Shown here in pieces: positions 1-64,000 of a DNA stretch of 64,000 nt. Position 1 is the stretch's first letter, and the number at the start of each line of letters is the position of its first letter. Origin of the DNA: a virus; the IMG/VR virus record IMGVR_UViG_3300046004_000591, positions 62,001 to 126,000 of that record; one strand, 5' to 3'. The position numbers and the translations under genes are program-made. The notes under the pieces were generated by a model, which ran no database searches, had not been told where the DNA came from, and was given only the letters and a program-made list of their open reading frames with translations.

Positions 1-54
1 ACTGAATCTATTGTAGATAATAAAGATAGAATCAACTATCTTAAATCAATCTAA
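1..54 (+). CDS. 3' end of a CDS cut by the window edge
   Basis: An open frame runs from base 1 to a TAA at 52-54 and encodes 17 C-terminal residues ending NYLKSI. The next feature is a promoter at 64, so this looks like the true end of an upstream gene. Nothing can be said about function. Confidence 0.5.
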   Translation, partial: TESIVDNKDRINYLKSI

Positions 55-63
55 AAATAAATC

Positions 64-94
64 TTTCGATGAACGATAAAATCTTTATAATAGA
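64..94 (+). promoter_or_regulatory. Phage promoter, TTTCGA-N16-TATAATAGA class
   Basis: TTTCGA at 64-69, a 16-nt spacer and TATAAT at 86-91 followed by AGA. The same hexamers with exactly the same spacing recur at 12 other places in the window, nearly always in a gap before a gene. It probably drives the 139-841 genes. Confidence 0.75.
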
Positions 95-138
95 TTCTGA
101 ATTAAGGGATTCACTCTTACCAAAACAAAGAAATTCTT

Positions 139-237
139 ATGAAAAAATTAGAAAGTTTATCGTTCATGTTGTTTGCTGGTTGGGTTGTTGTACCAATGTT
201 TATTTTCGTTGGTTTAATCGTTAAAGAATTGTTATAG
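139..237 (+). CDS. Small single-span membrane protein (32 aa)
   Basis: A short frame from ATG 139 to TAG 235-237 encodes 32 residues: a charged start (MKKLES), then one long hydrophobic segment and a short KELL tail. It lies between the promoter at 64-94 and the exported protein at 248, so it is probably the first gene of that transcript. No strong ribosome site is visible upstream. The function is unknown. Confidence 0.45.
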   Translation: MKKLESLSFMLFAGWVVVPMFIFVGLIVKELL

Positions 238-247
238 GAATCGTATC

Positions 248-841
248 ATGTTTAAGAAAACATTGCTTGTATCTGCTCTATTGTTAATGTCAAATTCTGC
301 TGTTGCTGTTTGTAAAAGTCCGTTGTTGGATAACTATCTACAACCAACTTCTCATTTGGAATTCATCCAATGTAAAGTGATGCCAAATCAGAAGGACTTG
401 ACGATCTTCTTGATTCCATCTGACGCTGGCCCATCAACTGAAATTGATTTAGATATTCTAGTTGTAAATGAATCTGGAACAATTGTCAACATGGATAAAA
501 TTAAATTACTAAAAGATACATTTGGCTTGTCTATTGATACGGTCAATTATAAATTGAATTCAAATGACATAGCATTTGGTGTTGACATCAATAATGGTAA
601 TTATACAAACAGAACATTATACATCATGAAAGGTCAAGACTTGATTCCAGTTGCTTCTGATATTGGTGTGGAGTTGAATGATGAAGATTCAACAATTAAA
701 CGTTCAATCGATATTGGTAAGATGGATAAATCTGGATTCTCTGATTTGATTGTAAAAGAAGGTAAAACTAAATTTACATTGAAATACAATGAATCGACTG
801 AAAGTTATGATGTTCCAAAAACATTAAAATATTCCTTTTAA
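248..841 (+). CDS. Putative exported protein with signal peptide
   Basis: The product has 197 aa. The N-terminus is a clear Sec signal: MFKK, a hydrophobic core of about 15 residues, then AVA before VCK, so cleavage near residue 20-21 is expected. The mature part is hydrophilic with no family I recognise and would be periplasmic or secreted. The start is supported by AGGA at 237-240. It follows the 32-aa membrane peptide. A cysteine sits just after the predicted cleavage site, but the preceding AVAV is not a good lipobox, so I do not call it a lipoprotein. Confidence 0.75.
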   Translation: MFKKTLLVSALLLMSNSAVAVCKSPLLDNYLQPTSHLEFIQCKVMPNQKDLTIFLIPSDAGPSTEIDLDILVVNESGTIVNMDKIKLLKDTFGLSIDTVNYKLNSNDIAFGVDINNGNYTNRTLYIMKGQDLIPVASDIGVELNDEDSTIKRSIDIGKMDKSGFSDLIVKEGKTKFTLKYNESTESYDVPKTLKYSF

Positions 842-886
842 TTTGTATTTGAATAGTTTATAATTTTTATTTTAGGGAGTGTTCTG

Positions 887-1420
887 ATGTCAAACAAATA
901 TATACAAGTTGATGAATTTTTATCAAATGTTAAACTCAATCCATCAGGGGAACGTAGAGATAAAGAAAATCGTTCTTACTTTTATGATATTGATTCAAAA
1001 CGAATTTATCTTTCTGGAAAACGTAATCGTAGTACGGCAGCTATGATTACATTGTTGAACACCAAGAAAATTCCATTGAAATGCATATGTTGTGATTCTA
1101 AAGCAAAATCAATTAGTTTCAATGAAAAAACAGGATTGAGACCAATCGCATCAAATGGTAAAGAATTGACAATCGACCATATCAAACCAAAATATCATGG
1201 AGGTGAAGATTCTATCGATAATTATCAAATTATGTGTTCTCAATGCAATAGATTGAAAGGTCATGTTGACATTGAAAATGTTAGTGCGTTAAGAATGTAT
1301 GTTAAAGTTCGATATTGGTTGATTAAGAATTATCCTTCTAGGTTTGCCAATAGTAAGACTATATACCAGAATATCGTTGGTATGTTTGTTAATGATAATA
1401 CGAGGATGTTGAATGTTTGA
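887..1420 (+). CDS. HNH endonuclease
   Basis: A 177-aa HNH nuclease. A zinc-type CICC pair lies at about residues 66-69, the core LTIDHIKP (Asp97-His98) is followed by a GG turn and DNYQ, and the second pair CSQC is at 117-120. This is the classic C-x2-C / DH / N / C-x2-C layout of stand-alone phage HNH enzymes, which nick or cut DNA and often act as homing or packaging-related nucleases. GGGAG upstream sets the start. The 3' end overlaps the next membrane gene by 8 nt. The specific target is unknown. Confidence 0.85.
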   Translation: MSNKYIQVDEFLSNVKLNPSGERRDKENRSYFYDIDSKRIYLSGKRNRSTAAMITLLNTKKIPLKCICCDSKAKSISFNEKTGLRPIASNGKELTIDHIKPKYHGGEDSIDNYQIMCSQCNRLKGHVDIENVSALRMYVKVRYWLIKNYPSRFANSKTIYQNIVGMFVNDNTRMLNV

Positions 1421-1706
1421 AAATGTTAATTATGAATCTGTTGGTATGATGTTCTTGTCGTCATTCTCCATTGTATTCTTGTTGGGTTTGCAAAGTCAAT
1501 ACGTGAGACAAAAATTGTACATTCCATCTTTATGTACAAGTACATTGGTTGGGATAAGTCAATTATTTTTATACAAAGTTGCGCATGATTCTACGATGGC
1601 AGACAATCTAGGATTTTTAATCGGTGGTGTAGTTGGAACTGTTACATCAATACCAGCACACACTTTTCTATCTAAATTTATTAAACCAAAACGGAGACAC
1701 AAATGA
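1413..1706 (+). CDS. Membrane protein, 2-3 spans
   Basis: A 97-aa protein with hydrophobic segments at about residues 10-26, 38-52 and 65-82 and a basic tail (KPKRRHK), which should be cytoplasmic. It overlaps the HNH gene by 8 nt and the next gene by 4 nt, so the three are likely co-translated. A holin role is conceivable from size and topology, but no lysis enzyme is nearby, so I leave it unassigned. Confidence 0.65.
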   Translation: MFENVNYESVGMMFLSSFSIVFLLGLQSQYVRQKLYIPSLCTSTLVGISQLFLYKVAHDSTMADNLGFLIGGVVGTVTSIPAHTFLSKFIKPKRRHK

Positions 1707-1948
1707 ATTATTATGTATTAACAGTTATTATTGGTATCTTATTAGAACATTGGATTTTATTACAAATTTGGTATAAAACCTTTAATTCAGACCAAGATGA
1801 AATTGAACGATTGACTTCTGAAAACAATATGTTGAAATCAGAAGATGTTAAACTTAGATTACAATTAAAAGAAGCAAAAGATGATATTGAATCATTAGAA
1901 ACAAAATCAATTAGATCTCCAAAAACTTATCGTAAACCAAGAAAATAG
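1703..1948 (+). CDS. Membrane-anchored coiled-coil protein
   Basis: An 81-aa protein with an N-terminal membrane segment (about residues 4-23), a predicted coiled coil (about 32-66, heptad-like Glu/Leu/Lys pattern) and a basic tail. It starts in an ATGA overlap with the previous gene. The architecture resembles an inner-membrane spanin, but there is no partner outer-membrane spanin or endolysin here, so this is only a topological remark. Confidence 0.65.
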   Translation: MNYYVLTVIIGILLEHWILLQIWYKTFNSDQDEIERLTSENNMLKSEDVKLRLQLKEAKDDIESLETKSIRSPKTYRKPRK

Positions 1949-1959
1949 GAATATCGAAA

Positions 1960-2283
1960 ATGTCAAATTTAAAATATCATTATTTCGGCGATGTATCTAA
2001 AGCATATACAAATGTCGTAACAATGGCAAGTTTTATCGAAAAAGAAGACGGGTTTGATGTAATCAGATTTGGATATGCATTATCTAACAACAAAGATGTC
2101 TATCGTAAGAAAGTTGGTAAGAATATCGCATTTAATCGTTTGGACAAATCACCTGTTCGTCTTATGGTTAAGAAAGGTTCAACATTCAATGAAATTGTTG
2201 AAACAATTGGAACTTATATCTCAGAAGAAACAGATAACCCAAGTTGGGTTTGTGAAGTTATTGGTAAACATTTAGGGGTATAA
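1960..2283 (+). CDS. Conserved-looking phage protein, unknown function
   Basis: A 107-aa soluble protein starting MSNLKYHYFG, with mixed alpha/beta composition and no recognised motif. AGGA at 1947-1950 precedes the ATG. It is followed 1 nt after its stop by the next gene, so the two form a pair just upstream of the RNA ligase. Confidence 0.65.
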   Translation: MSNLKYHYFGDVSKAYTNVVTMASFIEKEDGFDVIRFGYALSNNKDVYRKKVGKNIAFNRLDKSPVRLMVKKGSTFNEIVETIGTYISEETDNPSWVCEVIGKHLGV

Positions 2284-2284
2284 G

Positions 2285-2683
2285 ATGATTGATTCAATTG
2301 TACAAGCATTCCATAAATCAGAAGAATCATTACGTGATAAATTTTTAAACAATCATGTATATGATTATTCGGAAATCGTTAAGATTCTAATTGAGGAATT
2401 GAATACAAATCTTCATAAGAATGATAGATGGGATCCAGAACGTATTACAGAAATTGATGAAGGTGATTATCAAGGAACCAAATTGTTTGTCATTGGTGAA
2501 GAAGGATACCAACCTAACTCTTATCTAACAACCAAAGCATATTATGGTAGTTGTTCTGCTTGTGATACGTTACAAGGAATCAATGAATGCGATTTTGGTG
2601 AATCCGAACAACAAGATAAAGAAATCGTTGATGATTATATGACGTTGTGTCTTCATTTAGTTCAACAAATGAAAATTATTTGA
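2285..2683 (+). CDS. Acidic hypothetical protein
   Basis: A 132-aa acidic protein. A short Cys-containing stretch (GSCSACDTLQGINEC, near residues 89-103) could bind metal, but a full zinc-finger pattern is not present. It lies directly before the RNA ligase gene, 16 nt away, in the same operon. No family is recognised. Confidence 0.65.
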   Translation: MIDSIVQAFHKSEESLRDKFLNNHVYDYSEIVKILIEELNTNLHKNDRWDPERITEIDEGDYQGTKLFVIGEEGYQPNSYLTTKAYYGSCSACDTLQGINECDFGESEQQDKEIVDDYMTLCLHLVQQMKII

Positions 2684-2699
2684 TAAAGGAAATTATATT

Positions 2700-3992
2700 A
2701 TGAAAGCTCCAGTGAATCCTAACTATTGTGCATCTATTGTTGAAATTAACAAATTGATTCCAATTGAAAATGCAGATAATCTTCAGGCTGCCATCATTTA
2801 TGGTAATTCTGTTATTGTTGGTAAAAACTTACAACATGGAACAAAAGGATTGTTCTTTCCATTGGAATGTCAATTAGGTGACCAATTCCTACAGAAACAT
2901 TCTTTGTATAGAGATAAAACAAAGAATTTGAATCCTGACAAAGCTGGATTCTTTGAACAATCAGGGCGTATTCGAGCAGTCAAGTTGCGTGGTAATAAGT
3001 CAGAAGGGTTCTTTATACAATTAGATGAATTACATTCGGATTACTCTGAATTAAAAACATTGGATGTTGGTACTGAATTTGATTACATGGGGGCAGAACG
3101 TATCTGCCGTAAATACATTGTCAAAGAAGTTGAATCTAAAACAAATAAACAAGGCCGTCAAGGTTCTGCCCCTAAATTCACTAGATTGGTTGAGAATCAA
3201 TTCCATTTACATGTTGATTCAATTCAAGCCAAAAAGTATTTCGATTACATCAAACCAGATGATTTGATTTACATTACCGATAAATGGCATGGAACTTCAG
3301 CTGTATTCTCTAATGTGATTACAAACATTCCATTGAAATGGTATGAAAAATTGTTATTGAAAATTGGAGTGAATGTACGAACAACTGAATATGGTAATGT
3401 ATATAGTTCTCGTAAGGTCGTTAAGAACCAATACATCAATGAACAAGTTAACGGAGGATTCTATGGCACCGACGTTTGGGGATACGTCAACAATGATTTG
3501 AAAGATTTGATTCCTAAAGGAGTTTCATTGTATGGTGAAATCGTTGGATACATTCCAGGTTCTGGTAAAGAAATTCAACCTGGGTACATTTACGGATGTC
3601 AATTAAACACTTGTGAATTCCGATTGTATCGAATCACTAATACAAATGCTGATGGTGTTGTAACAGAATATACATGGCAACAGATTAAAGATTTCTGTAA
3701 TAAATTTGGGTTGAAATATGTCCCTGAATTCTACTACGGATTTGCCAAAAATTTGTACCCAGACATTCCAGTTGATAGAGATTGGAATGAAAATGTATTG
3801 AAACGTTTGATGACTGATTATAATTTAGAGAAAAAATGTCAATACAATAAAGGTAAACCCGCAGAAGGAGTTGTAATTCGACAAGAAAAACTTTATGATT
3901 GTATTCCATTGAAGTTGAAATCATTTGCGTTCATGGAATATGAAACCAAATTGTTGGATACTGGGACATCTGATATTGAATCTGAACAATAG
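2700..3992 (+). CDS. RNA ligase (Rnl5/DRB0094-like)
   Basis: A 430-aa ATP-dependent RNA ligase. The nucleotidyl-transfer domain is C-terminal: motif I KWHG with the likely adenylated Lys195, motif III around YGEIVGY (Glu280), motif IV EGVVIR (389-394) and motif V LKLKS (404-408). About 170 residues precede it and include a beta-rich, OB-like region. That order (accessory domain first) is typical of the DRB0094/Rnl5 group rather than of T4 Rnl1 or Rnl2. Phage RNA ligases repair tRNA or RNA cut by host anticodon nucleases. AAGGAAATTAT precedes the ATG. The clade assignment rests on layout only. Confidence 0.85.
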   Translation: MKAPVNPNYCASIVEINKLIPIENADNLQAAIIYGNSVIVGKNLQHGTKGLFFPLECQLGDQFLQKHSLYRDKTKNLNPDKAGFFEQSGRIRAVKLRGNKSEGFFIQLDELHSDYSELKTLDVGTEFDYMGAERICRKYIVKEVESKTNKQGRQGSAPKFTRLVENQFHLHVDSIQAKKYFDYIKPDDLIYITDKWHGTSAVFSNVITNIPLKWYEKLLLKIGVNVRTTEYGNVYSSRKVVKNQYINEQVNGGFYGTDVWGYVNNDLKDLIPKGVSLYGEIVGYIPGSGKEIQPGYIYGCQLNTCEFRLYRITNTNADGVVTEYTWQQIKDFCNKFGLKYVPEFYYGFAKNLYPDIPVDRDWNENVLKRLMTDYNLEKKCQYNKGKPAEGVVIRQEKLYDCIPLKLKSFAFMEYETKLLDTGTSDIESEQ

Positions 3993-4001
3993 GAATTGAA
4001 T

Positions 4002-4037
4002 AGATAGAATCATCTTTCTTTTATGATGATTCTATCT
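4002..4037 (+). terminator. Strong hairpin after the RNA ligase gene
   Basis: A 13-bp perfect inverted repeat (arms 4002-4014 and 4025-4037, core GATAGAATCATC) with a 10-nt loop lies just downstream of the ligase stop. The right arm runs into TTATAATTG, so the T-tract is weak. The same bases contain a TATAAT that could serve the next gene. It may be a terminator, an mRNA-stabilising stem or both. Confidence 0.5.
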
Positions 4038-4070
4038 TATAATTGTAACATATTTTATAGGAGAAATAAA

Positions 4071-4711
4071 ATGTTACTTACCTTTAAAGAATTTCAAGAA
4101 ACGCTTGATGATTATAAAAAATTGAATGAAATGGCAATTGCTGGAGAAGGCGATTGGGTTGATAATAAAGCATTTGGATTTATTACATCAAAAGTGTTAT
4201 CTCTAAAATATAAATTTGTAGATAATCTTGAAATTAAAAACGAATCATTTGAAATGTTTGTAATGGGGGATAACAATAAGAAAGTTATTTCAATTGGTAA
4301 ATTAAGAAAAGATGATGGCGATACAAAATTGGCTGTTATTGGGTCAATTGAATTAAGAAAAATCCCAGATATAATGGATTTACATAATGTTTGGAACGTA
4401 GATGACGTTAGAGTTGAAGAAAAATTCCAAGGTCAAGGTATTGCCAAATCGTTATATTTGTATCTTGTTAAAACTCTTAAAATGACTATTCTAGGTGATG
4501 AAGTTCAATATTTTGGAGCTAGGCTTTGTGGAGTAAATTGAGTAAATCTAATGACATAATAGTTGATATTATTGACATAATTGATAAAACTTATATTAGT
4601 AAAAATGTTGAAATTCATCAAGGTATTGAAGAAGCAGATTTTGATAAACAAGTTTGGTCTAGAGATGAAGAATTAGCACATGTTCGATTAATTTTAAAAG
4701 ATATAAAATAA
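4071..4711 (+). pseudogene. GNAT-like acetyltransferase with a frameshift
   Basis: The first part (ATG 4071, AGGAGA upstream) has the GNAT acetyl-CoA loop region (VDDVRVEEKFQGQGIAKSL) and ends at a TGA at 4539 just after FGARLCGVN. The next frame continues with LWSKLSKSNDI and stops at 4709-4711. GAR-x-LW is what an intact protein should read, so a 1-nt deletion near 4520 splits the gene. The N-terminus (MLLTFKEFQETL) carries the capsid-targeting-like motif shared with several other proteins here. Alternatives are a sequencing error or two separate polypeptides. Confidence 0.65.
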
Positions 4712-4720
4712 GGAATTAAA

Positions 4721-5059
4721 ATGGAAAATGAAATTTTAAACAGAATTGACGAATTGTCTTCTAAATTGAATGTTGCGTCTGATAAATTATATTCGGTTCT
4801 CATCAAACAATCGGAGGTTGAATTATATTCAATTATTGTTCAATATGGGATTATTATCGGTTGGATTGGATTAACAATTTATTTAACCAATAAATTCAAA
4901 GGATGTTTTGATAATGAAGAAATTATTAAAAGTATTGCATTGATTGTTATGTATACTATGTCTTTCATTTTTATCATTATTGGATTTGATAATATTGACA
5001 CTATATTCACATTATTGTTTAATCCGGAATTCTGGGCTCTTAAAACAATCAGAGGATAA
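4721..5059 (+). CDS. Membrane protein with two C-terminal spans
   Basis: A 112-aa protein. The N-terminal 35 residues are amphipathic and possibly coiled; strong membrane segments follow at about 40-58 and 70-90. AAGGAATTAAA precedes the ATG. It sits between the broken acetyltransferase and a 47-aa conserved phage peptide. The function is unknown. Confidence 0.6.
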   Translation: MENEILNRIDELSSKLNVASDKLYSVLIKQSEVELYSIIVQYGIIIGWIGLTIYLTNKFKGCFDNEEIIKSIALIVMYTMSFIFIIIGFDNIDTIFTLLFNPEFWALKTIRG

Positions 5060-5062
5060 TAT

Positions 5063-5206
5063 ATGAAACAGTATATTAAAGAATTCACACATAATGTATT
5101 TGTTCATCCATTGATGATGTTCTTACCAAAACAATATGCAAATAGATTACACGATTGGAACTCTAATTGGTGTTGGGAATTAACATTAGAAACATCCAAG
5201 AAATAA
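5063..5206 (+). CDS. Small conserved phage protein (47 aa)
   Basis: A 47-aa frame starting 4 nt after the previous stop, with AGAGGA upstream. It contains HNVFVHPLMMFLP and RLHDWN, a pattern I have seen in tiny conserved proteins of many unrelated phages (HNV-x-VHP-L-FLP...HD-N). The function is unknown. It is tightly packed against the following gene, with 1 nt between stop and ATG. Confidence 0.6.
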   Translation: MKQYIKEFTHNVFVHPLMMFLPKQYANRLHDWNSNWCWELTLETSKK

Positions 5207-5207
5207 A

Positions 5208-5456
5208 ATGACAAGTTATCTATTCTGGTATAATGATAGAAACAAAGAATATTATGATTTCTATTTAAGTTCCGTTGAATTCAAGGATGATTATATAACA
5301 GGATATGTTGAAAACGGAACTTGGACATTTTGTATGAAAGATAATGTCATAAAATGTTTAGATGATAATTTCGAAAGACATACATTCAAGATAGAATGTT
5401 ATTTTATGGAACCAATTCCTCCTGATTTTAAATGTGATTGGATGAAAATCAACTGA
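5208..5456 (+). CDS. Hypothetical protein
   Basis: An 82-aa acidic protein rich in Tyr, Phe and Asp. It starts right after the stop of the 47-aa gene and has no good ribosome site of its own, so translation is probably coupled. No domain is recognised. Confidence 0.55.
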   Translation: MTSYLFWYNDRNKEYYDFYLSSVEFKDDYITGYVENGTWTFCMKDNVIKCLDDNFERHTFKIECYFMEPIPPDFKCDWMKIN

Positions 5457-5478
5457 TATTAAACAAATAGGATTTAAG

Positions 5479-5757
5479 ATGAACAAAAGAAATCAACATA
5501 CACCAAGAGTCCATAGAAATGTAATTCCAAAATCAGAATTATACACTATCGACATAACAACTGGTAGAAGAATTGCTAAGAAAGTCTATTGTACATATCA
5601 TAAACGATATGAAGATATTCGATTGTTCTATCTTAAATCCCCAAGAAAACAAGATTCGGATGTTAGACATATGTGTATCGAAGGATGGGATAAAACAAGA
5701 GGGAAATATATTGAAAAAGATTGTTCCACAAATACATTAGAATTCTCTTTCGTTTAA
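5479..5757 (+). CDS. Hypothetical basic protein
   Basis: A 92-aa basic protein with a Cys/His content (CTYHKRYEDIRLFY, later MCIEGW and DCS) that could form a small zinc site, though no canonical spacing is visible. TAGGATTT precedes the ATG. Its last codons overlap the -35 element of the promoter at 5748. Confidence 0.6.
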   Translation: MNKRNQHTPRVHRNVIPKSELYTIDITTGRRIAKKVYCTYHKRYEDIRLFYLKSPRKQDSDVRHMCIEGWDKTRGKYIEKDCSTNTLEFSFV

Positions 5758-5778
5758 AATTGAAAAGCGTATAATAGA
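5748..5778 (+). promoter_or_regulatory. Phage promoter, 16-nt spaced class, inside a gene end
   Basis: TTTCGT at 5748-5753, 16 nt, then TATAAT at 5770-5775 and AGA. The -35 differs from TTTCGA by one base. It lies across the stop codon of the preceding gene and should drive the 5815 gene onward. Confidence 0.65.
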
Positions 5779-5814
5779 AATTGTTATCAACTTTATATGT
5801 AAAGGTTACAAATT

Positions 5815-6168
5815 ATGAAAAATGCGACAGAATTAAGTAAGATATCTGATGAGTTTGTTGGTAAATTCGTTAATGACATGAAACAATATCAACACGATGT
5901 TATTACAACATCACTTGCAAATATATCAGATAATGAAAAATTGGCAAGATGCGTTAAAATTAAGTATTTGACTCCTACTATTGATGGTTCAATTCGCGAT
6001 TATAAAGTTGAATCTGATGTTTCTGCATATATTGATGTTCGTAGAATGTCTGGTTCTGATATTAGAGAATTGAGAATTATCGCAGAAGAAACATTAAATG
6101 AACTAAGATTTAAAGTGTCATTTTGTATGGACATAATTGGAGTTCCAATTATGGTTATTTCTTGGTAA
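5815..6168 (+). CDS. Hypothetical protein
   Basis: A 117-aa protein, first gene after the 5748 promoter. It contains a YIDVRRMSGSDIRELRIIAEETL stretch and has an alpha/beta look, but no family is recognised. AAAGGTTACAAATT precedes the ATG. A CMDIIG segment is near the C-terminus. Confidence 0.6.
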   Translation: MKNATELSKISDEFVGKFVNDMKQYQHDVITTSLANISDNEKLARCVKIKYLTPTIDGSIRDYKVESDVSAYIDVRRMSGSDIRELRIIAEETLNELRFKVSFCMDIIGVPIMVISW

Positions 6169-6185
6169 ATTTTAAGGATTACAAT

Positions 6186-6377
6186 ATGGTTGATGTGAAA
6201 TTTCTATTTTGGTATCTAATACAAAAAGTTAAACTTGGATTCCAAATGTTTTTATATGATGTAAAATTATCATTTGCTGATAAACATTCATTGAGTGAAA
6301 ATGTTGATGAATACTTCCGTATCAGAAATATGTCTTGTTCTGAATTGAAAGAATATCTGAAAGGTAAAGAAAAATGA
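6186..6377 (+). CDS. Hypothetical small protein
   Basis: A 63-aa product. I chose ATG 6186 because TAAGGATTACAAT lies just before it; an upstream extension would run into the previous gene without a ribosome site. The first 25 residues are hydrophobic and aromatic and the rest is charged. Its stop overlaps the next ATG by 4 nt. Confidence 0.55.
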   Translation: MVDVKFLFWYLIQKVKLGFQMFLYDVKLSFADKHSLSENVDEYFRIRNMSCSELKEYLKGKEK

Positions 6378-6559
6378 GAAACGGATTGATTTACACGAAA
6401 CAATCACCAGTTGTATATGATTTGTTGATGATTCCTGGAATGAGAGAATTTATTGAGAAACGGGCTTATTTCAATTGGTTGAATGGATATTCAGAAGATG
6501 CTGATGAAAATTGGAATGAAGCAATTTCATGGTTATATTCATTAAGAGGTTCTGAATGA
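6374..6559 (+). CDS. Hypothetical small protein
   Basis: A 61-aa protein coupled to both neighbours by ATGA overlaps. It has Trp-rich acidic helices (NWLNGYSEDADENWNEA). No family is recognised; overlapping start and stop codons support that it is translated. Confidence 0.55.
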   Translation: MRNGLIYTKQSPVVYDLLMIPGMREFIEKRAYFNWLNGYSEDADENWNEAISWLYSLRGSE

Positions 6560-6726
6560 GTTGGATGAATACGTTTGTTGTATTTTATCTTGTGTCTACT
6601 TGGTTGTTTAATTTGATTAACATTATCAAACAACGACCAAACGATCTTTGGGTATTTCTTAACAGTTATATGTTTGTTGGTTTATCTATTTTTGTATTAG
6701 ATTATTATATTGGAGTAATCAAATGA
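6556..6726 (+). CDS. Small two-span membrane protein (56 aa)
   Basis: A 56-aa frame that starts in an ATGA overlap and ends in one. Hydrophobic segments lie at about residues 5-23 and 33-52, separated by a KQRPND loop. It belongs to a run of four overlapping small genes (6186-6914). The function is unknown. Confidence 0.5.
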   Translation: MSWMNTFVVFYLVSTWLFNLINIIKQRPNDLWVFLNSYMFVGLSIFVLDYYIGVIK

Positions 6727-6914
6727 TGTCTTATGTTTTAGTTGTAATTTTATCTGTATTTGGTGGAGGTCATGATGCATTAGAAACCATTAAGATAGAA
6801 ATGTCAAATCTAGCGACTTGCGAACGCGGTTCTAAAGTTATCATTGATGACATGAAGAAGGATCCCATCAATCCAAGCATCCATGTTAAAACATACTGTT
6901 TGCCAATTCAATAA
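6723..6914 (+). CDS. Small exported protein, DUF1482-like
   Basis: A 63-aa protein: a short signal-like start (MMSYVLVVILSVFGGG), then a Cys in LATCERGS and a second in KTYCLP near the end. This layout (export signal, two cysteines about 25-30 apart) matches the DUF1482 type of small phage proteins and the product at 28364. It probably acts in the periplasm or membrane; the role is unknown. Confidence 0.55.
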   Translation: MMSYVLVVILSVFGGGHDALETIKIEMSNLATCERGSKVIIDDMKKDPINPSIHVKTYCLPIQ

Positions 6915-6924
6915 GAGATTACAG

Positions 6925-7140
6925 ATGAACGATGAATCATATAATGATGTATTAGATACAGTTCCAAATAATCGGAAACGTGTATTTGTTCGCGGGTTCA
7001 CTAAATCAGGTTGTGAAATTTACATGCCAGTTGATTCAGAAGACGATGAAATCATCATGAAACAAAAAGAAAGATTACAAGCAAAGTTGGATTCCATTGA
7101 TGTTTGTATCGGACAAGACGCACCATTATTGGTCGCATAA
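6925..7140 (+). CDS. Hypothetical protein
   Basis: A 71-aa acidic protein. ATG 6925 is chosen because AAGAGATTACAG precedes it; a longer frame upstream would overlap the preceding gene. It contains RKRVFVRGFTKSG, then an acidic helix. It is the last gene before the terminator at 7146. Confidence 0.55.
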   Translation: MNDESYNDVLDTVPNNRKRVFVRGFTKSGCEIYMPVDSEDDEIIMKQKERLQAKLDSIDVCIGQDAPLLVA

Positions 7141-7145
7141 TACAG

Positions 7146-7184
7146 ATCCTTGATTGTTAGAAATAGCAGTCAAGGATTTCTTTT
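7146..7184 (+). terminator. Rho-independent terminator
   Basis: ATCCTTGA (7146-7153) pairs with TCAAGGAT (7170-7177), followed by a T-rich tract (TTTCTTTTA). It closes the 5815-7140 gene run. Confidence 0.75.
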
Positions 7185-7196
7185 ATATGGAGAAAT

Positions 7197-7346
7197 ATGA
7201 TAACAACTATTTTGTTAATTCTATTGGTAATTTTTGAAATTTGGGATTATGTCCTAACCAATAATAGAATTAAAAAAGAAAATGATGAATTTACTAGACA
7301 AATCGATGAACTCTTAAAAACCATTAACAAAAAGGAACAAGTATGA
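7197..7346 (+). CDS. Small membrane-anchored coiled-coil peptide (49 aa)
   Basis: A 49-aa frame from ATG 7197, with GGAGAAAT just upstream. There is one N-terminal membrane span (about residues 3-19), then a charged coiled coil ending NKKEQV. It overlaps the next ATG by 4 nt. No function is known. Confidence 0.5.
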   Translation: MITTILLILLVIFEIWDYVLTNNRIKKENDEFTRQIDELLKTINKKEQV

Positions 7347-7687
7347 ACATTTTATTATTTTGTTTTGGGGTTGTAGTTTTATTATTGGTAATCGATTTAT
7401 CTTTGGAATATCGTAAATTAAAGGTAAAATATATTGAATTACAAAGACAATATGTTAAAATTGATAATGTAAGGAAAGAACCCGTTGACAGAAGAGTCGA
7501 TACATCTAAACGTTCAATCGTTTCTTCGGTTGATAAACGAGGAAGTGGTTCTAACGATGATGAATATGTATCAAAATTTTCTGTTGTAACCGACGAGTAT
7601 TTGAAAGCTAACGATTATTCATATAGTGGTTCCACATCATGTGATTCATCCTCGTCTAGTTCAGAAAGTGGTTCCGTCATCTTGTGA
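7343..7687 (+). CDS. Membrane-anchored protein with Ser-rich tail
   Basis: A 114-aa protein with a membrane span (3-20), a basic linker and a C-terminus dominated by Ser/Asp (SCDSSSSSSESGS). In the +1 frame the DNA past the stop reads SSCDSGGCSCD and then a stop, a tail typical of this kind of protein. The true end may therefore have been lost by a 1-nt shift; the frame as it stands ends VIL. Role unknown. Confidence 0.55.
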   Translation: MNILLFCFGVVVLLLVIDLSLEYRKLKVKYIELQRQYVKIDNVRKEPVDRRVDTSKRSIVSSVDKRGSGSNDDEYVSKFSVVTDEYLKANDYSYSGSTSCDSSSSSSESGSVIL

Positions 7688-7704
7688 TTCTGGAGGATGT
7701 AGTT

Positions 7705-7878
7705 GTGATTAATAAAGAACAACAAAGATTCAACAATCTATCATTATCCAGGAAAAATGTGGAACGAGAAAACAATAGATATGTTAATAATGGTATTAAA
7801 ACATTATCTGAATCTATCGCAAACGAATGGCAAGATAACGTCATCTCAGAATTAAAATCAATATGGGGAATAAAATGA
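7705..7878 (+). CDS. Hypothetical protein, GTG start
   Basis: A 57-aa helical protein. The start is GTG 7705, set by a strong GGAGG at 7692-7696; no ATG lies near. It has a basic first half and ends SIWGIK. Its stop overlaps the next ATG (ATGA). The function is unknown. Confidence 0.5.
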   Translation: MINKEQQRFNNLSLSRKNVERENNRYVNNGIKTLSESIANEWQDNVISELKSIWGIK

Positions 7879-8333
7879 AAGAATTTCAATGTCCAACAAT
7901 TTACACAAAATCTGAAGAAATTCCATCAATCTTTATTGCTGGTGGTATCACAAATTGTTCTGATTGGCAATCTGAAATCATTCAACTGTTTGATGATTAT
8001 GATGTCGATCTATTGAATCCAAGACGTTCCAATTTTGATGTATCTAATCCTGATATGTCGAAAGAACAAATTGAATGGGAATATAACCATTTACATTTAG
8101 CAGATGCAGTATTATTCTATTTTGCTCCTGAGACAATGTGTCCAATTACATTGTATGAATTAGGAGTCCATGCAGGTTCAAATAAACAAATCTTTGTTAC
8201 ATGTCATCCTGATTACCAACGTAGAAACGATGTTATCATCCAATTAGGATTGATTCGTCCAGAAGTTGTTGTACATGATAATTTACAAGATATGGTGAAT
8301 GAAATTGTTAGTGGAGGATTTGATTATGAATAG
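7875..8333 (+). CDS. Nucleoside 2-deoxyribosyltransferase-like protein A
   Basis: A 152-aa Rossmann-like protein. FIAGGIT near residue 20, LLNPRR near 46-51, ADAVLFYF (76-83) and ITLYELG (91-97, with the likely nucleophile Glu95) match the nucleoside 2-deoxyribosyltransferase superfamily (PF15891-type), which cleaves or swaps the base of a nucleoside or nucleotide. In phages, members may act in nucleotide salvage or on NAD-like signals. ATG 7875 is chosen for the ATGA overlap; an in-frame ATG at 7863 has a poorer site. A second family member is at 8874. Confidence 0.75.
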   Translation: MKEFQCPTIYTKSEEIPSIFIAGGITNCSDWQSEIIQLFDDYDVDLLNPRRSNFDVSNPDMSKEQIEWEYNHLHLADAVLFYFAPETMCPITLYELGVHAGSNKQIFVTCHPDYQRRNDVIIQLGLIRPEVVVHDNLQDMVNEIVSGGFDYE

Positions 8334-8877
8334 ATTGTTTAATTTCTTTAAGAAGCAAACTGATGATTCTAAAACAGGATTGATTGAGTTCTTTGTATCC
8401 AATCATGGATTGTACGTTTATACCACAAGAGAACATATTGTAGTTGAGTCGCGCACTAGATTGTGGTCTGATGATGGTCCAAATAGAAATCACATTCGAC
8501 CAGATAAAATTGACACTCTAATTGAATCATTAGACAAAGCATTAAAAGTGTATAACAATAATGTTCATGTATATAAAGAATTGAAATGTTTGGAATTAAA
8601 ACAAGAATTATATACATTACAAGGATACACTCAACCAGAAATTGTACCACCAAAACTTGAAGCGTTTTATGAAGATAAGATTAGACCATTTGTTAAAGTA
8701 GTTAAATCTGGAATTGAAATCTATCAAACTCAACCAATGTTATTACCACCAAAAAGTATTGAATGGTTAAAGGAACAATTCGTTGATGCCAAATTTGCTT
8801 GGGAAGTCAATGATGAAATTTACAGAAAACGACGCATCAAACAAATCAATAAAGAATTAGAGGAATTACAATCATGA
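8326..8877 (+). CDS. Hypothetical protein between the two deoxyribosyltransferase-like genes
   Basis: A 183-aa charged, mostly helical protein. GTGGAGG at 8311-8317 selects ATG 8326. It overlaps the preceding gene by 8 nt and the next by 4 nt, so it is co-expressed with both. The C-terminal third is a predicted coiled coil (RKRRIKQINKELEELQS). No family is recognised. Confidence 0.6.
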   Translation: MNRLFNFFKKQTDDSKTGLIEFFVSNHGLYVYTTREHIVVESRTRLWSDDGPNRNHIRPDKIDTLIESLDKALKVYNNNVHVYKELKCLELKQELYTLQGYTQPEIVPPKLEAFYEDKIRPFVKVVKSGIEIYQTQPMLLPPKSIEWLKEQFVDAKFAWEVNDEIYRKRRIKQINKELEELQS

Positions 8878-9293
8878 AAGTGTTTTTAGGCGGTACATGT
8901 AACAAAACAACGTGGAGAGAAGAACTCATTCCATTATTACGAATTGATTATTTTAATCCTGTTGTAAAAGACTGGACGCCAGAATGTCAAGAAATTGAAA
9001 AACAACAGAAAGAATTATGTGATATTCATTTATATTGTATTACAAAGGAAATGACTGGAGTATTCTCAATCGCAGAAATGGTTGATTCTGTTCATATGAA
9101 TAAACAAACGATTGTATGTATTGTTCCTGATGGATTTGATGAATTCCAATTAAGAAGTTTATCTGCGGTTGTTGATTTAATCAATACAAGAGGTGGATTA
9201 GCTGTTGTACAATCAGATTATCTTGTTTATTGTTCCGAAACGGTGAATTCATTTAACACTAGAATTCATCAATACGCAGAAAGAATGAATTAA
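8874..9293 (+). CDS. Nucleoside 2-deoxyribosyltransferase-like protein B
   Basis: A 139-aa second member of the fold. VFLGGTCNKTTWR at the N-terminus, DYFNPVVKDW (25-34), the IHLYCIT strand and FSIAEMVDS (64-72, likely catalytic Glu68) follow the same order as protein A, with about the same length. It is diverged from A, so it is not a recent duplicate. Substrate unknown; a nucleotide or NAD-related ribosyl bond is plausible. Confidence 0.7.
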   Translation: MKVFLGGTCNKTTWREELIPLLRIDYFNPVVKDWTPECQEIEKQQKELCDIHLYCITKEMTGVFSIAEMVDSVHMNKQTIVCIVPDGFDEFQLRSLSAVVDLINTRGGLAVVQSDYLVYCSETVNSFNTRIHQYAERMN

Positions 9294-9302
9294 AAATAAA
9301 TC

Positions 9303-9333
9303 TTTCGAAACATCGAAAATCCCTTATAATAGA
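9303..9333 (+). promoter_or_regulatory. Phage promoter, TTTCGA-N16-TATAATAGA class
   Basis: TTTCGA 9303-9308, 16-nt spacer, TATAAT 9325-9330, then AGA. It lies in the gap between the 8874 gene and the 9375 gene. Confidence 0.75.
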
Positions 9334-9374
9334 TTTCAACATTAAATTTTAATCTTTTATAAGGGTGGTGTATC

Positions 9375-9767
9375 ATGGCAACTAATTCTACAATCTCTGT
9401 TAAATTACAAGATGGTTCTATTTCGCAAGTGTTCTGTCATTGGGATGGCGATTTAACAACAAATGGTAAAATCTTGTTTGAACGTTATGACAATCAAACA
9501 ATTGTTGAAGAATTGATTTCAAAAGGTAATCTTTCATCATTAGGTAAAACTATTGATGAATCTGAATTCAGAACAAGAGATATGGGCGATTCATGGTTCT
9601 TAAACAAACCAAATCATTTTGATTCAATTGAATCTTACAAACAATTCATGATTTCCAATGGACAACAATTCAATTATTTGTTTGATGGTGATGAATGGAA
9701 AGTTTCAGAACGTTCATCTTGTTTTTCGTATCTAAGTGTCGCATTGTTATTTGCTGATTTACTATAG
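9375..9767 (+). CDS. Conserved phage protein of the CHWDG type
   Basis: A 130-aa protein starting MATNSTISVKLQDGS, followed by VFCHWDGDLTTNGKIL and, near the end, NYLFDGDEWKVS. This combination is widespread in phages of many hosts; the biochemical role is not known to me. AAGGGTGGTGTATC precedes the ATG. It is the first gene after the 9303 promoter. Confidence 0.75.
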   Translation: MATNSTISVKLQDGSISQVFCHWDGDLTTNGKILFERYDNQTIVEELISKGNLSSLGKTIDESEFRTRDMGDSWFLNKPNHFDSIESYKQFMISNGQQFNYLFDGDEWKVSERSSCFSYLSVALLFADLL

Positions 9768-9776
9768 GAGTATAAC

Positions 9777-10190
9777 ATGAAAATGAAAGCATATCAATCA
9801 GAAACTGGGTATTCTGTTTATAATTCTGATGGTTCTCGATTTAAAAGATTTGAACATGTACATAATCCTGATATAATTGCTTGGATGGATTTCTTTAAAT
9901 CAAACGGTCTTGAATTGATTTCAATAATCAGAAACGAGGAATATGATTATTTTGAAATTATTGTAATCAAACGTTTTGAGATAACAGAGTATATCACGAG
10001 ACCGGTGGAATTCTTCAATTTGATAAAAGAAGATGAAGATTTTCCTTCAATTAAATTTGAAGAATTTTTGAGACAATTTGTTTCTATTCATACTTCAGCA
10101 TTGAAACTTGAAAACAATTACAAAGCAGAACTAATCAACAAACAATTTAAGAATGTTGGCTGGTTCACAGAAGGATTCAAACCAAAATAA
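9777..10190 (+). CDS. Hypothetical protein
   Basis: A 137-aa acidic and aromatic protein starting MKMKAYQSETGYSVYNSDGS. The N-terminus resembles small phage proteins that read as a beta sheet with the Y-S-V-Y pattern (see also 35609). TAGGAG precedes it. The gene is closed by the terminator at 10195. Confidence 0.6.
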   Translation: MKMKAYQSETGYSVYNSDGSRFKRFEHVHNPDIIAWMDFFKSNGLELISIIRNEEYDYFEIIVIKRFEITEYITRPVEFFNLIKEDEDFPSIKFEEFLRQFVSIHTSALKLENNYKAELINKQFKNVGWFTEGFKPK

Positions 10191-10194
10191 ACAA

Positions 10195-10231
10195 AACCCG
10201 ATAGAGCGAAAATCTCTATCGGGTTTCTTTT
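10195..10231 (+). terminator. Rho-independent terminator
   Basis: A 12-bp stem (10195-10206 with 10214-10225, core CCCGATAGAG/CTCTATCGGG) with a short A-rich loop, then TTTCTTTTT. Confidence 0.85.
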
Positions 10232-10243
10232 TGAGTAAAGAAA

Positions 10244-10429
10244 ATGTATTACAAAGAATTGACCGTATTATTGTTAATGATATTAACATCAGAAATATCA
10301 ACAAGTTATTATGTTGATATATACGATAAAATGAGACAACAAATCCATTATATAAAGGAACAACAATGTCTTAGGATTATCGGTAAGCAATGTCCTGAAG
10401 AAAACGATTCATTAGAAATACAAAAATAA
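10244..10429 (+). CDS. Small exported or membrane protein
   Basis: A 61-aa protein with a hydrophobic N-terminus (about residues 6-22) and two cysteines (QQCLRIIGKQC) in the hydrophilic part. The ribosome site is weak, so expression is uncertain. It sits alone between a terminator and the next promoter. Confidence 0.4.
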   Translation: MYYKELTVLLLMILTSEISTSYYVDIYDKMRQQIHYIKEQQCLRIIGKQCPEENDSLEIQK

Positions 10430-10432
10430 TTC

Positions 10433-10463
10433 TTTCGATGAATCTAAAAAACATTATAATAGA
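10433..10463 (+). promoter_or_regulatory. Phage promoter, TTTCGA-N16-TATAATAGA class
   Basis: TTTCGA 10433-10438, 16 nt, TATAAT 10455-10460, AGA. It probably drives the long run of overlapping genes from 10506 to 13982. Confidence 0.75.
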
Positions 10464-10505
10464 TTTCAGATAAGAAGTTACCATTTAAAATTTTAGGAGA
10501 GTATC

Positions 10506-10802
10506 ATGAGCATCACAACTGACGTTAAATCAAAATTGTTACCAGAATTGGTTAAATCAGGATTCATTGTTGTATCTGATTTGGGTGAAGAATTAAAAGT
10601 CGTCTTCCCTGAAACAAATGTTAAAACAAGAATCGAATCAATATGTTCAAAAATGAAATACAAAATGGATGAAGATGACGAAACTGGAGATTTGTTGTTG
10701 AGTTTCTGTAAAATTGTAAAACATCTTGGTGATGAAATTTACACCCAAATTAGTTTCAATGAAGAATTTCAGACAATTGAAATTTACACAGAATTGGTTT
10801 AA
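10506..10802 (+). CDS. Hypothetical protein
   Basis: A 98-aa acidic protein, first gene of the 10433 transcript, with TAGGAGAGTATC before the ATG. It has an alpha/beta pattern with a C-terminal FQTIEIYTELV strand. No family is recognised. Confidence 0.65.
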   Translation: MSITTDVKSKLLPELVKSGFIVVSDLGEELKVVFPETNVKTRIESICSKMKYKMDEDDETGDLLLSFCKIVKHLGDEIYTQISFNEEFQTIEIYTELV

Positions 10803-10815
10803 TGGAGGTTGTGTC

Positions 10816-11055
10816 ATGTATGATTCTAAAGGTCAATTAAAACAAGTGTATCGTTGTAAAGATAGTTTCGTGGATTCTGAATTAAAGATTGTCTCATTGT
10901 TTATTGAACATCGTAAATTGGTGTCATTAAACGAATCATTTGGTAATCTTTATTCATTGGAAATCGATACATGTATCATTGTGTTCACAGGATTTGATGG
11001 ATATGGAATAGATACATTGATTGAAAAATTAACAAAACAATTAGCGAGAGGTTAA
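10816..11055 (+). CDS. Hypothetical protein
   Basis: A 79-aa protein. ATG 10816 is selected by TGGAGG at 10803-10808; a longer open frame upstream lies inside the previous gene. It is followed 1 nt after its stop by the next gene. No domain is recognised. Confidence 0.6.
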   Translation: MYDSKGQLKQVYRCKDSFVDSELKIVSLFIEHRKLVSLNESFGNLYSLEIDTCIIVFTGFDGYGIDTLIEKLTKQLARG

Positions 11056-11056
11056 A

Positions 11057-11335
11057 ATGAATCATGAATTAGCAAAAGAAATGTTGTTTAAACGATTCAA
11101 CAAACAAATCAAAGAAGTTGTATTACATTTTAACAATCAACTGAATTACATTGTATTAGATAATGATATTTGCGTTAAAATTGATACATGGAACGACAAA
11201 TTCATTATCGAAGCGTTTGAAGAAGAACAAGGATTAACAATTTGGTCATCAAGTTGTCATATCAATGAATTGGATTCATTCGATCCAGCACAAGAAAAAC
11301 GAGAATTCTTTTTGACAGAAGGATGGGAATTATGA
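11057..11335 (+). CDS. Hypothetical protein
   Basis: A 92-aa acidic protein with a beta-rich middle (YIVLDNDICVKIDTW). It is coupled to the next gene by an ATGA overlap. The function is unknown. Confidence 0.6.
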   Translation: MNHELAKEMLFKRFNKQIKEVVLHFNNQLNYIVLDNDICVKIDTWNDKFIIEAFEEEQGLTIWSSSCHINELDSFDPAQEKREFFLTEGWEL

Positions 11336-11730
11336 TTATTGAGAACTTTAGAACAAGCGATGATAAATTTAGATTATCTGAAATCTTTAACAGAATGGAT
11401 AATGGTAAATTCATTGTTGATACAGATTTAATCGTGGATAAACAAGTTGTTCGGAATGTATTAGATGGATTACCATTCGGTGGTGTTGTCTGGTGTGTCG
11501 AAGATATTATGGGAAACAAACATATTCTATTCAAACAGATGTATTTTAATTGTCTAAGAGAATTCTATAAAAATGAATTGAAACTTGGATGTGATGTTTG
11601 CTATGATAGTATTACTCCATTATTACAATCAAGATTCGACGATACAACATTTACATTCAGAACAATCTGGCATCATCCTGAATTAGATATTTCTGAAATC
11701 AAACATAAAATTGAAATGAATGGTGGATAA
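11332..11730 (+). CDS. Hypothetical protein, weak DUF262-like N-terminus
   Basis: A 132-aa protein starting at ATG 11332 (ATGA overlap). The stretch NGKFIVDTDLIVDKQ followed by VLDGLPFGGVVWCVED loosely recalls the ParB/DUF262-type pattern of a conserved first strand and a GxP loop, but the catalytic signature is not present, so I do not assign it. Confidence 0.55.
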   Translation: MIIENFRTSDDKFRLSEIFNRMDNGKFIVDTDLIVDKQVVRNVLDGLPFGGVVWCVEDIMGNKHILFKQMYFNCLREFYKNELKLGCDVCYDSITPLLQSRFDDTTFTFRTIWHHPELDISEIKHKIEMNGG

Positions 11731-11731
11731 A

Positions 11732-11947
11732 ATGAATTTAAAAGGTAAATTTGCTACATACATCATAAGCAAATACAATAAACCAGAAATTGTTTTAATT
11801 GTATCTGACGTATTTGTCGTCAATAATATGGCAAAATTAGCTGTTGTTGATAAAGAAGGTGTATTATCCCAAGCAGATATACGTGATCTCAAATTACATA
11901 CAGATGACAATTTTTTAAAAGGATTCGAAACTCATGAAAATAATTAA
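11732..11947 (+). CDS. Hypothetical protein
   Basis: A 71-aa small beta-rich protein. ATG 11732 fits GGTGGAT at 11722-11728. Its end overlaps the start of the P-loop gene by 14 nt. It is possibly an SH3-like or OB-like fold by pattern, but unproven. Confidence 0.55.
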   Translation: MNLKGKFATYIISKYNKPEIVLIVSDVFVVNNMAKLAVVDKEGVLSQADIRDLKLHTDDNFLKGFETHENN

Positions 11948-12485
11948 TTTATACGGTGGTCCAGGTACAGGTAAATCAACTACGGCTGCTGGTCTATTCT
12001 ATCGGATGAAATCAAAAGGATACAAAGTTGAACTTGTATCTGAATACGCAAAAGATTTGACTTACGACAAACGTCATAACATTCTTAAAAATAATCAAGA
12101 ATACGTCTTTGCCAAACAATTATCTAAAATCAGAAGACTCAAAGACCAAGTCGATTATGTAATTACAGATTCACCATTGTTGATGCAATTGAATTATATC
12201 TCAGAAGATTATGATTTGCCAATTCTGAAAGAATTGATTAAAGATGCACATGATTTGTTTTATAATACAGAAATCTTCTTGAAACGAGATTTAGAACATC
12301 ATGGGTTCCAAGAATATGGTAGAAATCAAACAGTTGAAGAAGCAATGTTGATTGACGACAATATTCATTCTTTGTTATTGAAATCTGAGTTATCGTTTCA
12401 TTCAATTATAGTTTCTTCAAAAACAGTTGATTCAATTTTAGAGATTATTGAATCAGACCATAAGGTAACAAATTATGAAAGATAA
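11934..12485 (+). CDS. P-loop ATPase/kinase of the NadR-like AAA_28 type
   Basis: A 183-aa protein with Walker A GGPGTGKST (residues 8-16, Lys14) at the extreme N-terminus, EYAKD near 38-42, and VITDSPLL near 78-85 as the Walker-B-like DSP of nucleoside-kinase-related P-loop proteins. This layout matches the AAA_28 family that includes the ribosylnicotinamide-kinase domain of NadR. A nucleoside or nicotinamide-riboside kinase role would fit the NAD theme of the window, but the substrate cannot be read from sequence. The start overlaps the upstream gene. Confidence 0.75.
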   Translation: MKIINLYGGPGTGKSTTAAGLFYRMKSKGYKVELVSEYAKDLTYDKRHNILKNNQEYVFAKQLSKIRRLKDQVDYVITDSPLLMQLNYISEDYDLPILKELIKDAHDLFYNTEIFLKRDLEHHGFQEYGRNQTVEEAMLIDDNIHSLLLKSELSFHSIIVSSKTVDSILEIIESDHKVTNYER

Positions 12486-12720
12486 CAGAACATTACTTGA
12501 AATCTTAAAACACCCAACTGACGATGACATTATCCATTATGATATTGCTTCTGGCACAGCATATTTCGATAATAACATTATGTCTGTATCGCCATGGGTT
12601 GGTGAATCATATTGGGCTGTTTATAATGACGATTCAGAAGAATGGGATACATTCGCTACGGTGGATGAACTATGTCAACATATTGAAGGAAATAAAAATG
12701 TATTCAATTACATCAAATGA
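12475..12720 (+). CDS. Hypothetical protein
   Basis: An 81-aa acidic protein starting inside the end of the P-loop gene (11-nt overlap), with AAGGTAACAAATT before the ATG. It contains SPWVGESYWAVYND and a VDELCQHIEG helix. No family is recognised. Confidence 0.6.
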   Translation: MKDNRTLLEILKHPTDDDIIHYDIASGTAYFDNNIMSVSPWVGESYWAVYNDDSEEWDTFATVDELCQHIEGNKNVFNYIK

Positions 12721-13081
12721 TTTTATCTTAACTGATGACACCAAAACAAGAATGACTAAAGATATCCAACGACATATCCAGTCTGAGACTGCTCTGGTTA
12801 TCTTCGGGGATTCTGATGAATCGTTTATCTACGGTAATACTGCTTGTGGTCGAATCACTCGGATTGAAAATAGAGAAGATGGATTGTATTTTGATTTTAC
12901 ATTCAATACAAATGATGCCGGTAAATTTCTACAAGAGTTGATGAATAAACAAACTCTTGATTTTAATGTAGTGATGATGGGAGATATTCTAAATCAATCA
13001 TCAGGAAGACCATATGAAATCAATTACAAAGTATTTGTCTGTATAAGCCCTAACTTAACTGGGGTGGATTACAATGTTTAA
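12698..13081 (+). CDS. Tandem paralogue 1, unknown function
   Basis: A 127-aa protein. ATG 12698 is selected by GAAGGA at 12685-12690. It shares with the next gene the order FILTDD, a DESF-like turn, a GRITRI-like strand, EDGLYFDF and a C-terminal NLTG, so the two are old tandem duplicates. It overlaps both neighbours. Function unknown. Confidence 0.65.
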   Translation: MYSITSNDFILTDDTKTRMTKDIQRHIQSETALVIFGDSDESFIYGNTACGRITRIENREDGLYFDFTFNTNDAGKFLQELMNKQTLDFNVVMMGDILNQSSGRPYEINYKVFVCISPNLTGVDYNV

Positions 13082-13463
13082 AGTAGTTTCAAATCAATAC
13101 GTATTAACAGATGATATTATTCAACAAATGCATGAACAAATTCATGTAATCTTAAAGGAACATGGAGATACATACATTGTATTCGATGATGATGAATCAT
13201 CAGTTTCAATCAGAATTGATAGAATTGTTGGTAGAGTCACCAATGCCAAATTATTAGATGATGGATTGTATATCGATGTTGTTCCGTTGAACGCAACATT
13301 TGGCGATTCATTTAGAAATATGCTTACCGAAAATCCATCGATTAAATTCAATCCTTGTTTGATTGGAAATATCGCACCAAATCAAGATAAACCTCCATAT
13401 CATTTCAATTTTCAACATTTAATGAATTTCATTCCGAATATAACGGGGACATCTAATGATTAA
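13074..13463 (+). CDS. Tandem paralogue 2, unknown function
   Basis: A 129-aa homologue of the preceding product (YVLTDD, DDDESS, IVGRVTNAK, DDGLYIDV, NITG at matching positions). It starts 8 nt before the end of its twin. Both are probably small beta-rich proteins; no family is recognised. Confidence 0.65.
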   Translation: MFKVVSNQYVLTDDIIQQMHEQIHVILKEHGDTYIVFDDDESSVSIRIDRIVGRVTNAKLLDDGLYIDVVPLNATFGDSFRNMLTENPSIKFNPCLIGNIAPNQDKPPYHFNFQHLMNFIPNITGTSND

Positions 13464-13644
13464 ATTTATTTTATTGTTATCGTTGTTGATATTAACGGGT
13501 TGTAATAATGATGCATTATACAGGGCAAAGATTATTGAAAAGATGACGCCGGAACGGATTAAAGAAGCATTGTTGATTTGTTCATACAATTTATATATTT
13601 GCGAATGCACTATTTTAGATTACGGTAAAAGAAATGAAAGTTGA
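13456..13644 (+). CDS. Small lipoprotein
   Basis: A 62-aa protein with a textbook lipobox: MIKFILLLSLLILTGC, with lipidation expected at Cys16. The mature part is about 46 residues and has three more cysteines. It would be anchored in the inner or outer membrane of a Gram-negative host, a possible superinfection-exclusion or lysis factor. It overlaps the upstream gene by 8 nt. Confidence 0.7.
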   Translation: MIKFILLLSLLILTGCNNDALYRAKIIEKMTPERIKEALLICSYNLYICECTILDYGKRNES

Positions 13645-13819
13645 TGTATGTTTAGATGTTATCAAGAAGAATGATACCGTGGTAGTTGAATTGGAAGGAA
13701 CTGAGATTTCTGTATATGGAATTGATGAATCCAAATCGATTTATCTAGTTGATGGAGCAGACATAACCGATTCTTATATAATGTTACATTATATACATGA
13801 GGTGTTCGAAAATGAATAG
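13634..13819 (+). CDS. Hypothetical small protein
   Basis: A 61-aa acidic protein with a beta-strand pattern (VDVCLDVIKKNDTVVVELEG). It overlaps the lipoprotein gene by 11 nt and the following gene by 8 nt. Function unknown. Confidence 0.55.
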   Translation: MKVDVCLDVIKKNDTVVVELEGTEISVYGIDESKSIYLVDGADITDSYIMLHYIHEVFENE

Positions 13820-13982
13820 AGTATTATACAATGACATGAAATCCGAATTAGAATTTTATGATGAAGATAACAATCTGTTCTATTTCAGTACAACGTATCT
13901 ATTGGATAAAGCAATTGGTGAATTAACAGATGATGAATATGTACAATTCGTCCAATTATTGACCAAGTTCAAATTAGAATAA
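13812..13982 (+). CDS. Hypothetical small protein
   Basis: A 56-aa protein. ATG 13812 is preferred over the in-frame ATG 13797 because GAGGTG lies about 8 nt before it. It is acidic, ends QLLTKFKLE, and is the last gene before the terminator at 13987. Confidence 0.55.
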   Translation: MNRVLYNDMKSELEFYDEDNNLFYFSTTYLLDKAIGELTDDEYVQFVQLLTKFKLE

Positions 13983-13986
13983 TCAA

Positions 13987-14020
13987 AAACCTCAGTTCTT
14001 AGGAATTGGGGTTTCTTTTT
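13987..14020 (+). terminator. Rho-independent terminator
   Basis: A 12-bp stem with two wobble pairs (13987-13998 with 14003-14014) and a 4-nt loop, followed by TTTCTTTTT. It ends the 10506-13982 operon. Confidence 0.8.
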
Positions 14021-14044
14021 GTTTAAAATTTAATAAGATTTTTC

Positions 14045-14075
14045 TTTCGATGATAAGAAAAATCATTATAATAGA
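14045..14075 (+). promoter_or_regulatory. Phage promoter, TTTCGA-N16-TATAATAGA class
   Basis: TTTCGA 14045-14050, 16 nt, TATAAT 14067-14072, AGA. It drives the TerD genes through a conserved leader hairpin. Confidence 0.75.
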
Positions 14076-14078
14076 TTT

Positions 14079-14103
14079 CAAGTTGGAAGAATCCAATGAA
14101 CTT
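14079..14103 (+). promoter_or_regulatory. Conserved 5' leader element with small hairpin
   Basis: A 25-nt leader directly after the promoter, containing TTGGA-AGAA-TCCAA (a 5-bp stem with a GNRA-like loop) followed by TGAACTT. The same 25 bases occur at 30696 and 58761, each time just after a promoter of the same class. Confidence 0.55.
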
Positions 14104-14138
14104 AAATCAATCTAAATCAATTACAAAGGTGGTATAAA

Positions 14139-14438
14139 ATGAACGCATCAAAATTAAACAAAAACAAAGTTCTTGAAATGATTATCAAAGAAGACAACAG
14201 ACATCAAGCTCATCCAATTAAAGAATTGCTTGAAAGAGCTTCTTCAGTCAACAAATCATTCACAGTTAAACTTGAAGTTTCTGAAGATGGATGTAATTGG
14301 ACAAATGCTTTGATTGTTTTCAAGAACACACAAGTTTCACCTTATCTACCAAAAACTAGAATGATGTCAATCGGTATTGTGAATGATACTGAATGCGAAT
14401 TTACATTCAACATGACGTCTGTTTTATCAAAATTTTAA
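14139..14438 (+). CDS. Hypothetical protein
   Basis: A 99-aa basic protein, first gene after the 14045 promoter and leader. The sequence reads as a short helix-rich N-terminus and a beta-rich second half (VKLEVSEDGCNWTNALIVF). AAGGTGGTATAAA precedes the ATG. No family is recognised. Confidence 0.6.
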   Translation: MNASKLNKNKVLEMIIKEDNRHQAHPIKELLERASSVNKSFTVKLEVSEDGCNWTNALIVFKNTQVSPYLPKTRMMSIGIVNDTECEFTFNMTSVLSKF

Positions 14439-14455
14439 ATCCGGAGAATCCGAAC

Positions 14456-15130
14456 ATGAGTATTTTTAATACAATTAGAAATGTTATCGATAACATTGAA
14501 ACATCTGTTGAAGCAACAAAAGCTGCTCTACAGGAAAAACAGAAACAACAAGTTCAACCAAAATTGACATTGGTTAAAGGACAACGTATTACATTAGAAA
14601 AAGATGGAAAATCTTTAACCAATATCTGCGTTGGCGTGAATTGGGGTATGATTGGAAGAACAGCTGTTGATTTAGATGTAAGTTGTATTACATTTAAAAA
14701 CAAAGTGAAAGATGAACTAATCTATTTTGGTAATCTAAGAGGTAAAGGAATTACACATTCTGGTGATGATTTAGTTGGTGATTCAAACGGAGATGATGGA
14801 TTAGATAATGAAATCATCTCAATTAAATTAAACGAATTGAAACCAGATGTTGACCAAATCTTTGTTGTATTGAATTCTTACAGAGGTCAAAAATTCAATG
14901 ACATTCCTTTTGCGTCAATTAGAATCTATGAAGGAACACCGTCTAGAGTAGATTTCGTTCTTGCCGGTTATAACATCTCTAAAGACGATACATTTAAAAA
15001 TAAAGTTTCAATGATTCTTGGTAAATTGTATAAACATAACAATGAATGGAAATTCAACGCAATCGGTGACTCAACCAACGATGTAACATTAAACGACATC
15101 GTATCAACAATTTCAAAATCTTATCTATAG
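14456..15130 (+). CDS. TerD-domain protein 1
   Basis: A 224-aa protein: a helical N-terminal extension of about 35 residues, then a TerD domain. Recognisable features are VKGQRITLEK, CVGVNWG, the Ca2+-binding DLDVSC strand, HSGDDLVGDSNGDDG and a final YKHNNEWKFNAIG. TerD proteins bind calcium and belong to stress and phage-resistance modules; in phages their role is unclear, possibly protecting against host defence or envelope stress. ATG 14456 is set by CCGGAGAATCC. It is followed by a second TerD gene. Confidence 0.85.
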   Translation: MSIFNTIRNVIDNIETSVEATKAALQEKQKQQVQPKLTLVKGQRITLEKDGKSLTNICVGVNWGMIGRTAVDLDVSCITFKNKVKDELIYFGNLRGKGITHSGDDLVGDSNGDDGLDNEIISIKLNELKPDVDQIFVVLNSYRGQKFNDIPFASIRIYEGTPSRVDFVLAGYNISKDDTFKNKVSMILGKLYKHNNEWKFNAIGDSTNDVTLNDIVSTISKSYL

Positions 15131-15139
15131 GAATATATC

Positions 15140-15715
15140 ATGACATCTTTAACATTAACAAAAGGTAACAACTTATCTTTAACAAAAATCGATCCATCAT
15201 TAACCAATATCGTTGTTGGATTAGGTTGGGATGCCAGAACAACTGATGGGGCTCCGTTTGATTTGGATGCGTCGGCTTTCTTATTGACAAATGGTAAGAC
15301 GCGTTCTGACTCGGATTTTATCTTCTATAATCAATTGAAATCAGTTGATGGTTCAACAGAACATCTTGGCGATAATCTAACGGGTTCTGGTGACGGAGAT
15401 GATGAACAAATTGTAATCAAATTGAATCTCGCACATAAAGATGTTGATAAATTTAGTATTACTGTTACAATCCATGAAGCAGAACAACGTCGTCAGAACT
15501 TCGGTCAAGTCAATAATGCGTATATTCGATTGATTAACCAAGACACTGGCGTTGAAATCTTACGTTATGATTTAACGGAAGGTGCGTCGTCTGAGACTGC
15601 CATGATTTTTGGCGAAGTTTATCGATACAATAATGAATGGAAATTCAAAGCAGTTGGTCAAGGATATTCTGGTGGATTGAAAGCGTTGGCTAATCAATTT
15701 GGTATCTATATCTAA
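15140..15715 (+). CDS. terD: TerD-domain protein 2
   Basis: A 191-aa canonical-length TerD protein. It shows [18 protein letters not shown], the metal-binding [38 protein letters not shown], a [14 protein letters not shown] strand and [15 protein letters not shown]. These are the standard landmarks of the family and the Asp residues for two Ca2+ sites are intact. Its G+C looks slightly higher than that of the neighbours. It ends before a terminator and is probably co-transcribed with TerD protein 1. Confidence 0.9.
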
Positions 15716-15720
15716 TATGA

Positions 15721-15760
15721 ATGGAATCTAGGATTATGTCTTAGATTCCATTTTCTTTTT
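15721..15760 (+). terminator. Rho-independent terminator
   Basis: ATGGAATCTA (15721-15730) pairs with TAGATTCCAT (15742-15751), then TTTCTTTTT. A TATAAT at 15773-15778 with no convincing -35 could start the next transcript. Confidence 0.8.
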
Positions 15761-15814
15761 ACAGAATTACATTATAATTACCTTGCTGTTTAATTTTACA
15801 TTATAGGAACATAT

Positions 15815-16669
15815 ATGAGTATCGTAAGTTTAAATTTTCTAACAGATGATTCATCTAATGCAGTATTGAAAGATGTTAATTTCTTCAAATTCTCTGGTGG
15901 AGAAGTTCATGTACAATTGAAGAATACTCCAAAAAATGTATATGAAGTTGAAATTCAGACCAGACTTAAATCATCTGATGACATCATGGAATTGTTGATG
16001 GTAACAAACGCATTAAGATTACATTATGGTTCTAAGATACCATTAACATTGGTCACTCCTTATTTACCGTATGCTAGACAAGATAAAGTGTCTGACGACG
16101 GCGAATCATTATCATTGAAAGTGTTTGCTGATTTAATCAACAATCAAAATTACAATCGAATTGTTACATTTGATGTACATTCAGATACATCTCTGGCTTT
16201 ATTTGATAACATTATCAACATTGAACAATACCAAATTGCTTCTGAATGTATTGATGAATTGGATGATAAAATCAATTTAGATAATCTAGTGTTATTATCG
16301 CCAGATTTTGGTGCATCTAAAAAGATTTACAAATTGGCATCTAAACTTTCATTGGATGTTGTCCAAGCAAATAAAGAAAGGGATTCGTCCGGTCATATCA
16401 TCAGAACAGAAGTGTATAGAGATGATTTCAATGGTAAAGACGTATTGATTGTAGACGACATCTGTTCAGGTGGTAGAACTTTTATCGAAATATCTAAAAT
16501 TCTATCACAAAGAAATGTTGGTAAAATATATCTTTACGTAACTCATGGAATTTTTGATATTGGAATCATTCCAATTTTAGATTCAGGTATATGTAAAATC
16601 ATTACGACAAATTCTTTTATAGAAAATTCAAACCATGAAAGATTGCATATTATTGAAATTTTTAATTAG
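15815..16669 (+). CDS. prs: PRPP-synthetase-like enzyme, candidate ADP-ribose pyrophosphokinase (Adps, NARP1)
   Basis: A 284-aa protein with TPYLPYARQD (81-90, the ATP/ribose-5-P loop), VTFDVHSD (117-124) and the PRPP loop VDDICSGGRTF (213-223). These are ribose-phosphate pyrophosphokinase landmarks. Phage genes annotated as Prs next to a NAMPT-like gene include Adps, which pyrophosphorylates ADP-ribose in the NARP1 NAD+-rebuilding pathway; the NAMPT-like gene at 18701 makes this likely here. Everything downstream of the GG in the PRPP loop appears replaced by the cassette that brought the 16670 endonuclease; the old end survives at 17655. Specificity for ribose-5-P versus ADP-ribose cannot be read from sequence. 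Confidence 0.8.
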   Translation: MSIVSLNFLTDDSSNAVLKDVNFFKFSGGEVHVQLKNTPKNVYEVEIQTRLKSSDDIMELLMVTNALRLHYGSKIPLTLVTPYLPYARQDKVSDDGESLSLKVFADLINNQNYNRIVTFDVHSDTSLALFDNIINIEQYQIASECIDELDDKINLDNLVLLSPDFGASKKIYKLASKLSLDVVQANKERDSSGHIIRTEVYRDDFNGKDVLIVDDICSGGRTFIEISKILSQRNVGKIYLYVTHGIFDIGIIPILDSGICKIITTNSFIENSNHERLHIIEIFN

Positions 16670-17611
16670 TTACATAAAATTATCTAAATTAGAATCTGTT
16701 TTAGCAATGCAATTATCAAAATGATTTTGTAACATACGTTTTGGGGTGCCTATATGATTACAATGAGGGCATTGTATTTTTGGTTTAGGTACCCCAGGTT
16801 TACCTCTTTTTGAATTTGCTGCTTTAAATTTATCACTAGGTTCTCTTTTAATACCCGTGAAAACAGTACAATTATCAAAATGTAAATTTCTAACATTTTG
16901 CGTATCTGGTAAAGTTTTATTACAATGAGGACAATCAAAAAATTTAGTTATTTTCCTAGAATTATTTATTTTTGGACAATGGTCAAAATGGGTTGCCAAT
17001 AATCCTTGCATTTTACCTTCTAATCCACAATGAGGACAATTCCCTATTTCTAAATTTTGTTTAATATCATGAACCAATTTACCAGTAAAAACTTTACAAT
17101 TATCTAAATGGTATTTTTTTAAATTAGAAATATCCATTTCTATATTACAATGAGGACACACACCTTTTGGTCTAGATTTATTTGATATGGAAATCTTTTG
17201 TCTGGTGGATTCTAAAATTATTCTATTAGATTGCGCAGCAGATGCATCTTCTTTTAATTTTTCGTACGATTTTCCATTAATTTTAAAATATCTATCAGTT
17301 TGATAATCATTACACCTTCTCATACCAATAAATGCGTATGCCATAAAACCGCCTTGCGATTTCCATAATAACCAATGTGCTATAAAATGTTCTTGTCCAG
17401 TTAATTCGATCCCATTCCAAGGGTATTTTACAAGATTTTTATATTCTGGAAATTGAGTTTTCGCTTTTGGTAAAATATGATGCAATTCCGTATATACATT
17501 TTTTGGTTTATCGTTTCTAGAAATCATGAAATTGATATATCGCTTAGTGTAAAAATTATTTTTAGATTTGGATGATAATTGTTGATATAAAAAATCTTTT
17601 AAATTTTCCAT
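16670..17611 (-). CDS. HNH-type homing endonuclease with four zinc fingers
   Basis: A 313-aa minus-strand protein. An N-terminal HNH-like module (ELHHILPK, WNGIELTGQEHFIAHWLL) is followed by four C-P-H-C...H-x3-C fingers (for example CPHCNIEMD...HLDNC), which probably read DNA. The same architecture occurs at 53574. It lies between the end of prs and a severed copy of the prs 3' end, both carrying the same GGTGGTAGAAC. This is the signature of a mobile endonuclease that cuts the conserved PRPP-loop sequence. Minus orientation inside a plus-strand operon and a different codon style support transfer. Confidence 0.85.
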   Translation of the reverse strand: MENLKDFLYQQLSSKSKNNFYTKRYINFMISRNDKPKNVYTELHHILPKAKTQFPEYKNLVKYPWNGIELTGQEHFIAHWLLWKSQGGFMAYAFIGMRRCNDYQTDRYFKINGKSYEKLKEDASAAQSNRIILESTRQKISISNKSRPKGVCPHCNIEMDISNLKKYHLDNCKVFTGKLVHDIKQNLEIGNCPHCGLEGKMQGLLATHFDHCPKINNSRKITKFFDCPHCNKTLPDTQNVRNLHFDNCTVFTGIKREPSDKFKAANSKRGKPGVPKPKIQCPHCNHIGTPKRMLQNHFDNCIAKTDSNLDNFM

Positions 17612-17654
17612 TACTTTTTCCTTTTATATAAATTATGATAAAATTATTTAATAC

Positions 17655-17864
17655 GACGGTGGTAGAACCTTCCAAGAAATTGTCAAAGTGTTGAAACAAC
17701 GTAATGTTGGTAAAGTGTATTTGTACGCAACACATGGAATCTTCTCAAAAGGATTAGATGTATTGTTTGATGATGGTATTGATTTAATTATCACAACAAA
17801 TTCGTTCTATGATGATGAAAATGAAGATCCTCGTTTATTTGTTAATGATGTTTTCGGAGTATAA
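17655..17864 (+). pseudogene. Severed 3' end of the original prs gene
   Basis: In frame from GAC-GGT-GGT-AGA, 69 codons read GGRTFQEIVKVLKQRNVGKV and on to a TAA at 17862-17864, with no start codon of their own. It aligns end to end with the tail of the intact Prs (about half of the residues identical, including RNVGK-YLY-THGIF and IITTNSF). It flows into the next gene (ATG 17866) exactly as an unbroken prs would have. Function lost. Confidence 0.85.
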
Positions 17865-17865
17865 T

Positions 17866-18258
17866 ATGCAAGATAGATTTTTAAGCGATACAACGGCGTT
17901 CCAACGATTATTGGAAGAATATAAAAAACATGGTTCATTATACATTGGATTCGATTTCGACAATACAATTTATGATGTACATGGATTAGGGGATACGTTT
18001 CCTGAGATGGTTAAATTGTTACATGATCTCAAATCAATTAATTGTAAGTTGATTCTGTTTACATGTAGAGAAGGGAATGAATTGCAGGAAGCTGTTGAAT
18101 ATTGTAAATCAATTGGTATTGTTCCCGATTACGTTAATGAATCTCCTTTGTTTAAAACAAGAAAACCATTCTTCAATGTTTTACTTGACGATCGAGCTGG
18201 TTTAGCATATACTTTTGAAATGTGTAAATCATTGGTATTAAAAGTTCGAGGAAAGTAA
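17866..18258 (+). CDS. HAD-like phosphatase
   Basis: A 130-aa HAD-superfamily protein. Motif I is GFDFDNTIYD (nucleophile Asp30, acid Asp32), motif II ILFTCREG and motif IV NVLLDDRAG. The size and motifs fit the small cap-less HAD proteins of phages that dephosphorylate nucleotides or sugar phosphates. ATG 17866 is set by GGAG at 17856-17859 inside the prs remnant, so it was once translationally coupled to prs. It could remove phosphate from a by-product of the NAD or PRPP reactions; this is inference. Confidence 0.8.
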   Translation: MQDRFLSDTTAFQRLLEEYKKHGSLYIGFDFDNTIYDVHGLGDTFPEMVKLLHDLKSINCKLILFTCREGNELQEAVEYCKSIGIVPDYVNESPLFKTRKPFFNVLLDDRAGLAYTFEMCKSLVLKVRGK

Positions 18259-18259
18259 A

Positions 18260-18427
18260 ATGGATACAATAACATTTAAAGAATGTCTTGACTATTACAA
18301 AAAGATAGACGATAATAAGAATGAACCAATTAAGAAAGTTGAATTAAATCAACCGTTGTTTGGCGTTGAAACCATTAAAAACGTAGACATTCTTAATTTG
18401 TTATCGAAATCTAAAACACATTTTTAA
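18260..18427 (+). CDS. Small protein with capsid-targeting-like N-terminus (55 aa)
   Basis: A 55-aa frame 1 nt after the HAD gene, with CGAGGAAAGTAAA before the ATG. It starts MDTITFKECLDYYKK, matching the F-K-E motif shared by several unrelated proteins here, and continues with a polar stretch ending KSKTHF. It could be a small internal head protein; function unknown. Confidence 0.5.
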   Translation: MDTITFKECLDYYKKIDDNKNEPIKKVELNQPLFGVETIKNVDILNLLSKSKTHF

Positions 18428-18446
18428 TAAACAAAGGAAATAAATC

Positions 18447-18689
18447 ATGAGAACGTTTAACTGTAAAACAAAAACATTGGTATTAAAAGATTCTAAAATT
18501 GAAGGATTTGAATTTGACGAGGATTCGTCAGAACCTTCTATTATTGTGTATATGATTTCTCGTAACAGTTTTACATTACATACATCAGAAGGTAAAACGA
18601 ATCAAATTTCATTAGATGAATACAATCGAATCAAAGAATCTATTGTAAATCCAAAATACAAAGTTTCAACAAATTTAACACAACAATAA
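18447..18689 (+). CDS. Hypothetical protein
   Basis: An 80-aa beta-rich protein between the small tagged gene and the NAMPT-like gene, with AAAGGAAATAAATC before the ATG. No domain is recognised. Its position inside the putative NAD module is the only clue. Confidence 0.6.
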   Translation: MRTFNCKTKTLVLKDSKIEGFEFDEDSSEPSIIVYMISRNSFTLHTSEGKTNQISLDEYNRIKESIVNPKYKVSTNLTQQ

Positions 18690-18700
18690 GGAACAGTAAA

Positions 18701-20179
18701 ATGAACAACGCATTATTACAAACAGATGCTTATAAATTAGGACACATCAAACAATACATCCAAGGTACGGAAGTCGTTTATTCAAACTTCACCGCTCGTT
18801 CTGGTAAACATTCAGGAATCAAAGATTGTAAAGGTGTTTATTTTGTTGGATTACAACATTTTGTAAAGGAATATCTAATTGATGAATGGAATACATCATT
18901 CTTTTCTAAACCAAGAGACCAAGTCGTAAAACGATACAAACGATTTGTTGATAAAATGTTGAATTCTGATGTTGATGTATCGCATATCGGAGTATTACAT
19001 GATTTGGGATATTTGCCAATCACAATCAAAGCATTACCAGAGGGTTCGTTTGTTCCTTTTAAAGTTCCTTTGTTGACTGTAATCAATAATATCCCAGAGT
19101 TCTTCTGGTTGACTAATTACATTGAAACTGTATTGAGTTGTGAAATGTGGCTTGGAATCGCTTCGGCAACACGTTACATGGAATTCAAGAAAACCAGTTT
19201 GAAGTATTCAGAATTAACATGTAATGATAATTCGTTTGTTCCATTTCAGAATCATGATTTTAGTATGAGAGGTATGCAGAATAGACAATCTGCTGCTGTA
19301 TCTGGGTTTGCTGTATTGGCAATGGGTTCTGTTGGTACTGATACATTACCAGCTATTGAATTGGCTGAAGATTATTATGGAGCAAACATCGATGAAGAAT
19401 TGGTTGGTTGCTCGGTTCCCGCCTCGGAACATAGTACCCAGACTTCTTACGGAGTTGAAAATGAATTGGAATCAATCCGTCATTTAATTGAAGATGTTTA
19501 TCCAGATGGAATCTTCTCAATGGTTTCCGATTCGTGGGACTTCTGGCAATTAGTTACGGAGTATCTACCCGCATTAAAAGATACAATCATGAATCGTAAC
19601 GGGAAACTTACAATCCGCCCAGATTCGGGGGATCCTGTTGATATTATCTGCGGAACATATTCTGTATTGAATGGTAGATCTCCAGAACAAAAAGGATTGA
19701 TTGAATGTTTATGGGAAACATTCGGTGGTACAATTAATTCAAAAGGATATAAAGAATTAGACCCACATATCGGAGCAATCTATGGTGATTCAATTACATT
19801 AGAACGTCAGGACACTATCCTACGAAAATTGATGGAAAAAGGATTTGCGTCCAACAATATTGTATTTGGAGTAGGATCGTACACTTACGGAATGGTCTCA
19901 AGAGATAGTTTCGGAATTGCGTTTAAGTCCACATACGTCAAGGTTAATGGAGTTGGTAAACCAATTTTCAAAGACCCAAAAACGGATTCTGATGGAACCA
20001 AAAAATCTGCCAAAGGATTGTTGATGGTATCTCATGAAAATGGACAATATACATTGAATGACGACGTTGATGCAAAACAAGAAAAACATGGATGTTTAGA
20101 AGTTGTATTCAAAGATGGAAAATTGGTCAAGGAAACAACGTTGGCTGAAATTAGACAACTCGTCAACAAATCATTATAA
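18701..20179 (+). CDS. nadV: Nicotinamide phosphoribosyltransferase-like enzyme, candidate Namat (NARP1)
   Basis: A 492-aa full-length NAMPT-family protein. HDFSMRG, GTDT (Asp214), SVPASEHST with the catalytic His244, IRPDSGDP and the final VFKDGKLVKE line up with human NAMPT. The family joins nicotinamide to PRPP to give NMN; the phage NARP1 member instead joins nicotinamide to ADP-ribose pyrophosphate and yields NAD+ directly. With a Prs/Adps-like gene just upstream this is a good NARP1 candidate, which would undo NAD+ depletion by defences such as Thoeris, DSR or SIR2-type systems. No NMN adenylyltransferase is seen in the window, which argues against NARP2. Confidence 0.9.
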   Translation: MNNALLQTDAYKLGHIKQYIQGTEVVYSNFTARSGKHSGIKDCKGVYFVGLQHFVKEYLIDEWNTSFFSKPRDQVVKRYKRFVDKMLNSDVDVSHIGVLHDLGYLPITIKALPEGSFVPFKVPLLTVINNIPEFFWLTNYIETVLSCEMWLGIASATRYMEFKKTSLKYSELTCNDNSFVPFQNHDFSMRGMQNRQSAAVSGFAVLAMGSVGTDTLPAIELAEDYYGANIDEELVGCSVPASEHSTQTSYGVENELESIRHLIEDVYPDGIFSMVSDSWDFWQLVTEYLPALKDTIMNRNGKLTIRPDSGDPVDIICGTYSVLNGRSPEQKGLIECLWETFGGTINSKGYKELDPHIGAIYGDSITLERQDTILRKLMEKGFASNNIVFGVGSYTYGMVSRDSFGIAFKSTYVKVNGVGKPIFKDPKTDSDGTKKSAKGLLMVSHENGQYTLNDDVDAKQEKHGCLEVVFKDGKLVKETTLAEIRQLVNKSL

Positions 20180-20186
20180 TTACCAA

Positions 20187-20219
20187 ACCGATATGATTAA
20201 GTTCATATCGGTTTTTATT
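20187..20219 (+). terminator. Rho-independent terminator
   Basis: ACCGATATGA (20187-20196) pairs with TCATATCGGT (20203-20212), followed by TTTTATTT. A very similar hairpin sits at 37570. Confidence 0.85.
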
Positions 20220-20233
20220 TGCTTAGGATTTAT

Positions 20234-20482
20234 ATGTTTACACCAGATTACAATTCTCCACCATCAGATACAATTAAAGATTTACTCAATGAAAAAGGAA
20301 TAGACGATAAAGAGTTTGCTAGATTGATGGAAATACAGTATGATTCTATTTGTTTATTGTTATCAGGAGAAGTTCCTATAACATACAATGTGGCAGTTAG
20401 ATTAGAACATGTATTAGGTTCAACTGCTGAATTTTGGGTTAATCGAGAAATCAAATATAGACAAAGGATGATTCATGGTTAG
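20234..20482 (+). CDS. HigA-like antitoxin (XRE-type HTH)
   Basis: An 82-aa protein with a HigA/VapI layout: PSDTIKDLLNEKGIDDKEFA, then QYDSICLLLSGEVPIT, and LEHVLGSTAEFWVNRE near the end. These map to the helix-turn-helix and dimer region of the family. No HigB toxin gene is adjacent. A lone phage antitoxin could neutralise a host HigB-type toxin or repress a promoter. TTAGGATTTAT supports ATG 20234. Confidence 0.8.
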   Translation: MFTPDYNSPPSDTIKDLLNEKGIDDKEFARLMEIQYDSICLLLSGEVPITYNVAVRLEHVLGSTAEFWVNREIKYRQRMIHG

Positions 20483-20873
20483 ACACGGAGAAGACCCCTT
20501 CTTGGAATGTTCATCCAAAGGAAATAAACGATTCTCGGCGTTCTTTGCTTACATTAAATCAAGACATAATACAATTGAGAACATTTACCAAGCATCTAAA
20601 GTGTTTGATGATGGAGTAACAGGTTTAGAACCAAAGGAATGTAAATCTTATCAGAAACATCATAAGATTGTCAATATGGATGAATGTACAAAATTGTATA
20701 GAAGTTTATGGATTGAATATATCAAGGAGAATCCTTATCTACTGGACGAATTAACAAAGTATTCAGGGTTGTCTGATATATTTGGTAAGGAAGGAAACAA
20801 TTGTCAGGCAACTGTATTATGGGAATTACGTAATAAATGGTTAGAACATAAAAATAAAATATCTTTATTTTAG
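20475..20873 (+). CDS. Conserved phage protein (HGEDPFLECS type)
   Basis: A 132-aa protein beginning MVRHGEDPFLECSSKG and including KRFSAFFAYIKSR, IYQASKVF, GLSDIFGKEGNNCQA and ELRNKWL. This set of motifs is common to a phage-wide DUF family (DUF6977-like from memory); the function is unknown to me. It overlaps the antitoxin-like gene by 8 nt and is likely co-translated with it. Confidence 0.75.
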   Translation: MVRHGEDPFLECSSKGNKRFSAFFAYIKSRHNTIENIYQASKVFDDGVTGLEPKECKSYQKHHKIVNMDECTKLYRSLWIEYIKENPYLLDELTKYSGLSDIFGKEGNNCQATVLWELRNKWLEHKNKISLF

Positions 20874-20926
20874 TATTAAAACGTATTATTATATGTCATC
20901 TTTAAAAATTATAAATTTATCAAATT

Positions 20927-21151
20927 ATGAAAACCATGCCAAATTATAAATTGTCATTAGAAGAAATACAAAATAGCAAAAGATGTGGATGTTATTATTG
21001 TTGTTCTATATTCTCATCAAATGATGTTGAAATTGATGATGATTATTACAGTTGTCCTAATTGCGGAATTGATTCTATTATAGTAGAATCAAAGGATTAC
21101 AAATTAACTAAAATCAAATTGAAGGAAATTAAAAAACGTGAATTCTATTAA
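20927..21151 (+). CDS. Zinc-ribbon-like small protein
   Basis: A 74-aa protein with two metal pairs, CGCYYC (near 20-25) and CPNCG (near 43-47) followed by IDSII, a common zinc-ribbon arrangement. The start could be ATG 20927 or the in-frame ATG 20936; neither has a strong ribosome site. It overlaps the next gene by 14 nt. Confidence 0.6.
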   Translation: MKTMPNYKLSLEEIQNSKRCGCYYCCSIFSSNDVEIDDDYYSCPNCGIDSIIVESKDYKLTKIKLKEIKKREFY

Positions 21152-21560
21152 AACATTTAAAGAATTTCTTGCAGAAAGAAATGCATTTTTGACATCAACA
21201 ATGAATAGACGAACAATTTTTGTTTATAATACATCACATTCTAACGAACGAAAAATTGAAAGAGATATTTCAGACGATGAAATAAAAGAAACATTGAATC
21301 AAGGTATAGAATGGTTGTCTTTACATGAAAATGAATTTAAAGATAAAAAAACGGCGGCATTTTTATTCTATTCAAATAGCAAACAAGTCGGGATTGTTTG
21401 TGATTTTAAAGTGGATAAGAAAATATCAAATTCATTGAACAAACATCTATTCATTATAACAATTTTACCAAAAGGTAAACATATAGCAAAATTAGGAACC
21501 CAGAAGATTATAGTTGAATCTGCTGAATATACATTCGATATTTTTGTAAGTTTACCATAA
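21138..21560 (+). CDS. RelE/BrnT-superfamily-like protein with capsid-targeting-like N-terminus
   Basis: A 140-aa protein from GTG 21138 (AAGGAA at 21122-21127). The N-terminus KTFKEFLAE-RN closely resembles the T4 internal-protein capsid-targeting signal, with an L-x-E protease site. The rest has SHSNERKIERDISDDEIKE, which recalls the DUF4258/BrnT type of RelE-like folds, then beta strands. If both readings hold, this would be a small toxin-like nuclease packaged in the head. The toxin similarity is weak; the N-terminal motif is clear. Confidence 0.55.
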   Translation: MNSIKTFKEFLAERNAFLTSTMNRRTIFVYNTSHSNERKIERDISDDEIKETLNQGIEWLSLHENEFKDKKTAAFLFYSNSKQVGIVCDFKVDKKISNSLNKHLFIITILPKGKHIAKLGTQKIIVESAEYTFDIFVSLP

Positions 21561-21561
21561 T

Positions 21562-22944
21562 ATGAAAATTGTATTAACATCACAACAGAATAGAGCAATC
21601 GGTAATCTAGTGGAGTTTGTTGGTAACAAGCGTGAAGATTACATTTGTTTAATTGGACCAGCGGGTTCTGGTAAAAGTTCAGTCATTGTTGAGTTCCTTG
21701 ACTATTTACCAGAAGGATTAAAGATTTGTTTTACCTCTCCCACTAATAAGGCAACCAAAGTTCTAAAGAATATGTCAATCAAACGAGGACTAAATGTTGA
21801 ATGTAAAACGATACATTCACTACTCGGTTTGACAATGAAAATCAATAGAAATGGTGAGGAGAAATTGACACCAAGTGGTAATTCATCATTTGATAAATTT
21901 GATTTGGTGGTCTGTGATGAGATGTCCATGGTTGATTCGGAATTGTTTGATTACATTAACAAAGGCGTTATGTTCTCATCTAATGCCAAAGTTATATTCA
22001 TGGGGGATAACAACCAGTTGAATCCAGTGAATGAAACTGAATCTCCTACATTTAATATCGACAATAAGATCTATCTAACCGAAGTCATCAGACAGAAACA
22101 CGGTAATCCGATTCTAGATTTGTGTACAACCATTAGACATCAATTAGATAATAATGTCTACAAGATGCCTGCAGTTGAAACAAAGACCAATGAAATTGGA
22201 GATATCGGAGTTCATGAAGTTGATAATCATGAAATGATGAACATTATCTACCATGCATTTACAGATCCAAAGTTTGATTCAGATCCTGATTTAATTAGAG
22301 TAATTGCTTGGCGTAATAAGACAGTTGATTGGTTCAATGAAACTATACAGAAGATTAGATACCCTAATTTAGACAAACCATTTGCCATTGGTGAACATTT
22401 TGCATTCTCTAAACCGATGCATACTGTGAGTACATTTGTCGAATTCAATAAGAATCAAATAATGTATGAAGGATGGGATAAGATTATCTGCCCAACTGAA
22501 ACAGAAGCGAGTATTGTATCCTTAGATGAAATCGAACCATTTGTATATGAACCAAATCAGAGACAAATATCCAAAGGATGGATATTTACTAAACATGTTG
22601 TCAGAAGATATCTAGTTACATGTAAATTACCAGACAAATCAAGACATTCATTTGTAATTCCAGCGGATAAGAATGAATTGAAGATGTTGACTGAATTTAT
22701 GTCAACATGCACTAGAACTAATATGTTTGGAATTAATTGGGAATTGTTCTATCTTGTGCAGAAACACTTTACGGATATTCGACAAGTGTATTGTATCACG
22801 TCTCATCGTTCTCAGGGTTCTACTTATTCAAATGTTATAGTTCATGCCAAAGACATTTTCTGTAATCATAACAAAGAAGAATCATTAAGAAGTTTTTATG
22901 TGGCTTGTAGTAGAGCTACACATAATTGTATTGTCCATAAATAG
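21562..22944 (+). CDS. dda: Dda-like SF1B DNA helicase
   Basis: A 460-aa helicase. Walker A is GPAGSGKSS (32-40, Lys38), followed by TSPTNKATKVL (motif Ia), TIHSLLGL, Walker B LVVCDEMSMV, MGDNNQLNPV (motif III), LTEVIRQ (motif IV) and near the end ITSHRSQGSTYSNVIV (motif V) and FYVACSRAT (motif VI). This is the complete motif series of T4 Dda and its RecD-like relatives, a 5'-3' helicase used at replication origins and forks. The start is 1 nt after the previous stop. Confidence 0.95.
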   Translation: MKIVLTSQQNRAIGNLVEFVGNKREDYICLIGPAGSGKSSVIVEFLDYLPEGLKICFTSPTNKATKVLKNMSIKRGLNVECKTIHSLLGLTMKINRNGEEKLTPSGNSSFDKFDLVVCDEMSMVDSELFDYINKGVMFSSNAKVIFMGDNNQLNPVNETESPTFNIDNKIYLTEVIRQKHGNPILDLCTTIRHQLDNNVYKMPAVETKTNEIGDIGVHEVDNHEMMNIIYHAFTDPKFDSDPDLIRVIAWRNKTVDWFNETIQKIRYPNLDKPFAIGEHFAFSKPMHTVSTFVEFNKNQIMYEGWDKIICPTETEASIVSLDEIEPFVYEPNQRQISKGWIFTKHVVRRYLVTCKLPDKSRHSFVIPADKNELKMLTEFMSTCTRTNMFGINWELFYLVQKHFTDIRQVYCITSHRSQGSTYSNVIVHAKDIFCNHNKEESLRSFYVACSRATHNCIVHK

Positions 22945-22964
22945 TTTGTTTAGAGGAGAATAAA

Positions 22965-23012
22965 ATGAATAGAGAAGGATGGGGTGATATTGATTCCACA
23001 GAGGTTATCTAA
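22965..23012 (+). CDS. Possible 15-residue leader peptide before acb1-like gene
   Basis: ATG 22965 has the strongest ribosome site in the area (AGAGGAGAA) but opens a frame of only 15 codons (MNREGWGDIDSTEVI) ending TAA, 1 nt before the ATG of the 2H phosphoesterase. It may be a translational coupler or a decayed gene start. Confidence 0.35.
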   Translation: MNREGWGDIDSTEVI

Positions 23013-23013
23013 T

Positions 23014-23481
23014 ATGTTAACATTTGAACAATGGAAACAATATAAAGGTGGATACGTATCTGTTAAATTATCGGAAGAGGATTCCAAACGTATCAGAAGA
23101 TTCTTTAATGATAATGGAGTTGAAGACATCATCGAGGATTTACATGTAACATTAATGTATGATGTATCTAATCCAGCATACAAAGTTGAATCATTACATG
23201 ATAAATTTGTTGGTATTATCACTGGATGTAAATTACTTGGCGAGAAAGGTTCTAAATGGGGTGCAGTTACGTTGACATTAGAATCTCCTGATTTGATTGC
23301 TCAACATAATGTATTGAGCAATCTAGGATACAAACATTCTTATCCTGAATACATCCCACATTTATCGATTAAGTATAAACCAAGTGATGAAGATATTCAG
23401 AAGATCGAAGAATTGACTAAACAATTACAAGGAAATAAATTGACATTCGATTCATTCAGTATTGATCCAATTAAAGAGTAA
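23014..23481 (+). CDS. 2H phosphoesterase, Acb1-like (anti-CBASS candidate)
   Basis: A 155-aa protein with two H-x-T/S motifs, HVTLMYD (His44, Thr46) and PHLSIKY (His116, Ser118), in the positions and total length of the phage T4 57B/Acb1 enzyme (152 aa, H44/H113). Acb1 hydrolyses the cyclic oligonucleotides that CBASS defence uses as alarm signals. SKWGAVTLTLESPDL between the motifs matches the expected strand and loop. The second site has Ser instead of Thr. The N-terminus MLTFEQWKQY also follows the F-K/E motif. A cyclic phosphodiesterase of RNA repair is the alternative. Confidence 0.8.
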   Translation: MLTFEQWKQYKGGYVSVKLSEEDSKRIRRFFNDNGVEDIIEDLHVTLMYDVSNPAYKVESLHDKFVGIITGCKLLGEKGSKWGAVTLTLESPDLIAQHNVLSNLGYKHSYPEYIPHLSIKYKPSDEDIQKIEELTKQLQGNKLTFDSFSIDPIKE

Positions 23482-23490
23482 TTACATATT

Positions 23491-23524
23491 ATCCCAGAAG
23501 ACCGAAAGTTGACTGGGATTTTTA
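23491..23524 (+). terminator. Terminator after the Acb1-like gene
   Basis: ATCCCAG (23491-23497) pairs with CTGGGAT (23513-23519), followed by TTTTATTGG. Confidence 0.7.
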
Positions 23525-23529
23525 TTGGA

Positions 23530-23668
23530 TACAATATTCTGACTACAAATCAATCTTAAAACATACATTATTTGGACGTTAATGGACTCTAGTTGTTCGT
23601 TTCCATATTATGTAAATAAATCTACAGGATGTTCTGAATCCATCTTAAAACAACAAATTTCCATTAAA
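23530..23668 (+). repeat. Partial repeat unit (head element only)
   Basis: Contains TACATTATTTGG, CTCTA-GTTG..CGTTTCC, CTACAGGAT, GAATCCATCTTAAAACAACA, the same ordered words as the head of the repeat units at 26.6-28.3 kb, but TATAAT is altered to GTTCTG and no tail follows. It sits between convergent genes. Confidence 0.6.
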
Positions 23669-23669
23669 A

Positions 23670-23702
23670 ATCCCAGACACTTTAACATGTCTGGGATTCT
23701 TT
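23670..23702. terminator. Bidirectional terminator between convergent genes
   Basis: ATCCCAGAC (23670-23678) and GTCTGGGAT (23689-23697), with an A-run on the left and TTCTTTC on the right, so it can stop transcripts arriving from either side, including the minus-strand PARP gene. Confidence 0.75.
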
Positions 23703-23704
23703 CA

Positions 23705-26530
23705 TTATTTATTCAATAGACGAAGATACTTGTCTAATTGTTTATCCTGTAAATCATAACAACTCAATACGTCATTGAATTCTAATTGTTTCGTTGGAAT
23801 AATCACTGATGTAATTCTTCCTCTGATTTCAACTCTAATACCTTTCTTAAATGTAGTGTCTGTTACATCAGTGGATTTGATTACTTTACCATCTGGTGTA
23901 ATTACATTTCTGTCATAGAAATTGTATGATGTATAATTGTTCTTCTTAATATCAACATATTCTTTGAATGACATCATTCTTGGTTTGACTGCTTCATTTA
24001 ATGATTTATCTAATTCTGATTTATCTACCAATTTCACTTCATACGCCTTAATAATTTTTAATTGTCTGTTGGCATCAAATACAACCCATTCTGGCGAAGC
24101 AATTCTATCATTACCTAATCCAGCTTCTTTGTAATCATTACCTTTTACCCCAAGTTCGTTTTCCATTTCAAAAACGTAACCAGTTGTACCAAGTCTTCTG
24201 GTCATCCCTTTATTACCAACATATTGTAATACTTTGTCGATATTGGTACCAAAGTAAATACCATCACCTAACATTCTACCTTGTATACCAATAGCAGAAT
24301 TACTTTGTTCTGGTAACACTTTAAATCCATATCTAAGAATCATATTAGCGGCAATAGAACCAGTACCATGGAATGCAGGAACAATCTCTTTATGTGTATT
24401 ATTTTGAATCATCAATTCCTTGAACTCTTGGAATTTATCATCTGGTAGATGAACTTCAAATTGACGTAAGACTAATGGATAGATGTCACCATGTTTACCA
24501 CCAGAATGCGTCTCATCAACAATCTTCTGAGATAACTTCTTGTTTTCGGAATCCGTTGTTTTCAAATCAACAATTTTCAATGGTTCAATAGTTGCAACAG
24601 ATTCATCTTTAACAAAATCATTGATGGTCTGCGATAAAGTCTTATTCTTAGAGAATTTCATTTTGGTGCCAGAAATTACACTAAGGTCGATGTCATTGAA
24701 TTCCAATATTGCTTGAATAGATTTGGCATCTAGTTCTTCTTTGATTGGTAATGCGCTATCTTTTAAATCATGCATCACTCTGAATGTCGAGTTGAAATTC
24801 TTTTTGACTCTTGTTTTAATCTTATCACCAAAATCATTGAAGATAGAATCAACAAGTTCCGGTTTGGTTTTATAATTGGATACCAACAAATCAAACAATG
24901 ATGATGAAATACCATCTAATCGTTCTTTGTCGTCGAAGTATTCAAATACACCATCATCCGTAAATGCTCTTTTAAATTTATCATTGAAATAATCAATTAC
25001 ATTTGGTTTGGTGAATAATTGTTTCATGTAACCATATTTTCGTTCCCATGGATACCATTTATCCATATCTTCCATGAACAATTTATTCATTGAATTTAGA
25101 TACGGTGTGAAATGAGGTATACTTGAATTTTCTAAACCAGCTTTGATTAAAATTTCATTGTAATTGAATTTCTTCAATAAATCATCAGGTTCCTTTATCA
25201 ATCTACCAGTTAATACAACATTTCGTAATGCAAGTAATCTATCATTAACGTCATAAATTTCATCAATTTGTTGTTGATTTAAATGAACAGCCATCGAGCT
25301 ACCATAATCGATACCCATGTCTTTGATTGTCAATTTAACAGCATCCACTAAGATTTCTGGAAAATCTTTTACAATACGTTTACCATTATCAGTTGAAATT
25401 AAGATCTTATGTTCAGTGTAAAAATCAATGATTTCTTTACCCGTGGAAATATCTTTGTTACACATATATTGAACAACTCGTAAAGGTCCGAAAATCTTAA
25501 CGAAATCCATATTTCTATCTTTCAGAATCATGATTGAATCTTTAATATCAAATTGCATCCAATCCATATTTCCATATTTTCCCAATTCAAGAATTTGTTC
25601 TTCCGAATAATTTAAGAAAACATATTTTCCCATTGTTTCTAAATGTTTGGATTTAAAACGATTGTTTATAAATCCTGGATATTTTTTTGATAATTTAATA
25701 ACAACATCTATATCTTTTATTAATTCGTCTGCGTCTTCTTCATTCATGTTGAATCCATTTTTGTTCAAAATTCTATCATATAATTCTTGATTGAATTGTT
25801 TAACTTCTGGTTCTTTCTCAACAATTTGAATTGGTTCATCTATAACATCCGGTGGAGTTGTTACAACAGCAGTCGACGTATTAACGGTAGGAACAAATAT
25901 CTGAGGATTTGCTAATGTAGGCGGAACAGCAGACGCAGTTGGCGTTGTCGCTACGCCAGTTGTCTTAGGTTTATGTGTATGTCTTTCAATTCGACCAACT
26001 TTCTTTGCCAAATCAAGATACTCTCCGTCACCATATGCAGTCTTATGTTTATACAATTTGTAACTCAATCTATCGAAACTGGTGACACTATTCATGTAAT
26101 CATCAACAGTCTTTTTCAAATCCGTTGGGATAGCGGAATGAAACGCAGGAGATAAATCGGACAACCATGCTCTGATAATTGCATCATCGAATGAAGGTAC
26201 ATCCGAGACTTTCAATTTCGCCAATAATTTGGTCATCTCATTGGCAGTGTTTGTATTCTTGAAACCATGTCCATCATGCATGATTTTCAGAATTAAAGAC
26301 GCATCATTGTTATCATCAGTGATGTTGACAATCTGTAATTTCTTATCACCGACAAAATAATGTTTGGCTTTGGTAGAATCTTTATTGTATAGAGATAGAT
26401 TACCGATGAATGAATATAAGAATGCAGTTACAATGGTCTTCTTATCTTTCAGGAAGTCGTCTTTCTCCTGTTGAGAAGTATAAAGACTGTTCTCGTTGAT
26501 TTGTTTGCGTATGTCGTTGAATGATTTCAT
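23705..26530 (-). CDS. Large protein with C-terminal PARP-type ADP-ribosyltransferase domain
   Basis: A 941-aa protein starting at 26530 (AAGGATACTCC before ATG). Residues 1-200 are unknown, about 205-260 are a Pro/Thr/Val linker, then a long helical region. A PARP-like domain lies at about 700-840: FHGTG (His721), GDGIYFGTN (Tyr759) and SPEWVVFD (Glu814) give the full H-Y-E triad, so it should be active on NAD+. The N-terminus MKSFNDIRKQINE resembles a capsid-targeting signal, and a second one, MMSFKEY, begins at residue 852 after LNEA. It could be a head-packaged enzyme like T4 Alt, which modifies host RNA polymerase; targets are unknown. Confidence 0.8.
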   Translation of the reverse strand: MKSFNDIRKQINENSLYTSQQEKDDFLKDKKTIVTAFLYSFIGNLSLYNKDSTKAKHYFVGDKKLQIVNITDDNNDASLILKIMHDGHGFKNTNTANEMTKLLAKLKVSDVPSFDDAIIRAWLSDLSPAFHSAIPTDLKKTVDDYMNSVTSFDRLSYKLYKHKTAYGDGEYLDLAKKVGRIERHTHKPKTTGVATTPTASAVPPTLANPQIFVPTVNTSTAVVTTPPDVIDEPIQIVEKEPEVKQFNQELYDRILNKNGFNMNEEDADELIKDIDVVIKLSKKYPGFINNRFKSKHLETMGKYVFLNYSEEQILELGKYGNMDWMQFDIKDSIMILKDRNMDFVKIFGPLRVVQYMCNKDISTGKEIIDFYTEHKILISTDNGKRIVKDFPEILVDAVKLTIKDMGIDYGSSMAVHLNQQQIDEIYDVNDRLLALRNVVLTGRLIKEPDDLLKKFNYNEILIKAGLENSSIPHFTPYLNSMNKLFMEDMDKWYPWERKYGYMKQLFTKPNVIDYFNDKFKRAFTDDGVFEYFDDKERLDGISSSLFDLLVSNYKTKPELVDSIFNDFGDKIKTRVKKNFNSTFRVMHDLKDSALPIKEELDAKSIQAILEFNDIDLSVISGTKMKFSKNKTLSQTINDFVKDESVATIEPLKIVDLKTTDSENKKLSQKIVDETHSGGKHGDIYPLVLRQFEVHLPDDKFQEFKELMIQNNTHKEIVPAFHGTGSIAANMILRYGFKVLPEQSNSAIGIQGRMLGDGIYFGTNIDKVLQYVGNKGMTRRLGTTGYVFEMENELGVKGNDYKEAGLGNDRIASPEWVVFDANRQLKIIKAYEVKLVDKSELDKSLNEAVKPRMMSFKEYVDIKKNNYTSYNFYDRNVITPDGKVIKSTDVTDTTFKKGIRVEIRGRITSVIIPTKQLEFNDVLSCYDLQDKQLDKYLRLLNK

Positions 26531-26755
26531 GGAGTATCCTTTTGTTATTATATTATTTATTTGTTTAATAATACAATTTATCATTATTTTATTATGTATG
26601 ACAGGAAACTCTACAGGATATAATGAATCGTCCTTAAATCAGCAAATTTCCATGTAGGATTAAATGTTAACATCGAAGATGTAAATTCAATGTATCGAAA
26701 GAGTCTTAAGAATACACGAAACGTCGAGCTTGATATAATCAACGTCTTAAACTCC

Positions 26756-26787
26756 TTTCGAAATGTCAGAAACTCGGGTATAGTAGA
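26756..26787 (+). promoter_or_regulatory. Repeat-unit promoter, 17-nt spaced
   Basis: TTTCGA 26756-26761, 17 nt, TATAGT 26779-26784, AGAC. ATCGAA boxes precede it. Transcription would start in ACTATGTCGACG. Confidence 0.6.
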
Positions 26788-26883
26788 CTATGTCGACGTT
26801 TCAGTTATTACCTTTAATAACATTTCTATATTCTTTTATTGTTTTCTATATTACTTCAAGATTCTTTATCGACTTTATAATTC

Positions 26884-26920
26884 ATCCCAACGTGAACTAA
26901 TCATTCTGTTGGGATTTTTA
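26884..26920 (+). terminator. Terminator of repeat unit 1
   Basis: ATCCCAAC (26884-26891) pairs with GTTGGGAT (26908-26915), then TTTTATTG. It would end a transcript of about 130 nt begun at the unit's promoter. Confidence 0.7.
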
Positions 26921-26935
26921 TTGTTTAAAATTTAC

Positions 26936-27404
26936 ATAATATGATTTCAATCCAATCATATAACATCCATTATTTGTCCAATATTCCATCTTAATGGAAT
27001 CTTTGTATATTATGTCAATCAACTCTATGTCATAAAATCTCTCCATCTTAAATCAGCAAATAACTGGACAGGATTTTATGTTAACATCGAAACAATAGAT
27101 ACCATGTATCGAAAGAGCATTAAAGGTATTGTTCGATAATCTAAGGCATCGAATATGATTATTACAAGCTAAAGATTTCTCTTGACTTTTCGACGAAATT
27201 CAATTATAGTAGACTATGTCGACGTTTCAGTTATTGCCTTTACTTTCATTAAGTGTTCTTCTATATCACTATTAGATTCTTTATAGACATTATTATATTA
27301 CTACAACGACATAATATAATCATCTATATTCAACATAAAATCTCCGTCATTCAGATCCCGCCAGATTTATTCTGAGTGGGATTTTTATTGTTTGAAATTT
27401 ACAA
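26936..27404 (+). repeat. Repeat unit 2
   Basis: Same order of parts: CCATTATTTGTCCAAT head, the microframe MLTSKQ at 27078-27098, ATCGAA at 27086, 27108 and 27148, and the GTCGAC leader. Its promoter is damaged: TTTCGA 27188 and TATAGT 27205 are only 11 nt apart, as if 6 nt were lost. Confidence 0.75.
27355..27395 (+). terminator. Terminator of repeat unit 2
   Basis: ATCCC near 27355 pairs with GGGAT at about 27388-27392, with weak inner pairing, then TTTTATTG. The stem is weaker than those of the other units. Confidence 0.55.
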
Positions 27405-27659
27405 TATGTTTGTTCCGAATCATTCTTAATATATCCATTATTTGCTCGTTAATGGGCTCTAATGGATCGTTTCCATTATATGTCAATCAACTCTACAGGA
27501 TATATTGAATCCATCATAAAACAACAATATGGATGTCTATAATAAACAAGAACATCGAAGTTGTAAATTCAACATATCGAAAGAACATATTAAACATCGA
27601 AACGGAATCTTAAGATGAAATAATGTATCGAATGTGTAATAATCATCGTCTTATACTCC

Positions 27660-27691
27660 TTTCGAAATAATAAAAAACCCAGTATACTAGA
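27660..27691 (+). promoter_or_regulatory. Repeat-unit promoter, 17-nt spaced
   Basis: TTTCGA 27660-27665, 17 nt, TATACT 27683-27688, AGAC. It is preceded by boxes at 20-31 nt intervals. Confidence 0.6.
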
Positions 27692-27851
27692 CTATGTCGA
27701 CGGTTTGAGTTAGTTCTATTAATGTTCTTTACTCGTTTTAGTATTCTTTTATATTACTTCAAGACTCTTTATAGACTTTATTATATCATCACAAGACATT
27801 TTATAGACTTTATTATATCAATTATTCAACATAAAATCTCTGTCATCCAGA

Positions 27852-27890
27852 ATCCCAATATGAACTAAACATTCTGTTGGGATTTTTATT
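27852..27890 (+). terminator. Terminator of repeat unit 3
   Basis: ATCCCAA (27852-27858) pairs with TTGGGAT (27877-27883), then TTTTATTGG. A transcript from 27690 would be about 200 nt. Confidence 0.7.
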
Positions 27891-27905
27891 GGATTCAATA
27901 TACAG

Positions 27906-28262
27906 AATTGTCATTCCAAAACAACCCTAATGTATCTATTGTTTGTCCAATAATCCACTCTAATGGAATCTTTATGTTAAATGTCAATCAACTCTACAGG
28001 ATATAATGAATCCATCTTAAACAACAAATAATTGGAAAGGATTTAATGATTACATCGAAACTGTAAATTCAACATATCGAAAGAGCATTAAGGACATCGA
28101 AGGATAACCGTAAGCATCGAATATGATTATTACATGATAAGAATACTCCTTTCGAAATCGATAAAACTCGGATATACTAGACTATGTCGACGGTTTGAGT
28201 TAGTGTATCTATTGTTTTTAGGTTTTCTTTTAGTGTCTTCCTCGACTTTATTTTATATACAT
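27906..28262 (+). repeat. Repeat unit 4, no terminator
   Basis: Head (TTGTCCAATAATCCACTC), microframe MITSKL at 28046-28066, and ATCGAA at 28054, 28076, 28096 and 28116 (spacing 22, 20, 20). It then has the promoter and the GTCGAC leader, but no terminator, so it reads toward the 28364 gene. Confidence 0.75.
28150..28181 (+). promoter_or_regulatory. Repeat-unit promoter, 17-nt spaced
   Basis: TTTCGA 28150-28155, 17 nt, TATACT 28173-28178, AGAC. It can add to the 16-nt class promoter at 28280. Confidence 0.6.
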
Positions 28263-28279
28263 TTCAACTGGAAAATTCC

Positions 28280-28310
28280 TTTCGATGTATATTAAAATCA
28301 TTATAATAGA
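28280..28310 (+). promoter_or_regulatory. Phage promoter, TTTCGA-N16-TATAATAGA class
   Basis: TTTCGA 28280-28285, 16 nt, TATAAT 28302-28307, AGA. The leader starts CAAGTTGG, then diverges from the shared 25-nt leader. It drives the 28364-30716 run. Confidence 0.75.
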
Positions 28311-28363
28311 TTTCAAGTTGGTTTAATCCTGAATTTCATTTACAATTTTATGAGGTAATAACA

Positions 28364-28558
28364 ATGTCAATCTTAATCGTTTCCTTTCTCTCTGCATCAA
28401 TAATCACTGGTGGACAAACTGAATTGGTGAATCATGAATACAAAATTGGGTATCCTTCTCGTTCTGAATGCATCAGAGGAAAACAAGAACAAGTCAAATT
28501 GTTGGAACAAATGAACCAAGATTCAATCCTTGGGTATTCAGTTAAATGTGAAGGGTGA
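28364..28558 (+). CDS. Small exported protein, DUF1482-like
   Basis: A 64-aa protein: signal-like start (MSILIVSFLSASIITGG), Cys in RSECIRGK and a final VKCEG. It has the same layout as the protein at 6723 and the DUF1482 type. ATGAGGTAATAACA precedes the ATG. It is the first gene after the repeat array. Confidence 0.6.
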   Translation: MSILIVSFLSASIITGGQTELVNHEYKIGYPSRSECIRGKQEQVKLLEQMNQDSILGYSVKCEG

Positions 28559-28563
28559 TCGTC

Positions 28564-28833
28564 ATGAAGAAAGAATCATTACATAATCAGATCCAATTCA
28601 ATGAATTATTGAGAACAAAGTTCCTGATTAGAAATTATCCTTCGACGGTTGGTAGAGTGTTTGAATTAACTAATACAGACACCACAATTAAAATGGTTGT
28701 AGATATCGGTAAACAAATAGGCGAAGTGATTTGTTGTCTTAAAGGGGATGGAGATTATGTTATAATCGATGTAGATAATGGTAAATTTGAGACTATCGAC
28801 GAATTGTTAAACATTATTGAGGAGTGGTTATGA
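28564..28833 (+). CDS. Hypothetical protein
   Basis: An 89-aa acidic protein. ATG 28564 is preferred over the in-frame GTG 28555; GAAGGGTGA lies upstream. It ends in an ELLNIIEEWL helix. The stop overlaps the next ATG. Function unknown. Confidence 0.6.
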   Translation: MKKESLHNQIQFNELLRTKFLIRNYPSTVGRVFELTNTDTTIKMVVDIGKQIGEVICCLKGDGDYVIIDVDNGKFETIDELLNIIEEWL

Positions 28834-28931
28834 TTTGGAATGCGTTGTTTATGATTGTCGGGTGTATCGCTGTTATTGGATATACAAAATTATTATATGA
28901 TGCTTTGTTCACAAACAAATATAGAGAATAA
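28830..28931 (+). CDS. Small membrane peptide (33 aa)
   Basis: A 33-aa frame in an ATGA overlap with GAGGAG just upstream. There is one membrane span (about residues 3-24), then TNKYRE. It ends 1 nt before the next ATG, so it fits the coupled run. Confidence 0.45.
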   Translation: MIWNALFMIVGCIAVIGYTKLLYDALFTNKYRE

Positions 28932-28932
28932 T

Positions 28933-29220
28933 ATGTTATTGAAAGAAATCAAAAAGTATTTACATTTTCGAGGAAAGGATTCTTCAATAAACACAATAGA
29001 TTACAATATCTTTTTAAGCTCGGTTCGTTCTGATGTCTGTATTATCTTTAAACAAAATTATAGATCGTTCAGGATTCAACATGTAAAAGAACATGACGGA
29101 CCTTGGAGTTTCAACAAAATTGATTTATGCGACGATAATGGATTATCTGTGTTAAAAGAATACTTGGATTGGGAATCAGAAGTTGATATTGAAATTTTCC
29201 ATAAATTGGAGGATAAATGA
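28933..29220 (+). CDS. Hypothetical protein
   Basis: A 95-aa protein from ATG 28933, right after the 33-aa peptide. It is basic at the start and acidic at the end, with a beta-rich centre (DVCIIFKQNYRSFRIQHV). It overlaps the next gene by 4 nt. Confidence 0.6.
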   Translation: MLLKEIKKYLHFRGKDSSINTIDYNIFLSSVRSDVCIIFKQNYRSFRIQHVKEHDGPWSFNKIDLCDDNGLSVLKEYLDWESEVDIEIFHKLEDK

Positions 29221-29459
29221 GACAAATCTTATACAGAACGTTTATATATTGGTCGATTCAAGTTGTTGCGTTAATGATTGCATTGGTATCAATAATTGTG
29301 TTACCGATTTCTGCATTAGTAAGTTCAATGTACAGTCATTACATCGATAAATTAGAACCATTTACAAATTCTGAATATATCGATAACATAATGGATGTCC
29401 ATAAAGAAATGGTTGAACACCTTGAATCGTTTTTGAAGAGAGTATTACATGTCGAATAA
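29217..29459 (+). CDS. Membrane protein
   Basis: An 80-aa protein with a long hydrophobic stretch (about residues 12-38, one or two spans) and an acidic C-terminal helix. ATGA overlap at the start and an 11-nt overlap at the end. No family is recognised. Confidence 0.55.
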   Translation: MRQILYRTFIYWSIQVVALMIALVSIIVLPISALVSSMYSHYIDKLEPFTNSEYIDNIMDVHKEMVEHLESFLKRVLHVE

Positions 29460-29844
29460 TAAACACCCAATACAATCAATGATAGATTGGATGAACACTC
29501 CTGAAGGAGAAGCATCTTTAGATAAACATTTTAAAATGTTGAGACGACAAGAAGAACGCGAAGAACAATTTGGCGTTTATCTAAATGGATTATCTGACGC
29601 AGACTTTAAAATTGTTTTACATAAGATTATCGACAAATCGAATAATGGTAGATGTAGATTCTTTAATAATGCATTATTTGAAACCGCCGCCGAATTTGGA
29701 GTAGAATCAACGGATGAAGATTCTATGTTCATGTCATATTGTTATGAATATCGAGGGTTGCTCTTCAGAAGATACGACGGTCAAGGATCCGTATATACAA
29801 TTTCAGATTCAACAGATACATTATATGACTCCATGAGATATTAA
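29449..29844 (+). CDS. Hypothetical protein
   Basis: A 131-aa charged protein. A helical N-terminus (MIDWMNTPEGEASLDKHFKM) is followed by a mixed part with YEYRGLLFRRYDGQGSVY. The next start codon follows the stop directly. No domain is recognised. Confidence 0.6.
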   Translation: MSNNKHPIQSMIDWMNTPEGEASLDKHFKMLRRQEEREEQFGVYLNGLSDADFKIVLHKIIDKSNNGRCRFFNNALFETAAEFGVESTDEDSMFMSYCYEYRGLLFRRYDGQGSVYTISDSTDTLYDSMRY

Positions 29845-30030
29845 ATGAAAAAGAATTTATGGTATCTCATTATTATATTCAGTCCAATTACATGTGGTGT
29901 ATTTCCTTTCTTTTATTTGGAACACTTAAAATTGGACTGGTTCAACATCAAATATGCATTTCCATTGTATATTTTACTTTGGTTGTATGCTTGGTCTTAT
30001 TTTATTGATAGAGAATGGACAGATTTATGA
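29845..30030 (+). CDS. Two-span membrane protein
   Basis: A 61-aa protein with hydrophobic segments at about 5-24 and 36-53. It directly abuts the preceding stop and overlaps the lipase start by 4 nt (ATGA), so it may be a membrane partner for the lipase; this is context only. Confidence 0.55.
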   Translation: MKKNLWYLIIIFSPITCGVFPFFYLEHLKLDWFNIKYAFPLYILLWLYAWSYFIDREWTDL

Positions 30031-30716
30031 TTCTATATGAAGCATTATTCTTCGCTAATCTATCTAAACAATCATACAACGATTCAATAACTGTACAAGG
30101 GTATTCTGTTGAATTATTTTCAAATTGTTTTGCGCAAGCATTCTTATTGGAATCAGAAACTGAACAAATAATTGTATTCAGAGGCACTGACGAACCAGAA
30201 GATTGGATTGCTGATATATCATTTACATTGAAAAAAGGGATTCAAAGTGGATTCTTGAGATATTCTGAATTGTTATTGGAATCATTGGGTGATAGATTAG
30301 ACAAAAATAAAAAATTATATTTGACTGGACATTCATTGGGTGGTGCAATCGCAGTTATCTTTTCACATTTAATCGACAGAGATGATTGTGTCATATATTC
30401 TTTTGGATCCCCTAGAATTGGTAATAAAGAATTTGTGGATAACGTTAAATCAACACATTATAGATTTGCTGCTGCGTATGATTATGCTCCCATGACTCCG
30501 ATTTATCCTTATAGACATCATGGGATTTTAATGTATATAAATTCCAAAGGGAATATCGTTCAAGACTGTAATATAATGGACATAATCAAAGATAGATTGA
30601 CTGGTAAATTTATTAAAAATTCACACGACATTAATTTTTATATTAAATCTTTAGAAAGTTCTTTCGATGTAAATAAAAATCATTATAATAGAGTTCAAGT
30701 TGGAAGAATCCAATGA
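30027..30716 (+). CDS. Class-3 lipase (alpha/beta hydrolase)
   Basis: A 229-aa protein. GHSLGGA carries the nucleophile Ser103, YDYAP gives Asp152 and RHHG gives His164 or His165, a complete Ser-Asp-His triad of the lipase class 3 fold; FRGTDEPEDW earlier is also typical. No signal peptide is present, so it acts in the cytosol or at the inner membrane unless a holin-like partner exports it. ATG 30027 is preferred (ATGA overlap) over the in-frame ATG 30015. The last 18 residues are read from a promoter sequence, so the natural end is probably lost. Confidence 0.8.
   Translation: MILYEALFFANLSKQSYNDSITVQGYSVELFSNCFAQAFLLESETEQIIVFRGTDEPEDWIADISFTLKKGIQSGFLRYSELLLESLGDRLDKNKKLYLTGHSLGGAIAVIFSHLIDRDDCVIYSFGSPRIGNKEFVDNVKSTHYRFAAAYDYAPMTPIYPYRHHGILMYINSKGNIVQDCNIMDIIKDRLTGKFIKNSHDINFYIKSLESSFDVNKNHYNRVQVGRIQ
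30662..30692 (+). promoter_or_regulatory. Phage promoter inside the lipase 3' end
   Basis: TTTCGA 30662-30667, 16 nt, TATAAT 30684-30689, AGA. It is wholly inside the lipase reading frame and drives the 30755 gene. Confidence 0.75.
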
Positions 30717-30720
30717 ACTT
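30696..30720 (+). promoter_or_regulatory. Conserved 5' leader element, copy 2
   Basis: Identical over 25 nt to 14079-14103 and 58761-58785, with the TTGGA-AGAA-TCCAA hairpin, directly after the promoter. Confidence 0.55.
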
Positions 30721-30754
30721 TTAAATTAAACGAACTCTATATAAGGTGGTTATT

Positions 30755-31126
30755 ATGTCAAATCCAAATTTCAAAACTGAATTAGCTGAAGCTCTTGAAG
30801 CTGGTTTGAAAGATCCAAGAACATTTGAACAAGCAAACAAAATGTACAGAAACATGTTCCGTTCAAAACCTTACCAAGCGTCTGAATACATGGAAATGTT
30901 GATGGAAGAATGGAACGATTTGTCTGACAATGAACGTAAATTCTGTTACATTGAACCAACAATCCGTTTCAAAGAAGAATTCGGAGTTGAATACAATCCA
31001 GAATTATTGATTTGTGAATTATGCAATTACAAAGGGGAGGGTGAAGAAATGATGGCATTATATGAAAATGTTAAACATCTTTCAGTCTTTGTTGATAAAG
31101 AAACTTCTTTCAACTTATTTCAATAG
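30755..31126 (+). CDS. Hypothetical protein
   Basis: A 123-aa acidic helical protein. ATG 30755 is set by AAGGTGG. Codon use is more standard than in the neighbours (TTC, AAC, CGT frequent), like other genes placed right after this promoter and leader, which suggests high expression. A CELCNYKGEG stretch is near residue 90. Confidence 0.65.
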   Translation: MSNPNFKTELAEALEAGLKDPRTFEQANKMYRNMFRSKPYQASEYMEMLMEEWNDLSDNERKFCYIEPTIRFKEEFGVEYNPELLICELCNYKGEGEEMMALYENVKHLSVFVDKETSFNLFQ

Positions 31127-31137
31127 AGGATAATACA

Positions 31138-31416
31138 ATGTCAAGCGATTACGATAACTGGTTCTTTAATGGACATGATTCAGACAATGATGTTCCACCT
31201 TTACCAGAAGGTAAATATGAAGTGGTGTTCAACGGTGTTAATACAACGGTTGTTATAACAGGAGAATTTATCGAAAGAATGTATTGGTATGGTAATGATG
31301 GAGAAATTGTTGCCAATATACATTGGGATGAATTTTTACCAGAAACATTATCTAACCTTGAAGATGTCCTTTTGGAAATGTCTTATGAATACTGGTCTAA
31401 TCAGGATGAGTATTAA
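31138..31416 (+). CDS. Hypothetical acidic protein
   Basis: A 92-aa acidic protein with a P-P-LPEGKYEVVFNGV strand region that looks like a small beta-barrel start (compare 46560). AGAGGATAATACA precedes the ATG. Function unknown. Confidence 0.6.
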   Translation: MSSDYDNWFFNGHDSDNDVPPLPEGKYEVVFNGVNTTVVITGEFIERMYWYGNDGEIVANIHWDEFLPETLSNLEDVLLEMSYEYWSNQDEY

Positions 31417-31605
31417 ATGAACGTTTCAATTAACAGTTCTTTATTGGGACAACTTGCTACATTTCACCCAGAAAGAGCCAGATGTAAAATCATATCCGAA
31501 CCGTTCTTGACGGGTAACAATCATCACGTTAATATACTTGTACATTTCTTATCTACAAATAAGATACAACAAGTCTATGTATCAAGTTTAATCTTAGGTG
31601 GATGA
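31417..31605 (+). CDS. Hypothetical small protein
   Basis: A 62-aa protein directly abutting the previous stop. No recognised motif; modestly hydrophobic C-terminus (VYVSSLILGG). It is probably translated by coupling. Confidence 0.5.
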   Translation: MNVSINSSLLGQLATFHPERARCKIISEPFLTGNNHHVNILVHFLSTNKIQQVYVSSLILGG

Positions 31606-31606
31606 A

Positions 31607-31903
31607 ATGTGGTCGTATCTATTACAAGCAAATTACGCAATTATCGTTATCCTTTGTTATAGTTTGTATTATCTACAAAAACATGACAAAGATAAAATGT
31701 TCATTAACATTGCTGGTGGATTATTGATTGTCAGTTGTATCAGTGGATTTCAAGTTCATTCTCAATATAAACTTGAACAAACCCATGACATTGAAATGAC
31801 GTTCCAATACATCGACCAGATGTCACCATTAGAATTAAAAAACAAATTAAAAACTTGTATGATTGATTCTGGTAATTGTACATTCGTTTTTGTACAAAAA
31901 TGA
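31607..31903 (+). CDS. Membrane protein with Cys-containing tail
   Basis: A 98-aa protein. ATG 31607 fits TTAGGTGGATG; an in-frame GTG at 31598 is less likely. Spans lie at about 7-24 and 34-50, then an external-looking tail with MSPLELKNKLKTC and a C-FVFV end. The tail resembles that of the lipoprotein at 13456 (MTPERIKEALLIC). Confidence 0.55.
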   Translation: MWSYLLQANYAIIVILCYSLYYLQKHDKDKMFINIAGGLLIVSCISGFQVHSQYKLEQTHDIEMTFQYIDQMSPLELKNKLKTCMIDSGNCTFVFVQK

Positions 31904-31914
31904 TTCGTTGATTG

Positions 31915-32033
31915 GCATATAATTCCTCCATTATTTGTCCAATAATCCACTCTAGTGGAACGTTTCCATAATATGTCAATCAACTCTACATGATAAATCT
32001 AATCCATCTTAAAACAACAAATAATGGTGTTAA
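31915..32033 (+). repeat. Head element of the repeat unit, used as a gene leader
   Basis: CCATTATTTGTCCAATAATC, GTCAATCAACTCTACATGAT and TCCATCTTAAAACAACAAAT are kept almost unchanged from the repeat units, then TTAA and the ATG of the HD gene. It shows that the head part normally ends at a start codon. Confidence 0.65.
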
Positions 32034-32531
32034 ATGAACATTATCGACGATGCGTTAAAATTTGCCACAGAACAACATCAAGGTCAATTCAGAAGAAAGA
32101 CTGGTAAAGAATATATCACTCATCCTATTCATGTAGCAGAATTGTTACGCAAATATAAAACATCTAAGAACATCGAATCATTGGTTTCTGTTTGTCTATT
32201 ACATGACGTACAAGAAGACTGTGAAGTATCTAACGATGAAATCAGAACGAGATTTGGGGATCTGATTGCCAACCTAGTTGATGAGATGACTTCCGACGAT
32301 GAACAAATTAAAATTATTGGTAAGACTAATTACCTGATGTTGAAATTAGTTTCGATGTCATCTTACGGACTTACCATTAAATTAGTTGATAGATTATCGA
32401 ATGTAATGGATTGTCCATCTGATAATTATAAGAAATCAACAATTCAGATTATTCAATATCTAAGACAGAATCGAAATATGAATAAGACACAATCAACTAT
32501 TTGTTTGGATATCTTACTGGAGTGTATCTAA
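32034..32531 (+). CDS. SpoT/MESH1-like HD hydrolase
   Basis: A 165-aa single HD domain. YITHPIHVAELL (His30), LLHDVQED (His57-Asp58, Glu61-Asp62) and IKLVDRLSNV (Asp119) match the RelA/SpoT hydrolase domain, with no synthetase domain. The family includes MESH1-type enzymes that remove pyrophosphate from (p)ppGpp or phosphate from NADPH. A phage could use it to switch off host (p)ppGpp or toxSAS alarm nucleotides. Start directly after the repeat head element. Substrate unproven. Confidence 0.8.
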   Translation: MNIIDDALKFATEQHQGQFRRKTGKEYITHPIHVAELLRKYKTSKNIESLVSVCLLHDVQEDCEVSNDEIRTRFGDLIANLVDEMTSDDEQIKIIGKTNYLMLKLVSMSSYGLTIKLVDRLSNVMDCPSDNYKKSTIQIIQYLRQNRNMNKTQSTICLDILLECI

Positions 32532-32977
32532 TGACAATCAGACAATCAACTAAGATGACCAATGAAGAATTGTTAATGGGTATATTGAGTACAACCAAAT
32601 ACATTCTACAAAATTCGTTAGATGAATCTCAAGAAATCGATGATGACTATATACAACGACGTATTGATTACATTCAAGTTGCTATTGACGACATAAATGA
32701 CGACAGACAAATCAAAGATGAAAATGTAGTTATCAGCGAATCCCATTTAATGATGAAATTACATTTCAAACCATCTCATGAACAGATATTGGAATTTGCT
32801 GATAAGAACAAAATCGTGTTAACAGAATATGCCAAAATCAATCTGATTGAGACCGAAGATAAGTCAAGACCGTATTGGAGAATCTTAGCTTCATTTAAAA
32901 GGATTTCTAAAGAACATCAATTAGCTTTAAAATTAACTGAACATTTTATGAGAACAGGACAATTCAAATATGAATAA
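32531..32977 (+). CDS. Hypothetical protein
   Basis: A 148-aa protein sharing one base with the stop of the HD gene (TAATG), with CTGGAGTG upstream. Mostly helical and acidic, ending in an AL-KLTEHFMRTGQFKYE helix. No family is recognised. Confidence 0.6.
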   Translation: MTIRQSTKMTNEELLMGILSTTKYILQNSLDESQEIDDDYIQRRIDYIQVAIDDINDDRQIKDENVVISESHLMMKLHFKPSHEQILEFADKNKIVLTEYAKINLIETEDKSRPYWRILASFKRISKEHQLALKLTEHFMRTGQFKYE

Positions 32978-33188
32978 TATACAACGCGATATTGAAAATC
33001 TTATTTGCGAAATTCAACAATTTGATAGAAGAATTTTAGACCATAATCGTTATTATTCCCAATTCTTCGATAGAACAAAACAAAATGTTGAAATTTTAAC
33101 GAACAATTCGGAATCAATTAATGAAATTATTGATGGAATTGTTAAACATCTATCGGAATTGAAAGGAATATTAACAAATGAAAAGTAA
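32970..33188 (+). CDS. Coiled-coil hypothetical protein
   Basis: A 72-aa protein, almost entirely helical with a heptad-like pattern (IENLICEIQQFDRRILDH). It overlaps the previous gene by 8 nt and the next by 11 nt. Function unknown. Confidence 0.55.
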   Translation: MNNIQRDIENLICEIQQFDRRILDHNRYYSQFFDRTKQNVEILTNNSESINEIIDGIVKHLSELKGILTNEK

Positions 33189-33378
33189 AACAGTTGGATG
33201 GATTATCTTGGTGGCATTATCGTTCATCTTAGGGTATATTGGGGGATTTCCATTATTAGATTGTATCTTTAAAATGGTGTTGATATTTGGTGGAACTTGG
33301 TTATTTTATCAAAGTATCAATTTAATTGAAGGTGGTAAATTCGGCGAATTAAGACAATTTGATAAAGAATGGTATTGA
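33178..33378 (+). CDS. Two-span membrane protein
   Basis: A 66-aa protein with spans at about 6-24 and 29-46 (KSKTVGWIILVALSFILG...), then a basic-acidic tail. It follows the coiled-coil gene with overlap; the pair may work together at the membrane. Confidence 0.55.
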   Translation: MKSKTVGWIILVALSFILGYIGGFPLLDCIFKMVLIFGGTWLFYQSINLIEGGKFGELRQFDKEWY

Positions 33379-33379
33379 T

Positions 33380-33538
33380 ATGAACATTAAAATCGAAACG
33401 TATTCCAGTTATGAAATTTGCGAACGACAAGTGGAATACATGATTGAAAATGGATACAAAGTTATTGGATTCTCTCATCATTTAGATGATGGATTAAATT
33501 CTACAACATTTACAATAATGTATCAGGAAGTCAAATGA
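33380..33538 (+). CDS. Small hypothetical protein (52 aa)
   Basis: A 52-aa frame from ATG 33380, 1 nt after the preceding stop, coupled to the next by ATGA. It reads as two strands around a helix (ETYSSYEICERQVEYMIENG), typical of small phage alpha/beta proteins. Function unknown. Confidence 0.5.
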   Translation: MNIKIETYSSYEICERQVEYMIENGYKVIGFSHHLDDGLNSTTFTIMYQEVK

Positions 33539-33732
33539 AACTGAACATTAAAATTGATAACAGAACTGTAATTCCATTCAGCGATAACTTCGCTAGATTC
33601 AGAAGTTATCTGATGAAACATACTGGTCTATCTAAAGACGATATAGTGAAGGAATCTGATGATTGTTACCTCATACGGAATCAAATCTTTGGTTATAATG
33701 ATTGTATTATTTGCGCAGGCAATGATTATTGA
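33535..33732 (+). CDS. Small hypothetical protein
   Basis: A 65-aa protein coupled by ATGA to the gene before. It has KLNIKIDNRTVIPFSDN and a C-terminal CIICAGNDY. No family is recognised. Confidence 0.5.
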   Translation: MKLNIKIDNRTVIPFSDNFARFRSYLMKHTGLSKDDIVKESDDCYLIRNQIFGYNDCIICAGNDY

Positions 33733-33774
33733 TGTTGGAATTGTTGAACGATTACAAACAGTATTTGGTGTACA

Positions 33775-33981
33775 ATGAAAAAATTTAAATTAGAATTATC
33801 TTACGGTTCCACAAAACTTATTGATGAACAAGGAATCTCATCAACTATATTCTACAAAGGAACATTGGAAAAGAACAGACTGAAGACATTGGCTGATTGG
33901 TTACATGATAGAAATTATGTAATCACAAAGATGACAAGAACAGAATTAGAAGTAATCATTGAATCTCAATTAGGAATTTAA
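33775..33981 (+). CDS. Small hypothetical protein
   Basis: A 68-aa basic protein ending 1 nt before the next ATG. The 42 nt upstream hold only an 18-20 codon frame I do not trust. Alpha/beta look, no motif. Confidence 0.5.
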   Translation: MKKFKLELSYGSTKLIDEQGISSTIFYKGTLEKNRLKTLADWLHDRNYVITKMTRTELEVIIESQLGI

Positions 33982-33982
33982 C

Positions 33983-34237
33983 ATGAGCAAATTTACAGAA
34001 GAACAAATCAAAGAAGCAAACCAACAGATCGCAGAATTACTTGATGGTGCTTATACCAATATCAATAAAGCTGAAGCAATTGCCAATGAATTTGGTTTAG
34101 AATTTGATTGGGATCTCGAATATGGTATGAATGGGACATTTTATGGCACTGGGTATAAACCAAGCTGGGCTGCATCAGATGACGATTGGATTTCGTCTGA
34201 CAATCAAGGTTGGAATCCAAGCTCGCAAAGTTGTTAA
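33983..34237 (+). CDS. Conserved phage protein ending NPSSQSC
   Basis: An 84-aa protein with IAELLDGAYTNINKAEAIAN, LEYGMNGTFYG and a C-terminal GWNPSSQSC. Short proteins with this A-E-x-GL-F / YG-MGG / GW-SS-SC pattern recur in large myoviruses; the role is unknown. Confidence 0.65.
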   Translation: MSKFTEEQIKEANQQIAELLDGAYTNINKAEAIANEFGLEFDWDLEYGMNGTFYGTGYKPSWAASDDDWISSDNQGWNPSSQSC

Positions 34238-34262
34238 TTAAAACAATAACATAGAGGTCACT

Positions 34263-35186
34263 ATGATCCATCAAATAGTTCATATAGGAAGTTACGCTTT
34301 ATCGCAACATCTTGATATTGGTAGAGAACCAAGAGATTCGGATAAGATTATGAAATGGGATACTTATTGTAAATACATTGGATTGTTGAAACAACATAAA
34401 ACAATTCGTGCATGTTACCCCACCAATAATGGTAAGAAACAAATTGTAAAATATGACGATAAAATTGTTGAAATTGAAATTGCTTGGCAAGGTTCAACAG
34501 CGGAAATGATTCTTAATCGATACAAAAATACAATTGTCGACCAACCGGATAGAGAAATTATTATCAACACTATCGCAGATTTGGATCTACTATATGAATT
34601 AAAGATGAGTCATCGTTACCTCAAGAATTCGCCGCATTTCCATAAGACAATGAATGACATTAAGTTAATGGAAGCTGCTGGTGCCGTTATTGAAGACAAG
34701 GAATTCTTTGAACGTAGAGAAAAAGAAACGTATAATTACAAACATCCGGTATTGAATGTAGATAAGAATATGTTCTTCAAGGATGAAACTTACAATTTTT
34801 ATCAACACGATGACATTCATGAATCGGTCAAAATTGGAGAACAACCTGCGTATAAGATGATTATCGAAGAAGGTCAACAAGTTAAATGTTCATTGGATAA
34901 ATGGAATACATTAACTGAACAACAACGATTACATTGCGCGTTAGAAGAATGTTATGTATTATCATTGGAACGCGGGTTGATACCAAATGAATTTAAGACG
35001 GATCCAAAGAAGACATTTGATATTGCTCTTGTTAAAGTCTGTACGAGTATTACGTCTGGTTGGTTCAGAGAATGGTGTTGGAGAAATTATGATTTGATTA
35101 AAGAAAATTATAATGAAGACTATTGTATTAAATTCAAAAATGCGTTAGAATTAAATCTTATTAGAAAATTCAAAGAGGACGATTGA
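34263..35186 (+). CDS. Conserved large-phage protein, unknown function
   Basis: A 307-aa protein. Notable stretches: HIGSYALSQHL, REPRDSDKIM, SHRYLKNSPHFHKTMND, HDDIHESVKIGEQPAYKM and EWCWRNY. G-S...DSD at the N-terminus could be a degenerate nucleotidyltransferase GS-x-DxD motif, and the histidine-rich middle could bind metal. Similar proteins occur in T4-like phages. AGAGGTCACT precedes the ATG. I would not assign a function. Confidence 0.7.
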   Translation: MIHQIVHIGSYALSQHLDIGREPRDSDKIMKWDTYCKYIGLLKQHKTIRACYPTNNGKKQIVKYDDKIVEIEIAWQGSTAEMILNRYKNTIVDQPDREIIINTIADLDLLYELKMSHRYLKNSPHFHKTMNDIKLMEAAGAVIEDKEFFERREKETYNYKHPVLNVDKNMFFKDETYNFYQHDDIHESVKIGEQPAYKMIIEEGQQVKCSLDKWNTLTEQQRLHCALEECYVLSLERGLIPNEFKTDPKKTFDIALVKVCTSITSGWFREWCWRNYDLIKENYNEDYCIKFKNALELNLIRKFKEDD

Positions 35187-35187
35187 T

Positions 35188-35616
35188 ATGAGCGATAAAA
35201 TTATTGAATCTGGTTATTATGTTGAACTTACCACTTGGGAAAATGATGGAGATAATTACAAAACAGAAACTCACACTGGATTAGAATGGTCGGAAGTATT
35301 ATTCTTGAATGAAATATACAAAAAGTTTAATTCTGGATACAAATCGAACAGTTTCGATAATACGTTTGGTAATCGAGAAATTTGTGATATCGAACAATCT
35401 GTTATTGATTGGTTTAAATCTTTACCAGAATACATTAAAAATGCTGCGTCTCAGAATAATGAAATTGATGATTATTGTATATTAGAATTGATTGAAGAAT
35501 TTGTTGATGTATGGAATGATGGTGAAAAATATCGAGTGGTTGATTCAATCAAAGTTTGGTATAACCCAGAAACAATTACTATGACTGATGTAACAGAGGT
35601 TTTAAACAATGATTAG
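35188..35616 (+). CDS. Hypothetical acidic protein
   Basis: A 142-aa acidic protein starting 1 nt after the previous stop (GAGGACGATTGAT before it). It contains SGYYVELTTWENDGDNYKTE, which looks like a beta sheet start, and an acidic helix with ELIEEFVDVWND. It overlaps the next gene by 8 nt. Confidence 0.6.
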   Translation: MSDKIIESGYYVELTTWENDGDNYKTETHTGLEWSEVLFLNEIYKKFNSGYKSNSFDNTFGNREICDIEQSVIDWFKSLPEYIKNAASQNNEIDDYCILELIEEFVDVWNDGEKYRVVDSIKVWYNPETITMTDVTEVLNND

Positions 35617-36118
35617 AATGGGATGGATTCATCAACGCAATGACGATTATAAAACGCCATATTCTATCATCCAAAATAATTATAATGGTGTTGTATCATA
35701 TTCTGTTTACAATAAAGATGGATGTATCTGTTCGCATTTAACAATACAAGATGCATTAGAAAAAACGTTTGAATGTCCGTCAAATTTTTTTGTAAAATGG
35801 GATCTTAGATTAGAAGTTGGTAAGAAGTATCGTAGAAGAAATGATTCAATTGTGAAAATAATTGGAACCAATAATCAAGGCGATAGATTTACAAATGGAC
35901 AAGGTGATTATTGGAATAAAAATGGTTCATGGTTGGAAGGAGAAGAACGACCTCATCAATATGATTTAATTGAAGAAATTGAACGTGTTAAATCTGATAC
36001 AAAAGATATTGGTCTTCTCAAGATTATCCTAAAAGAGTCAATCAACAATAGAATTGAAACTGGTAAAGAAATTCCTGTTGAATGGATTGTAGAGTATAAC
36101 AAAATTATTGGATCATAA
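35609..36118 (+). CDS. Hypothetical protein with possible SH3-like middle
   Basis: A 169-aa protein. The N-terminus (YSIIQNNYNGVVSYSVYNKD) resembles that of the 9777 product. The middle (LEVGKKYRRRNDSIVKIIG) reads as a small beta barrel found in phage proteins. The C-terminal 40 residues are helical. Function unknown. Confidence 0.6.
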   Translation: MIRMGWIHQRNDDYKTPYSIIQNNYNGVVSYSVYNKDGCICSHLTIQDALEKTFECPSNFFVKWDLRLEVGKKYRRRNDSIVKIIGTNNQGDRFTNGQGDYWNKNGSWLEGEERPHQYDLIEEIERVKSDTKDIGLLKIILKESINNRIETGKEIPVEWIVEYNKIIGS

Positions 36119-36119
36119 T

Positions 36120-36263
36120 ATGGAACAGATTATTGTATTAGGATTTTTTATTATTTTTCTGGGAATGATTTCTTGGTTGTTTAAAACATTAGGTCTTATT
36201 TTAACTGGAATATTGATGATTGTTATCGCTTGTCTAGTTATGTATAATGAGGACAAACTATGA
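36120..36263 (+). CDS. Small two-span membrane protein (47 aa)
   Basis: A 47-aa frame, ATG 36120, 1 nt after the previous stop, overlapping the next ATG by 4 nt. It is almost wholly hydrophobic with a short WLFK turn near the middle. Function unknown. Confidence 0.5.
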   Translation: MEQIIVLGFFIIFLGMISWLFKTLGLILTGILMIVIACLVMYNEDKL

Positions 36264-36391
36264 CATTAGATGAATACATTAAAATGTACATTGATGAATA
36301 TGGTTCAAGATACGACAATTTCAATGAAGCGACCAAACAATTATTCATCAGAAATTGTACGGAAGAATACAAAAAGAAATTCAAGGTGTAA
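36260..36391 (+). CDS. Small hypothetical protein (43 aa)
   Basis: A 43-aa charged helical protein from ATG 36260 with AATGAGGAC just upstream. It starts MTLDEYIKMYIDEYGSRYD and ends KKFKV. Coupled to the membrane peptide before it. Confidence 0.5.
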   Translation: MTLDEYIKMYIDEYGSRYDNFNEATKQLFIRNCTEEYKKKFKV

Positions 36392-36460
36392 AACGAATCC
36401 ATTTTAATAAATAATATCATACAATGAGAAATGTTTTCATTGACCGTTTGGGGAGATAGT

Positions 36461-36844
36461 ATGACAGATTTAATTGTAACAAGAAATGATAATCGAAATA
36501 ATGGTAACGAGAATTCTAATGATGAACATACAAATGAATGTGTTCCATATGAAGGGGAATCAACTTGTTGTAAAATAAAACGAGTTGATGTATCAGATTC
36601 TTGTGGTCAATACTTTTCATTTGATTTATCTAAGGTTCCGATTATCAACATTTACATGGCTACTGGTTGCGAAAACACTATTGTGATATTGTTGGAATTC
36701 ATCAACAATAAACAATATAAATTCTATACCAACAGAGTCAATCGCAAGAACAAACATGTCCAAGCAGTTTTCTTAAACAATCAAACATTCACTCAATTTA
36801 TCGAAGACTTAGGATTAGACTATAATGTTGGACTATATCTATAA
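36461..36844 (+). CDS. Hypothetical protein
   Basis: A 127-aa protein. ATG 36461 is selected by TTGGGGAGATAGT; the in-frame ATG 36431 has no ribosome site. The first 30 residues are an Asn-rich, low-complexity stretch, followed by a Cys pair (STCCKIKRV) and a beta-rich body. Confidence 0.55.
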   Translation: MTDLIVTRNDNRNNGNENSNDEHTNECVPYEGESTCCKIKRVDVSDSCGQYFSFDLSKVPIINIYMATGCENTIVILLEFINNKQYKFYTNRVNRKNKHVQAVFLNNQTFTQFIEDLGLDYNVGLYL

Positions 36845-36920
36845 CATAGCATTTTTAATTTTCAACGTAGTCGTTATATTTTACGCTGGATATCTTACAA
36901 CATACAAATACGAAAAATAA
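36825..36920 (+). CDS. Small membrane peptide (31 aa)
   Basis: A 31-aa frame that overlaps the end of the previous gene by 20 nt, with TTAGGATTAG upstream. One membrane span, then TYKYEK. Similar in style to the 28830 and 61842 peptides. Confidence 0.4.
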   Translation: MLDYIYNIAFLIFNVVVIFYAGYLTTYKYEK

Positions 36921-36923
36921 ATT

Positions 36924-37076
36924 ATGATGAAATTTCTAATTGGGATAATTGTTACATTATTGGCTGTTTCTTTAATCTATAAACCGTTATTCTTAATGTT
37001 GATTGTTGTCATTATAACATCATTGATTATTAATTACCAATTAAAACATGAAGATAAACGAACTACTGCAAAATAA
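36924..37076 (+). CDS. Small two-span membrane protein (50 aa)
   Basis: A 50-aa frame with two hydrophobic segments (about 4-18 and 22-39) and a basic tail. Its end overlaps the next gene by 29 nt. No ribosome site stands out, so confidence is limited. Confidence 0.4.
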   Translation: MMKFLIGIIVTLLAVSLIYKPLFLMLIVVIITSLIINYQLKHEDKRTTAK

Positions 37077-37566
37077 AGATTTATACAGAGAATGTCCTGA
37101 TGAAGGTACATTATATCCGCAAGACGGTTATGTATTCAGATTAGATGAATGGAAGACGGATTATCTTTGGTTCTATGCAACATTGGATGATAGATATTAC
37201 GTTGTTATCACTTCTGATGGTATGAAATTTACAATTAAAGAAGACACAGAAATTCATATTGTTAAAGATATAATGGAAGTCGAATGTCAATTAACAATGA
37301 AACAAGACCATAATGACCAATGGTTCTTCTACAAAGAACGTAAATTTGTATTTGGGTATTGTCATGACCCTGATATTGAATTGAAATTAATTGAATCTCT
37401 GGTTGATTTATTCCAAGCAAAGAACATCGACATTCTATACAAATACAATCAAATCGAATTCAATGTTAATCTCAGAGGATGTTTTGAAGATACGGTATAT
37501 GATTTAGTTAGTTTTGGGTTGATTTCAAAAGAACAATTCGTCTCATGGTATAATCTTTATCAATAA
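37048..37566 (+). CDS. Hypothetical protein
   Basis: A 172-aa acidic protein with beta-rich first half (TLYPQDGYVFRLDEWKTDY) and helical second half. ATG 37048 has no strong ribosome site and lies in the membrane gene before it. It ends at the terminator at 37570. No family is recognised. Confidence 0.6.
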   Translation: MKINELLQNKDLYRECPDEGTLYPQDGYVFRLDEWKTDYLWFYATLDDRYYVVITSDGMKFTIKEDTEIHIVKDIMEVECQLTMKQDHNDQWFFYKERKFVFGYCHDPDIELKLIESLVDLFQAKNIDILYKYNQIEFNVNLRGCFEDTVYDLVSFGLISKEQFVSWYNLYQ

Positions 37567-37569
37567 TTC

Positions 37570-37604
37570 AAACCGATATGTTAATTGCATATCGGTTTCT
37601 TTTT
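37570..37604 (+). terminator. Rho-independent terminator
   Basis: AAACCGATATG (37570-37580) pairs with CATATCGGTTT (37588-37598), then CTTTTT. Near-identical in stem to the one at 20187, after the NAMPT-like gene. Confidence 0.85.
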
Positions 37605-37614
37605 GGAATTTAAA

Positions 37615-37806
37615 ATGTTAATACAAATCATATTAAAGGAACGAACCAATACGTTTCCTATATCAATACCAGTTGATGAAAATACGGATACCAAAATGAT
37701 TATAGAAAATGTATCTAATATTAGAAATCATTATCGTTCTCAAGGATACACTGTTTCTAATATAACGGTATTCAATTCATTTGGGACAATCATATATTAT
37801 GTCTAA
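37615..37806 (+). CDS. Small hypothetical protein
   Basis: A 63-aa protein from ATG 37615, with TTTGGAATTTAAA before it, in the terminator's shadow; its promoter is not obvious. It overlaps the next gene by 8 nt. Alpha/beta pattern, no motif. Confidence 0.5.
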   Translation: MLIQIILKERTNTFPISIPVDENTDTKMIIENVSNIRNHYRSQGYTVSNITVFNSFGTIIYYV

Positions 37807-37984
37807 CAAAATTGTACCATTTTATCCTATATACACCAAACCTCCTTGTCAATTAATTGAATACATTGAAGAACCATTTGATGATGGATTTGGTCATACT
37901 GGAATTGTAAGAACAGCAGTGTATCTCGATAAACATAAGAAACAACAAAAATGTACGGCACAGGTAATTTGGCATGGAAACTAA
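37799..37984 (+). CDS. Small hypothetical protein
   Basis: A 61-aa protein starting MSNKIVPFYPIYTKPPC. It contains LIEYIEEPFDDGFG and a C-terminal VIWHGN. It overlaps neighbours on both sides. Function unknown. Confidence 0.5.
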   Translation: MSNKIVPFYPIYTKPPCQLIEYIEEPFDDGFGHTGIVRTAVYLDKHKKQQKCTAQVIWHGN

Positions 37985-38315
37985 AATCAAAGACTTACTA
38001 GATGCAATACAAAATGATGTCGTTACATTCAAAATTGCCAAAGTAATTCTATCGGATGTATTCAATACCGACAAATCTGTTGACCAAATAATTGATGACA
38101 AAGGACTACGTCGATTAGATGGTAATGATACTCAACGTATCCGAACACTACTATACCAATTATTGAATAAAAACATAGAATCAATAGATTACAATAACAG
38201 AACAACATTTGTTAAAGATTTGACTATGTTATTCATGAAACATACAAATGGTAGGTACAATCCAGAAATTGTACAATCGTTGGTCTTGAAAATTTGGGAT
38301 ATGGATTACTCATGA
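37974..38315 (+). CDS. Hypothetical protein
   Basis: A 113-aa helical protein with IAKVILSDVFNTDKSVDQII and a C-terminal VLKIWDMDYS. It overlaps the next gene by ATGA. No domain is recognised. Confidence 0.55.
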   Translation: METKIKDLLDAIQNDVVTFKIAKVILSDVFNTDKSVDQIIDDKGLRRLDGNDTQRIRTLLYQLLNKNIESIDYNNRTTFVKDLTMLFMKHTNGRYNPEIVQSLVLKIWDMDYS

Positions 38316-38548
38316 ACTCGTTTGATATTCTATGGGAATTAAAATACAAACAACTCAACAAAAGAAGACGTTATAAATGGTTTGATAGATTTGAATCCAA
38401 ATTCAACCATTCAAGATTTTATACTTTCAGAGAGAAAACCTCTAACATGTATTTCAAAATACATTTTGGGGCCGTTAGATATTCTGTATGCAAAGATAGA
38501 CGTTACAATATGAAAATGAATTGTCTTGAACGTTGTACAGATAGATAA
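38312..38548 (+). CDS. Small basic protein
   Basis: A 78-aa protein, strongly basic and aromatic (QLNKRRRYKWFDRFESKF). It might bind nucleic acid, but there is no recognised motif. ATGA overlap with the preceding gene. Confidence 0.55.
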   Translation: MNSFDILWELKYKQLNKRRRYKWFDRFESKFNHSRFYTFREKTSNMYFKIHFGAVRYSVCKDRRYNMKMNCLERCTDR

Positions 38549-38601
38549 TCCTTTCTAAGATTCAGTCAATAGAGTAAAATTATATTTTTATTGGAGGTGA
38601 C

Positions 38602-38949
38602 ATGAAATTCGCAGTTGTTGGTTCAAGAAACATCACAGATTATGAATATGTTGTAAATATATTAAAACAATATGAAATATCTCATATTGTTTCTGGTGGG
38701 GCAAATGGTATTGATTCCATGGCAGAACAATATGCCAATGAACATAACATTCCCACCACAATCTATAAACCAGATTGGAAGAAATATGGCAGAGGTGCTG
38801 GATTTGTCAGAAATAAACAAATCATTGATGATTCAGATTGCGTCATTGCCATCTGGGACGGCGTATCTAAAGGTACAAAGAATTCAATAGACCATGCTAA
38901 AAAACAAAACAAACAACTATTCATATGGAATGAGAATGCTATCTTTTAA
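38602..38949 (+). CDS. SLOG-family (YspA/cpYpsA-like) nucleotide-binding protein
   Basis: A 115-aa single-domain Rossmann-like protein. VVGSRNITD (5-13), SGGANGIDSMAEQYA and KNQIIDDSDCVIAIWDG-x-SKGT are hallmarks of the SLOG superfamily, whose members bind nucleotides, ADP-ribose derivatives or NAD-type signals (ThsA carries such a domain). A phage copy could sequester a defence signal, as sponge proteins do, or act on nucleotides. TTGGAGGTGAC precedes the ATG. The end overlaps the next, tagged gene. Confidence 0.85.
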   Translation: MKFAVVGSRNITDYEYVVNILKQYEISHIVSGGANGIDSMAEQYANEHNIPTTIYKPDWKKYGRGAGFVRNKQIIDDSDCVIAIWDGVSKGTKNSIDHAKKQNKQLFIWNENAIF

Positions 38950-39724
38950 AGAATACAATGAATTGCTAGAAGCAATCAAACAAACTGACTCTGGTCTACA
39001 ATTCAACTACTCCGACAAACAAGGCATATCCACTAAATTTGGTAAGACTAAATCGTTCGACCCGTATGTATCAAAAGGTTCCAATGTAAATGGCGTTCCA
39101 ATTTATTCTATCTACAAGACCACAAAAGATGAATATGTGGATGTCACTTCTGTAATCAAACAATTAAAGAAACAACAAAATCTATCTCCTGATGATTATA
39201 CAAATTTCATCAGGAGAACCGCAATCTATATCTCGTACAAAATCTTAACCAAATCTAATGACCATCAGCTGGTAGATGTAATCATCACTCCTGATTCAAC
39301 ATCCTCCATCCTAGATGACCTAATTGTTGAATTGAAATCAAGGAATCCGCATATCTCGTTTGTCCCAAAATTATATGTCAAAAATGAAATCTCTAAAATT
39401 GAAATAGACAAAAATCATCCTAAGATTTCTCCCAGCATCATCAGGTCGCTAGAATATGGTCTAAAACGAGCAAATGATAAAGACTCTTTCCAAATGAAAG
39501 ACTTCAATAAACGCGACACCAAATTCCTCCAAAACTTCTACAAATTAAAAGACGATCCCAAAATTGGCAAACTAAGGAACTCCACTGTATTAGTCCTAGA
39601 TGACCTTATCGCTTCTGGTACCACCCTGAATTCCTTAATCAAAGATGTTGTTGACCTAAAATCCATATTAGACGATGAAGATTCAACTTCCACAATCTTT
39701 GGATTAACCATCTTTAAAACCTAA
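38936..39724 (+). CDS. Phosphoribosyltransferase-like protein with capsid-targeting-like N-terminus
   Basis: A 262-aa protein. The start MLSFKEYNELLEA matches the shared tag and the L-x-E pattern of head proteases; ATG 38936 is preferred to 38930 for ribosome-site spacing. Near the C-terminus STVLVLDDLIASGTTLNS is a type-I phosphoribosyltransferase PRPP loop. The middle is not recognised. Codon and base use differ from the surroundings (more C in third positions), which suggests recent arrival. It follows the SLOG gene and may share its substrate class. Confidence 0.7.
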   Translation: MLSFKEYNELLEAIKQTDSGLQFNYSDKQGISTKFGKTKSFDPYVSKGSNVNGVPIYSIYKTTKDEYVDVTSVIKQLKKQQNLSPDDYTNFIRRTAIYISYKILTKSNDHQLVDVIITPDSTSSILDDLIVELKSRNPHISFVPKLYVKNEISKIEIDKNHPKISPSIIRSLEYGLKRANDKDSFQMKDFNKRDTKFLQNFYKLKDDPKIGKLRNSTVLVLDDLIASGTTLNSLIKDVVDLKSILDDEDSTSTIFGLTIFKT

Positions 39725-40050
39725 TTCAACAACTCTGTATAAAATTTACACAATTTCTGAAGTTCATCCAATGTAGCATCTCTCTTCAAGATATTTGCTC
39801 TATTTGATATCACTATACAATTCTCCTTTGTATATCCCAAACTTGAATCTATCCTGTCCAATGAATAAGAATCATCTGACATCGTTCTTCCTGTATTAAA
39901 TCTCAACGGCATACCCAAAATAGGGCATGTCAATGGAAAGGACAATTCGTGGAAATCCAATTTGGTTAATGTAAATGGGATAGATCGGGACGCTGCTGAA
40001 TTCTTATAATGATTATATAAATCGTTTATCGGCTTACTTGTTATATGCAT
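39721..40050 (-). CDS. Small HNH-like endonuclease
   Basis: A 109-aa minus-strand protein. CPILGMPLRF, YSLDRIDSSLGYTKENC and VISNRANILK are the core of a small phage HNH/homing nuclease group (S-x-DRID-x-GY-x-N, then a helix). The C-terminus LQKLCKFYTEL resembles part of the next endonuclease. It converges with the phosphoribosyltransferase-like gene (stops overlap by 2 nt), and the opposite orientation supports insertion. Confidence 0.75.
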   Translation of the reverse strand: MHITSKPINDLYNHYKNSAASRSIPFTLTKLDFHELSFPLTCPILGMPLRFNTGRTMSDDSYSLDRIDSSLGYTKENCIVISNRANILKRDATLDELQKLCKFYTELLN

Positions 40051-40192
40051 CTAGGTATCTCTTGCCTTTCGATAAGTTTAGTAGTATAATAATTTAAGGA
40101 AATAAATTTACTGAATGTAAATGTTTTTCTAGATAGTTAAAATACGTCTATCTTTCAATCAAAATGTATAAAATAAATCGAAAGGACAAACA

Positions 40193-41581
40193 ATGGAATT
40201 AATGGAAAGAATGCGTCAAAATTCAATAATCGCAAAACAACTATGCGCGGAAGATAAAATTCCTCAAACGGATTATTCGACACATGATGTAAAGAAATAC
40301 AAATTGATGTTAAAACAACATTGGGAATTAGGATTCAATTATCTTTGTATAACAAAAACTAAAGAATTTGTAAAATATAAAGGTTCTGGTAAATTATGGA
40401 AATCGTTGTTAAAGAAACATCCTTCTAGAATTTTAACAAAACTTTTATTTTCAAGTGACGATTTACAAGAATTTGCCGAAATGTGTAAATTTTACAGCGA
40501 TTTGTTTGATGTTGTAAATAATAAAGATTTTGCTAATTTGATTCCTGAATTAGGATATGAAGGGAATCAAGGTAATTTACCATTATGGGTCAAAAATGCA
40601 CCACAAGAAGTTTTGGATGAAATATATGTAAGAAGAACTGCTAATATGGTTGCCACCGTATTAGCAAAAGGTGAAGGATTCATGGTAGAAGCCAGAAGAG
40701 AATTGGAAGCGTATCATGAGAAACATGGAGTCACTTCCGCTATGCATATACCAGAAGTTGTTGAAAAATGTAAAGTTGCAGCATTAGAAGGTAATAGAAA
40801 GAAATATGGTGTAGATAATGTAATGCGTATCCAAGAATTCGTTGATAAAAGTAGAATTGGATTTCTGGATGCATTATTAGTTAAATATGGAACGGAAATG
40901 TCATCTCCATCACAAATTCCTGGTGTTGGAGCAAAGATCGCAGTTTCTAGAAATAAAACATTACAGATAAAATATGGAGTTTCTAATCCTTCTCAAATTC
41001 CTGGTGTAGCAAAGGCTAGAGGACCTAAGATAAGTAAGACTCTTAATGCCAAACCATTAGTCAAATGTCAATTTTGCGATCACACATCTAAGAAGATATT
41101 ATCTCATGAATTATTTTGCGATAATAATCCGAATAGAAAACACAATGAATTGATAGAATGTATATATTGCCATACAAAAACTACCAAAGGTAATATAACA
41201 AAATCCCATAATGAAAAATGTAAACAACATCCAAATTATAACAAAGAAAAATGGAGACCTTGGGAAAATCAATCCACTATAACAGAAAGACCAAATTTCA
41301 TTTTAACATATAGTAAGGCTGATGAAATTTTTGATATGTATAATAGAATATCCAAATACAATTCAACACAAAAACAAACTACATTAAAAATTAAAGAATT
41401 GTTATCTCCATCATACAACTGGTTAGAAGATAATGCAATTGCTAATATAGTTAAAAAAATTATTAATGATAATTTCAATCCATATGAATCTAAAAGTTGG
41501 AATGATTTTAAAAATAATTTTGATTTCGAACAGTTACAGAAGATCTGTGAGTCAAAATCTTCATCACAATTCAAGGAATAA
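40193..41581 (+). CDS. Seg/GIY-YIG-related mobile endonuclease with zinc fingers
   Basis: A 462-aa protein. N-terminal YLCITKTKEFVKYKGSGKLW and the following helices resemble degenerate GIY-YIG/Seg-type phage nucleases. Repeated KYGV-N-x-Q-IPGV segments (near 203-275) are typical of DNA-reading repeats in such enzymes. Two zinc fingers follow (CQFCDHTSKK..HELFC and CIYCHTK..HNEKC). It sits just before uvsX, whose ribosome site lies in its last codons. TAAATCGAAAGG precedes the ATG. Confidence 0.75.
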   Translation: MELMERMRQNSIIAKQLCAEDKIPQTDYSTHDVKKYKLMLKQHWELGFNYLCITKTKEFVKYKGSGKLWKSLLKKHPSRILTKLLFSSDDLQEFAEMCKFYSDLFDVVNNKDFANLIPELGYEGNQGNLPLWVKNAPQEVLDEIYVRRTANMVATVLAKGEGFMVEARRELEAYHEKHGVTSAMHIPEVVEKCKVAALEGNRKKYGVDNVMRIQEFVDKSRIGFLDALLVKYGTEMSSPSQIPGVGAKIAVSRNKTLQIKYGVSNPSQIPGVAKARGPKISKTLNAKPLVKCQFCDHTSKKILSHELFCDNNPNRKHNELIECIYCHTKTTKGNITKSHNEKCKQHPNYNKEKWRPWENQSTITERPNFILTYSKADEIFDMYNRISKYNSTQKQTTLKIKELLSPSYNWLEDNAIANIVKKIINDNFNPYESKSWNDFKNNFDFEQLQKICESKSSSQFKE

Positions 41582-41584
41582 AAC

Positions 41585-42673
41585 ATGAGCAAAAATAAAT
41601 TATTGGACAAATTGTTAAAAACTGGGTCAACAACAGGAGCTTCTATTTTAGCCGATTCTGATATGTTTGGAGTAAAACCGTTGGCAGTGACAGATTTACC
41701 AATTCTGAATATTGCATTCCATGGTAAATTAGACGGTGGTGTGCCACCTGGAATTACAACGGCAGCTGGAGATAGCAAAACTTTTAAGACGGCTCTGGCT
41801 CTATATTGTATGAAAGCGTATTTGGACAAATATGATGACGCCATTGGAATTATATATGATACTGAATTTGGAATCACTCCTGATTACATTAAAAGTTTTA
41901 AAATAGATCCAACTAGAGTAATCCATATTCCAGTGGAACATATTGAACAATTAAAATTCGATTTCATGAAGAAATTAGATTCAATTGAAAGGGGTGACCA
42001 TGTATTCTTTTTGGTTGATTCAATTGGTCAAATTAGTTCAAAAAAAGAAGTTGATGATACAAGTGATGAAAAATCAACTGTAGATATGACGCGTGCAAAA
42101 AGTTTAAGGTCATTATTGAGATTGGCTACAATACAATTAAGTAAAAAGAATTTACCATGTTTCCTTATCAACCATGTTTATCTTACACTCGAGCTCTATC
42201 AAAAAGTTGTAATTCCAGGAGGTACTGCCGTGACGTATTCCTCCAATCAAATTTTTGTTATCACTAAATCTCAAGAAAAATCTAGTGATGGTGAATTGGA
42301 TGGATGGAAATTCACAATCAACATTCATAAATCAAGAAATGTTAAAGAAAAATCTAAATTACCATTTGTTGTAAAATATGATGGTGGTATTCAAAAATAC
42401 TCTGGTTTATTAGATATTGCTATCGATATTGGTGCTGTTGTTAAACCGAGTAATGGTTGGTTCTCAAGAGTTGATTTAGCTACTGGTGAAATTGAACCTC
42501 AAAAGTTAAGAAGAGCTGCTACCGATACTGCTGAATTTTGGGATCCATTATTGAATTGTCCTATATTCCAACGTAAGATTGAAGAAGAATTCAAATTATC
42601 GGGCGATTTAGTGACTGATGCGGATATTACAGCAGAATTAGATACCTTGGAAATGGATGACTTAGATGATTAA
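41585..42673 (+). CDS. uvsX: UvsX-like recombinase
   Basis: A 362-aa RecA-family protein. Walker A appears as AGDSKTFKTA (61-70, Lys68), the UvsX variant of GxxxxGKT; IIYDTEFGI, FFLVDSIGQI (Walker B), LPCFLINHVYLT and VIPGGTAVTYSSNQIFVI follow in order. UvsX catalyses strand exchange for recombination-dependent replication with UvsY and gp32. AAGGAATAAAAC before the ATG lies in the end of the endonuclease gene. Length is a little under that of T4 UvsX (about 390). Confidence 0.93.
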   Translation: MSKNKLLDKLLKTGSTTGASILADSDMFGVKPLAVTDLPILNIAFHGKLDGGVPPGITTAAGDSKTFKTALALYCMKAYLDKYDDAIGIIYDTEFGITPDYIKSFKIDPTRVIHIPVEHIEQLKFDFMKKLDSIERGDHVFFLVDSIGQISSKKEVDDTSDEKSTVDMTRAKSLRSLLRLATIQLSKKNLPCFLINHVYLTLELYQKVVIPGGTAVTYSSNQIFVITKSQEKSSDGELDGWKFTINIHKSRNVKEKSKLPFVVKYDGGIQKYSGLLDIAIDIGAVVKPSNGWFSRVDLATGEIEPQKLRRAATDTAEFWDPLLNCPIFQRKIEEEFKLSGDLVTDADITAELDTLEMDDLDD

Positions 42674-43175
42674 ATTTACAGTAAGATACTTAGAAGATTC
42701 AATTATCATCGAAGACCAAGAATCGAACATCAGAGAATTGCCGGATGGAATTGACGATGACCAGAGATACCAGTCAGTTATCTCTTATCTCTCATCAATT
42801 GGTTATACAGACATTCAAGTTGTAGACCAATACGATAATGTATTGGAGTTGGAAGCAACGCCTGTAGTAATTAGGGATATTCCTTTAAAATCAAACAAAT
42901 ATGAAGTAATTAGTTACATTAACGATTTGGGAGATAAGATTACAGCGATTGAATTGAAGGAAGAATACGTTGGATGGATTATCTCATTCGAGGATATCGA
43001 GTTACCACCAGTGTATTCAGATGACGATGATAGAGTAATCAATTATAAGTACAACGTGCATTACAGACCAGCTGATTCGGTGTTTGATGTTAAGAAGTTT
43101 GAGAGATATATCGAGGTAATCTTATGTGATATATTGGAGAACGGATTGAAATGTAACGTATTGGAATACGTATGA
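42666..43175 (+). CDS. Hypothetical acidic protein after uvsX
   Basis: A 169-aa acidic protein overlapping the uvsX end by 8 nt. It contains repeated short beta-like segments (VTYLEDSIIIEDQ-like and YKYNVHYRPADS). T4 uvsY does not match it by sequence, and I see no other family. Its position suggests a replication or recombination role only by proximity. Confidence 0.55.
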   Translation: MIKFTVRYLEDSIIIEDQESNIRELPDGIDDDQRYQSVISYLSSIGYTDIQVVDQYDNVLELEATPVVIRDIPLKSNKYEVISYINDLGDKITAIELKEEYVGWIISFEDIELPPVYSDDDDRVINYKYNVHYRPADSVFDVKKFERYIEVILCDILENGLKCNVLEYV

Positions 43176-43243
43176 TTTGGATGTCATTAGTATTGATTGG
43201 ATACGTCATGATAGATACAATTTTGAATTTGTTTAAAAAGTGA
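43172..43243 (+). CDS. Possible membrane micropeptide (23 aa)
   Basis: A 23-aa frame in an ATGA overlap: one hydrophobic segment, then NLFKK. Short but in line with other coupled membrane peptides here. No ribosome site beyond coupling. Confidence 0.35.
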   Translation: MIWMSLVLIGYVMIDTILNLFKK

Positions 43244-43249
43244 TGAGAG

Positions 43250-43286
43250 AACCTAGTTGGTGGAAATATCAGCTAGGTTTTTCTTT
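43250..43286 (+). terminator. Terminator, first of three near-identical copies
   Basis: AACCTAG (43250-43256) pairs with CTAGGTT (43273-43279), then TTTCTTTGG. The loop region TTGG-TGGAAATATCA recurs at 43954 and 44506. Confidence 0.8.
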
Positions 43287-43342
43287 GGAAAACAATAGAT
43301 ATAATCTATAATGAATACAAATTTAATTTATCGGGAATGAAG

Positions 43343-43948
43343 ATGTTGAGATTTGGAGAATACAATAAAATGTTGATGGAAATGCCAAAGATTATGAAAA
43401 GTTGGGATCCAGAAGAATTAATAGATGCAGATAAAAATAGAGAAAATTATCTGGAATTGTATAAAGAACAAAGAAAGAAATTGGCGTTTAATTTATCGGC
43501 AAATTCAAATATGTACGAATGGAGAGATAATTTCTTTGTATTAGATATTGAAGAAGAATTGATTACATACGATATGACATATAAATTGGGTAGTTGTATA
43601 GAACTTGGAGATTTCGTTTGGCAATCTGGAGTTTGGATAAATCCAGTTTACAATTATATCGAAGGTGTTGCGGCTAAAATGTTTTTTGAAATTTTATTGA
43701 AACGACACCATACAATTTTAACGGATTCTATTCAAACATTTGATGGTAAACGATTTTGGGAACGTTGTATCGGTAAGGCGTTTAATAAAGGATTGAACGT
43801 ATATTATTTTGATTTTTTAACCAAAGAATTGGAGAAGATTGATAATTTACACGAATGGGAAATGTTCAAAAAGAAAAATAAAGATATTTGGGGTAAAACT
43901 GATAGACATAAGATGAAACGTATGTTGATTACAGATAAATTGTTGTAA
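43343..43948 (+). CDS. Unknown protein with capsid-targeting-like N-terminus
   Basis: A 201-aa protein. ATG 43343 is preferred over 43337 for spacing from CGGGA and because it gives MLRFGEYNKMLME, the shared tag (F-x-E-Y...L-M-E). The remainder has KLAFNLSANSNMYEWRDNFF and a C-terminal basic part; no family is recognised. It is flanked by two copies of the same terminator, so it looks like a cassette. Confidence 0.6.
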   Translation: MLRFGEYNKMLMEMPKIMKSWDPEELIDADKNRENYLELYKEQRKKLAFNLSANSNMYEWRDNFFVLDIEEELITYDMTYKLGSCIELGDFVWQSGVWINPVYNYIEGVAAKMFFEILLKRHHTILTDSIQTFDGKRFWERCIGKAFNKGLNVYYFDFLTKELEKIDNLHEWEMFKKKNKDIWGKTDRHKMKRMLITDKLL

Positions 43949-43953
43949 TGTTG

Positions 43954-43992
43954 AACCTAGTTGGTAGAAATATCAACTAGGATTTCTTTTTT
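43954..43992 (+). terminator. Terminator, second copy
   Basis: CCTAGTTG (43956-43963) pairs with CAACTAGG (43974-43981), followed by ATTTCTTTTTTT. Sequence is almost the same as at 43250 and 44506. Confidence 0.8.
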
Positions 43993-44012
43993 TAATTACT
44001 ATAGGAATTCTG

Positions 44013-44495
44013 ATGTTGGTAAAATATACAAAATCATATTCAGAACGTAACGATAATTTGTATAATTTATTGGATACAATCGAAAATCAAAATTATATAA
44101 TTGACGAACGTTCTATGTTTGTAAAAATGGATGATTCTGAATTGAAACCATTAGAATTTAAAAATGTTGATGGTAACATTGAATCTAAATGTATTGGATT
44201 TTGTGTTGATTCTAAAAATAAATTTGTTGAATTTTTATTGTATATAAATCCTCATACATTTTCTAGTAAGGATTTATATAAGATTTCTAATGAATCAATT
44301 TCAAATCATATAAATGTATATTTTGATGTCTGTAAAAATGGAGAGAAAATAGATTACAATTTGGTTGATGTAATTTACAATTCATTTATAAACGGAGATG
44401 AAATATACATTGGTTGCGGCGCGAAAATAAAAGTTGAAGATTCTAAAATGTATAGATTTAATTCTATTATGAAATTGTCATTTTGGATTGAATAG
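44013..44495 (+). CDS. Hypothetical protein
   Basis: A 160-aa acidic protein, low G+C even for this genome. TATAGGAATTCTG precedes the ATG. No motif. Like the gene before it, it is closed by a copy of the AACCTAG terminator, so the two may have been added as cassettes. Confidence 0.6.
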   Translation: MLVKYTKSYSERNDNLYNLLDTIENQNYIIDERSMFVKMDDSELKPLEFKNVDGNIESKCIGFCVDSKNKFVEFLLYINPHTFSSKDLYKISNESISNHINVYFDVCKNGEKIDYNLVDVIYNSFINGDEIYIGCGAKIKVEDSKMYRFNSIMKLSFWIE

Positions 44496-44505
44496 ATAAT
44501 CAGAG

Positions 44506-44541
44506 AACCTAGTTGGTAGAAATATCAGCTAGGTTTTTCTT
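44506..44541 (+). terminator. Terminator, third copy
   Basis: AACCTAG (44506-44512) pairs with CTAGGTT (44529-44535), then TTTCTTTGG, as at 43250. Confidence 0.8.
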
Positions 44542-44570
44542 TGGATATTGAAAAAGTATAGTATAATAGA
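44540..44570 (+). promoter_or_regulatory. Phage promoter, 16-nt spaced class (TTTGGA variant)
   Basis: TTTGGA 44540-44545, 16 nt, TATAAT 44562-44567, AGA. The -35 has one change from TTTCGA. It drives the 44595 gene. Confidence 0.6.
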
Positions 44571-44594
44571 ACCATCTTAACAAAGGAGAACAAA

Positions 44595-45086
44595 ATGAGT
44601 AATGTTAAATTAGCCGAATGTATTTTAGAAACAATTGGGTTAGACAATGAATACAAGGATGAATTGATTGAAGCGATAGATGAGTTTCACAAAGAAAATC
44701 CTAATGCGTTTTTCGAACAATTTGTTGATTGGGATAAACAACCAGATGATTGTGCGACTGTTGAATTCAGAATGATACATAAATCGAAATTCGATACAAC
44801 CTATGGTAAATCTACTTCGATTTGTATATTAAAAAGACCAGAACGAGTAAAGAAGATGATTACCATCAATGGATTTGAAGTAGAAGATGGTAATAGATTG
44901 TTGAAACCTGGAGATTCCTTTTATTATCCTGATTTTGGTTCAATCAATCATACAAATTTTGTGAATAGATACGATACATATTCAGAAATTCAAAATGCAT
45001 TGGTAAAGTCTGGTATGGTGTATAAAGATAGAGATTCCGCTAGAAATCGAGCTAAATCAATGATGGGGATAGATCCTAATGATTGA
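44595..45086 (+). CDS. Unknown protein with a phage-shared C-terminal domain
   Basis: A 163-aa protein. The C-terminal 70 residues (INGFEVEDGNRLLKPGDSFY ... SARNRAKSMMGIDPND) match the end of the 54555 product in order and spacing, so both carry one common domain of unknown role. AAAGGAGAACAAA precedes the ATG. It overlaps the next gene by 8 nt. Confidence 0.65.
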   Translation: MSNVKLAECILETIGLDNEYKDELIEAIDEFHKENPNAFFEQFVDWDKQPDDCATVEFRMIHKSKFDTTYGKSTSICILKRPERVKKMITINGFEVEDGNRLLKPGDSFYYPDFGSINHTNFVNRYDTYSEIQNALVKSGMVYKDRDSARNRAKSMMGIDPND

Positions 45087-45453
45087 ATTTAGAATGTTGA
45101 CCGAAGACGAGATTGTTGATTTACAGAAAGACAAGAAGGAATCATATCACAAGATGGTTGATATATTGGGCAAGATGAATAAGAAACGTATTGATGTATT
45201 TCCTGATTATTGTTCTAGTGGGTTATGGGAACATGAAACAGGATTGATGATTAGTGAATGTGATGTTGAACAATACGTACCAGAAGGATTGATGATTGCT
45301 TTATATTATTGGCATGCGTATTGGGAAGGACATACGGATTTAGAGGAACATAAGAATTGTTCTGATGAATTTCATGCTGATGGTAGACGTATTGTTAAAT
45401 TGATGAACGAAAGTCAGACTAAATTTCATTTTGAATATAAACAATTCGATTAA
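45079..45453 (+). CDS. Hypothetical protein
   Basis: A 124-aa protein, first part charged and helical, second part with WHAYWEGHTDLEEHKNCSD and HADGRRIVKLM, rich in His, Trp and Glu. A metal site is possible but not a known one. It overlaps the previous gene by 8 nt. Confidence 0.6.
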   Translation: MIEFRMLTEDEIVDLQKDKKESYHKMVDILGKMNKKRIDVFPDYCSSGLWEHETGLMISECDVEQYVPEGLMIALYYWHAYWEGHTDLEEHKNCSDEFHADGRRIVKLMNESQTKFHFEYKQFD

Positions 45454-45461
45454 AATAGTTC

Positions 45462-45492
45462 TTTCTTATTTGGACTAAATGAATATAATAGA
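45462..45492 (+). promoter_or_regulatory. Phage promoter, 16-nt spaced class (TTTCTT variant)
   Basis: TTTCTT 45462-45467, 16 nt, TATAAT 45484-45489, AGA. The same TTTCTTATTT variant occurs at 54497. Confidence 0.65.
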
Positions 45493-45518
45493 AATATATT
45501 AACAGAGAGGAGATGAAA

Positions 45519-46097
45519 ATGGAACCACAATTTATTGATGATTTATCGGAATTCTTGGTTAGACATAAACGAGATTTGTATAGTACAAATGATTACAAGA
45601 ATTATCTTAATGTATGGTTTGATGATAAGAAACCATTAGTTAAAAAACAAGCTGTTGGATTAATTGATGGTCAAATTAAAGAGTTGGCAAAAATATGTTC
45701 AACAGATAAAGTGTTTGATTATGAAAAATTGATTAGAGGTTTTATTGAATCTCAGGAAATCAATGTATTCAAATTGTTGGAACCAGATTGGACTGTTATG
45801 CATAAAGGTGTTGCGTCTTATGTATTGAAAGGTCAAACTAGATCACCTACAGGTGAATCTCTTGGCGATGTGGTTTTATGTAGATATAAACGACCATTGG
45901 AATTGGCTAATTATTATACACATAAAGAAACTGGAATTGAGTATAAGAAAGTTTCTGTTCAGAAGATGGATTTCCAAGGAACATTGTATGATTGTATTAC
46001 ATTAAATCATATTGGTACAGAACACAATTTTGTGTATACATTAGAAGCATTACATGAACAGTTTATCGATAATTTGAAAGGAACAATATATGATTGA
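45519..46097 (+). CDS. Hypothetical protein
   Basis: A 192-aa protein. ATG 45519 is preferred to the in-frame ATG 45513, which sits too close to the AGAGAGGAG ribosome site. A helical first half is followed by a beta-rich part with GESLGDVVLCRYKRPLEL. No family is recognised. Confidence 0.65.
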   Translation: MEPQFIDDLSEFLVRHKRDLYSTNDYKNYLNVWFDDKKPLVKKQAVGLIDGQIKELAKICSTDKVFDYEKLIRGFIESQEINVFKLLEPDWTVMHKGVASYVLKGQTRSPTGESLGDVVLCRYKRPLELANYYTHKETGIEYKKVSVQKMDFQGTLYDCITLNHIGTEHNFVYTLEALHEQFIDNLKGTIYD

Positions 46098-46251
46098 TTT
46101 AACGGAACCACAAGTTTATGATGAACAAACGATTGAGAAGATACAATTAGCTGGTTCATTATTGTTAATCAACCAATTGAAATTGTTTAATGTCGGCGAC
46201 CAGAGTTGGAAACAATCTGTTGTAGAACAATTACTGGAAGATGAAAAATGA
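46090..46251 (+). CDS. Small helical protein (53 aa)
   Basis: A 53-aa frame overlapping the previous gene by 8 nt, with AAAGGAACAATAT upstream. Acidic and helical (QTIEKIQLAGSLLLINQLKL). Function unknown. Confidence 0.5.
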   Translation: MIDLTEPQVYDEQTIEKIQLAGSLLLINQLKLFNVGDQSWKQSVVEQLLEDEK

Positions 46252-46311
46252 TTGAAATTTTACATAACAGAAATAATGGGTTCCACTGAATTTATTCAAT
46301 TGGAGAAAATT

Positions 46312-46509
46312 ATGCACGTTGGTTACAGAACCATTAGAACAACACAAGAACGTAAGATGAGTTTTATCGATCCTGATGTAATTGAAACTGGATTACATGT
46401 ATCTGGTCGTAATAGAGCAAATAGATTACCAAGTTCATGGGATGATATACATCGTCATTCAGATAAATGTTGGAAGACTCAATCTAAACGAAAACATCAA
46501 TACAAATAA
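46312..46509 (+). CDS. Small conserved phage protein (LPSSWDDI type)
   Basis: A 65-aa basic protein. I chose ATG 46312 because TTGGAGAAAATT precedes it; an open frame upstream starts only with TTG. RNRANRLPSSWDDI and KCWKTQSKRKHQY are shared by tiny basic proteins of many phages (L-P-x-SWDDI...KCWK-x-KRKQ). Function unknown. Confidence 0.65.
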   Translation: MHVGYRTIRTTQERKMSFIDPDVIETGLHVSGRNRANRLPSSWDDIHRHSDKCWKTQSKRKHQYK

Positions 46510-46515
46510 TTTGGA

Positions 46516-46545
46516 CGGAACATCTATAATGGATGTTCCGCTTTA
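46516..46545 (+). terminator. Hairpin, possible weak terminator
   Basis: CGGAACATC (46516-46524) pairs with GATGTTCCG (46532-46540), then CTTTA. The T-tract is short and the next ribosome site follows at once, so readthrough is likely. Confidence 0.5.
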
Positions 46546-46559
46546 TAGAGGATTGAAAA

Positions 46560-46874
46560 ATGTTAAAATCAGATAATGAAAATCAATTATCGTATCGTCA
46601 GATAACCCAATTAGAAGACACATATGATTTACCAAACATTACATATGATGAACTTAATGATGGTATTTTGTTGAAAGATATTCAAGATGGGATTTATGAT
46701 ATTGAGTATTGTTTTGGTGGTTGGAAAACTTGTAGAGTCACTATTTTACAAGGAAAAATACCATATGTTGAATTCTTTGATGAATGGGGTGGGACAAATA
46801 AGATTCATTATAATGAAGTTCATCCTTTCTATCAAGGATTCATTTTTGGTAAATTTATTGAGAAATTATTATGA
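46560..46874 (+). CDS. Hypothetical protein
   Basis: A 104-aa acidic protein with TAGAGGATTGAAAA before the ATG. GGWKTCRVTILQGKIPYVEF looks like a small beta barrel. ATGA overlap with the sirtuin gene, so the two are translated together. Confidence 0.6.
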   Translation: MLKSDNENQLSYRQITQLEDTYDLPNITYDELNDGILLKDIQDGIYDIEYCFGGWKTCRVTILQGKIPYVEFFDEWGGTNKIHYNEVHPFYQGFIFGKFIEKLL

Positions 46875-47560
46875 AGATATTATTTTTAACGGGTGCTGGT
46901 ATATCAGCTGAATCTGGTCTGAGTACATTTAGAAATTCAGATGGATTATGGAACAACTACAACATTGAAGATGTTTGTACACCAAAGGCATTAGCCGAAA
47001 CTCCTGAATTGGTTCATGAATTTTATAACATGAGACGCAAAGAAGTTCAGACTGTTGAACCTAATGCAGCACATATTGCTATCAAGGAATTGGAACAATA
47101 TCATGATGTAACAGTCATCACAACCAATGTTGATAATTTACATGAACGAGCAGGTTCCAGCAAAGTTATCCATCTACATGGCGAATTACTTAAAGCAAGA
47201 GATACCGTAACAGGATTTACATATGATTGGACTGATGATATGTTTGTGGGAACATTATCTGAACAAGGTAATCAATTAAGACCACATATTGTATTCTTCT
47301 ATGAAGATGTTCCGATGTTTGAAACTGCATATGCAATGATTAAAGAAGAACATTATGATTACATGGTTGTGGTTGGAACGTCGTTATCAGTTTATCCTGC
47401 TGCGTCATTATTGGATGCCGTCGGTTCAGACTGTAAAATTTTATTGGTGGATTTAGTTAAACCATCAACAATGTGGGCTGAATTTGAATTCTTTGAAGGT
47501 AAGGCAGGAGAACAAGTTCCTAAGATTTGTGATACCATTTTCAAGAAGATGGAGAAATAA
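46871..47560 (+). CDS. Sir2-family deacylase (CobB-like, zinc-less)
   Basis: A 229-aa sirtuin. GAGISAESGLSTFR (8-21), TTNVDNLHERAG (84-95), catalytic His103 in LHGE and GTSLSVYPA are intact. FYNMRRKE has the Tyr52/Arg55 pair seen in CobB-type desuccinylases. The segment where zinc cysteines should be (after LHGE) has none, so it is the zinc-less type. It uses NAD+ to remove acyl groups from lysines. It may counter host regulation or consume NAD+; the NAD theme of the window makes it notable. Confidence 0.88.
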   Translation: MKILFLTGAGISAESGLSTFRNSDGLWNNYNIEDVCTPKALAETPELVHEFYNMRRKEVQTVEPNAAHIAIKELEQYHDVTVITTNVDNLHERAGSSKVIHLHGELLKARDTVTGFTYDWTDDMFVGTLSEQGNQLRPHIVFFYEDVPMFETAYAMIKEEHYDYMVVVGTSLSVYPAASLLDAVGSDCKILLVDLVKPSTMWAEFEFFEGKAGEQVPKICDTIFKKMEK

Positions 47561-47561
47561 A

Positions 47562-47963
47562 ATGGCATTTTGGAATTCAAAAGATACAGATAACGTTGCT
47601 GGTAGTATTATTGTAAACGATAAACAATATGCTGGTGGTAGAAACGTTCGAGTTGTAAACAATAAAGTGTATGTTAATGACAAATTGGTGAATTCTGATG
47701 ATGAGAAAACAATTAACATCACAATTAATGGTAATATCGAATCATTACAAGTAGACGTATGCGAAAACGTATTTGTTACTGGAGATGTTGGTGAAGTCGA
47801 AACCACGAATGGATCCGTTAAGATTGAAAAGAATGTCGCTGGTAACGTAAAAACGACCAATGGAAACGTTAAAGTCGGAGGTTCTATTGGTGGTAAATGT
47901 TCAACAGTGAATGGTTCAATTAAAGGGAATTGTAATGATTCGATTTTAAATAACGATAGATAA
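47562..47963 (+). CDS. Bactofilin-like or beta-helical repeat protein
   Basis: A 133-aa protein. ATG 47562 follows ATGGAGAAATAAA; a longer frame overlaps the sirtuin without a ribosome site. The second half has repeated short strands (GSVKIEKNVAGNVKTT, GNVKVGGSIGGKCSTV, GSIKGNC), like the right-handed beta-helix of bactofilins or DUF4097 proteins. No membrane segment. A self-assembling role is possible. Confidence 0.6.
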   Translation: MAFWNSKDTDNVAGSIIVNDKQYAGGRNVRVVNNKVYVNDKLVNSDDEKTINITINGNIESLQVDVCENVFVTGDVGEVETTNGSVKIEKNVAGNVKTTNGNVKVGGSIGGKCSTVNGSIKGNCNDSILNNDR

Positions 47964-47978
47964 GATTTTACTTTTAAC

Positions 47979-48012
47979 GGATAATCAATTATAATGTATT
48001 TGTTGGTTATCC
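47979..48012 (+). promoter_or_regulatory. Hairpin with TATAAT in the loop
   Basis: GGATAATCAA (47979-47988) pairs with TTGGTTATCC (48003-48012), one wobble. TATAAT at 47990-47995 lies in the loop, with TTTACT 17 nt upstream as a poor -35. It could be a terminator, an operator or a promoter element. Confidence 0.3.
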
Positions 48013-48067
48013 GAATCAACATTTAGATGTAGAAATTTTAACATAATCACTATTGAAGGAAAATAAA

Positions 48068-48760
48068 ATGTATATTGAACAAGAAAAAGAAGACGGGTAT
48101 ATATCTACGTCATTAAAACAAGAATGTTCCAATGAAAACGTTTATTATGTAACAGATAGTTACGAAAATGATGGAACAGTCAAAATCTTTGGATTAGACG
48201 ATTCGGATACAATTATTGTGGATAAAGACGATATTCCTGAATTCATTACAATGTTGGCAACTCATTCTAATTTAAAGAAGACTGTTGATAAGAATCAATT
48301 ATTATTGGATGTTTATGCAAACTCTAATTTCCAAAAGAATTTCGCCATTAAATTTAATACAGAAATTAAACGACAATTTGATGATGTAATTTTAGATACA
48401 TACATTGAATTATGGAAAGACGGGAAACTTGTTGGTCATGTTAGAGTAAATGAAAATACAAATTCAATGTATTTTGTCACAAATCATTCAATCAAAGATG
48501 AACATGATTTATCAATGCAACAAGAATGTAATACAGTTGATGATATTGTAGATTTTATGACACCATCATATCATAAAATCTATACAATTTCAAAGGAATT
48601 TGGTGACATTGGAATCGTAAGCGGTAACGGCCTTTTACGTAAGAAGTTTCCATATCCAGAAAATTATACATTACAAACATTTGTTGAAAAACAATTAAAA
48701 TTGAAATTCATTTCAAACTATCAAGTGTCAGAAAACACCTTCGCTGTTGTAACCAAATAA
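48068..48760 (+). CDS. Hypothetical protein
   Basis: A 230-aa acidic protein. ATG 48068 follows GAAGGAAAATAAA; an in-frame upstream TTG is unlikely. It contains YYVTDSYENDGTVKIFGLD and a duplicated feel (two similar strand-rich halves). It precedes the co-chaperonin gene by 9 nt. No family is recognised. Confidence 0.6.
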   Translation: MYIEQEKEDGYISTSLKQECSNENVYYVTDSYENDGTVKIFGLDDSDTIIVDKDDIPEFITMLATHSNLKKTVDKNQLLLDVYANSNFQKNFAIKFNTEIKRQFDDVILDTYIELWKDGKLVGHVRVNENTNSMYFVTNHSIKDEHDLSMQQECNTVDDIVDFMTPSYHKIYTISKEFGDIGIVSGNGLLRKKFPYPENYTLQTFVEKQLKLKFISNYQVSENTFAVVTK

Positions 48761-48769
48761 GGAATTAAA

Positions 48770-49054
48770 ATGATTAAACCATTGTATGATAAAATTGTTG
48801 TAAAACGAACTGAAGCAGAAACGACATCTGCTGGTGGTCTTATCTTAACTACCGCAGGAACAGAGAAACCTTGTCAAGGGATTGTTGTTTCAGTTGGTTC
48901 TGGTAAATCATTGGAAAATGGTTCATTAAGACCAATGTCGATTTCCATTGATGATAAAGTGTTATTTGGTAGAAATGCTGGAATCGAAGCAAAGATTGAT
49001 GGGGAAACATTATTGATTCTCCGAGAAGATGATGTGTTAGCTATTTTAGAATAA
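48770..49054 (+). CDS. groES: GroES-like co-chaperonin
   Basis: A 94-aa Cpn10. LYDKIVVKRTEAETTSAGGL, the mobile-loop region with TTSAGGLILT, GIVVSVGSGK and VLFGRNAG...LLILREDDVLAIL match the family over its full length. It should cap host GroEL and help fold phage head proteins, the job done by gp31 in T4, and is closer to bacterial GroES than gp31 is. The preceding gene and AAGGAATTAAA set the start. Confidence 0.9.
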   Translation: MIKPLYDKIVVKRTEAETTSAGGLILTTAGTEKPCQGIVVSVGSGKSLENGSLRPMSISIDDKVLFGRNAGIEAKIDGETLLILREDDVLAILE

Positions 49055-49066
49055 TCTAAAAAGTTC

Positions 49067-49097
49067 TTTCGAATCTCTAAATGTAAAGTATAATAGA
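49067..49097 (+). promoter_or_regulatory. Phage promoter, TTTCGA-N16-TATAATAGA class
   Basis: TTTCGA 49067-49072, 16 nt, TATAAT 49089-49094, AGA. It starts the 49135-52128 run that includes the replicative helicase. Confidence 0.75.
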
Positions 49098-49134
49098 ACG
49101 TAATTACTTTTATACTTTACTTGAGGATCTACAA

Positions 49135-49557
49135 ATGTCAAACAATACTGAAATTCAATCTTTAATCGTTTCAGAAACTTCAATGTTCCGTAAAGGAATT
49201 CTCAAAAAGTTCTTCTTCGGGGGATACAATTCAATCAAAGTCTCAAACTTCATTATGTCTTATTCAATGAATGTTGGTAGAACCCTTTCTTACAAAGGAA
49301 ATCCTTGGATCCATGTCACTCCATCTGGTATGATTAAACTTTATGTTGATGGAATTTCAATTGGTTTCAACAACGATTCAACTGTCTATTTCAATGGAAT
49401 TGCTTCTTATGAAAAAGTTGATGTAAAAGAAGGATTTATTGATTTTTGTAAAGAATTCTCAGGAATTGAAGTTGGTGTTGATAGATTATTGGACATCAGA
49501 GAAAAACTTAACGAAACCATCATAGAATGGAACAATTTATCACAAGAGGATCTATAA
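49135..49557 (+). CDS. Hypothetical protein
   Basis: A 140-aa protein with a standard-looking codon use (TTC, AAC, CTT), like other genes set right after a class promoter. It contains RKGILKKFFFGGYNSIKVSN and YVDGISIGFNNDSTVYFNG. TGAGGATCTACAA precedes the ATG. Function unknown. Confidence 0.65.
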   Translation: MSNNTEIQSLIVSETSMFRKGILKKFFFGGYNSIKVSNFIMSYSMNVGRTLSYKGNPWIHVTPSGMIKLYVDGISIGFNNDSTVYFNGIASYEKVDVKEGFIDFCKEFSGIEVGVDRLLDIREKLNETIIEWNNLSQEDL

Positions 49558-50093
49558 TGTCATTACCAATTCAAATTTTCGATAAGACAAACATCTCAAA
49601 ATGGTTTGATATTTCACAAGATGGGGAATTATTCACATTCAAAAATCAATTTCAGATATTAACTGTCAAGGGAAATATAAATGGATTTGAATGTTATTTC
49701 AATGACGATACATCATTTATTTTGGTGAACACTTTAAATGAATTGGAAGAATTATTGTTACAATCTTTACAACGAAACAGTGGTAAAATTATATCAGATT
49801 TGACTGGATTTATGTCAATGAATTTTCACGCCAAGTGGATGTCAACAGAACATTCAAAGGAAAACGGATTAATAGTTGAATTCAAATTTCCAAGTGAACG
49901 TTCATTATTTGGATTAGGTGATTCTAAACATGCCACCGTAGAATGTTTTCCTCATGATAATTTCAAATTGTATATTGAACATAAATTTGTTGGTAAATCA
50001 GAAGATTACTCAAATATGTTGAAGATTCTTGTGTATTCATTTAGATTGATGAAATTTAAACCAAAATTGGATAATCTAGCATTGTATGTTTAA
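49557..50093 (+). CDS. Hypothetical protein
   Basis: A 178-aa protein from ATG 49557 (AGAGGATC upstream), sharing one base with the previous stop. Beta-rich middle with HSKENGLIVEFKFPSERSLFG and a C-terminal LKILVYSFRLMKFKPK. Function unknown. Confidence 0.6.
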   Translation: MSLPIQIFDKTNISKWFDISQDGELFTFKNQFQILTVKGNINGFECYFNDDTSFILVNTLNELEELLLQSLQRNSGKIISDLTGFMSMNFHAKWMSTEHSKENGLIVEFKFPSERSLFGLGDSKHATVECFPHDNFKLYIEHKFVGKSEDYSNMLKILVYSFRLMKFKPKLDNLALYV

Positions 50094-50349
50094 AATTAGT
50101 AAGTGGGAAGATTTTGAATATAGTTTGCGTTGGGTATATAATAATGTGAAAACATGTTATGTATCCAATAGAACTATATTTGTTTATATAGAACCAAACG
50201 GATATTGGATTGAATATGGTTTGGATCCTGATGGTTGGATTAGTCTTGCCATCATAGATTTCTCCGAGAAACATAAATTTAATTTACCATGTATGTCAAT
50301 CATAGATGGAATTAAACAAGTGGAAGAAAGAGTGTTAACAAAGGAGTAA
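50086..50349 (+). CDS. Hypothetical protein
   Basis: An 87-aa protein overlapping the previous gene by 8 nt. It has a Tyr/Trp-rich beta start (WEDFEYSLRWVYNN) and YGLDPDGWISL. It ends 1 nt before the helicase ATG with ACAAAGGAG as the helicase ribosome site. Confidence 0.6.
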   Translation: MFKISKWEDFEYSLRWVYNNVKTCYVSNRTIFVYIEPNGYWIEYGLDPDGWISLAIIDFSEKHKFNLPCMSIIDGIKQVEERVLTKE

Positions 50350-50350
50350 G

Positions 50351-51751
50351 ATGAGCGATAGAATAGAAAATGTAATCCTAGAAAACTTAATCCATTCAGA
50401 TGAGTATTGTCGGAAGGTCTTGCCATTTTTAAAATTAGATTATTTCCAAGAACGTTCTGAACAGATTATCCTACAACAAATAGATACGTATTTTTCCAAA
50501 TACAATACTCTACCAACAAAACAAATTATACAAATTGAATCCTCTAACAGAACGGACGTTAAGGAAGATGAATTAAAGGATATTGAAAATCTAGTCAATT
50601 CATATTCTGATAAGAATATCAACATTGAATGGTTAATCCAGGAAACCGAACGGTATTGTCAAGACAGAGCTTTATATAATGCCATTATGCATTCTATTAA
50701 GGTGATTGATGGTAAAGTTCAGAATGTAACAAAAGACGCATTACCAAGCATTTTATCGGACGCATTGGCTGTATCGTTTGATACCAATATTGGACATTCA
50801 TATATTGATGATTGGGAATCTCGTTTTGATTTGTATCATCTAAAAGAAGATAAGATTCCATTTGATATTGAATTATTGAATAACATTACAAAGGGTGGTC
50901 TAAGTAAGAAGACGTTAAATGTATTATTGGCATCCACAGGCGTTGGTAAATCTCTTGTTATGTGTCATATTGCTGCTTCAACTATTGCGCAAGGTAAGAA
51001 CGTCCTGTATATTACAGCTGAGATGTCAGAAGAAAAGATTGCCGAACGTATCGACGCTAATCTATTGAATGTCAACATTGCTGAATTAGAAACAATGGAT
51101 AAATCCTTGTTCGAAACCAGAATCAAACGATTAATGGATAAATCTATTGGTAAATTGATTATTAAAGAATACCCAACCAGTTCTGCTCATGTTGGTCATT
51201 TCAGAGCGTTACTTGAAGAATTGAAATTAAAAAAGAATTTCAAACCAGATATGATTATCATCGATTATCTTAACATCTGCGCTTCTCAGAAATTAAAATT
51301 CGGTAACAGTGTTAATTCATATTCTTATGTCAAATCAATTGCCGAGGAATTCAGAGGATTGGCTGTTGAATATGAAGTTCCTATTATCTCAGCTACTCAG
51401 AGTACGAGGGACGCCGCAAATTCAACGGATATGGATTTAACCAATACCAGTGAATCGTTTGGGTTACCAGCAACTTGTGATTTATTCTTAGGTCTCATTT
51501 CAACTGAAGAACTAGAAGGTATGCAACAACTAATGATTAAACAATTGAAGAATCGTTACAATTCTTTGGATAATCATAGAAGATTCACTGTTGGTATTGA
51601 CCGTTCTAAAATGCGATTGTTTGATTTAGAAGATTCTGCTCAAGCAAATATCTCTGGCAAGGGTTCAACAGATTACACTCCATTTAAGGATAATCCAATG
51701 CCATCTTTAACTAAAACAAAACAAGTATCAACATCGGACTTTGTATTCTAA
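50351..51751 (+). CDS. Replicative DNA helicase, gp41/DnaB-like
   Basis: A 466-aa protein. An N-terminal helical domain (about 1-145) is followed by a RecA-type core: Walker A LASTGVGKS (193-201, Lys200), ITAEMSEEKIAERID, Walker B DMIIIDYLNIC, the SATQSTRDAANS sensor and an ISTEELEGMQ region. This is the layout and size of T4 gp41 and other DnaB-family helicases, which unwind the lagging-strand template 5'-3' and work with a primase. No primase gene is visible in the window. Confidence 0.93.
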   Translation: MSDRIENVILENLIHSDEYCRKVLPFLKLDYFQERSEQIILQQIDTYFSKYNTLPTKQIIQIESSNRTDVKEDELKDIENLVNSYSDKNINIEWLIQETERYCQDRALYNAIMHSIKVIDGKVQNVTKDALPSILSDALAVSFDTNIGHSYIDDWESRFDLYHLKEDKIPFDIELLNNITKGGLSKKTLNVLLASTGVGKSLVMCHIAASTIAQGKNVLYITAEMSEEKIAERIDANLLNVNIAELETMDKSLFETRIKRLMDKSIGKLIIKEYPTSSAHVGHFRALLEELKLKKNFKPDMIIIDYLNICASQKLKFGNSVNSYSYVKSIAEEFRGLAVEYEVPIISATQSTRDAANSTDMDLTNTSESFGLPATCDLFLGLISTEELEGMQQLMIKQLKNRYNSLDNHRRFTVGIDRSKMRLFDLEDSAQANISGKGSTDYTPFKDNPMPSLTKTKQVSTSDFVF

Positions 51752-52128
51752 TGAAATCATTTAGATATAAAATTATCACAGCCACTAATTCAGTGGCTCC
51801 AACCTGTATGAGATACGTTGAACATTTATCCATTAAAGAACAATGTAAAAATTGTGGATACTTCAACAAATCTATTACGGATCCAAATTTAAGATTCAGA
51901 TGTAATGTAACTGGTTATTGTATTGAAGCAACATTAAATGAAAATGTTGTATCCAAGATTTGGAACAAATATGAAGAAACTGAATTATTATATTCAATGA
52001 ATTCTAAATTATCCGAAACAGAACAATTAGTTTCTACTTCCGATAGATATTCAACAGTTGATGTAGTTGTAAATCAAAATGTTCAACAACTAAGAAACAT
52101 TCAAATGTCTAAATTCAAAATTCTTTAA
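51751..52128 (+). CDS. Hypothetical protein with Cys pairs
   Basis: A 125-aa protein sharing one base with the helicase stop. CKNCGYFN and CNVTGYC could form a zinc site (C-x2-C...C-x6-C). The C-terminal half is helical and Gln-rich. Possibly linked to the helicase by position. Confidence 0.6.
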   Translation: MKSFRYKIITATNSVAPTCMRYVEHLSIKEQCKNCGYFNKSITDPNLRFRCNVTGYCIEATLNENVVSKIWNKYEETELLYSMNSKLSETEQLVSTSDRYSTVDVVVNQNVQQLRNIQMSKFKIL

Positions 52129-52155
52129 CAATACTCCAAGAGCAGGATAACAAAT

Positions 52156-53517
52156 ATGGTTCAAATTATTGTAGCAAAAGAAAAACTTGATTGTGAACAT
52201 TTACTGGGAACATTCATTGATGATTCATTTTATGATGTTTTAATTGAATCAGATGCGGACGTTTATACTCCACCAGTCTGTGACCTATCAACAAAACTTG
52301 ATTGTGTATCTGAATGTCATTCATGCGATAAAGGTATTGATGAATTCAGAGTTGCGTTCAAGTTTCGTAAGAACTTCTTCACAAAAGAAGAACAAGACAT
52401 GGCATTAGAAGGATTGAAAGATGCTGCCACTATTTCAAACAATAGAGGAACTGCTGCTGGTAAATATACAGAACGCGATAAATCGAACAACAAAGATGCC
52501 AAACGTAATTATGTATCTGATTACCAACGTTCAATCTTTGATTACTTCATGAATCCGTTAGATTCATTATATGATGACGATACATTATCTGAATTACGGA
52601 AACGTAAAGATGATACCACTGTAACAAAGGGTGTCGTCTGGGTTCTGTATGGTGAGGAAATGTTTGATTTTGAATCATGGGTGGATTCATTATCAAAGAT
52701 GAGTAGAGAAGATGCTCAAGCAGAAGCTATCCGAATCCATAAGAAACATGTATCTGGAACGTCAATGGCGGTTCCTGCCATGAGTGGAGTTTGTGGGTGG
52801 TGGAGTAGATATCCTCGTCAACCTTATGGTAGAGCTACTGCTTATACAGACCATCATTTTGATAAATTTAAAAAATGTTACCCATTTATCCAGTCATTAA
52901 ATCGAGGATTCAGAGATTTAATGCCAAGAAGATGGCAATTACAAAAAGATGCCACAGATAAAATCGATCCAGCATTTTTGATTCCCGAAACAGTGTTCAC
53001 CACTCTAACTGTAAATAACACGTGGGTTACGGGTTGCCACTTCGATGCAGCCAATTTACAGGATGCTATTTCTAATTTGTTGGTATTATCTAACAATGAT
53101 AATTACTCTGGTGGGTATCTAGTATTCCCTGAATATAGAATTGCTGTTAATGTAAGACCAGGAGATTTGTTAATTGTCGATAATAGTAAAATCATGCATG
53201 GTAATACAAAAATTATCAAAAATGAACCAGATGCACATAGAGTAAGCGTCATCTCATATTTTAGACATGGATTGTTAGAATGTGGTTCTAAAGAATATGA
53301 AGACCATAGAAAACAATTTGTTGAAAATTCTAAACATGATAAAACAAATCCAAAATGGCATGAATTCTTTAATGGGGTTTATCCTCATATGTTTGACTCA
53401 AAAGAATGGTATGATTTCTTATTGATTCACGATAAAGGACAACAATGGTTAGATGAATATCATCAAGATTTAAAAGACAAATTCGAATCAGTTTCATTAG
53501 AAGATCTAATGGGATAA
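52156..53517 (+). CDS. TET/JBP-family 2OG-Fe(II) dioxygenase A
   Basis: A 453-aa protein. The core has H-x-D (CHFDAAN, His295/Asp297), GGYLVFPEYRIAVNVRPGDL, the distal His348 in IMHGN and Arg362 in AHRVSVISYFR, the iron and 2-oxoglutarate ligands of the TET/JBP family. GWWSRYPRQPYGRATAYTDH precedes it, as in phage members. Such enzymes oxidise the methyl group of thymine or 5-methylcytosine in DNA. The paralogue at 56013 has all the same residues. Substrate in this phage is unknown. Confidence 0.85.
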   Translation: MVQIIVAKEKLDCEHLLGTFIDDSFYDVLIESDADVYTPPVCDLSTKLDCVSECHSCDKGIDEFRVAFKFRKNFFTKEEQDMALEGLKDAATISNNRGTAAGKYTERDKSNNKDAKRNYVSDYQRSIFDYFMNPLDSLYDDDTLSELRKRKDDTTVTKGVVWVLYGEEMFDFESWVDSLSKMSREDAQAEAIRIHKKHVSGTSMAVPAMSGVCGWWSRYPRQPYGRATAYTDHHFDKFKKCYPFIQSLNRGFRDLMPRRWQLQKDATDKIDPAFLIPETVFTTLTVNNTWVTGCHFDAANLQDAISNLLVLSNNDNYSGGYLVFPEYRIAVNVRPGDLLIVDNSKIMHGNTKIIKNEPDAHRVSVISYFRHGLLECGSKEYEDHRKQFVENSKHDKTNPKWHEFFNGVYPHMFDSKEWYDFLLIHDKGQQWLDEYHQDLKDKFESVSLEDLMG

Positions 53518-53527
53518 TAATATACAC

Positions 53528-53560
53528 ATGGAGATAGGTCAATTCTATCTCCATTTTTCA
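53528..53560 (+). terminator. Rho-independent terminator
   Basis: ATGGAGATAG (53528-53537) pairs with CTATCTCCAT (53545-53554), followed by TTTTCA. Confidence 0.85.
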
Positions 53561-53573
53561 ATTATTACTAAAC

Positions 53574-54491
53574 ATGAACAACAATACATTTATAGAACAT
53601 TTACACACCAAACCGCACAATATACATTATCTGAATAGATACATAAAATTTATTACATCTTTACAAGGAAAGAATCACCCTAAGATGAAACATACAGACA
53701 AACATCATATTTTACCTAGAGGTAGTGATATGTTTCCTGAATTTGAATGTTTTACATTATTTCCTTGGAATAGAATAATTTTAACAAAACGTCAACATTA
53801 TGTTGCCCATTGGATATTAAAGAAATCGTTTCCTACTTTACATAAATTGTGTAGAGTATACCAAAAAGGAATCACAAGTAGACAATATTCTGAATTGTCT
53901 ATTTTCAAAAATATAGAACATTCTAAAAATTTAAAATCCAAATCAGAAGAAGAAAAATTAAGGATTAAGAATCAAATTGCTGACACTATTTCCAAACGAA
54001 CGCAAGAAGAACAAAATGCAATTAGTGAGAAAATTAGAATCAGTCAAAGTTACATAAAAGATTTAAGATCTGAACTTGTTACAGAATGGCATGTTAATAT
54101 GTCATCTGAAGAACGAGATAGAATGAACAAGAAAATGTTGGAAACCAAATCATTCTTAGACACGATTGAACCGAAATTTGTTTGTATTCATTGTTCTGAA
54201 GAATTTGTGTATTCTAATAAAGGTAATTATGTTAGATACCATGGAGATAATTGTAAACAGAATCCAGATAGAAACGTAAAGAAACATTTTTGTAATGTTT
54301 GTGGATTTGAATCTGAAAATAAAACGATTATAACAAAATATCATAATGATAATTGTAAACAAAATCCTGATAGAAATCCAAATAGAACGCCTGATGTAAT
54401 GCATTATTGTAAAGATTGTTCATTTAAAACAAACAGTCTATCCCATGTAACTAGACATATTAAATCAACAAACCATACTTTTATTACATAA
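53574..54491 (+). CDS. HNH-type homing endonuclease with zinc fingers
   Basis: A 305-aa homologue of the 16670 enzyme: DKHHILPRG, WNRIILTKRQHYVAHWIL, a basic helical linker, then fingers CIHCSEEF...YHGDNC, CNVCGFES...YHNDNC and CKDCSFKT...H. It lies between two paralogous dioxygenase genes. Unlike the prs case I find no broken gene end beside it. Confidence 0.85.
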   Translation: MNNNTFIEHLHTKPHNIHYLNRYIKFITSLQGKNHPKMKHTDKHHILPRGSDMFPEFECFTLFPWNRIILTKRQHYVAHWILKKSFPTLHKLCRVYQKGITSRQYSELSIFKNIEHSKNLKSKSEEEKLRIKNQIADTISKRTQEEQNAISEKIRISQSYIKDLRSELVTEWHVNMSSEERDRMNKKMLETKSFLDTIEPKFVCIHCSEEFVYSNKGNYVRYHGDNCKQNPDRNVKKHFCNVCGFESENKTIITKYHNDNCKQNPDRNPNRTPDVMHYCKDCSFKTNSLSHVTRHIKSTNHTFIT

Positions 54492-54496
54492 GATTC

Positions 54497-54527
54497 TTTC
54501 TTATTTCGTTTTATAAAGTATAATAGA
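54497..54527 (+). promoter_or_regulatory. Phage promoter, 16-nt spaced class (TTTCTT variant)
   Basis: TTTCTT 54497-54502, 16 nt, TATAAT 54519-54524, AGA. It drives the 54555 and 55104 genes. Confidence 0.65.
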
Positions 54528-54554
54528 AATATGTTAATTTTAAGAGTATAAGAA

Positions 54555-55091
54555 ATGCAAGATGAATTACATTGTGAAGATTGTTATGGTATTATATCTA
54601 AAAAGGGCGTTGATTCTAGATACCAAAATGAATTTAAATGCGGGAAATGTAATAGAATGTATCGAGATAATTGTATTGTAACGGAATTCTCCGATTGTAG
54701 AGATATTAACATTATGATTGATGCATATTCAGAAGATTGGAAACATAATTCAACACCATATGAAAAATGGCAAAAATTAACACAATTTGGATACGTTAAT
54801 TGTACAGAACACCCCGATTTTCATGACCATCGATCAGGAACAGTAAAATACAGAAGAATTAAAGAATTACCAAAAATAAACGTAAATGGTTGGTTTGTTG
54901 AAGACGGTCAAAGAGATGGATTTAGAGAAGGGTCTATTTTCTATATAGCAAACATGAATCCTAATTTTTATACGACGTTGAAGTATGAACATTCATCATT
55001 GTTTTATATTGAAAATGGATTAGCGTATCCAACCAGAGAACAAGCCATCAAAAGAAGTAAAGCATCAATGAATTTAGACCCAACAAAATAA
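54555..55091 (+). CDS. Zinc-ribbon protein with the shared C-terminal domain
   Basis: A 178-aa protein. The N-terminus has CEDC and CGKCNRMYRDNC, a zinc-ribbon-like arrangement. The C-terminus (VNGWFVEDGQRDGFREGSIF ... ATREQAIKRSKASM-like) matches that of the 44595 product, so the domain is combined with different N-terminal parts. The role is unknown. AAGAGTATAAGAA precedes the ATG. Confidence 0.65.
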   Translation: MQDELHCEDCYGIISKKGVDSRYQNEFKCGKCNRMYRDNCIVTEFSDCRDINIMIDAYSEDWKHNSTPYEKWQKLTQFGYVNCTEHPDFHDHRSGTVKYRRIKELPKINVNGWFVEDGQRDGFREGSIFYIANMNPNFYTTLKYEHSSLFYIENGLAYPTREQAIKRSKASMNLDPTK

Positions 55092-55103
55092 CAGGAGAAC
55101 CAA

Positions 55104-55832
55104 ATGATTATTATTAACACAACCAAACAATCGGATTACATTTTAAACATGAAAGATACATCAACCAATCAACAAGTTAATGTTCCTGTAAATTTGATTA
55201 AAGAAGAATTAGAACGTATTGAATTATTTGAAGAAATTCATAATTGTTTGAATGATAATGGATATTCTGATACTGATATTAGAGATTTTGTAAATCATTA
55301 CAACGGAACAATCGATAAACCAATTTATCCTGGATTGTTAAATTATGAATTCAAAAACGATTGGGCAGTTTGTGCTGCCATGGATGAAGACGGCGAATTG
55401 TTTGAATTTGAAACGGCACCAACGCGCAAAGAAAGATATTGGGATAATGGTAGAAACGGTCAATACGAGTATATTAAAACATTCTTTGATATTGGGAACG
55501 AATTATATAATTATTCAACTATTATTTTCAGAACTAATGTAAATAAAGATGTCATCACATACAATGATTTCATTACTGGTAACGTATGGAATAAGAATTG
55601 TTCCGAAGATATGCAGTATTTTTCTATTGATTTGGTTGGTATCAATTTAATACCAGAGGGAATGTTCTACAGATTTAAACCTATTATGGAAGACAGAGAT
55701 GAAACAGAAATGTGGGGTGAAGGTATCAATGATAATTCATACGAATCAATATCTTTAGACGATAAATTGTATGACGCTATCCAGTCTGGTGAAATTGATT
55801 GGAAACAAACTTTGATTAAACGGAAACAATAA
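55104..55832 (+). CDS. Hypothetical protein
   Basis: A 242-aa acidic protein with ELERIELFEEIHNCLNDNG, WAVCAAMDEDGELFEFETAP and a long acidic C-terminus (DRDETEMWGEG). ACAGGAGAACCAA precedes the ATG. No family is recognised. Confidence 0.6.
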   Translation: MIIINTTKQSDYILNMKDTSTNQQVNVPVNLIKEELERIELFEEIHNCLNDNGYSDTDIRDFVNHYNGTIDKPIYPGLLNYEFKNDWAVCAAMDEDGELFEFETAPTRKERYWDNGRNGQYEYIKTFFDIGNELYNYSTIIFRTNVNKDVITYNDFITGNVWNKNCSEDMQYFSIDLVGINLIPEGMFYRFKPIMEDRDETEMWGEGINDNSYESISLDDKLYDAIQSGEIDWKQTLIKRKQ

Positions 55833-55892
55833 TGAATATCGAAAATGACATTCCACTGTAAATTATACATGGACAATTAGTTGGTGATAAAC

Positions 55893-55922
55893 ATGGAGTT
55901 CAGATATTATTCTGAACTCCAT
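55893..55922 (+). terminator. Strong hairpin, probable terminator
   Basis: ATGGAGTTCAG (55893-55903) pairs with CTGAACTCCAT (55912-55922), 11 bp perfect. The tract after it (TAGATTTG) is T-poor. It separates the 55104 gene from the second dioxygenase gene. Confidence 0.7.
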
Positions 55923-55957
55923 TAGATTTGTGTATTATATGTAATGTATTAAGAAGA

Positions 55958-55986
55958 TTTCTATTTTAAACATTATAGAGTATAAT
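55958..55986 (+). promoter_or_regulatory. Weak promoter candidate before dioxygenase B
   Basis: TTTCTA 55958-55963, 17 nt, TATAAT 55981-55986, followed by GTA rather than AGA. A looser fit to the class promoters. Confidence 0.4.
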
Positions 55987-56012
55987 GTAATTTTAAACAA
56001 AAGGGCAAACAT

Positions 56013-57383
56013 ATGGCAAGAATTATTGTAGCAAAAGAAAAACATAACGTAGACCACCTATTGGGTCATGGTGCAGATAGATCTCATTATGATATTTTAA
56101 TTGGACCTGGGGGAGATATCGACGAAGACGTTGATGTATACATGGAACCATTATGCGATTTATCAACCAAAGCAACTTGTGTATCTGAATGTAATTCATG
56201 CGATAAAGGTTCTGATGAACGGCGTATCGCATTTAAATATCGTAAAGGATTTTTCACTATTGAAGAACACGATGGAGCGTACGGCGGATTAAGAGATGCT
56301 GCTGTATTATCTAACAATCGCGGACTTGCTGCTGGTATGTTAGAAGAAATAACAGATAATGAACGACGCGAACGATTCACTAAACGTCAACATGATATTT
56401 TAGAATACTTTATTGATAGAACAAGTACATTAGACGGTTCGGATCCATTAGAACAACTCAAACAACAAGATAATTCATCTAACAACGGTTTAAGAACTTC
56501 TGTATGGTTGACTAATAAAACTCCAGACAATTTTAAATTTGATGAATTGGTTTCAGAATTAGAATCCATGGACCAAGAAGATGCCAAAGAACGAGCATTA
56601 TTTGTAATGAAAAATTGGGTGTCTAATACAGTTTATGCTGCTCCAGCATATTCTGGTATTGCTGGATGGTATTCAAGATACCCACGAATCCCTTATGGTA
56701 GAGCAACCGGATACACCGACCATCATTTTGATAAATTCAAATTATCATTTCCATTTTTCAAACGTTTGAATGGAGGATTCAAGGAATTATTACCTTGGAG
56801 ATGGGGTAACCAGAGAGCAGCTGCCGACAAAATGGATCCAGCATTTTTGATTCCCGAAACCGTATTTACAACAGTGACTGTAAATAAATCGTTTCGTACG
56901 CATTATCATTTTGATGCCGGTGATTTGACATCAGGGTTCTCAAATCTATTGGTGTTATCTAAAAATGAGAATTATGAAGGTTGTTATCTAGTGTTTCCTG
57001 CATATAGAATTGCAGTTAACATTAGACCAAGAGATTTATGTTTAATCAATAATCATGAAATTTTACATGGAAACACTGAATTCATTCAAACCGAAGAAGG
57101 TGGTGAACGTATTTCTGTTATTGCTTATTTCAGAGAAGACATGTTGGGTCTGGGTTCAAAGGAATATGAAGATTATAGACGTTTGTTTGTTGACACCAGA
57201 CGTAAAGATGAGACGCATCCATTATGGCGCCCACTTTGGAACGGCGTTTTCCAAAAAATGTGGACATCGAAAGAATGGTACGATTTCTTATTAGAACATG
57301 AGAAAGGGCAACAATGGATTGATGAATATCATCAAGACCTTAAAGATGAATTTGAATCTACATCATTGGATGAATTCTTTTAA
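56013..57383 (+). CDS. TET/JBP-family 2OG-Fe(II) dioxygenase B
   Basis: A 456-aa paralogue of the 52156 enzyme, alike from IIVAKEKHN at the start to EKGQQWIDEYHQDLKDEFES at the end. Active-site residues are kept: His299/Asp301 (YHFDAG), His352 (ILHGN) and Arg366 (ERISVIAYFR). The region after residue 110 differs most, so the pair may act on different bases, sequence contexts or oxidation steps. Followed by a terminator and the candidate hypermodification gene. Confidence 0.85.
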   Translation: MARIIVAKEKHNVDHLLGHGADRSHYDILIGPGGDIDEDVDVYMEPLCDLSTKATCVSECNSCDKGSDERRIAFKYRKGFFTIEEHDGAYGGLRDAAVLSNNRGLAAGMLEEITDNERRERFTKRQHDILEYFIDRTSTLDGSDPLEQLKQQDNSSNNGLRTSVWLTNKTPDNFKFDELVSELESMDQEDAKERALFVMKNWVSNTVYAAPAYSGIAGWYSRYPRIPYGRATGYTDHHFDKFKLSFPFFKRLNGGFKELLPWRWGNQRAAADKMDPAFLIPETVFTTVTVNKSFRTHYHFDAGDLTSGFSNLLVLSKNENYEGCYLVFPAYRIAVNIRPRDLCLINNHEILHGNTEFIQTEEGGERISVIAYFREDMLGLGSKEYEDYRRLFVDTRRKDETHPLWRPLWNGVFQKMWTSKEWYDFLLEHEKGQQWIDEYHQDLKDEFESTSLDEFF

Positions 57384-57390
57384 ATAAGAT

Positions 57391-57422
57391 TGGAGAGACC
57401 TTAACGGGTTTCTCCATTTTTC
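57391..57422 (+). terminator. Rho-independent terminator
   Basis: TGGAGAGACC (57391-57400) pairs with GGTTTCTCCA (57407-57416, one wobble), followed by TTTTTC. Confidence 0.8.
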
Positions 57423-57513
57423 GTTTTACTGGAGATATAACAGCGAACGCAAATATATTATTAAATAGATTTCTAAATGAAGATTAAACCAAATAAGATA
57501 AAGGAAAAAAATA

Positions 57514-58719
57514 ATGAGTTTATTTGATTATGAATTAGAAGAATCGAATTATAAAGATTGGAGATTACCTGAAAATAGAATGGAATTGTTTAGAAGGTAT
57601 ACAAACGTTTTAATGTTAGAAGGAGATATAGATCATTGGCACCATGGTAAAGTTATCGCTTCCGAAATGAATTTAACAGATAAACAAAAACTTTTTTATT
57701 GCTTAATTTTTGGTCAATCTTATCGGAGTCATTGGCCAATGATAATTCTACAGAAGTTTCCTAATTTTTTAGAAACTTCTGTAGAAGAAATAAACGAATT
57801 CGTTGAAAATAATTCGAAAAGATGTTTCTACGCGACTGATACTTTGAAATGTTATAGGAATTTTGTCGGATTATTTAAAGATTTAAAAGAACGATACGAA
57901 AACATTGACATAATCGAACATTTTGAAAAATTAACCAAAACTGGAAATCCTATAACTAATTTCAATAATTTAACCGAAGAATTACAAAGTTTACATGGAT
58001 ACGGTAGAATGGGGGTTTGGTTAACGAAACAAATGATGTATGAGTTTTTCGATTATGATATAGATATACCGGAATTACAGTTGGAAAACCAAAATAGTTG
58101 GTCGCAATGGAATGCTCTTTGTTGGGTTTTAAATAAAGAAGAATGGCAAATAATTAAAAAAACAAAAAATACGGACATAAATAGATTATTATTTTTCGAA
58201 GAAAAGGTTAAAGAAATATATCATTATTGTAACGATAATTCTATAATCCATATCGATATTTATAATTTAGAAACTTGTTTATGTCAATTAAGAAAAACGA
58301 TAAAACATAATCCTTTATTCTACCAATTGTACGTAAATACCAATAAAATCGCAGAATTATACGATAAATTATATTATTCTTGGGAAGGTGAAATAAATTT
58401 TAAACCTTTCGTAATCGCTATGAATACGAAAGGTAAATTTGCGAAAGAATTCGCAAAAACAAAAAAAGAATATTCTAGTGCATTATATGATAAAGGATTG
58501 AATTTTGACACCCACACTTATTACAAAGACGAACCAAACTCCAGAGAAATAATGGGGTTTAATTTAGAAAAATCAATTGGAGGAAAATTGTGCGTTTCCC
58601 ATTATAATGAATGGTTTGACGAAAAAGAAAGAATAGAATTCGAAACAAAATATAATCCTAGAAATATGTTAAAATTTACGGGTAACGAAGATAAAAATAT
58701 TTCTTTGTACGAGTTATAG
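57514..58719 (+). CDS. Candidate thymine-hypermodification protein (aGPT-PPlase/ADDT-like)
   Basis: A 401-aa mostly helical protein. LFRRYTNVLMLEGDIDHWHH, a LHGYGRMGVWLTKQMMYEF region (glycosylase-like G-x-GR) and LETCLCQLRKTIKH recall the alpha-glutamyl/putrescinyl-thymine pyrophosphorylase and amino-acid:DNA transferase families, which convert oxidised thymine in phage DNA to larger adducts and are known to sit near TET/JBP genes. This rests on remembered patterns, not on an alignment. AAAGGAAAAAAATA precedes the ATG. G+C is even lower than average. Confidence 0.5.
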   Translation: MSLFDYELEESNYKDWRLPENRMELFRRYTNVLMLEGDIDHWHHGKVIASEMNLTDKQKLFYCLIFGQSYRSHWPMIILQKFPNFLETSVEEINEFVENNSKRCFYATDTLKCYRNFVGLFKDLKERYENIDIIEHFEKLTKTGNPITNFNNLTEELQSLHGYGRMGVWLTKQMMYEFFDYDIDIPELQLENQNSWSQWNALCWVLNKEEWQIIKKTKNTDINRLLFFEEKVKEIYHYCNDNSIIHIDIYNLETCLCQLRKTIKHNPLFYQLYVNTNKIAELYDKLYYSWEGEINFKPFVIAMNTKGKFAKEFAKTKKEYSSALYDKGLNFDTHTYYKDEPNSREIMGFNLEKSIGGKLCVSHYNEWFDEKERIEFETKYNPRNMLKFTGNEDKNISLYEL

Positions 58720-58726
58720 AAATCTC

Positions 58727-58757
58727 TTTCGATGATTAAGATAACCACTATAATAGA
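58727..58757 (+). promoter_or_regulatory. Phage promoter, TTTCGA-N16-TATAATAGA class
   Basis: TTTCGA 58727-58732, 16 nt, TATAAT 58749-58754, AGA. It drives the 58816 gene. Confidence 0.75.
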
Positions 58758-58760
58758 GTT

Positions 58761-58785
58761 CAAGTTGGAAGAATCCAATGAACTT
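58761..58785 (+). promoter_or_regulatory. Conserved 5' leader element, copy 3
   Basis: Identical over 25 nt to 14079-14103 and 30696-30720, including the TTGGA-AGAA-TCCAA hairpin. It lies between the promoter and the ribosome site. Confidence 0.55.
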
Positions 58786-58815
58786 TAAACAAACTATATT
58801 ATAAGGCGGATTATC

Positions 58816-59484
58816 ATGTCAAACGTTGAAAACAAAACTGAAAGAAGAAACACAGTTGAATTATACACTTCAATCTTGCGTTATGTTTGGGACAATTCAA
58901 CTAAAGAAGTTCCTTTCATCACTAAACCAATGGTTCTTGAAACAAACTATTTGTTGGGGAGAACTTCACCACCTAAATGCGCAAATCAATGGTTCAAAGA
59001 TAATCGTGCTGATGTTGGAATGTACAAATTGCCTGAAATCGTTGTTGATTTGACTGACATTATTAATGGTTCTAGATTAAGAACCACCGTTAAAAAACCA
59101 ACTGACGTAAAAACTGTTGATGTTAAACAAGTTCAATTTCAAAAAGGTATTCAAATTTTGAAAGATTTGGTTGATGAAACCAACAGAGAAGGTGATGACG
59201 ATATTGAAGAAGAAATCATTGATACCGAAATTGTTGAGGAAGACGAAGAAGAACAAAAATTCTCAAACATTTTAATCCAGTTGTATAAATCTATTGATTC
59301 GGAATCAACTATTAAAACCGTGTTTGAAAATGGCGAATCATTGATTGTTCCAAGAGAAATTGCTCAAGCTGGTGTTGATTTATTGACTTCTGAAGATTAC
59401 AAAACTGAACATAGATTGACATTCCAAACATATAGTGGTCAATCTTACAATAATTTGTTGGAACTTATTGAACAAAACAAATAA
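58816..59484 (+). CDS. Paralogous phage family, member 1
   Basis: A 222-aa protein. It shares with the 60666 and 63652 products an N-terminal module ending in W-x(3)-NRADVGMYKLP, then a variable acidic linker, and a C-terminal module with FENGESLIVPRE and SGQSYNNLLELIEQ. Standard codon use and the strong promoter, leader and ATAAGGCGG suggest high expression. Function unknown; the family may be a small DNA- or protein-binding set. Confidence 0.7.
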   Translation: MSNVENKTERRNTVELYTSILRYVWDNSTKEVPFITKPMVLETNYLLGRTSPPKCANQWFKDNRADVGMYKLPEIVVDLTDIINGSRLRTTVKKPTDVKTVDVKQVQFQKGIQILKDLVDETNREGDDDIEEEIIDTEIVEEDEEEQKFSNILIQLYKSIDSESTIKTVFENGESLIVPREIAQAGVDLLTSEDYKTEHRLTFQTYSGQSYNNLLELIEQNK

Positions 59485-59495
59485 TTGTTAATACG

Positions 59496-59531
59496 ATCCT
59501 AATCGGCTGAAAAGTTGATTAGGATTTTTTT
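59496..59531 (+). terminator. Rho-independent terminator with GAAA loop
   Basis: ATCCTAATC-GGCT / GAAA / AGTT-GATTAGGAT (59496-59525) with two wobble pairs, followed by TTTTTTTA. Confidence 0.9.
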
Positions 59532-59662
59532 ATGCGTAAAGGTTTATTATTCCTATTGTATTATGGACATTATTTGTCCATAGTTGACGATTATTGATAT
59601 TGTCAATCAACTCTACAGGATATAATGGAAACGTTGTTTAAACGACAAATAAGATGGATTAA

Positions 59663-59968
59663 ATGATGGATATGATAATGTACAGAGCGATGTGTTTGAA
59701 GGAATATGAAAATTCAAAAGATAGATTGGATTTTACCAAGAGATTCAAATGGTTCAGTCCAAACATTGACTTCATATTAAAACGAGTAACTGACGGTAAT
59801 TTTAACAATTCAAACTTGGTTGATGGTCGATATGATATTATCTGTAAATTTAAGATTGTATCAGGATCGGAGAATTTCGTTAGATTAAATGTCAATGAAT
59901 ATATGTTGGATAGACGTAAATCAAATAATGTTAAGATTGAATCTATCGAAGTTATTCATCGAAACTGA
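59663..59968 (+). CDS. Hypothetical protein inside a repeat unit
   Basis: A 101-aa basic protein. The ATG follows the head element exactly as in the HD gene at 32034 (ATGGATTAA before it; ATG 59669 is also possible). It contains KDRLDFTKRFKWFSPNIDF and a beta-rich end. The last codons overlap ATCGAA boxes. No family is recognised. Confidence 0.6.
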   Translation: MMDMIMYRAMCLKEYENSKDRLDFTKRFKWFSPNIDFILKRVTDGNFNNSNLVDGRYDIICKFKIVSGSENFVRLNVNEYMLDRRKSNNVKIESIEVIHRN

Positions 59969-60057
59969 TTATATCATGTATCGAAAGGAACATCGAATAC
60001 GTCTTAAGATTGACTGGATATCGAATAAATATGATTATTACAGAGTCTAATTACTCC

Positions 60058-60089
60058 TTTCGAAATGATAAAAAATACAGTATACTAGA
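60058..60089 (+). promoter_or_regulatory. Repeat-unit promoter, 17-nt spaced
   Basis: TTTCGA 60058-60063, 17 nt, TATACT 60081-60086, AGAC, preceded by five ATCGAA boxes. Confidence 0.6.
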
Positions 60090-60228
60090 CTATGTCGACG
60101 TTTCAGTTAGTGTATCTATTGTTTTTCTATATTCTTTTATATTACTATTAGATTCTTTATAGAGTATATTAATGTCTTTATCGAATATATTCTATACAAT
60201 AATTCAACATAAAATCTCTGAGTCTCAG

Positions 60229-60265
60229 ATCCCGATAAGAATGAACAATTCTGTCGGGATTTTTA
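60229..60265 (+). terminator. Terminator of repeat unit 5
   Basis: ATCCCGA (60229-60235) pairs with TCGGGAT (60254-60260), followed by TTTTATTG. A transcript from 60088 would be about 175 nt. Confidence 0.7.
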
Positions 60266-60290
60266 TTGTTTGAAATTTACAATATATCAA

Positions 60291-60660
60291 TTCTATGTTG
60301 AATCATTAACATCCATTATTTGTCCAATAATCCGCTCTAATGGAATCTTTCCTTATTATGTCAATCAACTCTACAGGATACATTTAATACATCTTAAAAC
60401 AACAATATAGACTGTTAAATTAAACATTAACATCGAAACAATTATAATCACGTATCGAAAGAGACCAAGGTTATCGAATGTGTAATAATCAACGTCTAAT
60501 TACTCCTTTCGAAATCGATAAAAACCCAGTATACTAGACTATGTCGACGGTTTGAGTTAGTTCTATTGTTTCATTTTAATATTCTTTTATTATTTTCTAT
60601 ATTACTTCAAGACTCTTTTTCGATTATATCTAATACATTATACTAACAATTAAACAAATA
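60291..60660 (+). repeat. Repeat unit 6, leading into a gene
   Basis: Head (CCATTATTTGTCCAATAATC, CTCTACAGGATACATTTAA), ATCGAA at 60432, 60454 and 60473, the promoter at 60507 and the GTCGAC leader, with no terminator. The 60666 gene begins about 125 nt after the promoter. The microframe ATG has become ATT. Confidence 0.75.
60507..60538 (+). promoter_or_regulatory. Repeat-unit promoter, 17-nt spaced
   Basis: TTTCGA 60507-60512, 17 nt, TATACT 60530-60535, AGAC. It has no terminator downstream, so it should drive the 60666 gene with a long leader. Confidence 0.6.
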
Positions 60661-60665
60661 CAATA

Positions 60666-61166
60666 ATGAAAGAATTATCACTTAATCAATACCTATCTCT
60701 AATCTCATCAATTTACTTCTTATCAGATACGCAGAATTCAGGCGGTATCCCAGAGTATTTCTTCCAAGAAACAAATGAATATCTTAACATCCCATCACCC
60801 AAAGGAATCAAACAATGGATGAAAGAAAATACTCGTTCAAAAGGATTCTATGAAATCCCCAAGATCGAAGAAGATGTTGATATTTTTGTTCAACAATACC
60901 TTAATCTGAAGAAACAACCAAAACCATTAGAACCTATTATCATCCAATGTAATAAAGCAATTCGATATAATAATGAAATCAAATTTACAGATGGAACCTC
61001 CAAGAAGATCGACAAACGTACATTAAAAGAATTATATTCAATCTTAACGGATGAATACATCAAACCAGAAAATAGGTTTGAATTACAGAATTACGTCTCC
61101 GAAAATTATAACAATCTATTGAAAGTGGTTGAATTAAACAGAGAAATGATGAAAGGAGAAAAATGA
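60666..61166 (+). CDS. Paralogous phage family, member 2
   Basis: A 166-aa protein. N-terminal module: SSIYFLSDTQNSGG, then W-M-KENTRSKGFYEIP; C-terminal module: FTDGTSKKIDKRT and VSENYNNLLKVVELNRE. Both match the 58816 and 63652 products, with a shorter linker. No strong ribosome site (ACAAATACAATA). It overlaps the nucleotidyltransferase by 4 nt. Function unknown. Confidence 0.7.
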   Translation: MKELSLNQYLSLISSIYFLSDTQNSGGIPEYFFQETNEYLNIPSPKGIKQWMKENTRSKGFYEIPKIEEDVDIFVQQYLNLKKQPKPLEPIIIQCNKAIRYNNEIKFTDGTSKKIDKRTLKELYSILTDEYIKPENRFELQNYVSENYNNLLKVVELNREMMKGEK

Positions 61167-61849
61167 ACATAAAAATTACAAAAGAACAATTTGATATATT
61201 GAAACAATATACAATTTCTAGATATACGTTTGGATCCCATTTACATAAAACCAATACAGAACAATCGGACAAGGATATTGTTTTAATACTCGACGATATT
61301 TTCAATTCAGATAGAATTTATCCAAACATCCATTGTTTTCAATTTGATGACATCGAAAATAACACTCAATGGATGTTGACAACTGAATCTACGTTTTACA
61401 AAAATTTATTATCTGGTGAATCTAACATTTTTGCTGAATTGGTGTTATTCACAGACATAACGAATTCGGATAAATTATTAACATGTAGAACGTACAAAAT
61501 TATAAAAGGATTCGTCGGTAGAGCTAAATTTGATTTGAAATTATTGAATACAAGTAAAGATAAAAAGAATCGAAAATCATTTCATATTTCAAGATGTCTT
61601 TACGTTGCTGAATGTCTATTGGAGGGTAGATTACCAGAATTAAATGATATTGGACGTTATCAGAAATTGAGTAAAGATGAATTACAAAGTAAGGAACTCC
61701 AATTAAGAACTAAATGTAATTCAATGTATGAAAATAATGAATTGACGATGTATCCTATTCTGAATGTAGACAATAAGTTTCCAGACATACATGAAATAGA
61801 AGAATTGTTGATGAACGCAAATAATATAAAGGAATTCAAATATGATTAA
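61163..61849 (+). CDS. RlaP-like nucleotidyltransferase
   Basis: A 228-aa protein. TFGSHLHKTNTEQSDKDIVLI (22-42) is the GS-x(n)-SD-x-DI catalytic motif of DNA-polymerase-beta-type nucleotidyltransferases, in the RlaP/DUF-type arrangement; a helical part with RAKFDLKLLN and SKDKKNRKSFHISRCL follows. The family includes enzymes near RNA-repair systems and could act with the RNA ligase at 2700. Catalytic Asp36/Asp38 are present. GGAGAAAA precedes the ATG. Confidence 0.75.
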   Translation: MNIKITKEQFDILKQYTISRYTFGSHLHKTNTEQSDKDIVLILDDIFNSDRIYPNIHCFQFDDIENNTQWMLTTESTFYKNLLSGESNIFAELVLFTDITNSDKLLTCRTYKIIKGFVGRAKFDLKLLNTSKDKKNRKSFHISRCLYVAECLLEGRLPELNDIGRYQKLSKDELQSKELQLRTKCNSMYENNELTMYPILNVDNKFPDIHEIEELLMNANNIKEFKYD

Positions 61850-61940
61850 GAGAATTATAAATGGAGTATTGTTTGTATCTTGCTGGGTTGTAACATCTAT
61901 ATTGATTTACATAATCGGCTCGATAGCAATGATTCATTAA
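61842..61940 (+). CDS. Small membrane peptide (32 aa)
   Basis: A 32-aa frame overlapping the previous gene by 8 nt, with AAAGGAATTCAAAT upstream. One membrane span (about 8-30) with a basic start. Similar in style to the 28830 and 36825 peptides. Confidence 0.45.
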   Translation: MIKRIINGVLFVSCWVVTSILIYIIGSIAMIH

Positions 61941-61945
61941 TAAAA

Positions 61946-61979
61946 ATGGGATAGAACTTTACATTCTATCCCATTTCTT
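61946..61979. terminator. Bidirectional terminator between convergent genes
   Basis: ATGGGATAGAA (61946-61956) pairs with TTCTATCCCAT (61964-61974), an A-run on the left and TTCTTT on the right. It serves the + strand run and the minus-strand caspase-like gene. Confidence 0.85.
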
Positions 61980-62704
61980 TAGAACATTGATTCTGTCCTT
62001 TGTTTATCTGTACAAGTTAAGACTGGTCGTTGTTCATATCCATTCTTAATCATGTAATCCGTAATATTCTTAAACATTATTTCTCTGTTACCAGAAGCAG
62101 TCAAAAATGCTGTGGTAAATGCTCCCCTGTATTTCCCGTCGATGAACGAGTCAGCTGCCGTCTGATTATCGGTGCATCCGCTCCAACAGATTACATTATC
62201 ATTAGATACTCCGAATGGAATATTCTTAGATGAATTTATAACAGGAGATTGTATGAATCTAGGAGTAATGGATGTTGGTTTAATATCTCTAGTTGCGGTT
62301 CCTGAATGGCAACAATCAAGAATAACTTCTATATGAATATCAGGAAACTCTGAGAACAATTGTTGTATTTCATCATCTGTGATATAATTGGATGTCCATG
62401 AACCGTCTGAATTGATTAAATCGAATGGACATAGGATTTCAGTCAATCCATCTTCTTCCGAACCATTTGAACATGGGATCTGTGAACCGTGTCCAGAATA
62501 ATGTAAAATGAATTTTGTTTTGGATTCAGACAATAATTGATGCATCTTTTCAATAATGTTTGATTTGGTTGCTTGTTCGTCTAACAACCTCGATACATCA
62601 AATCCCCTTTCAATCAATTCTGTTGTTAAATCATTAGAATCTGTTATACAACCTCTCAGAGGTGCTACGTTGTATTTGTTGATACCAATAGATAATGCTT
62701 TCAT
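61979..62704 (-). CDS. Caspase-like (metacaspase, C14) protease
   Basis: A 241-aa protein with a complete p20-like core: ALSIGINKYNVAPLRGC at the start, LHYSGHGSQ with His72, and ILDCCHSG with the catalytic Cys132, as in metacaspases. WSGCTDNQTAADS and GAFTTAFL follow, also typical. AGGAGAGAAACA precedes the ATG. No effector or adaptor domain is attached. Caspase-like proteases serve bacterial abortive-infection systems, so a phage copy could be a decoy, a host-killing agent or a maturation protease. It is convergent to its neighbours. Confidence 0.88.
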   Translation of the reverse strand: MKALSIGINKYNVAPLRGCITDSNDLTTELIERGFDVSRLLDEQATKSNIIEKMHQLLSESKTKFILHYSGHGSQIPCSNGSEEDGLTEILCPFDLINSDGSWTSNYITDDEIQQLFSEFPDIHIEVILDCCHSGTATRDIKPTSITPRFIQSPVINSSKNIPFGVSNDNVICWSGCTDNQTAADSFIDGKYRGAFTTAFLTASGNREIMFKNITDYMIKNGYEQRPVLTCTDKQRTESMF

Positions 62705-62740
62705 TGTTTCTCTCCTTATTTAATATGTTATTATTTAAAG

Positions 62741-62771
62741 TTTCGAAGATCGTTTAAAGTAGTATAATAGA
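62741..62771 (+). promoter_or_regulatory. Phage promoter, TTTCGA-N16-TATAATAGA class
   Basis: TTTCGA 62741-62746, 16 nt, TATAAT 62763-62768, AGA. It lies between the divergent caspase-like gene and the 62794 gene. Confidence 0.75.
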
Positions 62772-62793
62772 ACTTACTTTAATAGGAGGAATT

Positions 62794-63030
62794 ATGAAAT
62801 TACATAAGATTGAACCAATTACAAATAGATTCTCAGAGAAATATGAATCTGATGTAAAGAATGGTATTAAGGTTGTCATTTTGAAAACAATTTATTCTAA
62901 GTATAAAATTGGTATACAAGATGTATCTTCACCATCGCTTAGTGAAATGTTATACGCAACAAATGATTTTGAACATGCAATCGACAAAGCGACGGAGATA
63001 GCTAAAAAACGAGGAATGATACATGAGTAA
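62794..63030 (+). CDS. Hypothetical protein
   Basis: A 78-aa basic protein, first after the 62741 promoter, with TAGGAGGAATT before the ATG. It contains VVILKTIYSKYKIGI and EHAIDKATEIAKK. It overlaps the next gene by 8 nt. No family is recognised. Confidence 0.6.
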   Translation: MKLHKIEPITNRFSEKYESDVKNGIKVVILKTIYSKYKIGIQDVSSPSLSEMLYATNDFEHAIDKATEIAKKRGMIHE

Positions 63031-63382
63031 TTTTTCTGGTATTAATTTCAATTATGAATCTGGGTTCAATGAAGAACATAGAAACATTCTTTTTGATTTT
63101 TGGGATGAGAACGGTTCTGATGAATTACAATTAGAAATGACCATTGATGGTGTAACTGGATTCATCCATAATTATAAAGCATCCAGAAAAGATTTGATTT
63201 TAGATTACAAACATAATATGATAATCTTTTCATTCATCAAACATCTAATGAAAAACTTTGGACGATATAAAATATCATTAAACTTAGATTCTGATTTGGA
63301 ATTACAAGGCGAATATGATGTATTGATACAATTTAACTTGGAGGAAAACAATGACAAAGAACGTTGCCAAATTAATCACTAA
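63023..63382 (+). CDS. Hypothetical protein
   Basis: A 119-aa acidic protein with YESGFNEEHRNILFDFWDEN and a beta-rich end. It overlaps the next gene by 32 nt. Function unknown. Confidence 0.55.
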   Translation: MSNFSGINFNYESGFNEEHRNILFDFWDENGSDELQLEMTIDGVTGFIHNYKASRKDLILDYKHNMIIFSFIKHLMKNFGRYKISLNLDSDLELQGEYDVLIQFNLEENNDKERCQINH

Positions 63383-63641
63383 TGTTGAACACTCATCTGG
63401 AATTAGAGATTTATTATTCCAAATACAAGATGACGTATTGGTATCAATCTCATATTTGGTTAATACAAACAAAATTGGCAAATACGAAGTGTTTTCGATA
63501 AAACAAGGATATCTATCAATATATGATAACAAAGTTGTATTACAATTTTTGATTCATATACAAAATAGATTACATGAATACAAAGACATTATTGTATCCG
63601 ATTCAATTTCATCTGATTTAGAACTTACTTTTACAATTTAG
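63351..63641 (+). CDS. Hypothetical protein
   Basis: A 96-aa protein with TTGGAGGAAAACA before the ATG, so its start inside the previous gene is well supported. Alpha/beta pattern with LISYLVNTNKIGKY-like strands. No motif. Confidence 0.6.
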   Translation: MTKNVAKLITNVEHSSGIRDLLFQIQDDVLVSISYLVNTNKIGKYEVFSIKQGYLSIYDNKVVLQFLIHIQNRLHEYKDIIVSDSISSDLELTFTI

Positions 63642-63651
63642 GAGATTACCA

Positions 63652-64000
63652 TGGACAAAAATACATTCTTATCAATCGTCACTACATTTTACTACAAATC
63701 TGATTCTAAATTTGACCATGGATTACATGAAGAAGTTTTTGAACATGTATCTTCTCTATTGGGGTTATCTGAAATTCCAGCATCCGTTAAAACATGGATG
63801 AGTGAAAATAAAATTGCCAAAGATTATTATAAAGTTCCTCCTGTAACAAAAAACGTAGACGAAGAAGTTGAAATGATTTGTGGTAATGAACTTGTATTCG
63901 ATAACATCATCTCTCAATTAAGAAATTGTACCAATAAAAATCATAAAGTGTTCTTCAAAGACGGGACATCAAGACGAGTTGACACTAGATCCGCCGGTGT
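63652..64000 (+). CDS. Paralogous phage family, member 3 (cut by window end)
   Basis: At least 116 aa, open at the window edge. TTFYYKSDSKFDHG, then W-M-SENKIAKDYYKVP, and FKDGTSRRVDTRSAG align with the 60666 and 58816 products. TTAGGAGATTACC precedes the ATG. The C-terminal NNLL module is expected just beyond the edge. Confidence 0.7.

What the first reader, a model, noticed from the sequence alone, without database searches (positions are those of the whole stretch)
23705..26530. 941-aa PARP-like ADP-ribosyltransferase with an internal second targeting motif
The H-Y-E triad (His721, Tyr759, Glu814) is intact near the C-terminus of a very large protein whose first 700 residues match nothing I know. 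After the catalytic domain, KSLNEAVKPRMMSFKEYVD places an L-N-E-like protease site before a second F-K-E-Y motif at residue 852, as if two tagged proteins were fused or the polyprotein is cut in the head. T4 Alt is a packaged ART, but of a different subfamily.
Basis: partly seen in the sequence, partly recalled or inferred. Interest (0 to 1): 0.75.

Follow-up and report, generated by a model that had tools for sequence, protein, structure and literature searches.

The report
Head-packaged PARP-like enzyme with cleavable tail
A large T4-like phage encodes a PARP-type enzyme that appears built to ride inside the virus head and be trimmed at both ends by the phage's own head protease, releasing a small second protein that in one relative looks like a gene of its own.

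Summary
Window 23705-26530 (-) encodes 941 aa with an intact H721-Y759-E814 triad. The catalytic domain is a genuine PARP fold: Foldseek finds PARP1-3 (E 8e-7), and a family profile finds PARP1/tankyrase chains (E 1.7e-8), with H and Y aligned. It is not unique: about 40 related loci in T4-like phages (~30% identity, phrog_18612) share the architecture. Two features conserved across that family support the idea of a tagged, cut protein. (1) The N-terminus ends in a T4 prohead-protease motif, [L/I]-x-E|N-S-L-Y, in many members behind a capsid-targeting-like leader (MKFKEFLELQE|NSLY). (2) After the catalytic domain, all 22 relatives that keep the tail domain carry at least one [L/I]-x-E site, usually flanking an F-K-x-F targeting-like peptide; the two without a fused tail have none. 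AlphaFold puts this linker in disorder, before a confidently folded, unnamed ~75-aa domain. In one relative that domain is a separate ORF (ATGA overlap) with its own leader. All 14 genomes tested carry the T4-type prohead protease. Packaging, cleavage and NAD+ chemistry are inferred, not shown. T4 Alt is the functional parallel, but belongs to a different ART family.

The parts
23705..26530 (-). ART gene, 941 aa, ~108 kDa
   Evidence: translation; phrog_18612 E 1e-122; 90% and 71% identical full-length relatives
26553..26560 (-). late-type motif ATAAATAA, 30 nt before the start codon
   Evidence: same motif upstream of three further minus-strand genes in the structural block, taken from position and size as tail sheath, tail tube and gp22 scaffold; 11 copies on that strand. 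Modest evidence
26492..26530 (-). N-terminal leader MKSFNDIRKQINE, residues 1-13, predicted removed after E13 (INE|N)
   Evidence: [LI]xE|N/T-[ST]-[LFI]-Y in 20 of 21 relatives with this N-terminal domain; residues 1-11 disordered in the model
25991..26491 (-). conserved N-terminal helical domain, residues 14-180, function unknown
   Evidence: pLDDT about 70-93; phrog_18612
25802..25981 (-). disordered P/T-rich linker, residues 184-243
   Evidence: pLDDT < 50
24584..25801 (-). variable helical middle, residues 244-649
   Evidence: low to moderate pLDDT
24023..24583 (-). PARP catalytic domain, residues 650-836; H721, Y759, E814
   Evidence: PF00644; PARP1/TNKS profile match; PDB fold match
23993..24001 (-). 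LNE, residues 844-846, predicted prohead-protease site (LNE|A)
   Evidence: conserved site class in 22/22 tailed relatives; disorder at 848-863 follows it
23957..23977 (-). internal targeting-like peptide MMSFKEY, residues 852-858
   Evidence: F855 nearly invariant; F-K-x-F with [LI]xE before and usually after it in relatives
23708..23941 (-). C-terminal domain, residues 864-941
   Evidence: pLDDT about 91-96, no significant PDB match; separate ORF in L038/L064
23669..23698 (-). terminator hairpin after the gene
   Evidence: 11-bp stem; on the minus strand followed by a T-rich stretch

Best explanation
This is a late-made, head-packaged PARP-family ADP-ribosyltransferase. An N-terminal capsid-targeting leader, and probably the internal F-K-E-Y peptide, bind it to the scaffold core. 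The T4-type prohead protease then cuts after E13 and after E846, leaving a ~95-kDa mature ART (14-846) and an ~11-kDa tail protein (847-941) in the head. At infection the ART enters the host with the DNA and transfers ADP-ribose from NAD+ to host macromolecules, as Alt does in T4. The tail is a second small internal protein carried in the same chain. Shown by sequence and model: PARP fold, triad, conserved cut motifs at both ends, disordered linker, folded tail, protease gene in the same phage. Inferred: late expression, packaging, cutting, injection, substrate.
For: PARP fold and triad. N-terminal [LI]xE| at an aligned position in 20 of 21, with leaders such as MRFKEFIQLQE|N and MKFKEFLELQE|N. 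Linker sites 22/22 and sharply enriched. L/I-x-E is the published gp21 consensus; T4 IPIII needs only a 10-residue CTS, with residues 4 and 7 mattering most for targeting; T4 Alt is itself cut at both ends (PMC9026906). T4 Alt read here begins MELITE|L and holds EELTE|S about 60 residues before its end. Prohead protease PF03420 in 14/14 ART-bearing genomes tested, 0/14 control genomes; that of this phage starts MKLITE|L. The ART lies on the strand of the structural genes, among plus-strand genes, with a late-type motif. Split relative L038: the ART stop overlaps the ATG of MNPLIIKPFGQYLKEE|T.
Against: No virion proteomics for any member was found. [LI]xE is a short motif. The generic CTS-like N-terminal pattern is only weakly enriched at gene starts in this phage (7 of 263 starts against 10 of 736 internal Mets, p 0.13; positional test p 0.026). 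In this phage the second cut of the internal peptide is lost. Some relatives (Moby, X1, OC) have almost no leader before the cut (MLLLE|N). OC lacks the tail altogether, so the tail is dispensable. The split relative is one metagenomic contig.
Confidence: 0.6

Rival explanations
1. Alt-like proenzyme: the tail is a C-terminal propeptide (targeting aid, or a lid that keeps the ART inactive until it is cut off), not a cargo with its own job. Packaging and both cuts are as in the best explanation.
For: T4 Alt has a C-terminal propeptide removed by gp21 (PMC9026906), and the SPN3US prohead protease carries a cleavable C-terminal propeptide proposed to target it (PMC7411985). The tail follows the ART directly in nearly all relatives.
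Against: The tail is a compact, confidently predicted domain conserved over the family, unlike a disposable peptide, and it is a separate ORF with its own leader in L038. OC keeps an intact-looking ART with no tail nearby.
Confidence: 0.35
2. Ordinary intracellular phage PARP made during infection; the [LI]xE and F-K-E-F segments are just a conserved amphipathic linker helix, never cut.
For: In the Stenotrophomonas and Xanthomonas relatives the gene lies among replication genes (gp32, dexA, helicase loader). No proteomics. Short motifs.
Against: The conserved positions are P3 and P1 of the protease consensus at two places, with P2 free; the linker is disordered in the model, and members without a fused tail lack the sites. 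T4 alt also lies outside the head cluster, beside DNA ligase.
Confidence: 0.2
3. The internal peptide is a relic: only the N-terminal leader works and the linker is no longer cut in this phage.
For: Second cut site lost in the window protein and L002/L003 (FKEYVDIKK, FKEFNNAKK) while most relatives keep LxEA.
Against: The first site LNE|[AS] is kept in all three, and it alone suffices to separate the tail.
Confidence: 0.15

Closest known systems
T4 Alt (NP_049811.1)
   Same: Phage ART; short leader ending in [LI]xE; cut at both ends by gp21 (literature); gene on the opposite strand to the neighbouring tail genes
   Different: Different ART family (PF03496), no significant sequence similarity, no PARP domain, no internal F-K-E-F peptide, no comparable tail domain
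PARP1/2/3 and tankyrase catalytic domains
   Same: Fold, H-Y-E triad, order of motifs
   Different: No other PARP-associated domain recognised by Pfam; HGTG in place of the HGS motif; virus-specific N-terminal domains and a cleavable-looking tail
phrog_18612 and phage PARTs (PMC9503650, PMC7824862)
   Same: Same protein family (phrog_18612) and same ART class; head packaging of phage ARTs in general was already proposed there
   Different: No cleavage sites, targeting peptides or tail domain were found described for this family in the passages searched
T4 internal proteins IPI-IPIII
   Same: Short N-terminal targeting leader cut by gp21
   Different: Small proteins with no enzyme attached

Membership tests
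PARP/PART (PF00644) | Sequence match to the catalytic domain model | tested here: met
   Isolated domain 27.8 bits, above the 26.7 cut-off; 14/14 relatives match. The full-length protein is just below cut-off
PARP/PART (PF00644) | H-Y-E catalytic triad | tested here: met
   H and Y align with PARP1 residues; E814 in the conserved SPEW motif near the end of the fold; its match to the PARP1 glutamate was not checked by superposition
PARP/PART (PF00644) | ART fold of PARP type | tested here: met
   all 50 listed PDB matches are PARP1-3, best E 8e-7; 166 matches at E <= 0.001
PARP/PART (PF00644) | NAD+-dependent mono- or poly-ADP-ribosylation | not testable with these tools
   needs an enzyme assay
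T4 Alt family (PF03496) | ADPrib_exo_Tox domain | tested here: not met
   T4 Alt matches PF03496; this protein does not
T4-type processed head protein | [LI]-x-E site behind a short N-terminal leader | tested here: met
   INE at 11-13
T4-type processed head protein | gp21-type protease in the same phage | tested here: met
   G000:34535-34972 (-), E 3.5e-34
T4-type processed head protein | Late expression | tested here: inconclusive
   strand of structural genes and ATAAATAA motif only
T4-type processed head protein | Presence and cleavage in the virion | not testable with these tools
   no proteomics found
phrog_18612 | profile match over N-terminal domain, ART and tail | tested here: met
   E 1.3e-122; both ends match separately

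The most novel reading that the evidence does not exclude
A packaged polyprotein: one chain carries two virion cargoes, an ART and a small internal protein with no solved relative, each with its own capsid-targeting peptide, separated inside the head by the prohead protease, with both fused and split forms of the pair among relatives.
Probability: 0.4. Interest if true: 0.72.

Novelty: new variant of a known kind. Interest (0 to 1): 0.58.

Why it matters
It would show that two unrelated ART families were independently fitted with the same two-ended delivery system, make 'targeting tag plus protease site' a way to read from sequence which phage proteins are injected, and give a PARP relative that acts in the first minutes of infection. 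It is directly testable in cultured phages (Aeh1, pf16, Moby). In Aeh1 and PX29 an ADP-ribosylglycohydrolase-like gene sits directly upstream, which suggests a writer and eraser pair.

Tried and rejected
Full-length profile against PDB sequences: nothing; the catalytic-domain profile worked. Tail domain as a standalone family: PHROGs and tblastn found it only inside ARTs; a pattern scan found one separate ORF. Tail fold in PDB: no significant match, best E 0.2. A basic tail like T4 internal proteins: pI ranges 4.1-9.9 over relatives, so dropped. A loose CTS pattern at gene starts: not enriched. Exact TATAAATA as late promoter: rare in this genome. Macro domains: none in this phage, only weak or borderline hits in two relatives. 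Split as the ancestral state: L038 falls inside the fused group, though that group is poorly resolved, so fission is likelier. Published virion proteomics for pf16, Aeh1 and Menderavirus: none found.

Full report
WHAT IS THERE. The window is bases 62001-126000 of a 149,447-base viral record. Its major capsid protein is ~61% identical to those of T4-like cyanophages, and it encodes a T4-type prohead protease. The ART gene is a minus-strand island among plus-strand genes; the structural genes from about 12 to 48 kb of the record are also on the minus strand. The gene has its own late-type motif and a terminator hairpin.

CATALYTIC DOMAIN. Residues 650-836 fold as a PARP catalytic domain in the AlphaFold model. 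A profile of 14 relatives matches PARP1 and tankyrases, with the catalytic His and Tyr aligned. E814 lies in SPEW, which is nearly invariant. Enzyme activity is inferred.

FAMILY. tblastn finds 36 phage records and profile-guided scans 32 IMG/VR loci, some of them the same phages. They include Aeromonas phages Aeh1, PX29 and phiAS5, Pseudomonas pf16, Xanthomonas X1, Ochrobactrum OC and Stenotrophomonas Moby. Most are annotated 'hypothetical protein', a few 'ADP-ribosyltransferase'. One scan of bacterial genomes found only one locus, apparently a T4-like phage in a metagenome bin, next to DNA polymerase and clamp-loader genes. In Aeh1 and PX29 the gene directly upstream is annotated as ADP-ribosylglycohydrolase-like; PF03747 is found in 6 of 14 ART genomes, including the two nearest relatives of this phage. 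The record of this phage is incomplete, so its absence there says nothing. In Moby the gene is near NMN adenylyltransferase and nicotinamide phosphoribosyltransferase genes; the window has a gene of the latter kind too.

BOTH ENDS CARRY PROTEASE SITES. At the N-terminus, 20 of 21 relatives with the ENSLY domain have L or I at P3 and E at P1, the other V; P2 is free. The three relatives with a different N-terminal domain have LTE|L, LTE|I or LNE|V in their first 26 residues. Behind the catalytic domain, every relative with the tail (22 of 22) has at least one [LI]xE in the linker, often two, bracketing F-K-x-F: for example pf16 INE|STSIVGIKHFTNFINE|AG and L019 INE|ETAVKMLSFKEFLRE|AR. This is the gp21 consensus (PMC9026906). 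The window has LNE|AVKPRMMSFKEYVDIKK: first site kept, second lost.

THE TAIL. Folded alone, the last ~75 residues reach pLDDT of about 91-96, with low confidence over the linker. No solved structure matches. In L038 the ART ends ..DDDTDNT and its TGA overlaps the ATG of MNPLIIKPFGQYLKEETGQ.., the tail domain with its own leader; this ART has no [LI]xE in its end. A frameshift error cannot be excluded for one contig, but the ATGA overlap and a GGA a few bases before the ATG look like a coupled gene pair. On the tree L038 falls inside the fused group.

HOW SURE. PARP fold: about 0.97. Head packaging: about 0.75. Cut after E13: about 0.72. Cut after E846: about 0.65. Tail as a cargo in its own right: about 0.45. 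These are judgements, not computed values. The enrichment tests treat related sequences as independent, so their p values overstate the case; the aligned positions and the two untailed controls are the stronger argument.

PRIOR ART. Phage PARPs and head packaging of phage ARTs were proposed before (PMC9503650, PMC7824862). T4 Alt is cut at both ends (PMC9026906). What I did not find described is the two-ended cleavage motif, internal targeting-like peptide and separable tail domain in a PARP-family phage protein. The library searched is open-access only.

Noticed in passing
window 26600-28300, and 60086, 60535: Non-coding array of imperfect ~470-500-base direct repeats; the exact 15-mer TAGACTATGTCGACG occurs 4 times here and twice near 60 kb (0 expected), and one copy sits at TTGACT-17-TATAGT. 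No Rfam match. Possibly repeated small transcripts or promoters.
   Followed up: partly
window 61979-62704 (-): Caspase-domain protein (Peptidase_C14, E 1e-26), another minus-strand island; unexpected in a phage.
   Followed up: no
window 4071-4541 (+); record position 24366 (-): Two GNAT acetyltransferases with targeting-like leaders (MLLTFKEFQETLDDYKKLNE|M; MLSFLEYWKLIE|G), candidates for packaged modifiers.
   Followed up: partly
record positions 20108 and 17885 (-): Two small proteins of 120 and 93 aa on the strand of the structural genes with nearly the same leader, MxxFEQFKQTVMEEFAGR[LI]xE, and different bodies.
   Followed up: no
window 38936-39724, 43343-43945, 21138-21560 (+); record position 129611 (+): Further proteins with leaders like MLSFKEYNELLE|A, MLRFGEYNKMLME|M, TFKEFLAE|R, MLSFKQYNNTIQE|A; one phosphoribosyltransferase-like, one DUF4258-like.
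   Followed up: no
window 22984-23481 (+): Acb1-like anti-CBASS protein (PF23474, E 3e-16) next to the ART; an internal Met gives the start MLTFEQWKQYKGG.
   Followed up: no
window 15815-16669 and 18701-20179 (+): PRPP-synthetase-like and nicotinamide/nicotinate phosphoribosyltransferase-like genes: NAD+ salvage or, from memory, a NARP1-type NAD+ rebuilding pair.
   Followed up: no
L054 with L019 (contig 3300035183_000720): Two ART copies with tails in tandem about 3.8 kb apart in one phage contig.
   Followed up: no
L071:6457-8118: A relative with the catalytic His replaced by Tyr (FYGTG) and a reading frame split in two.
   Followed up: no
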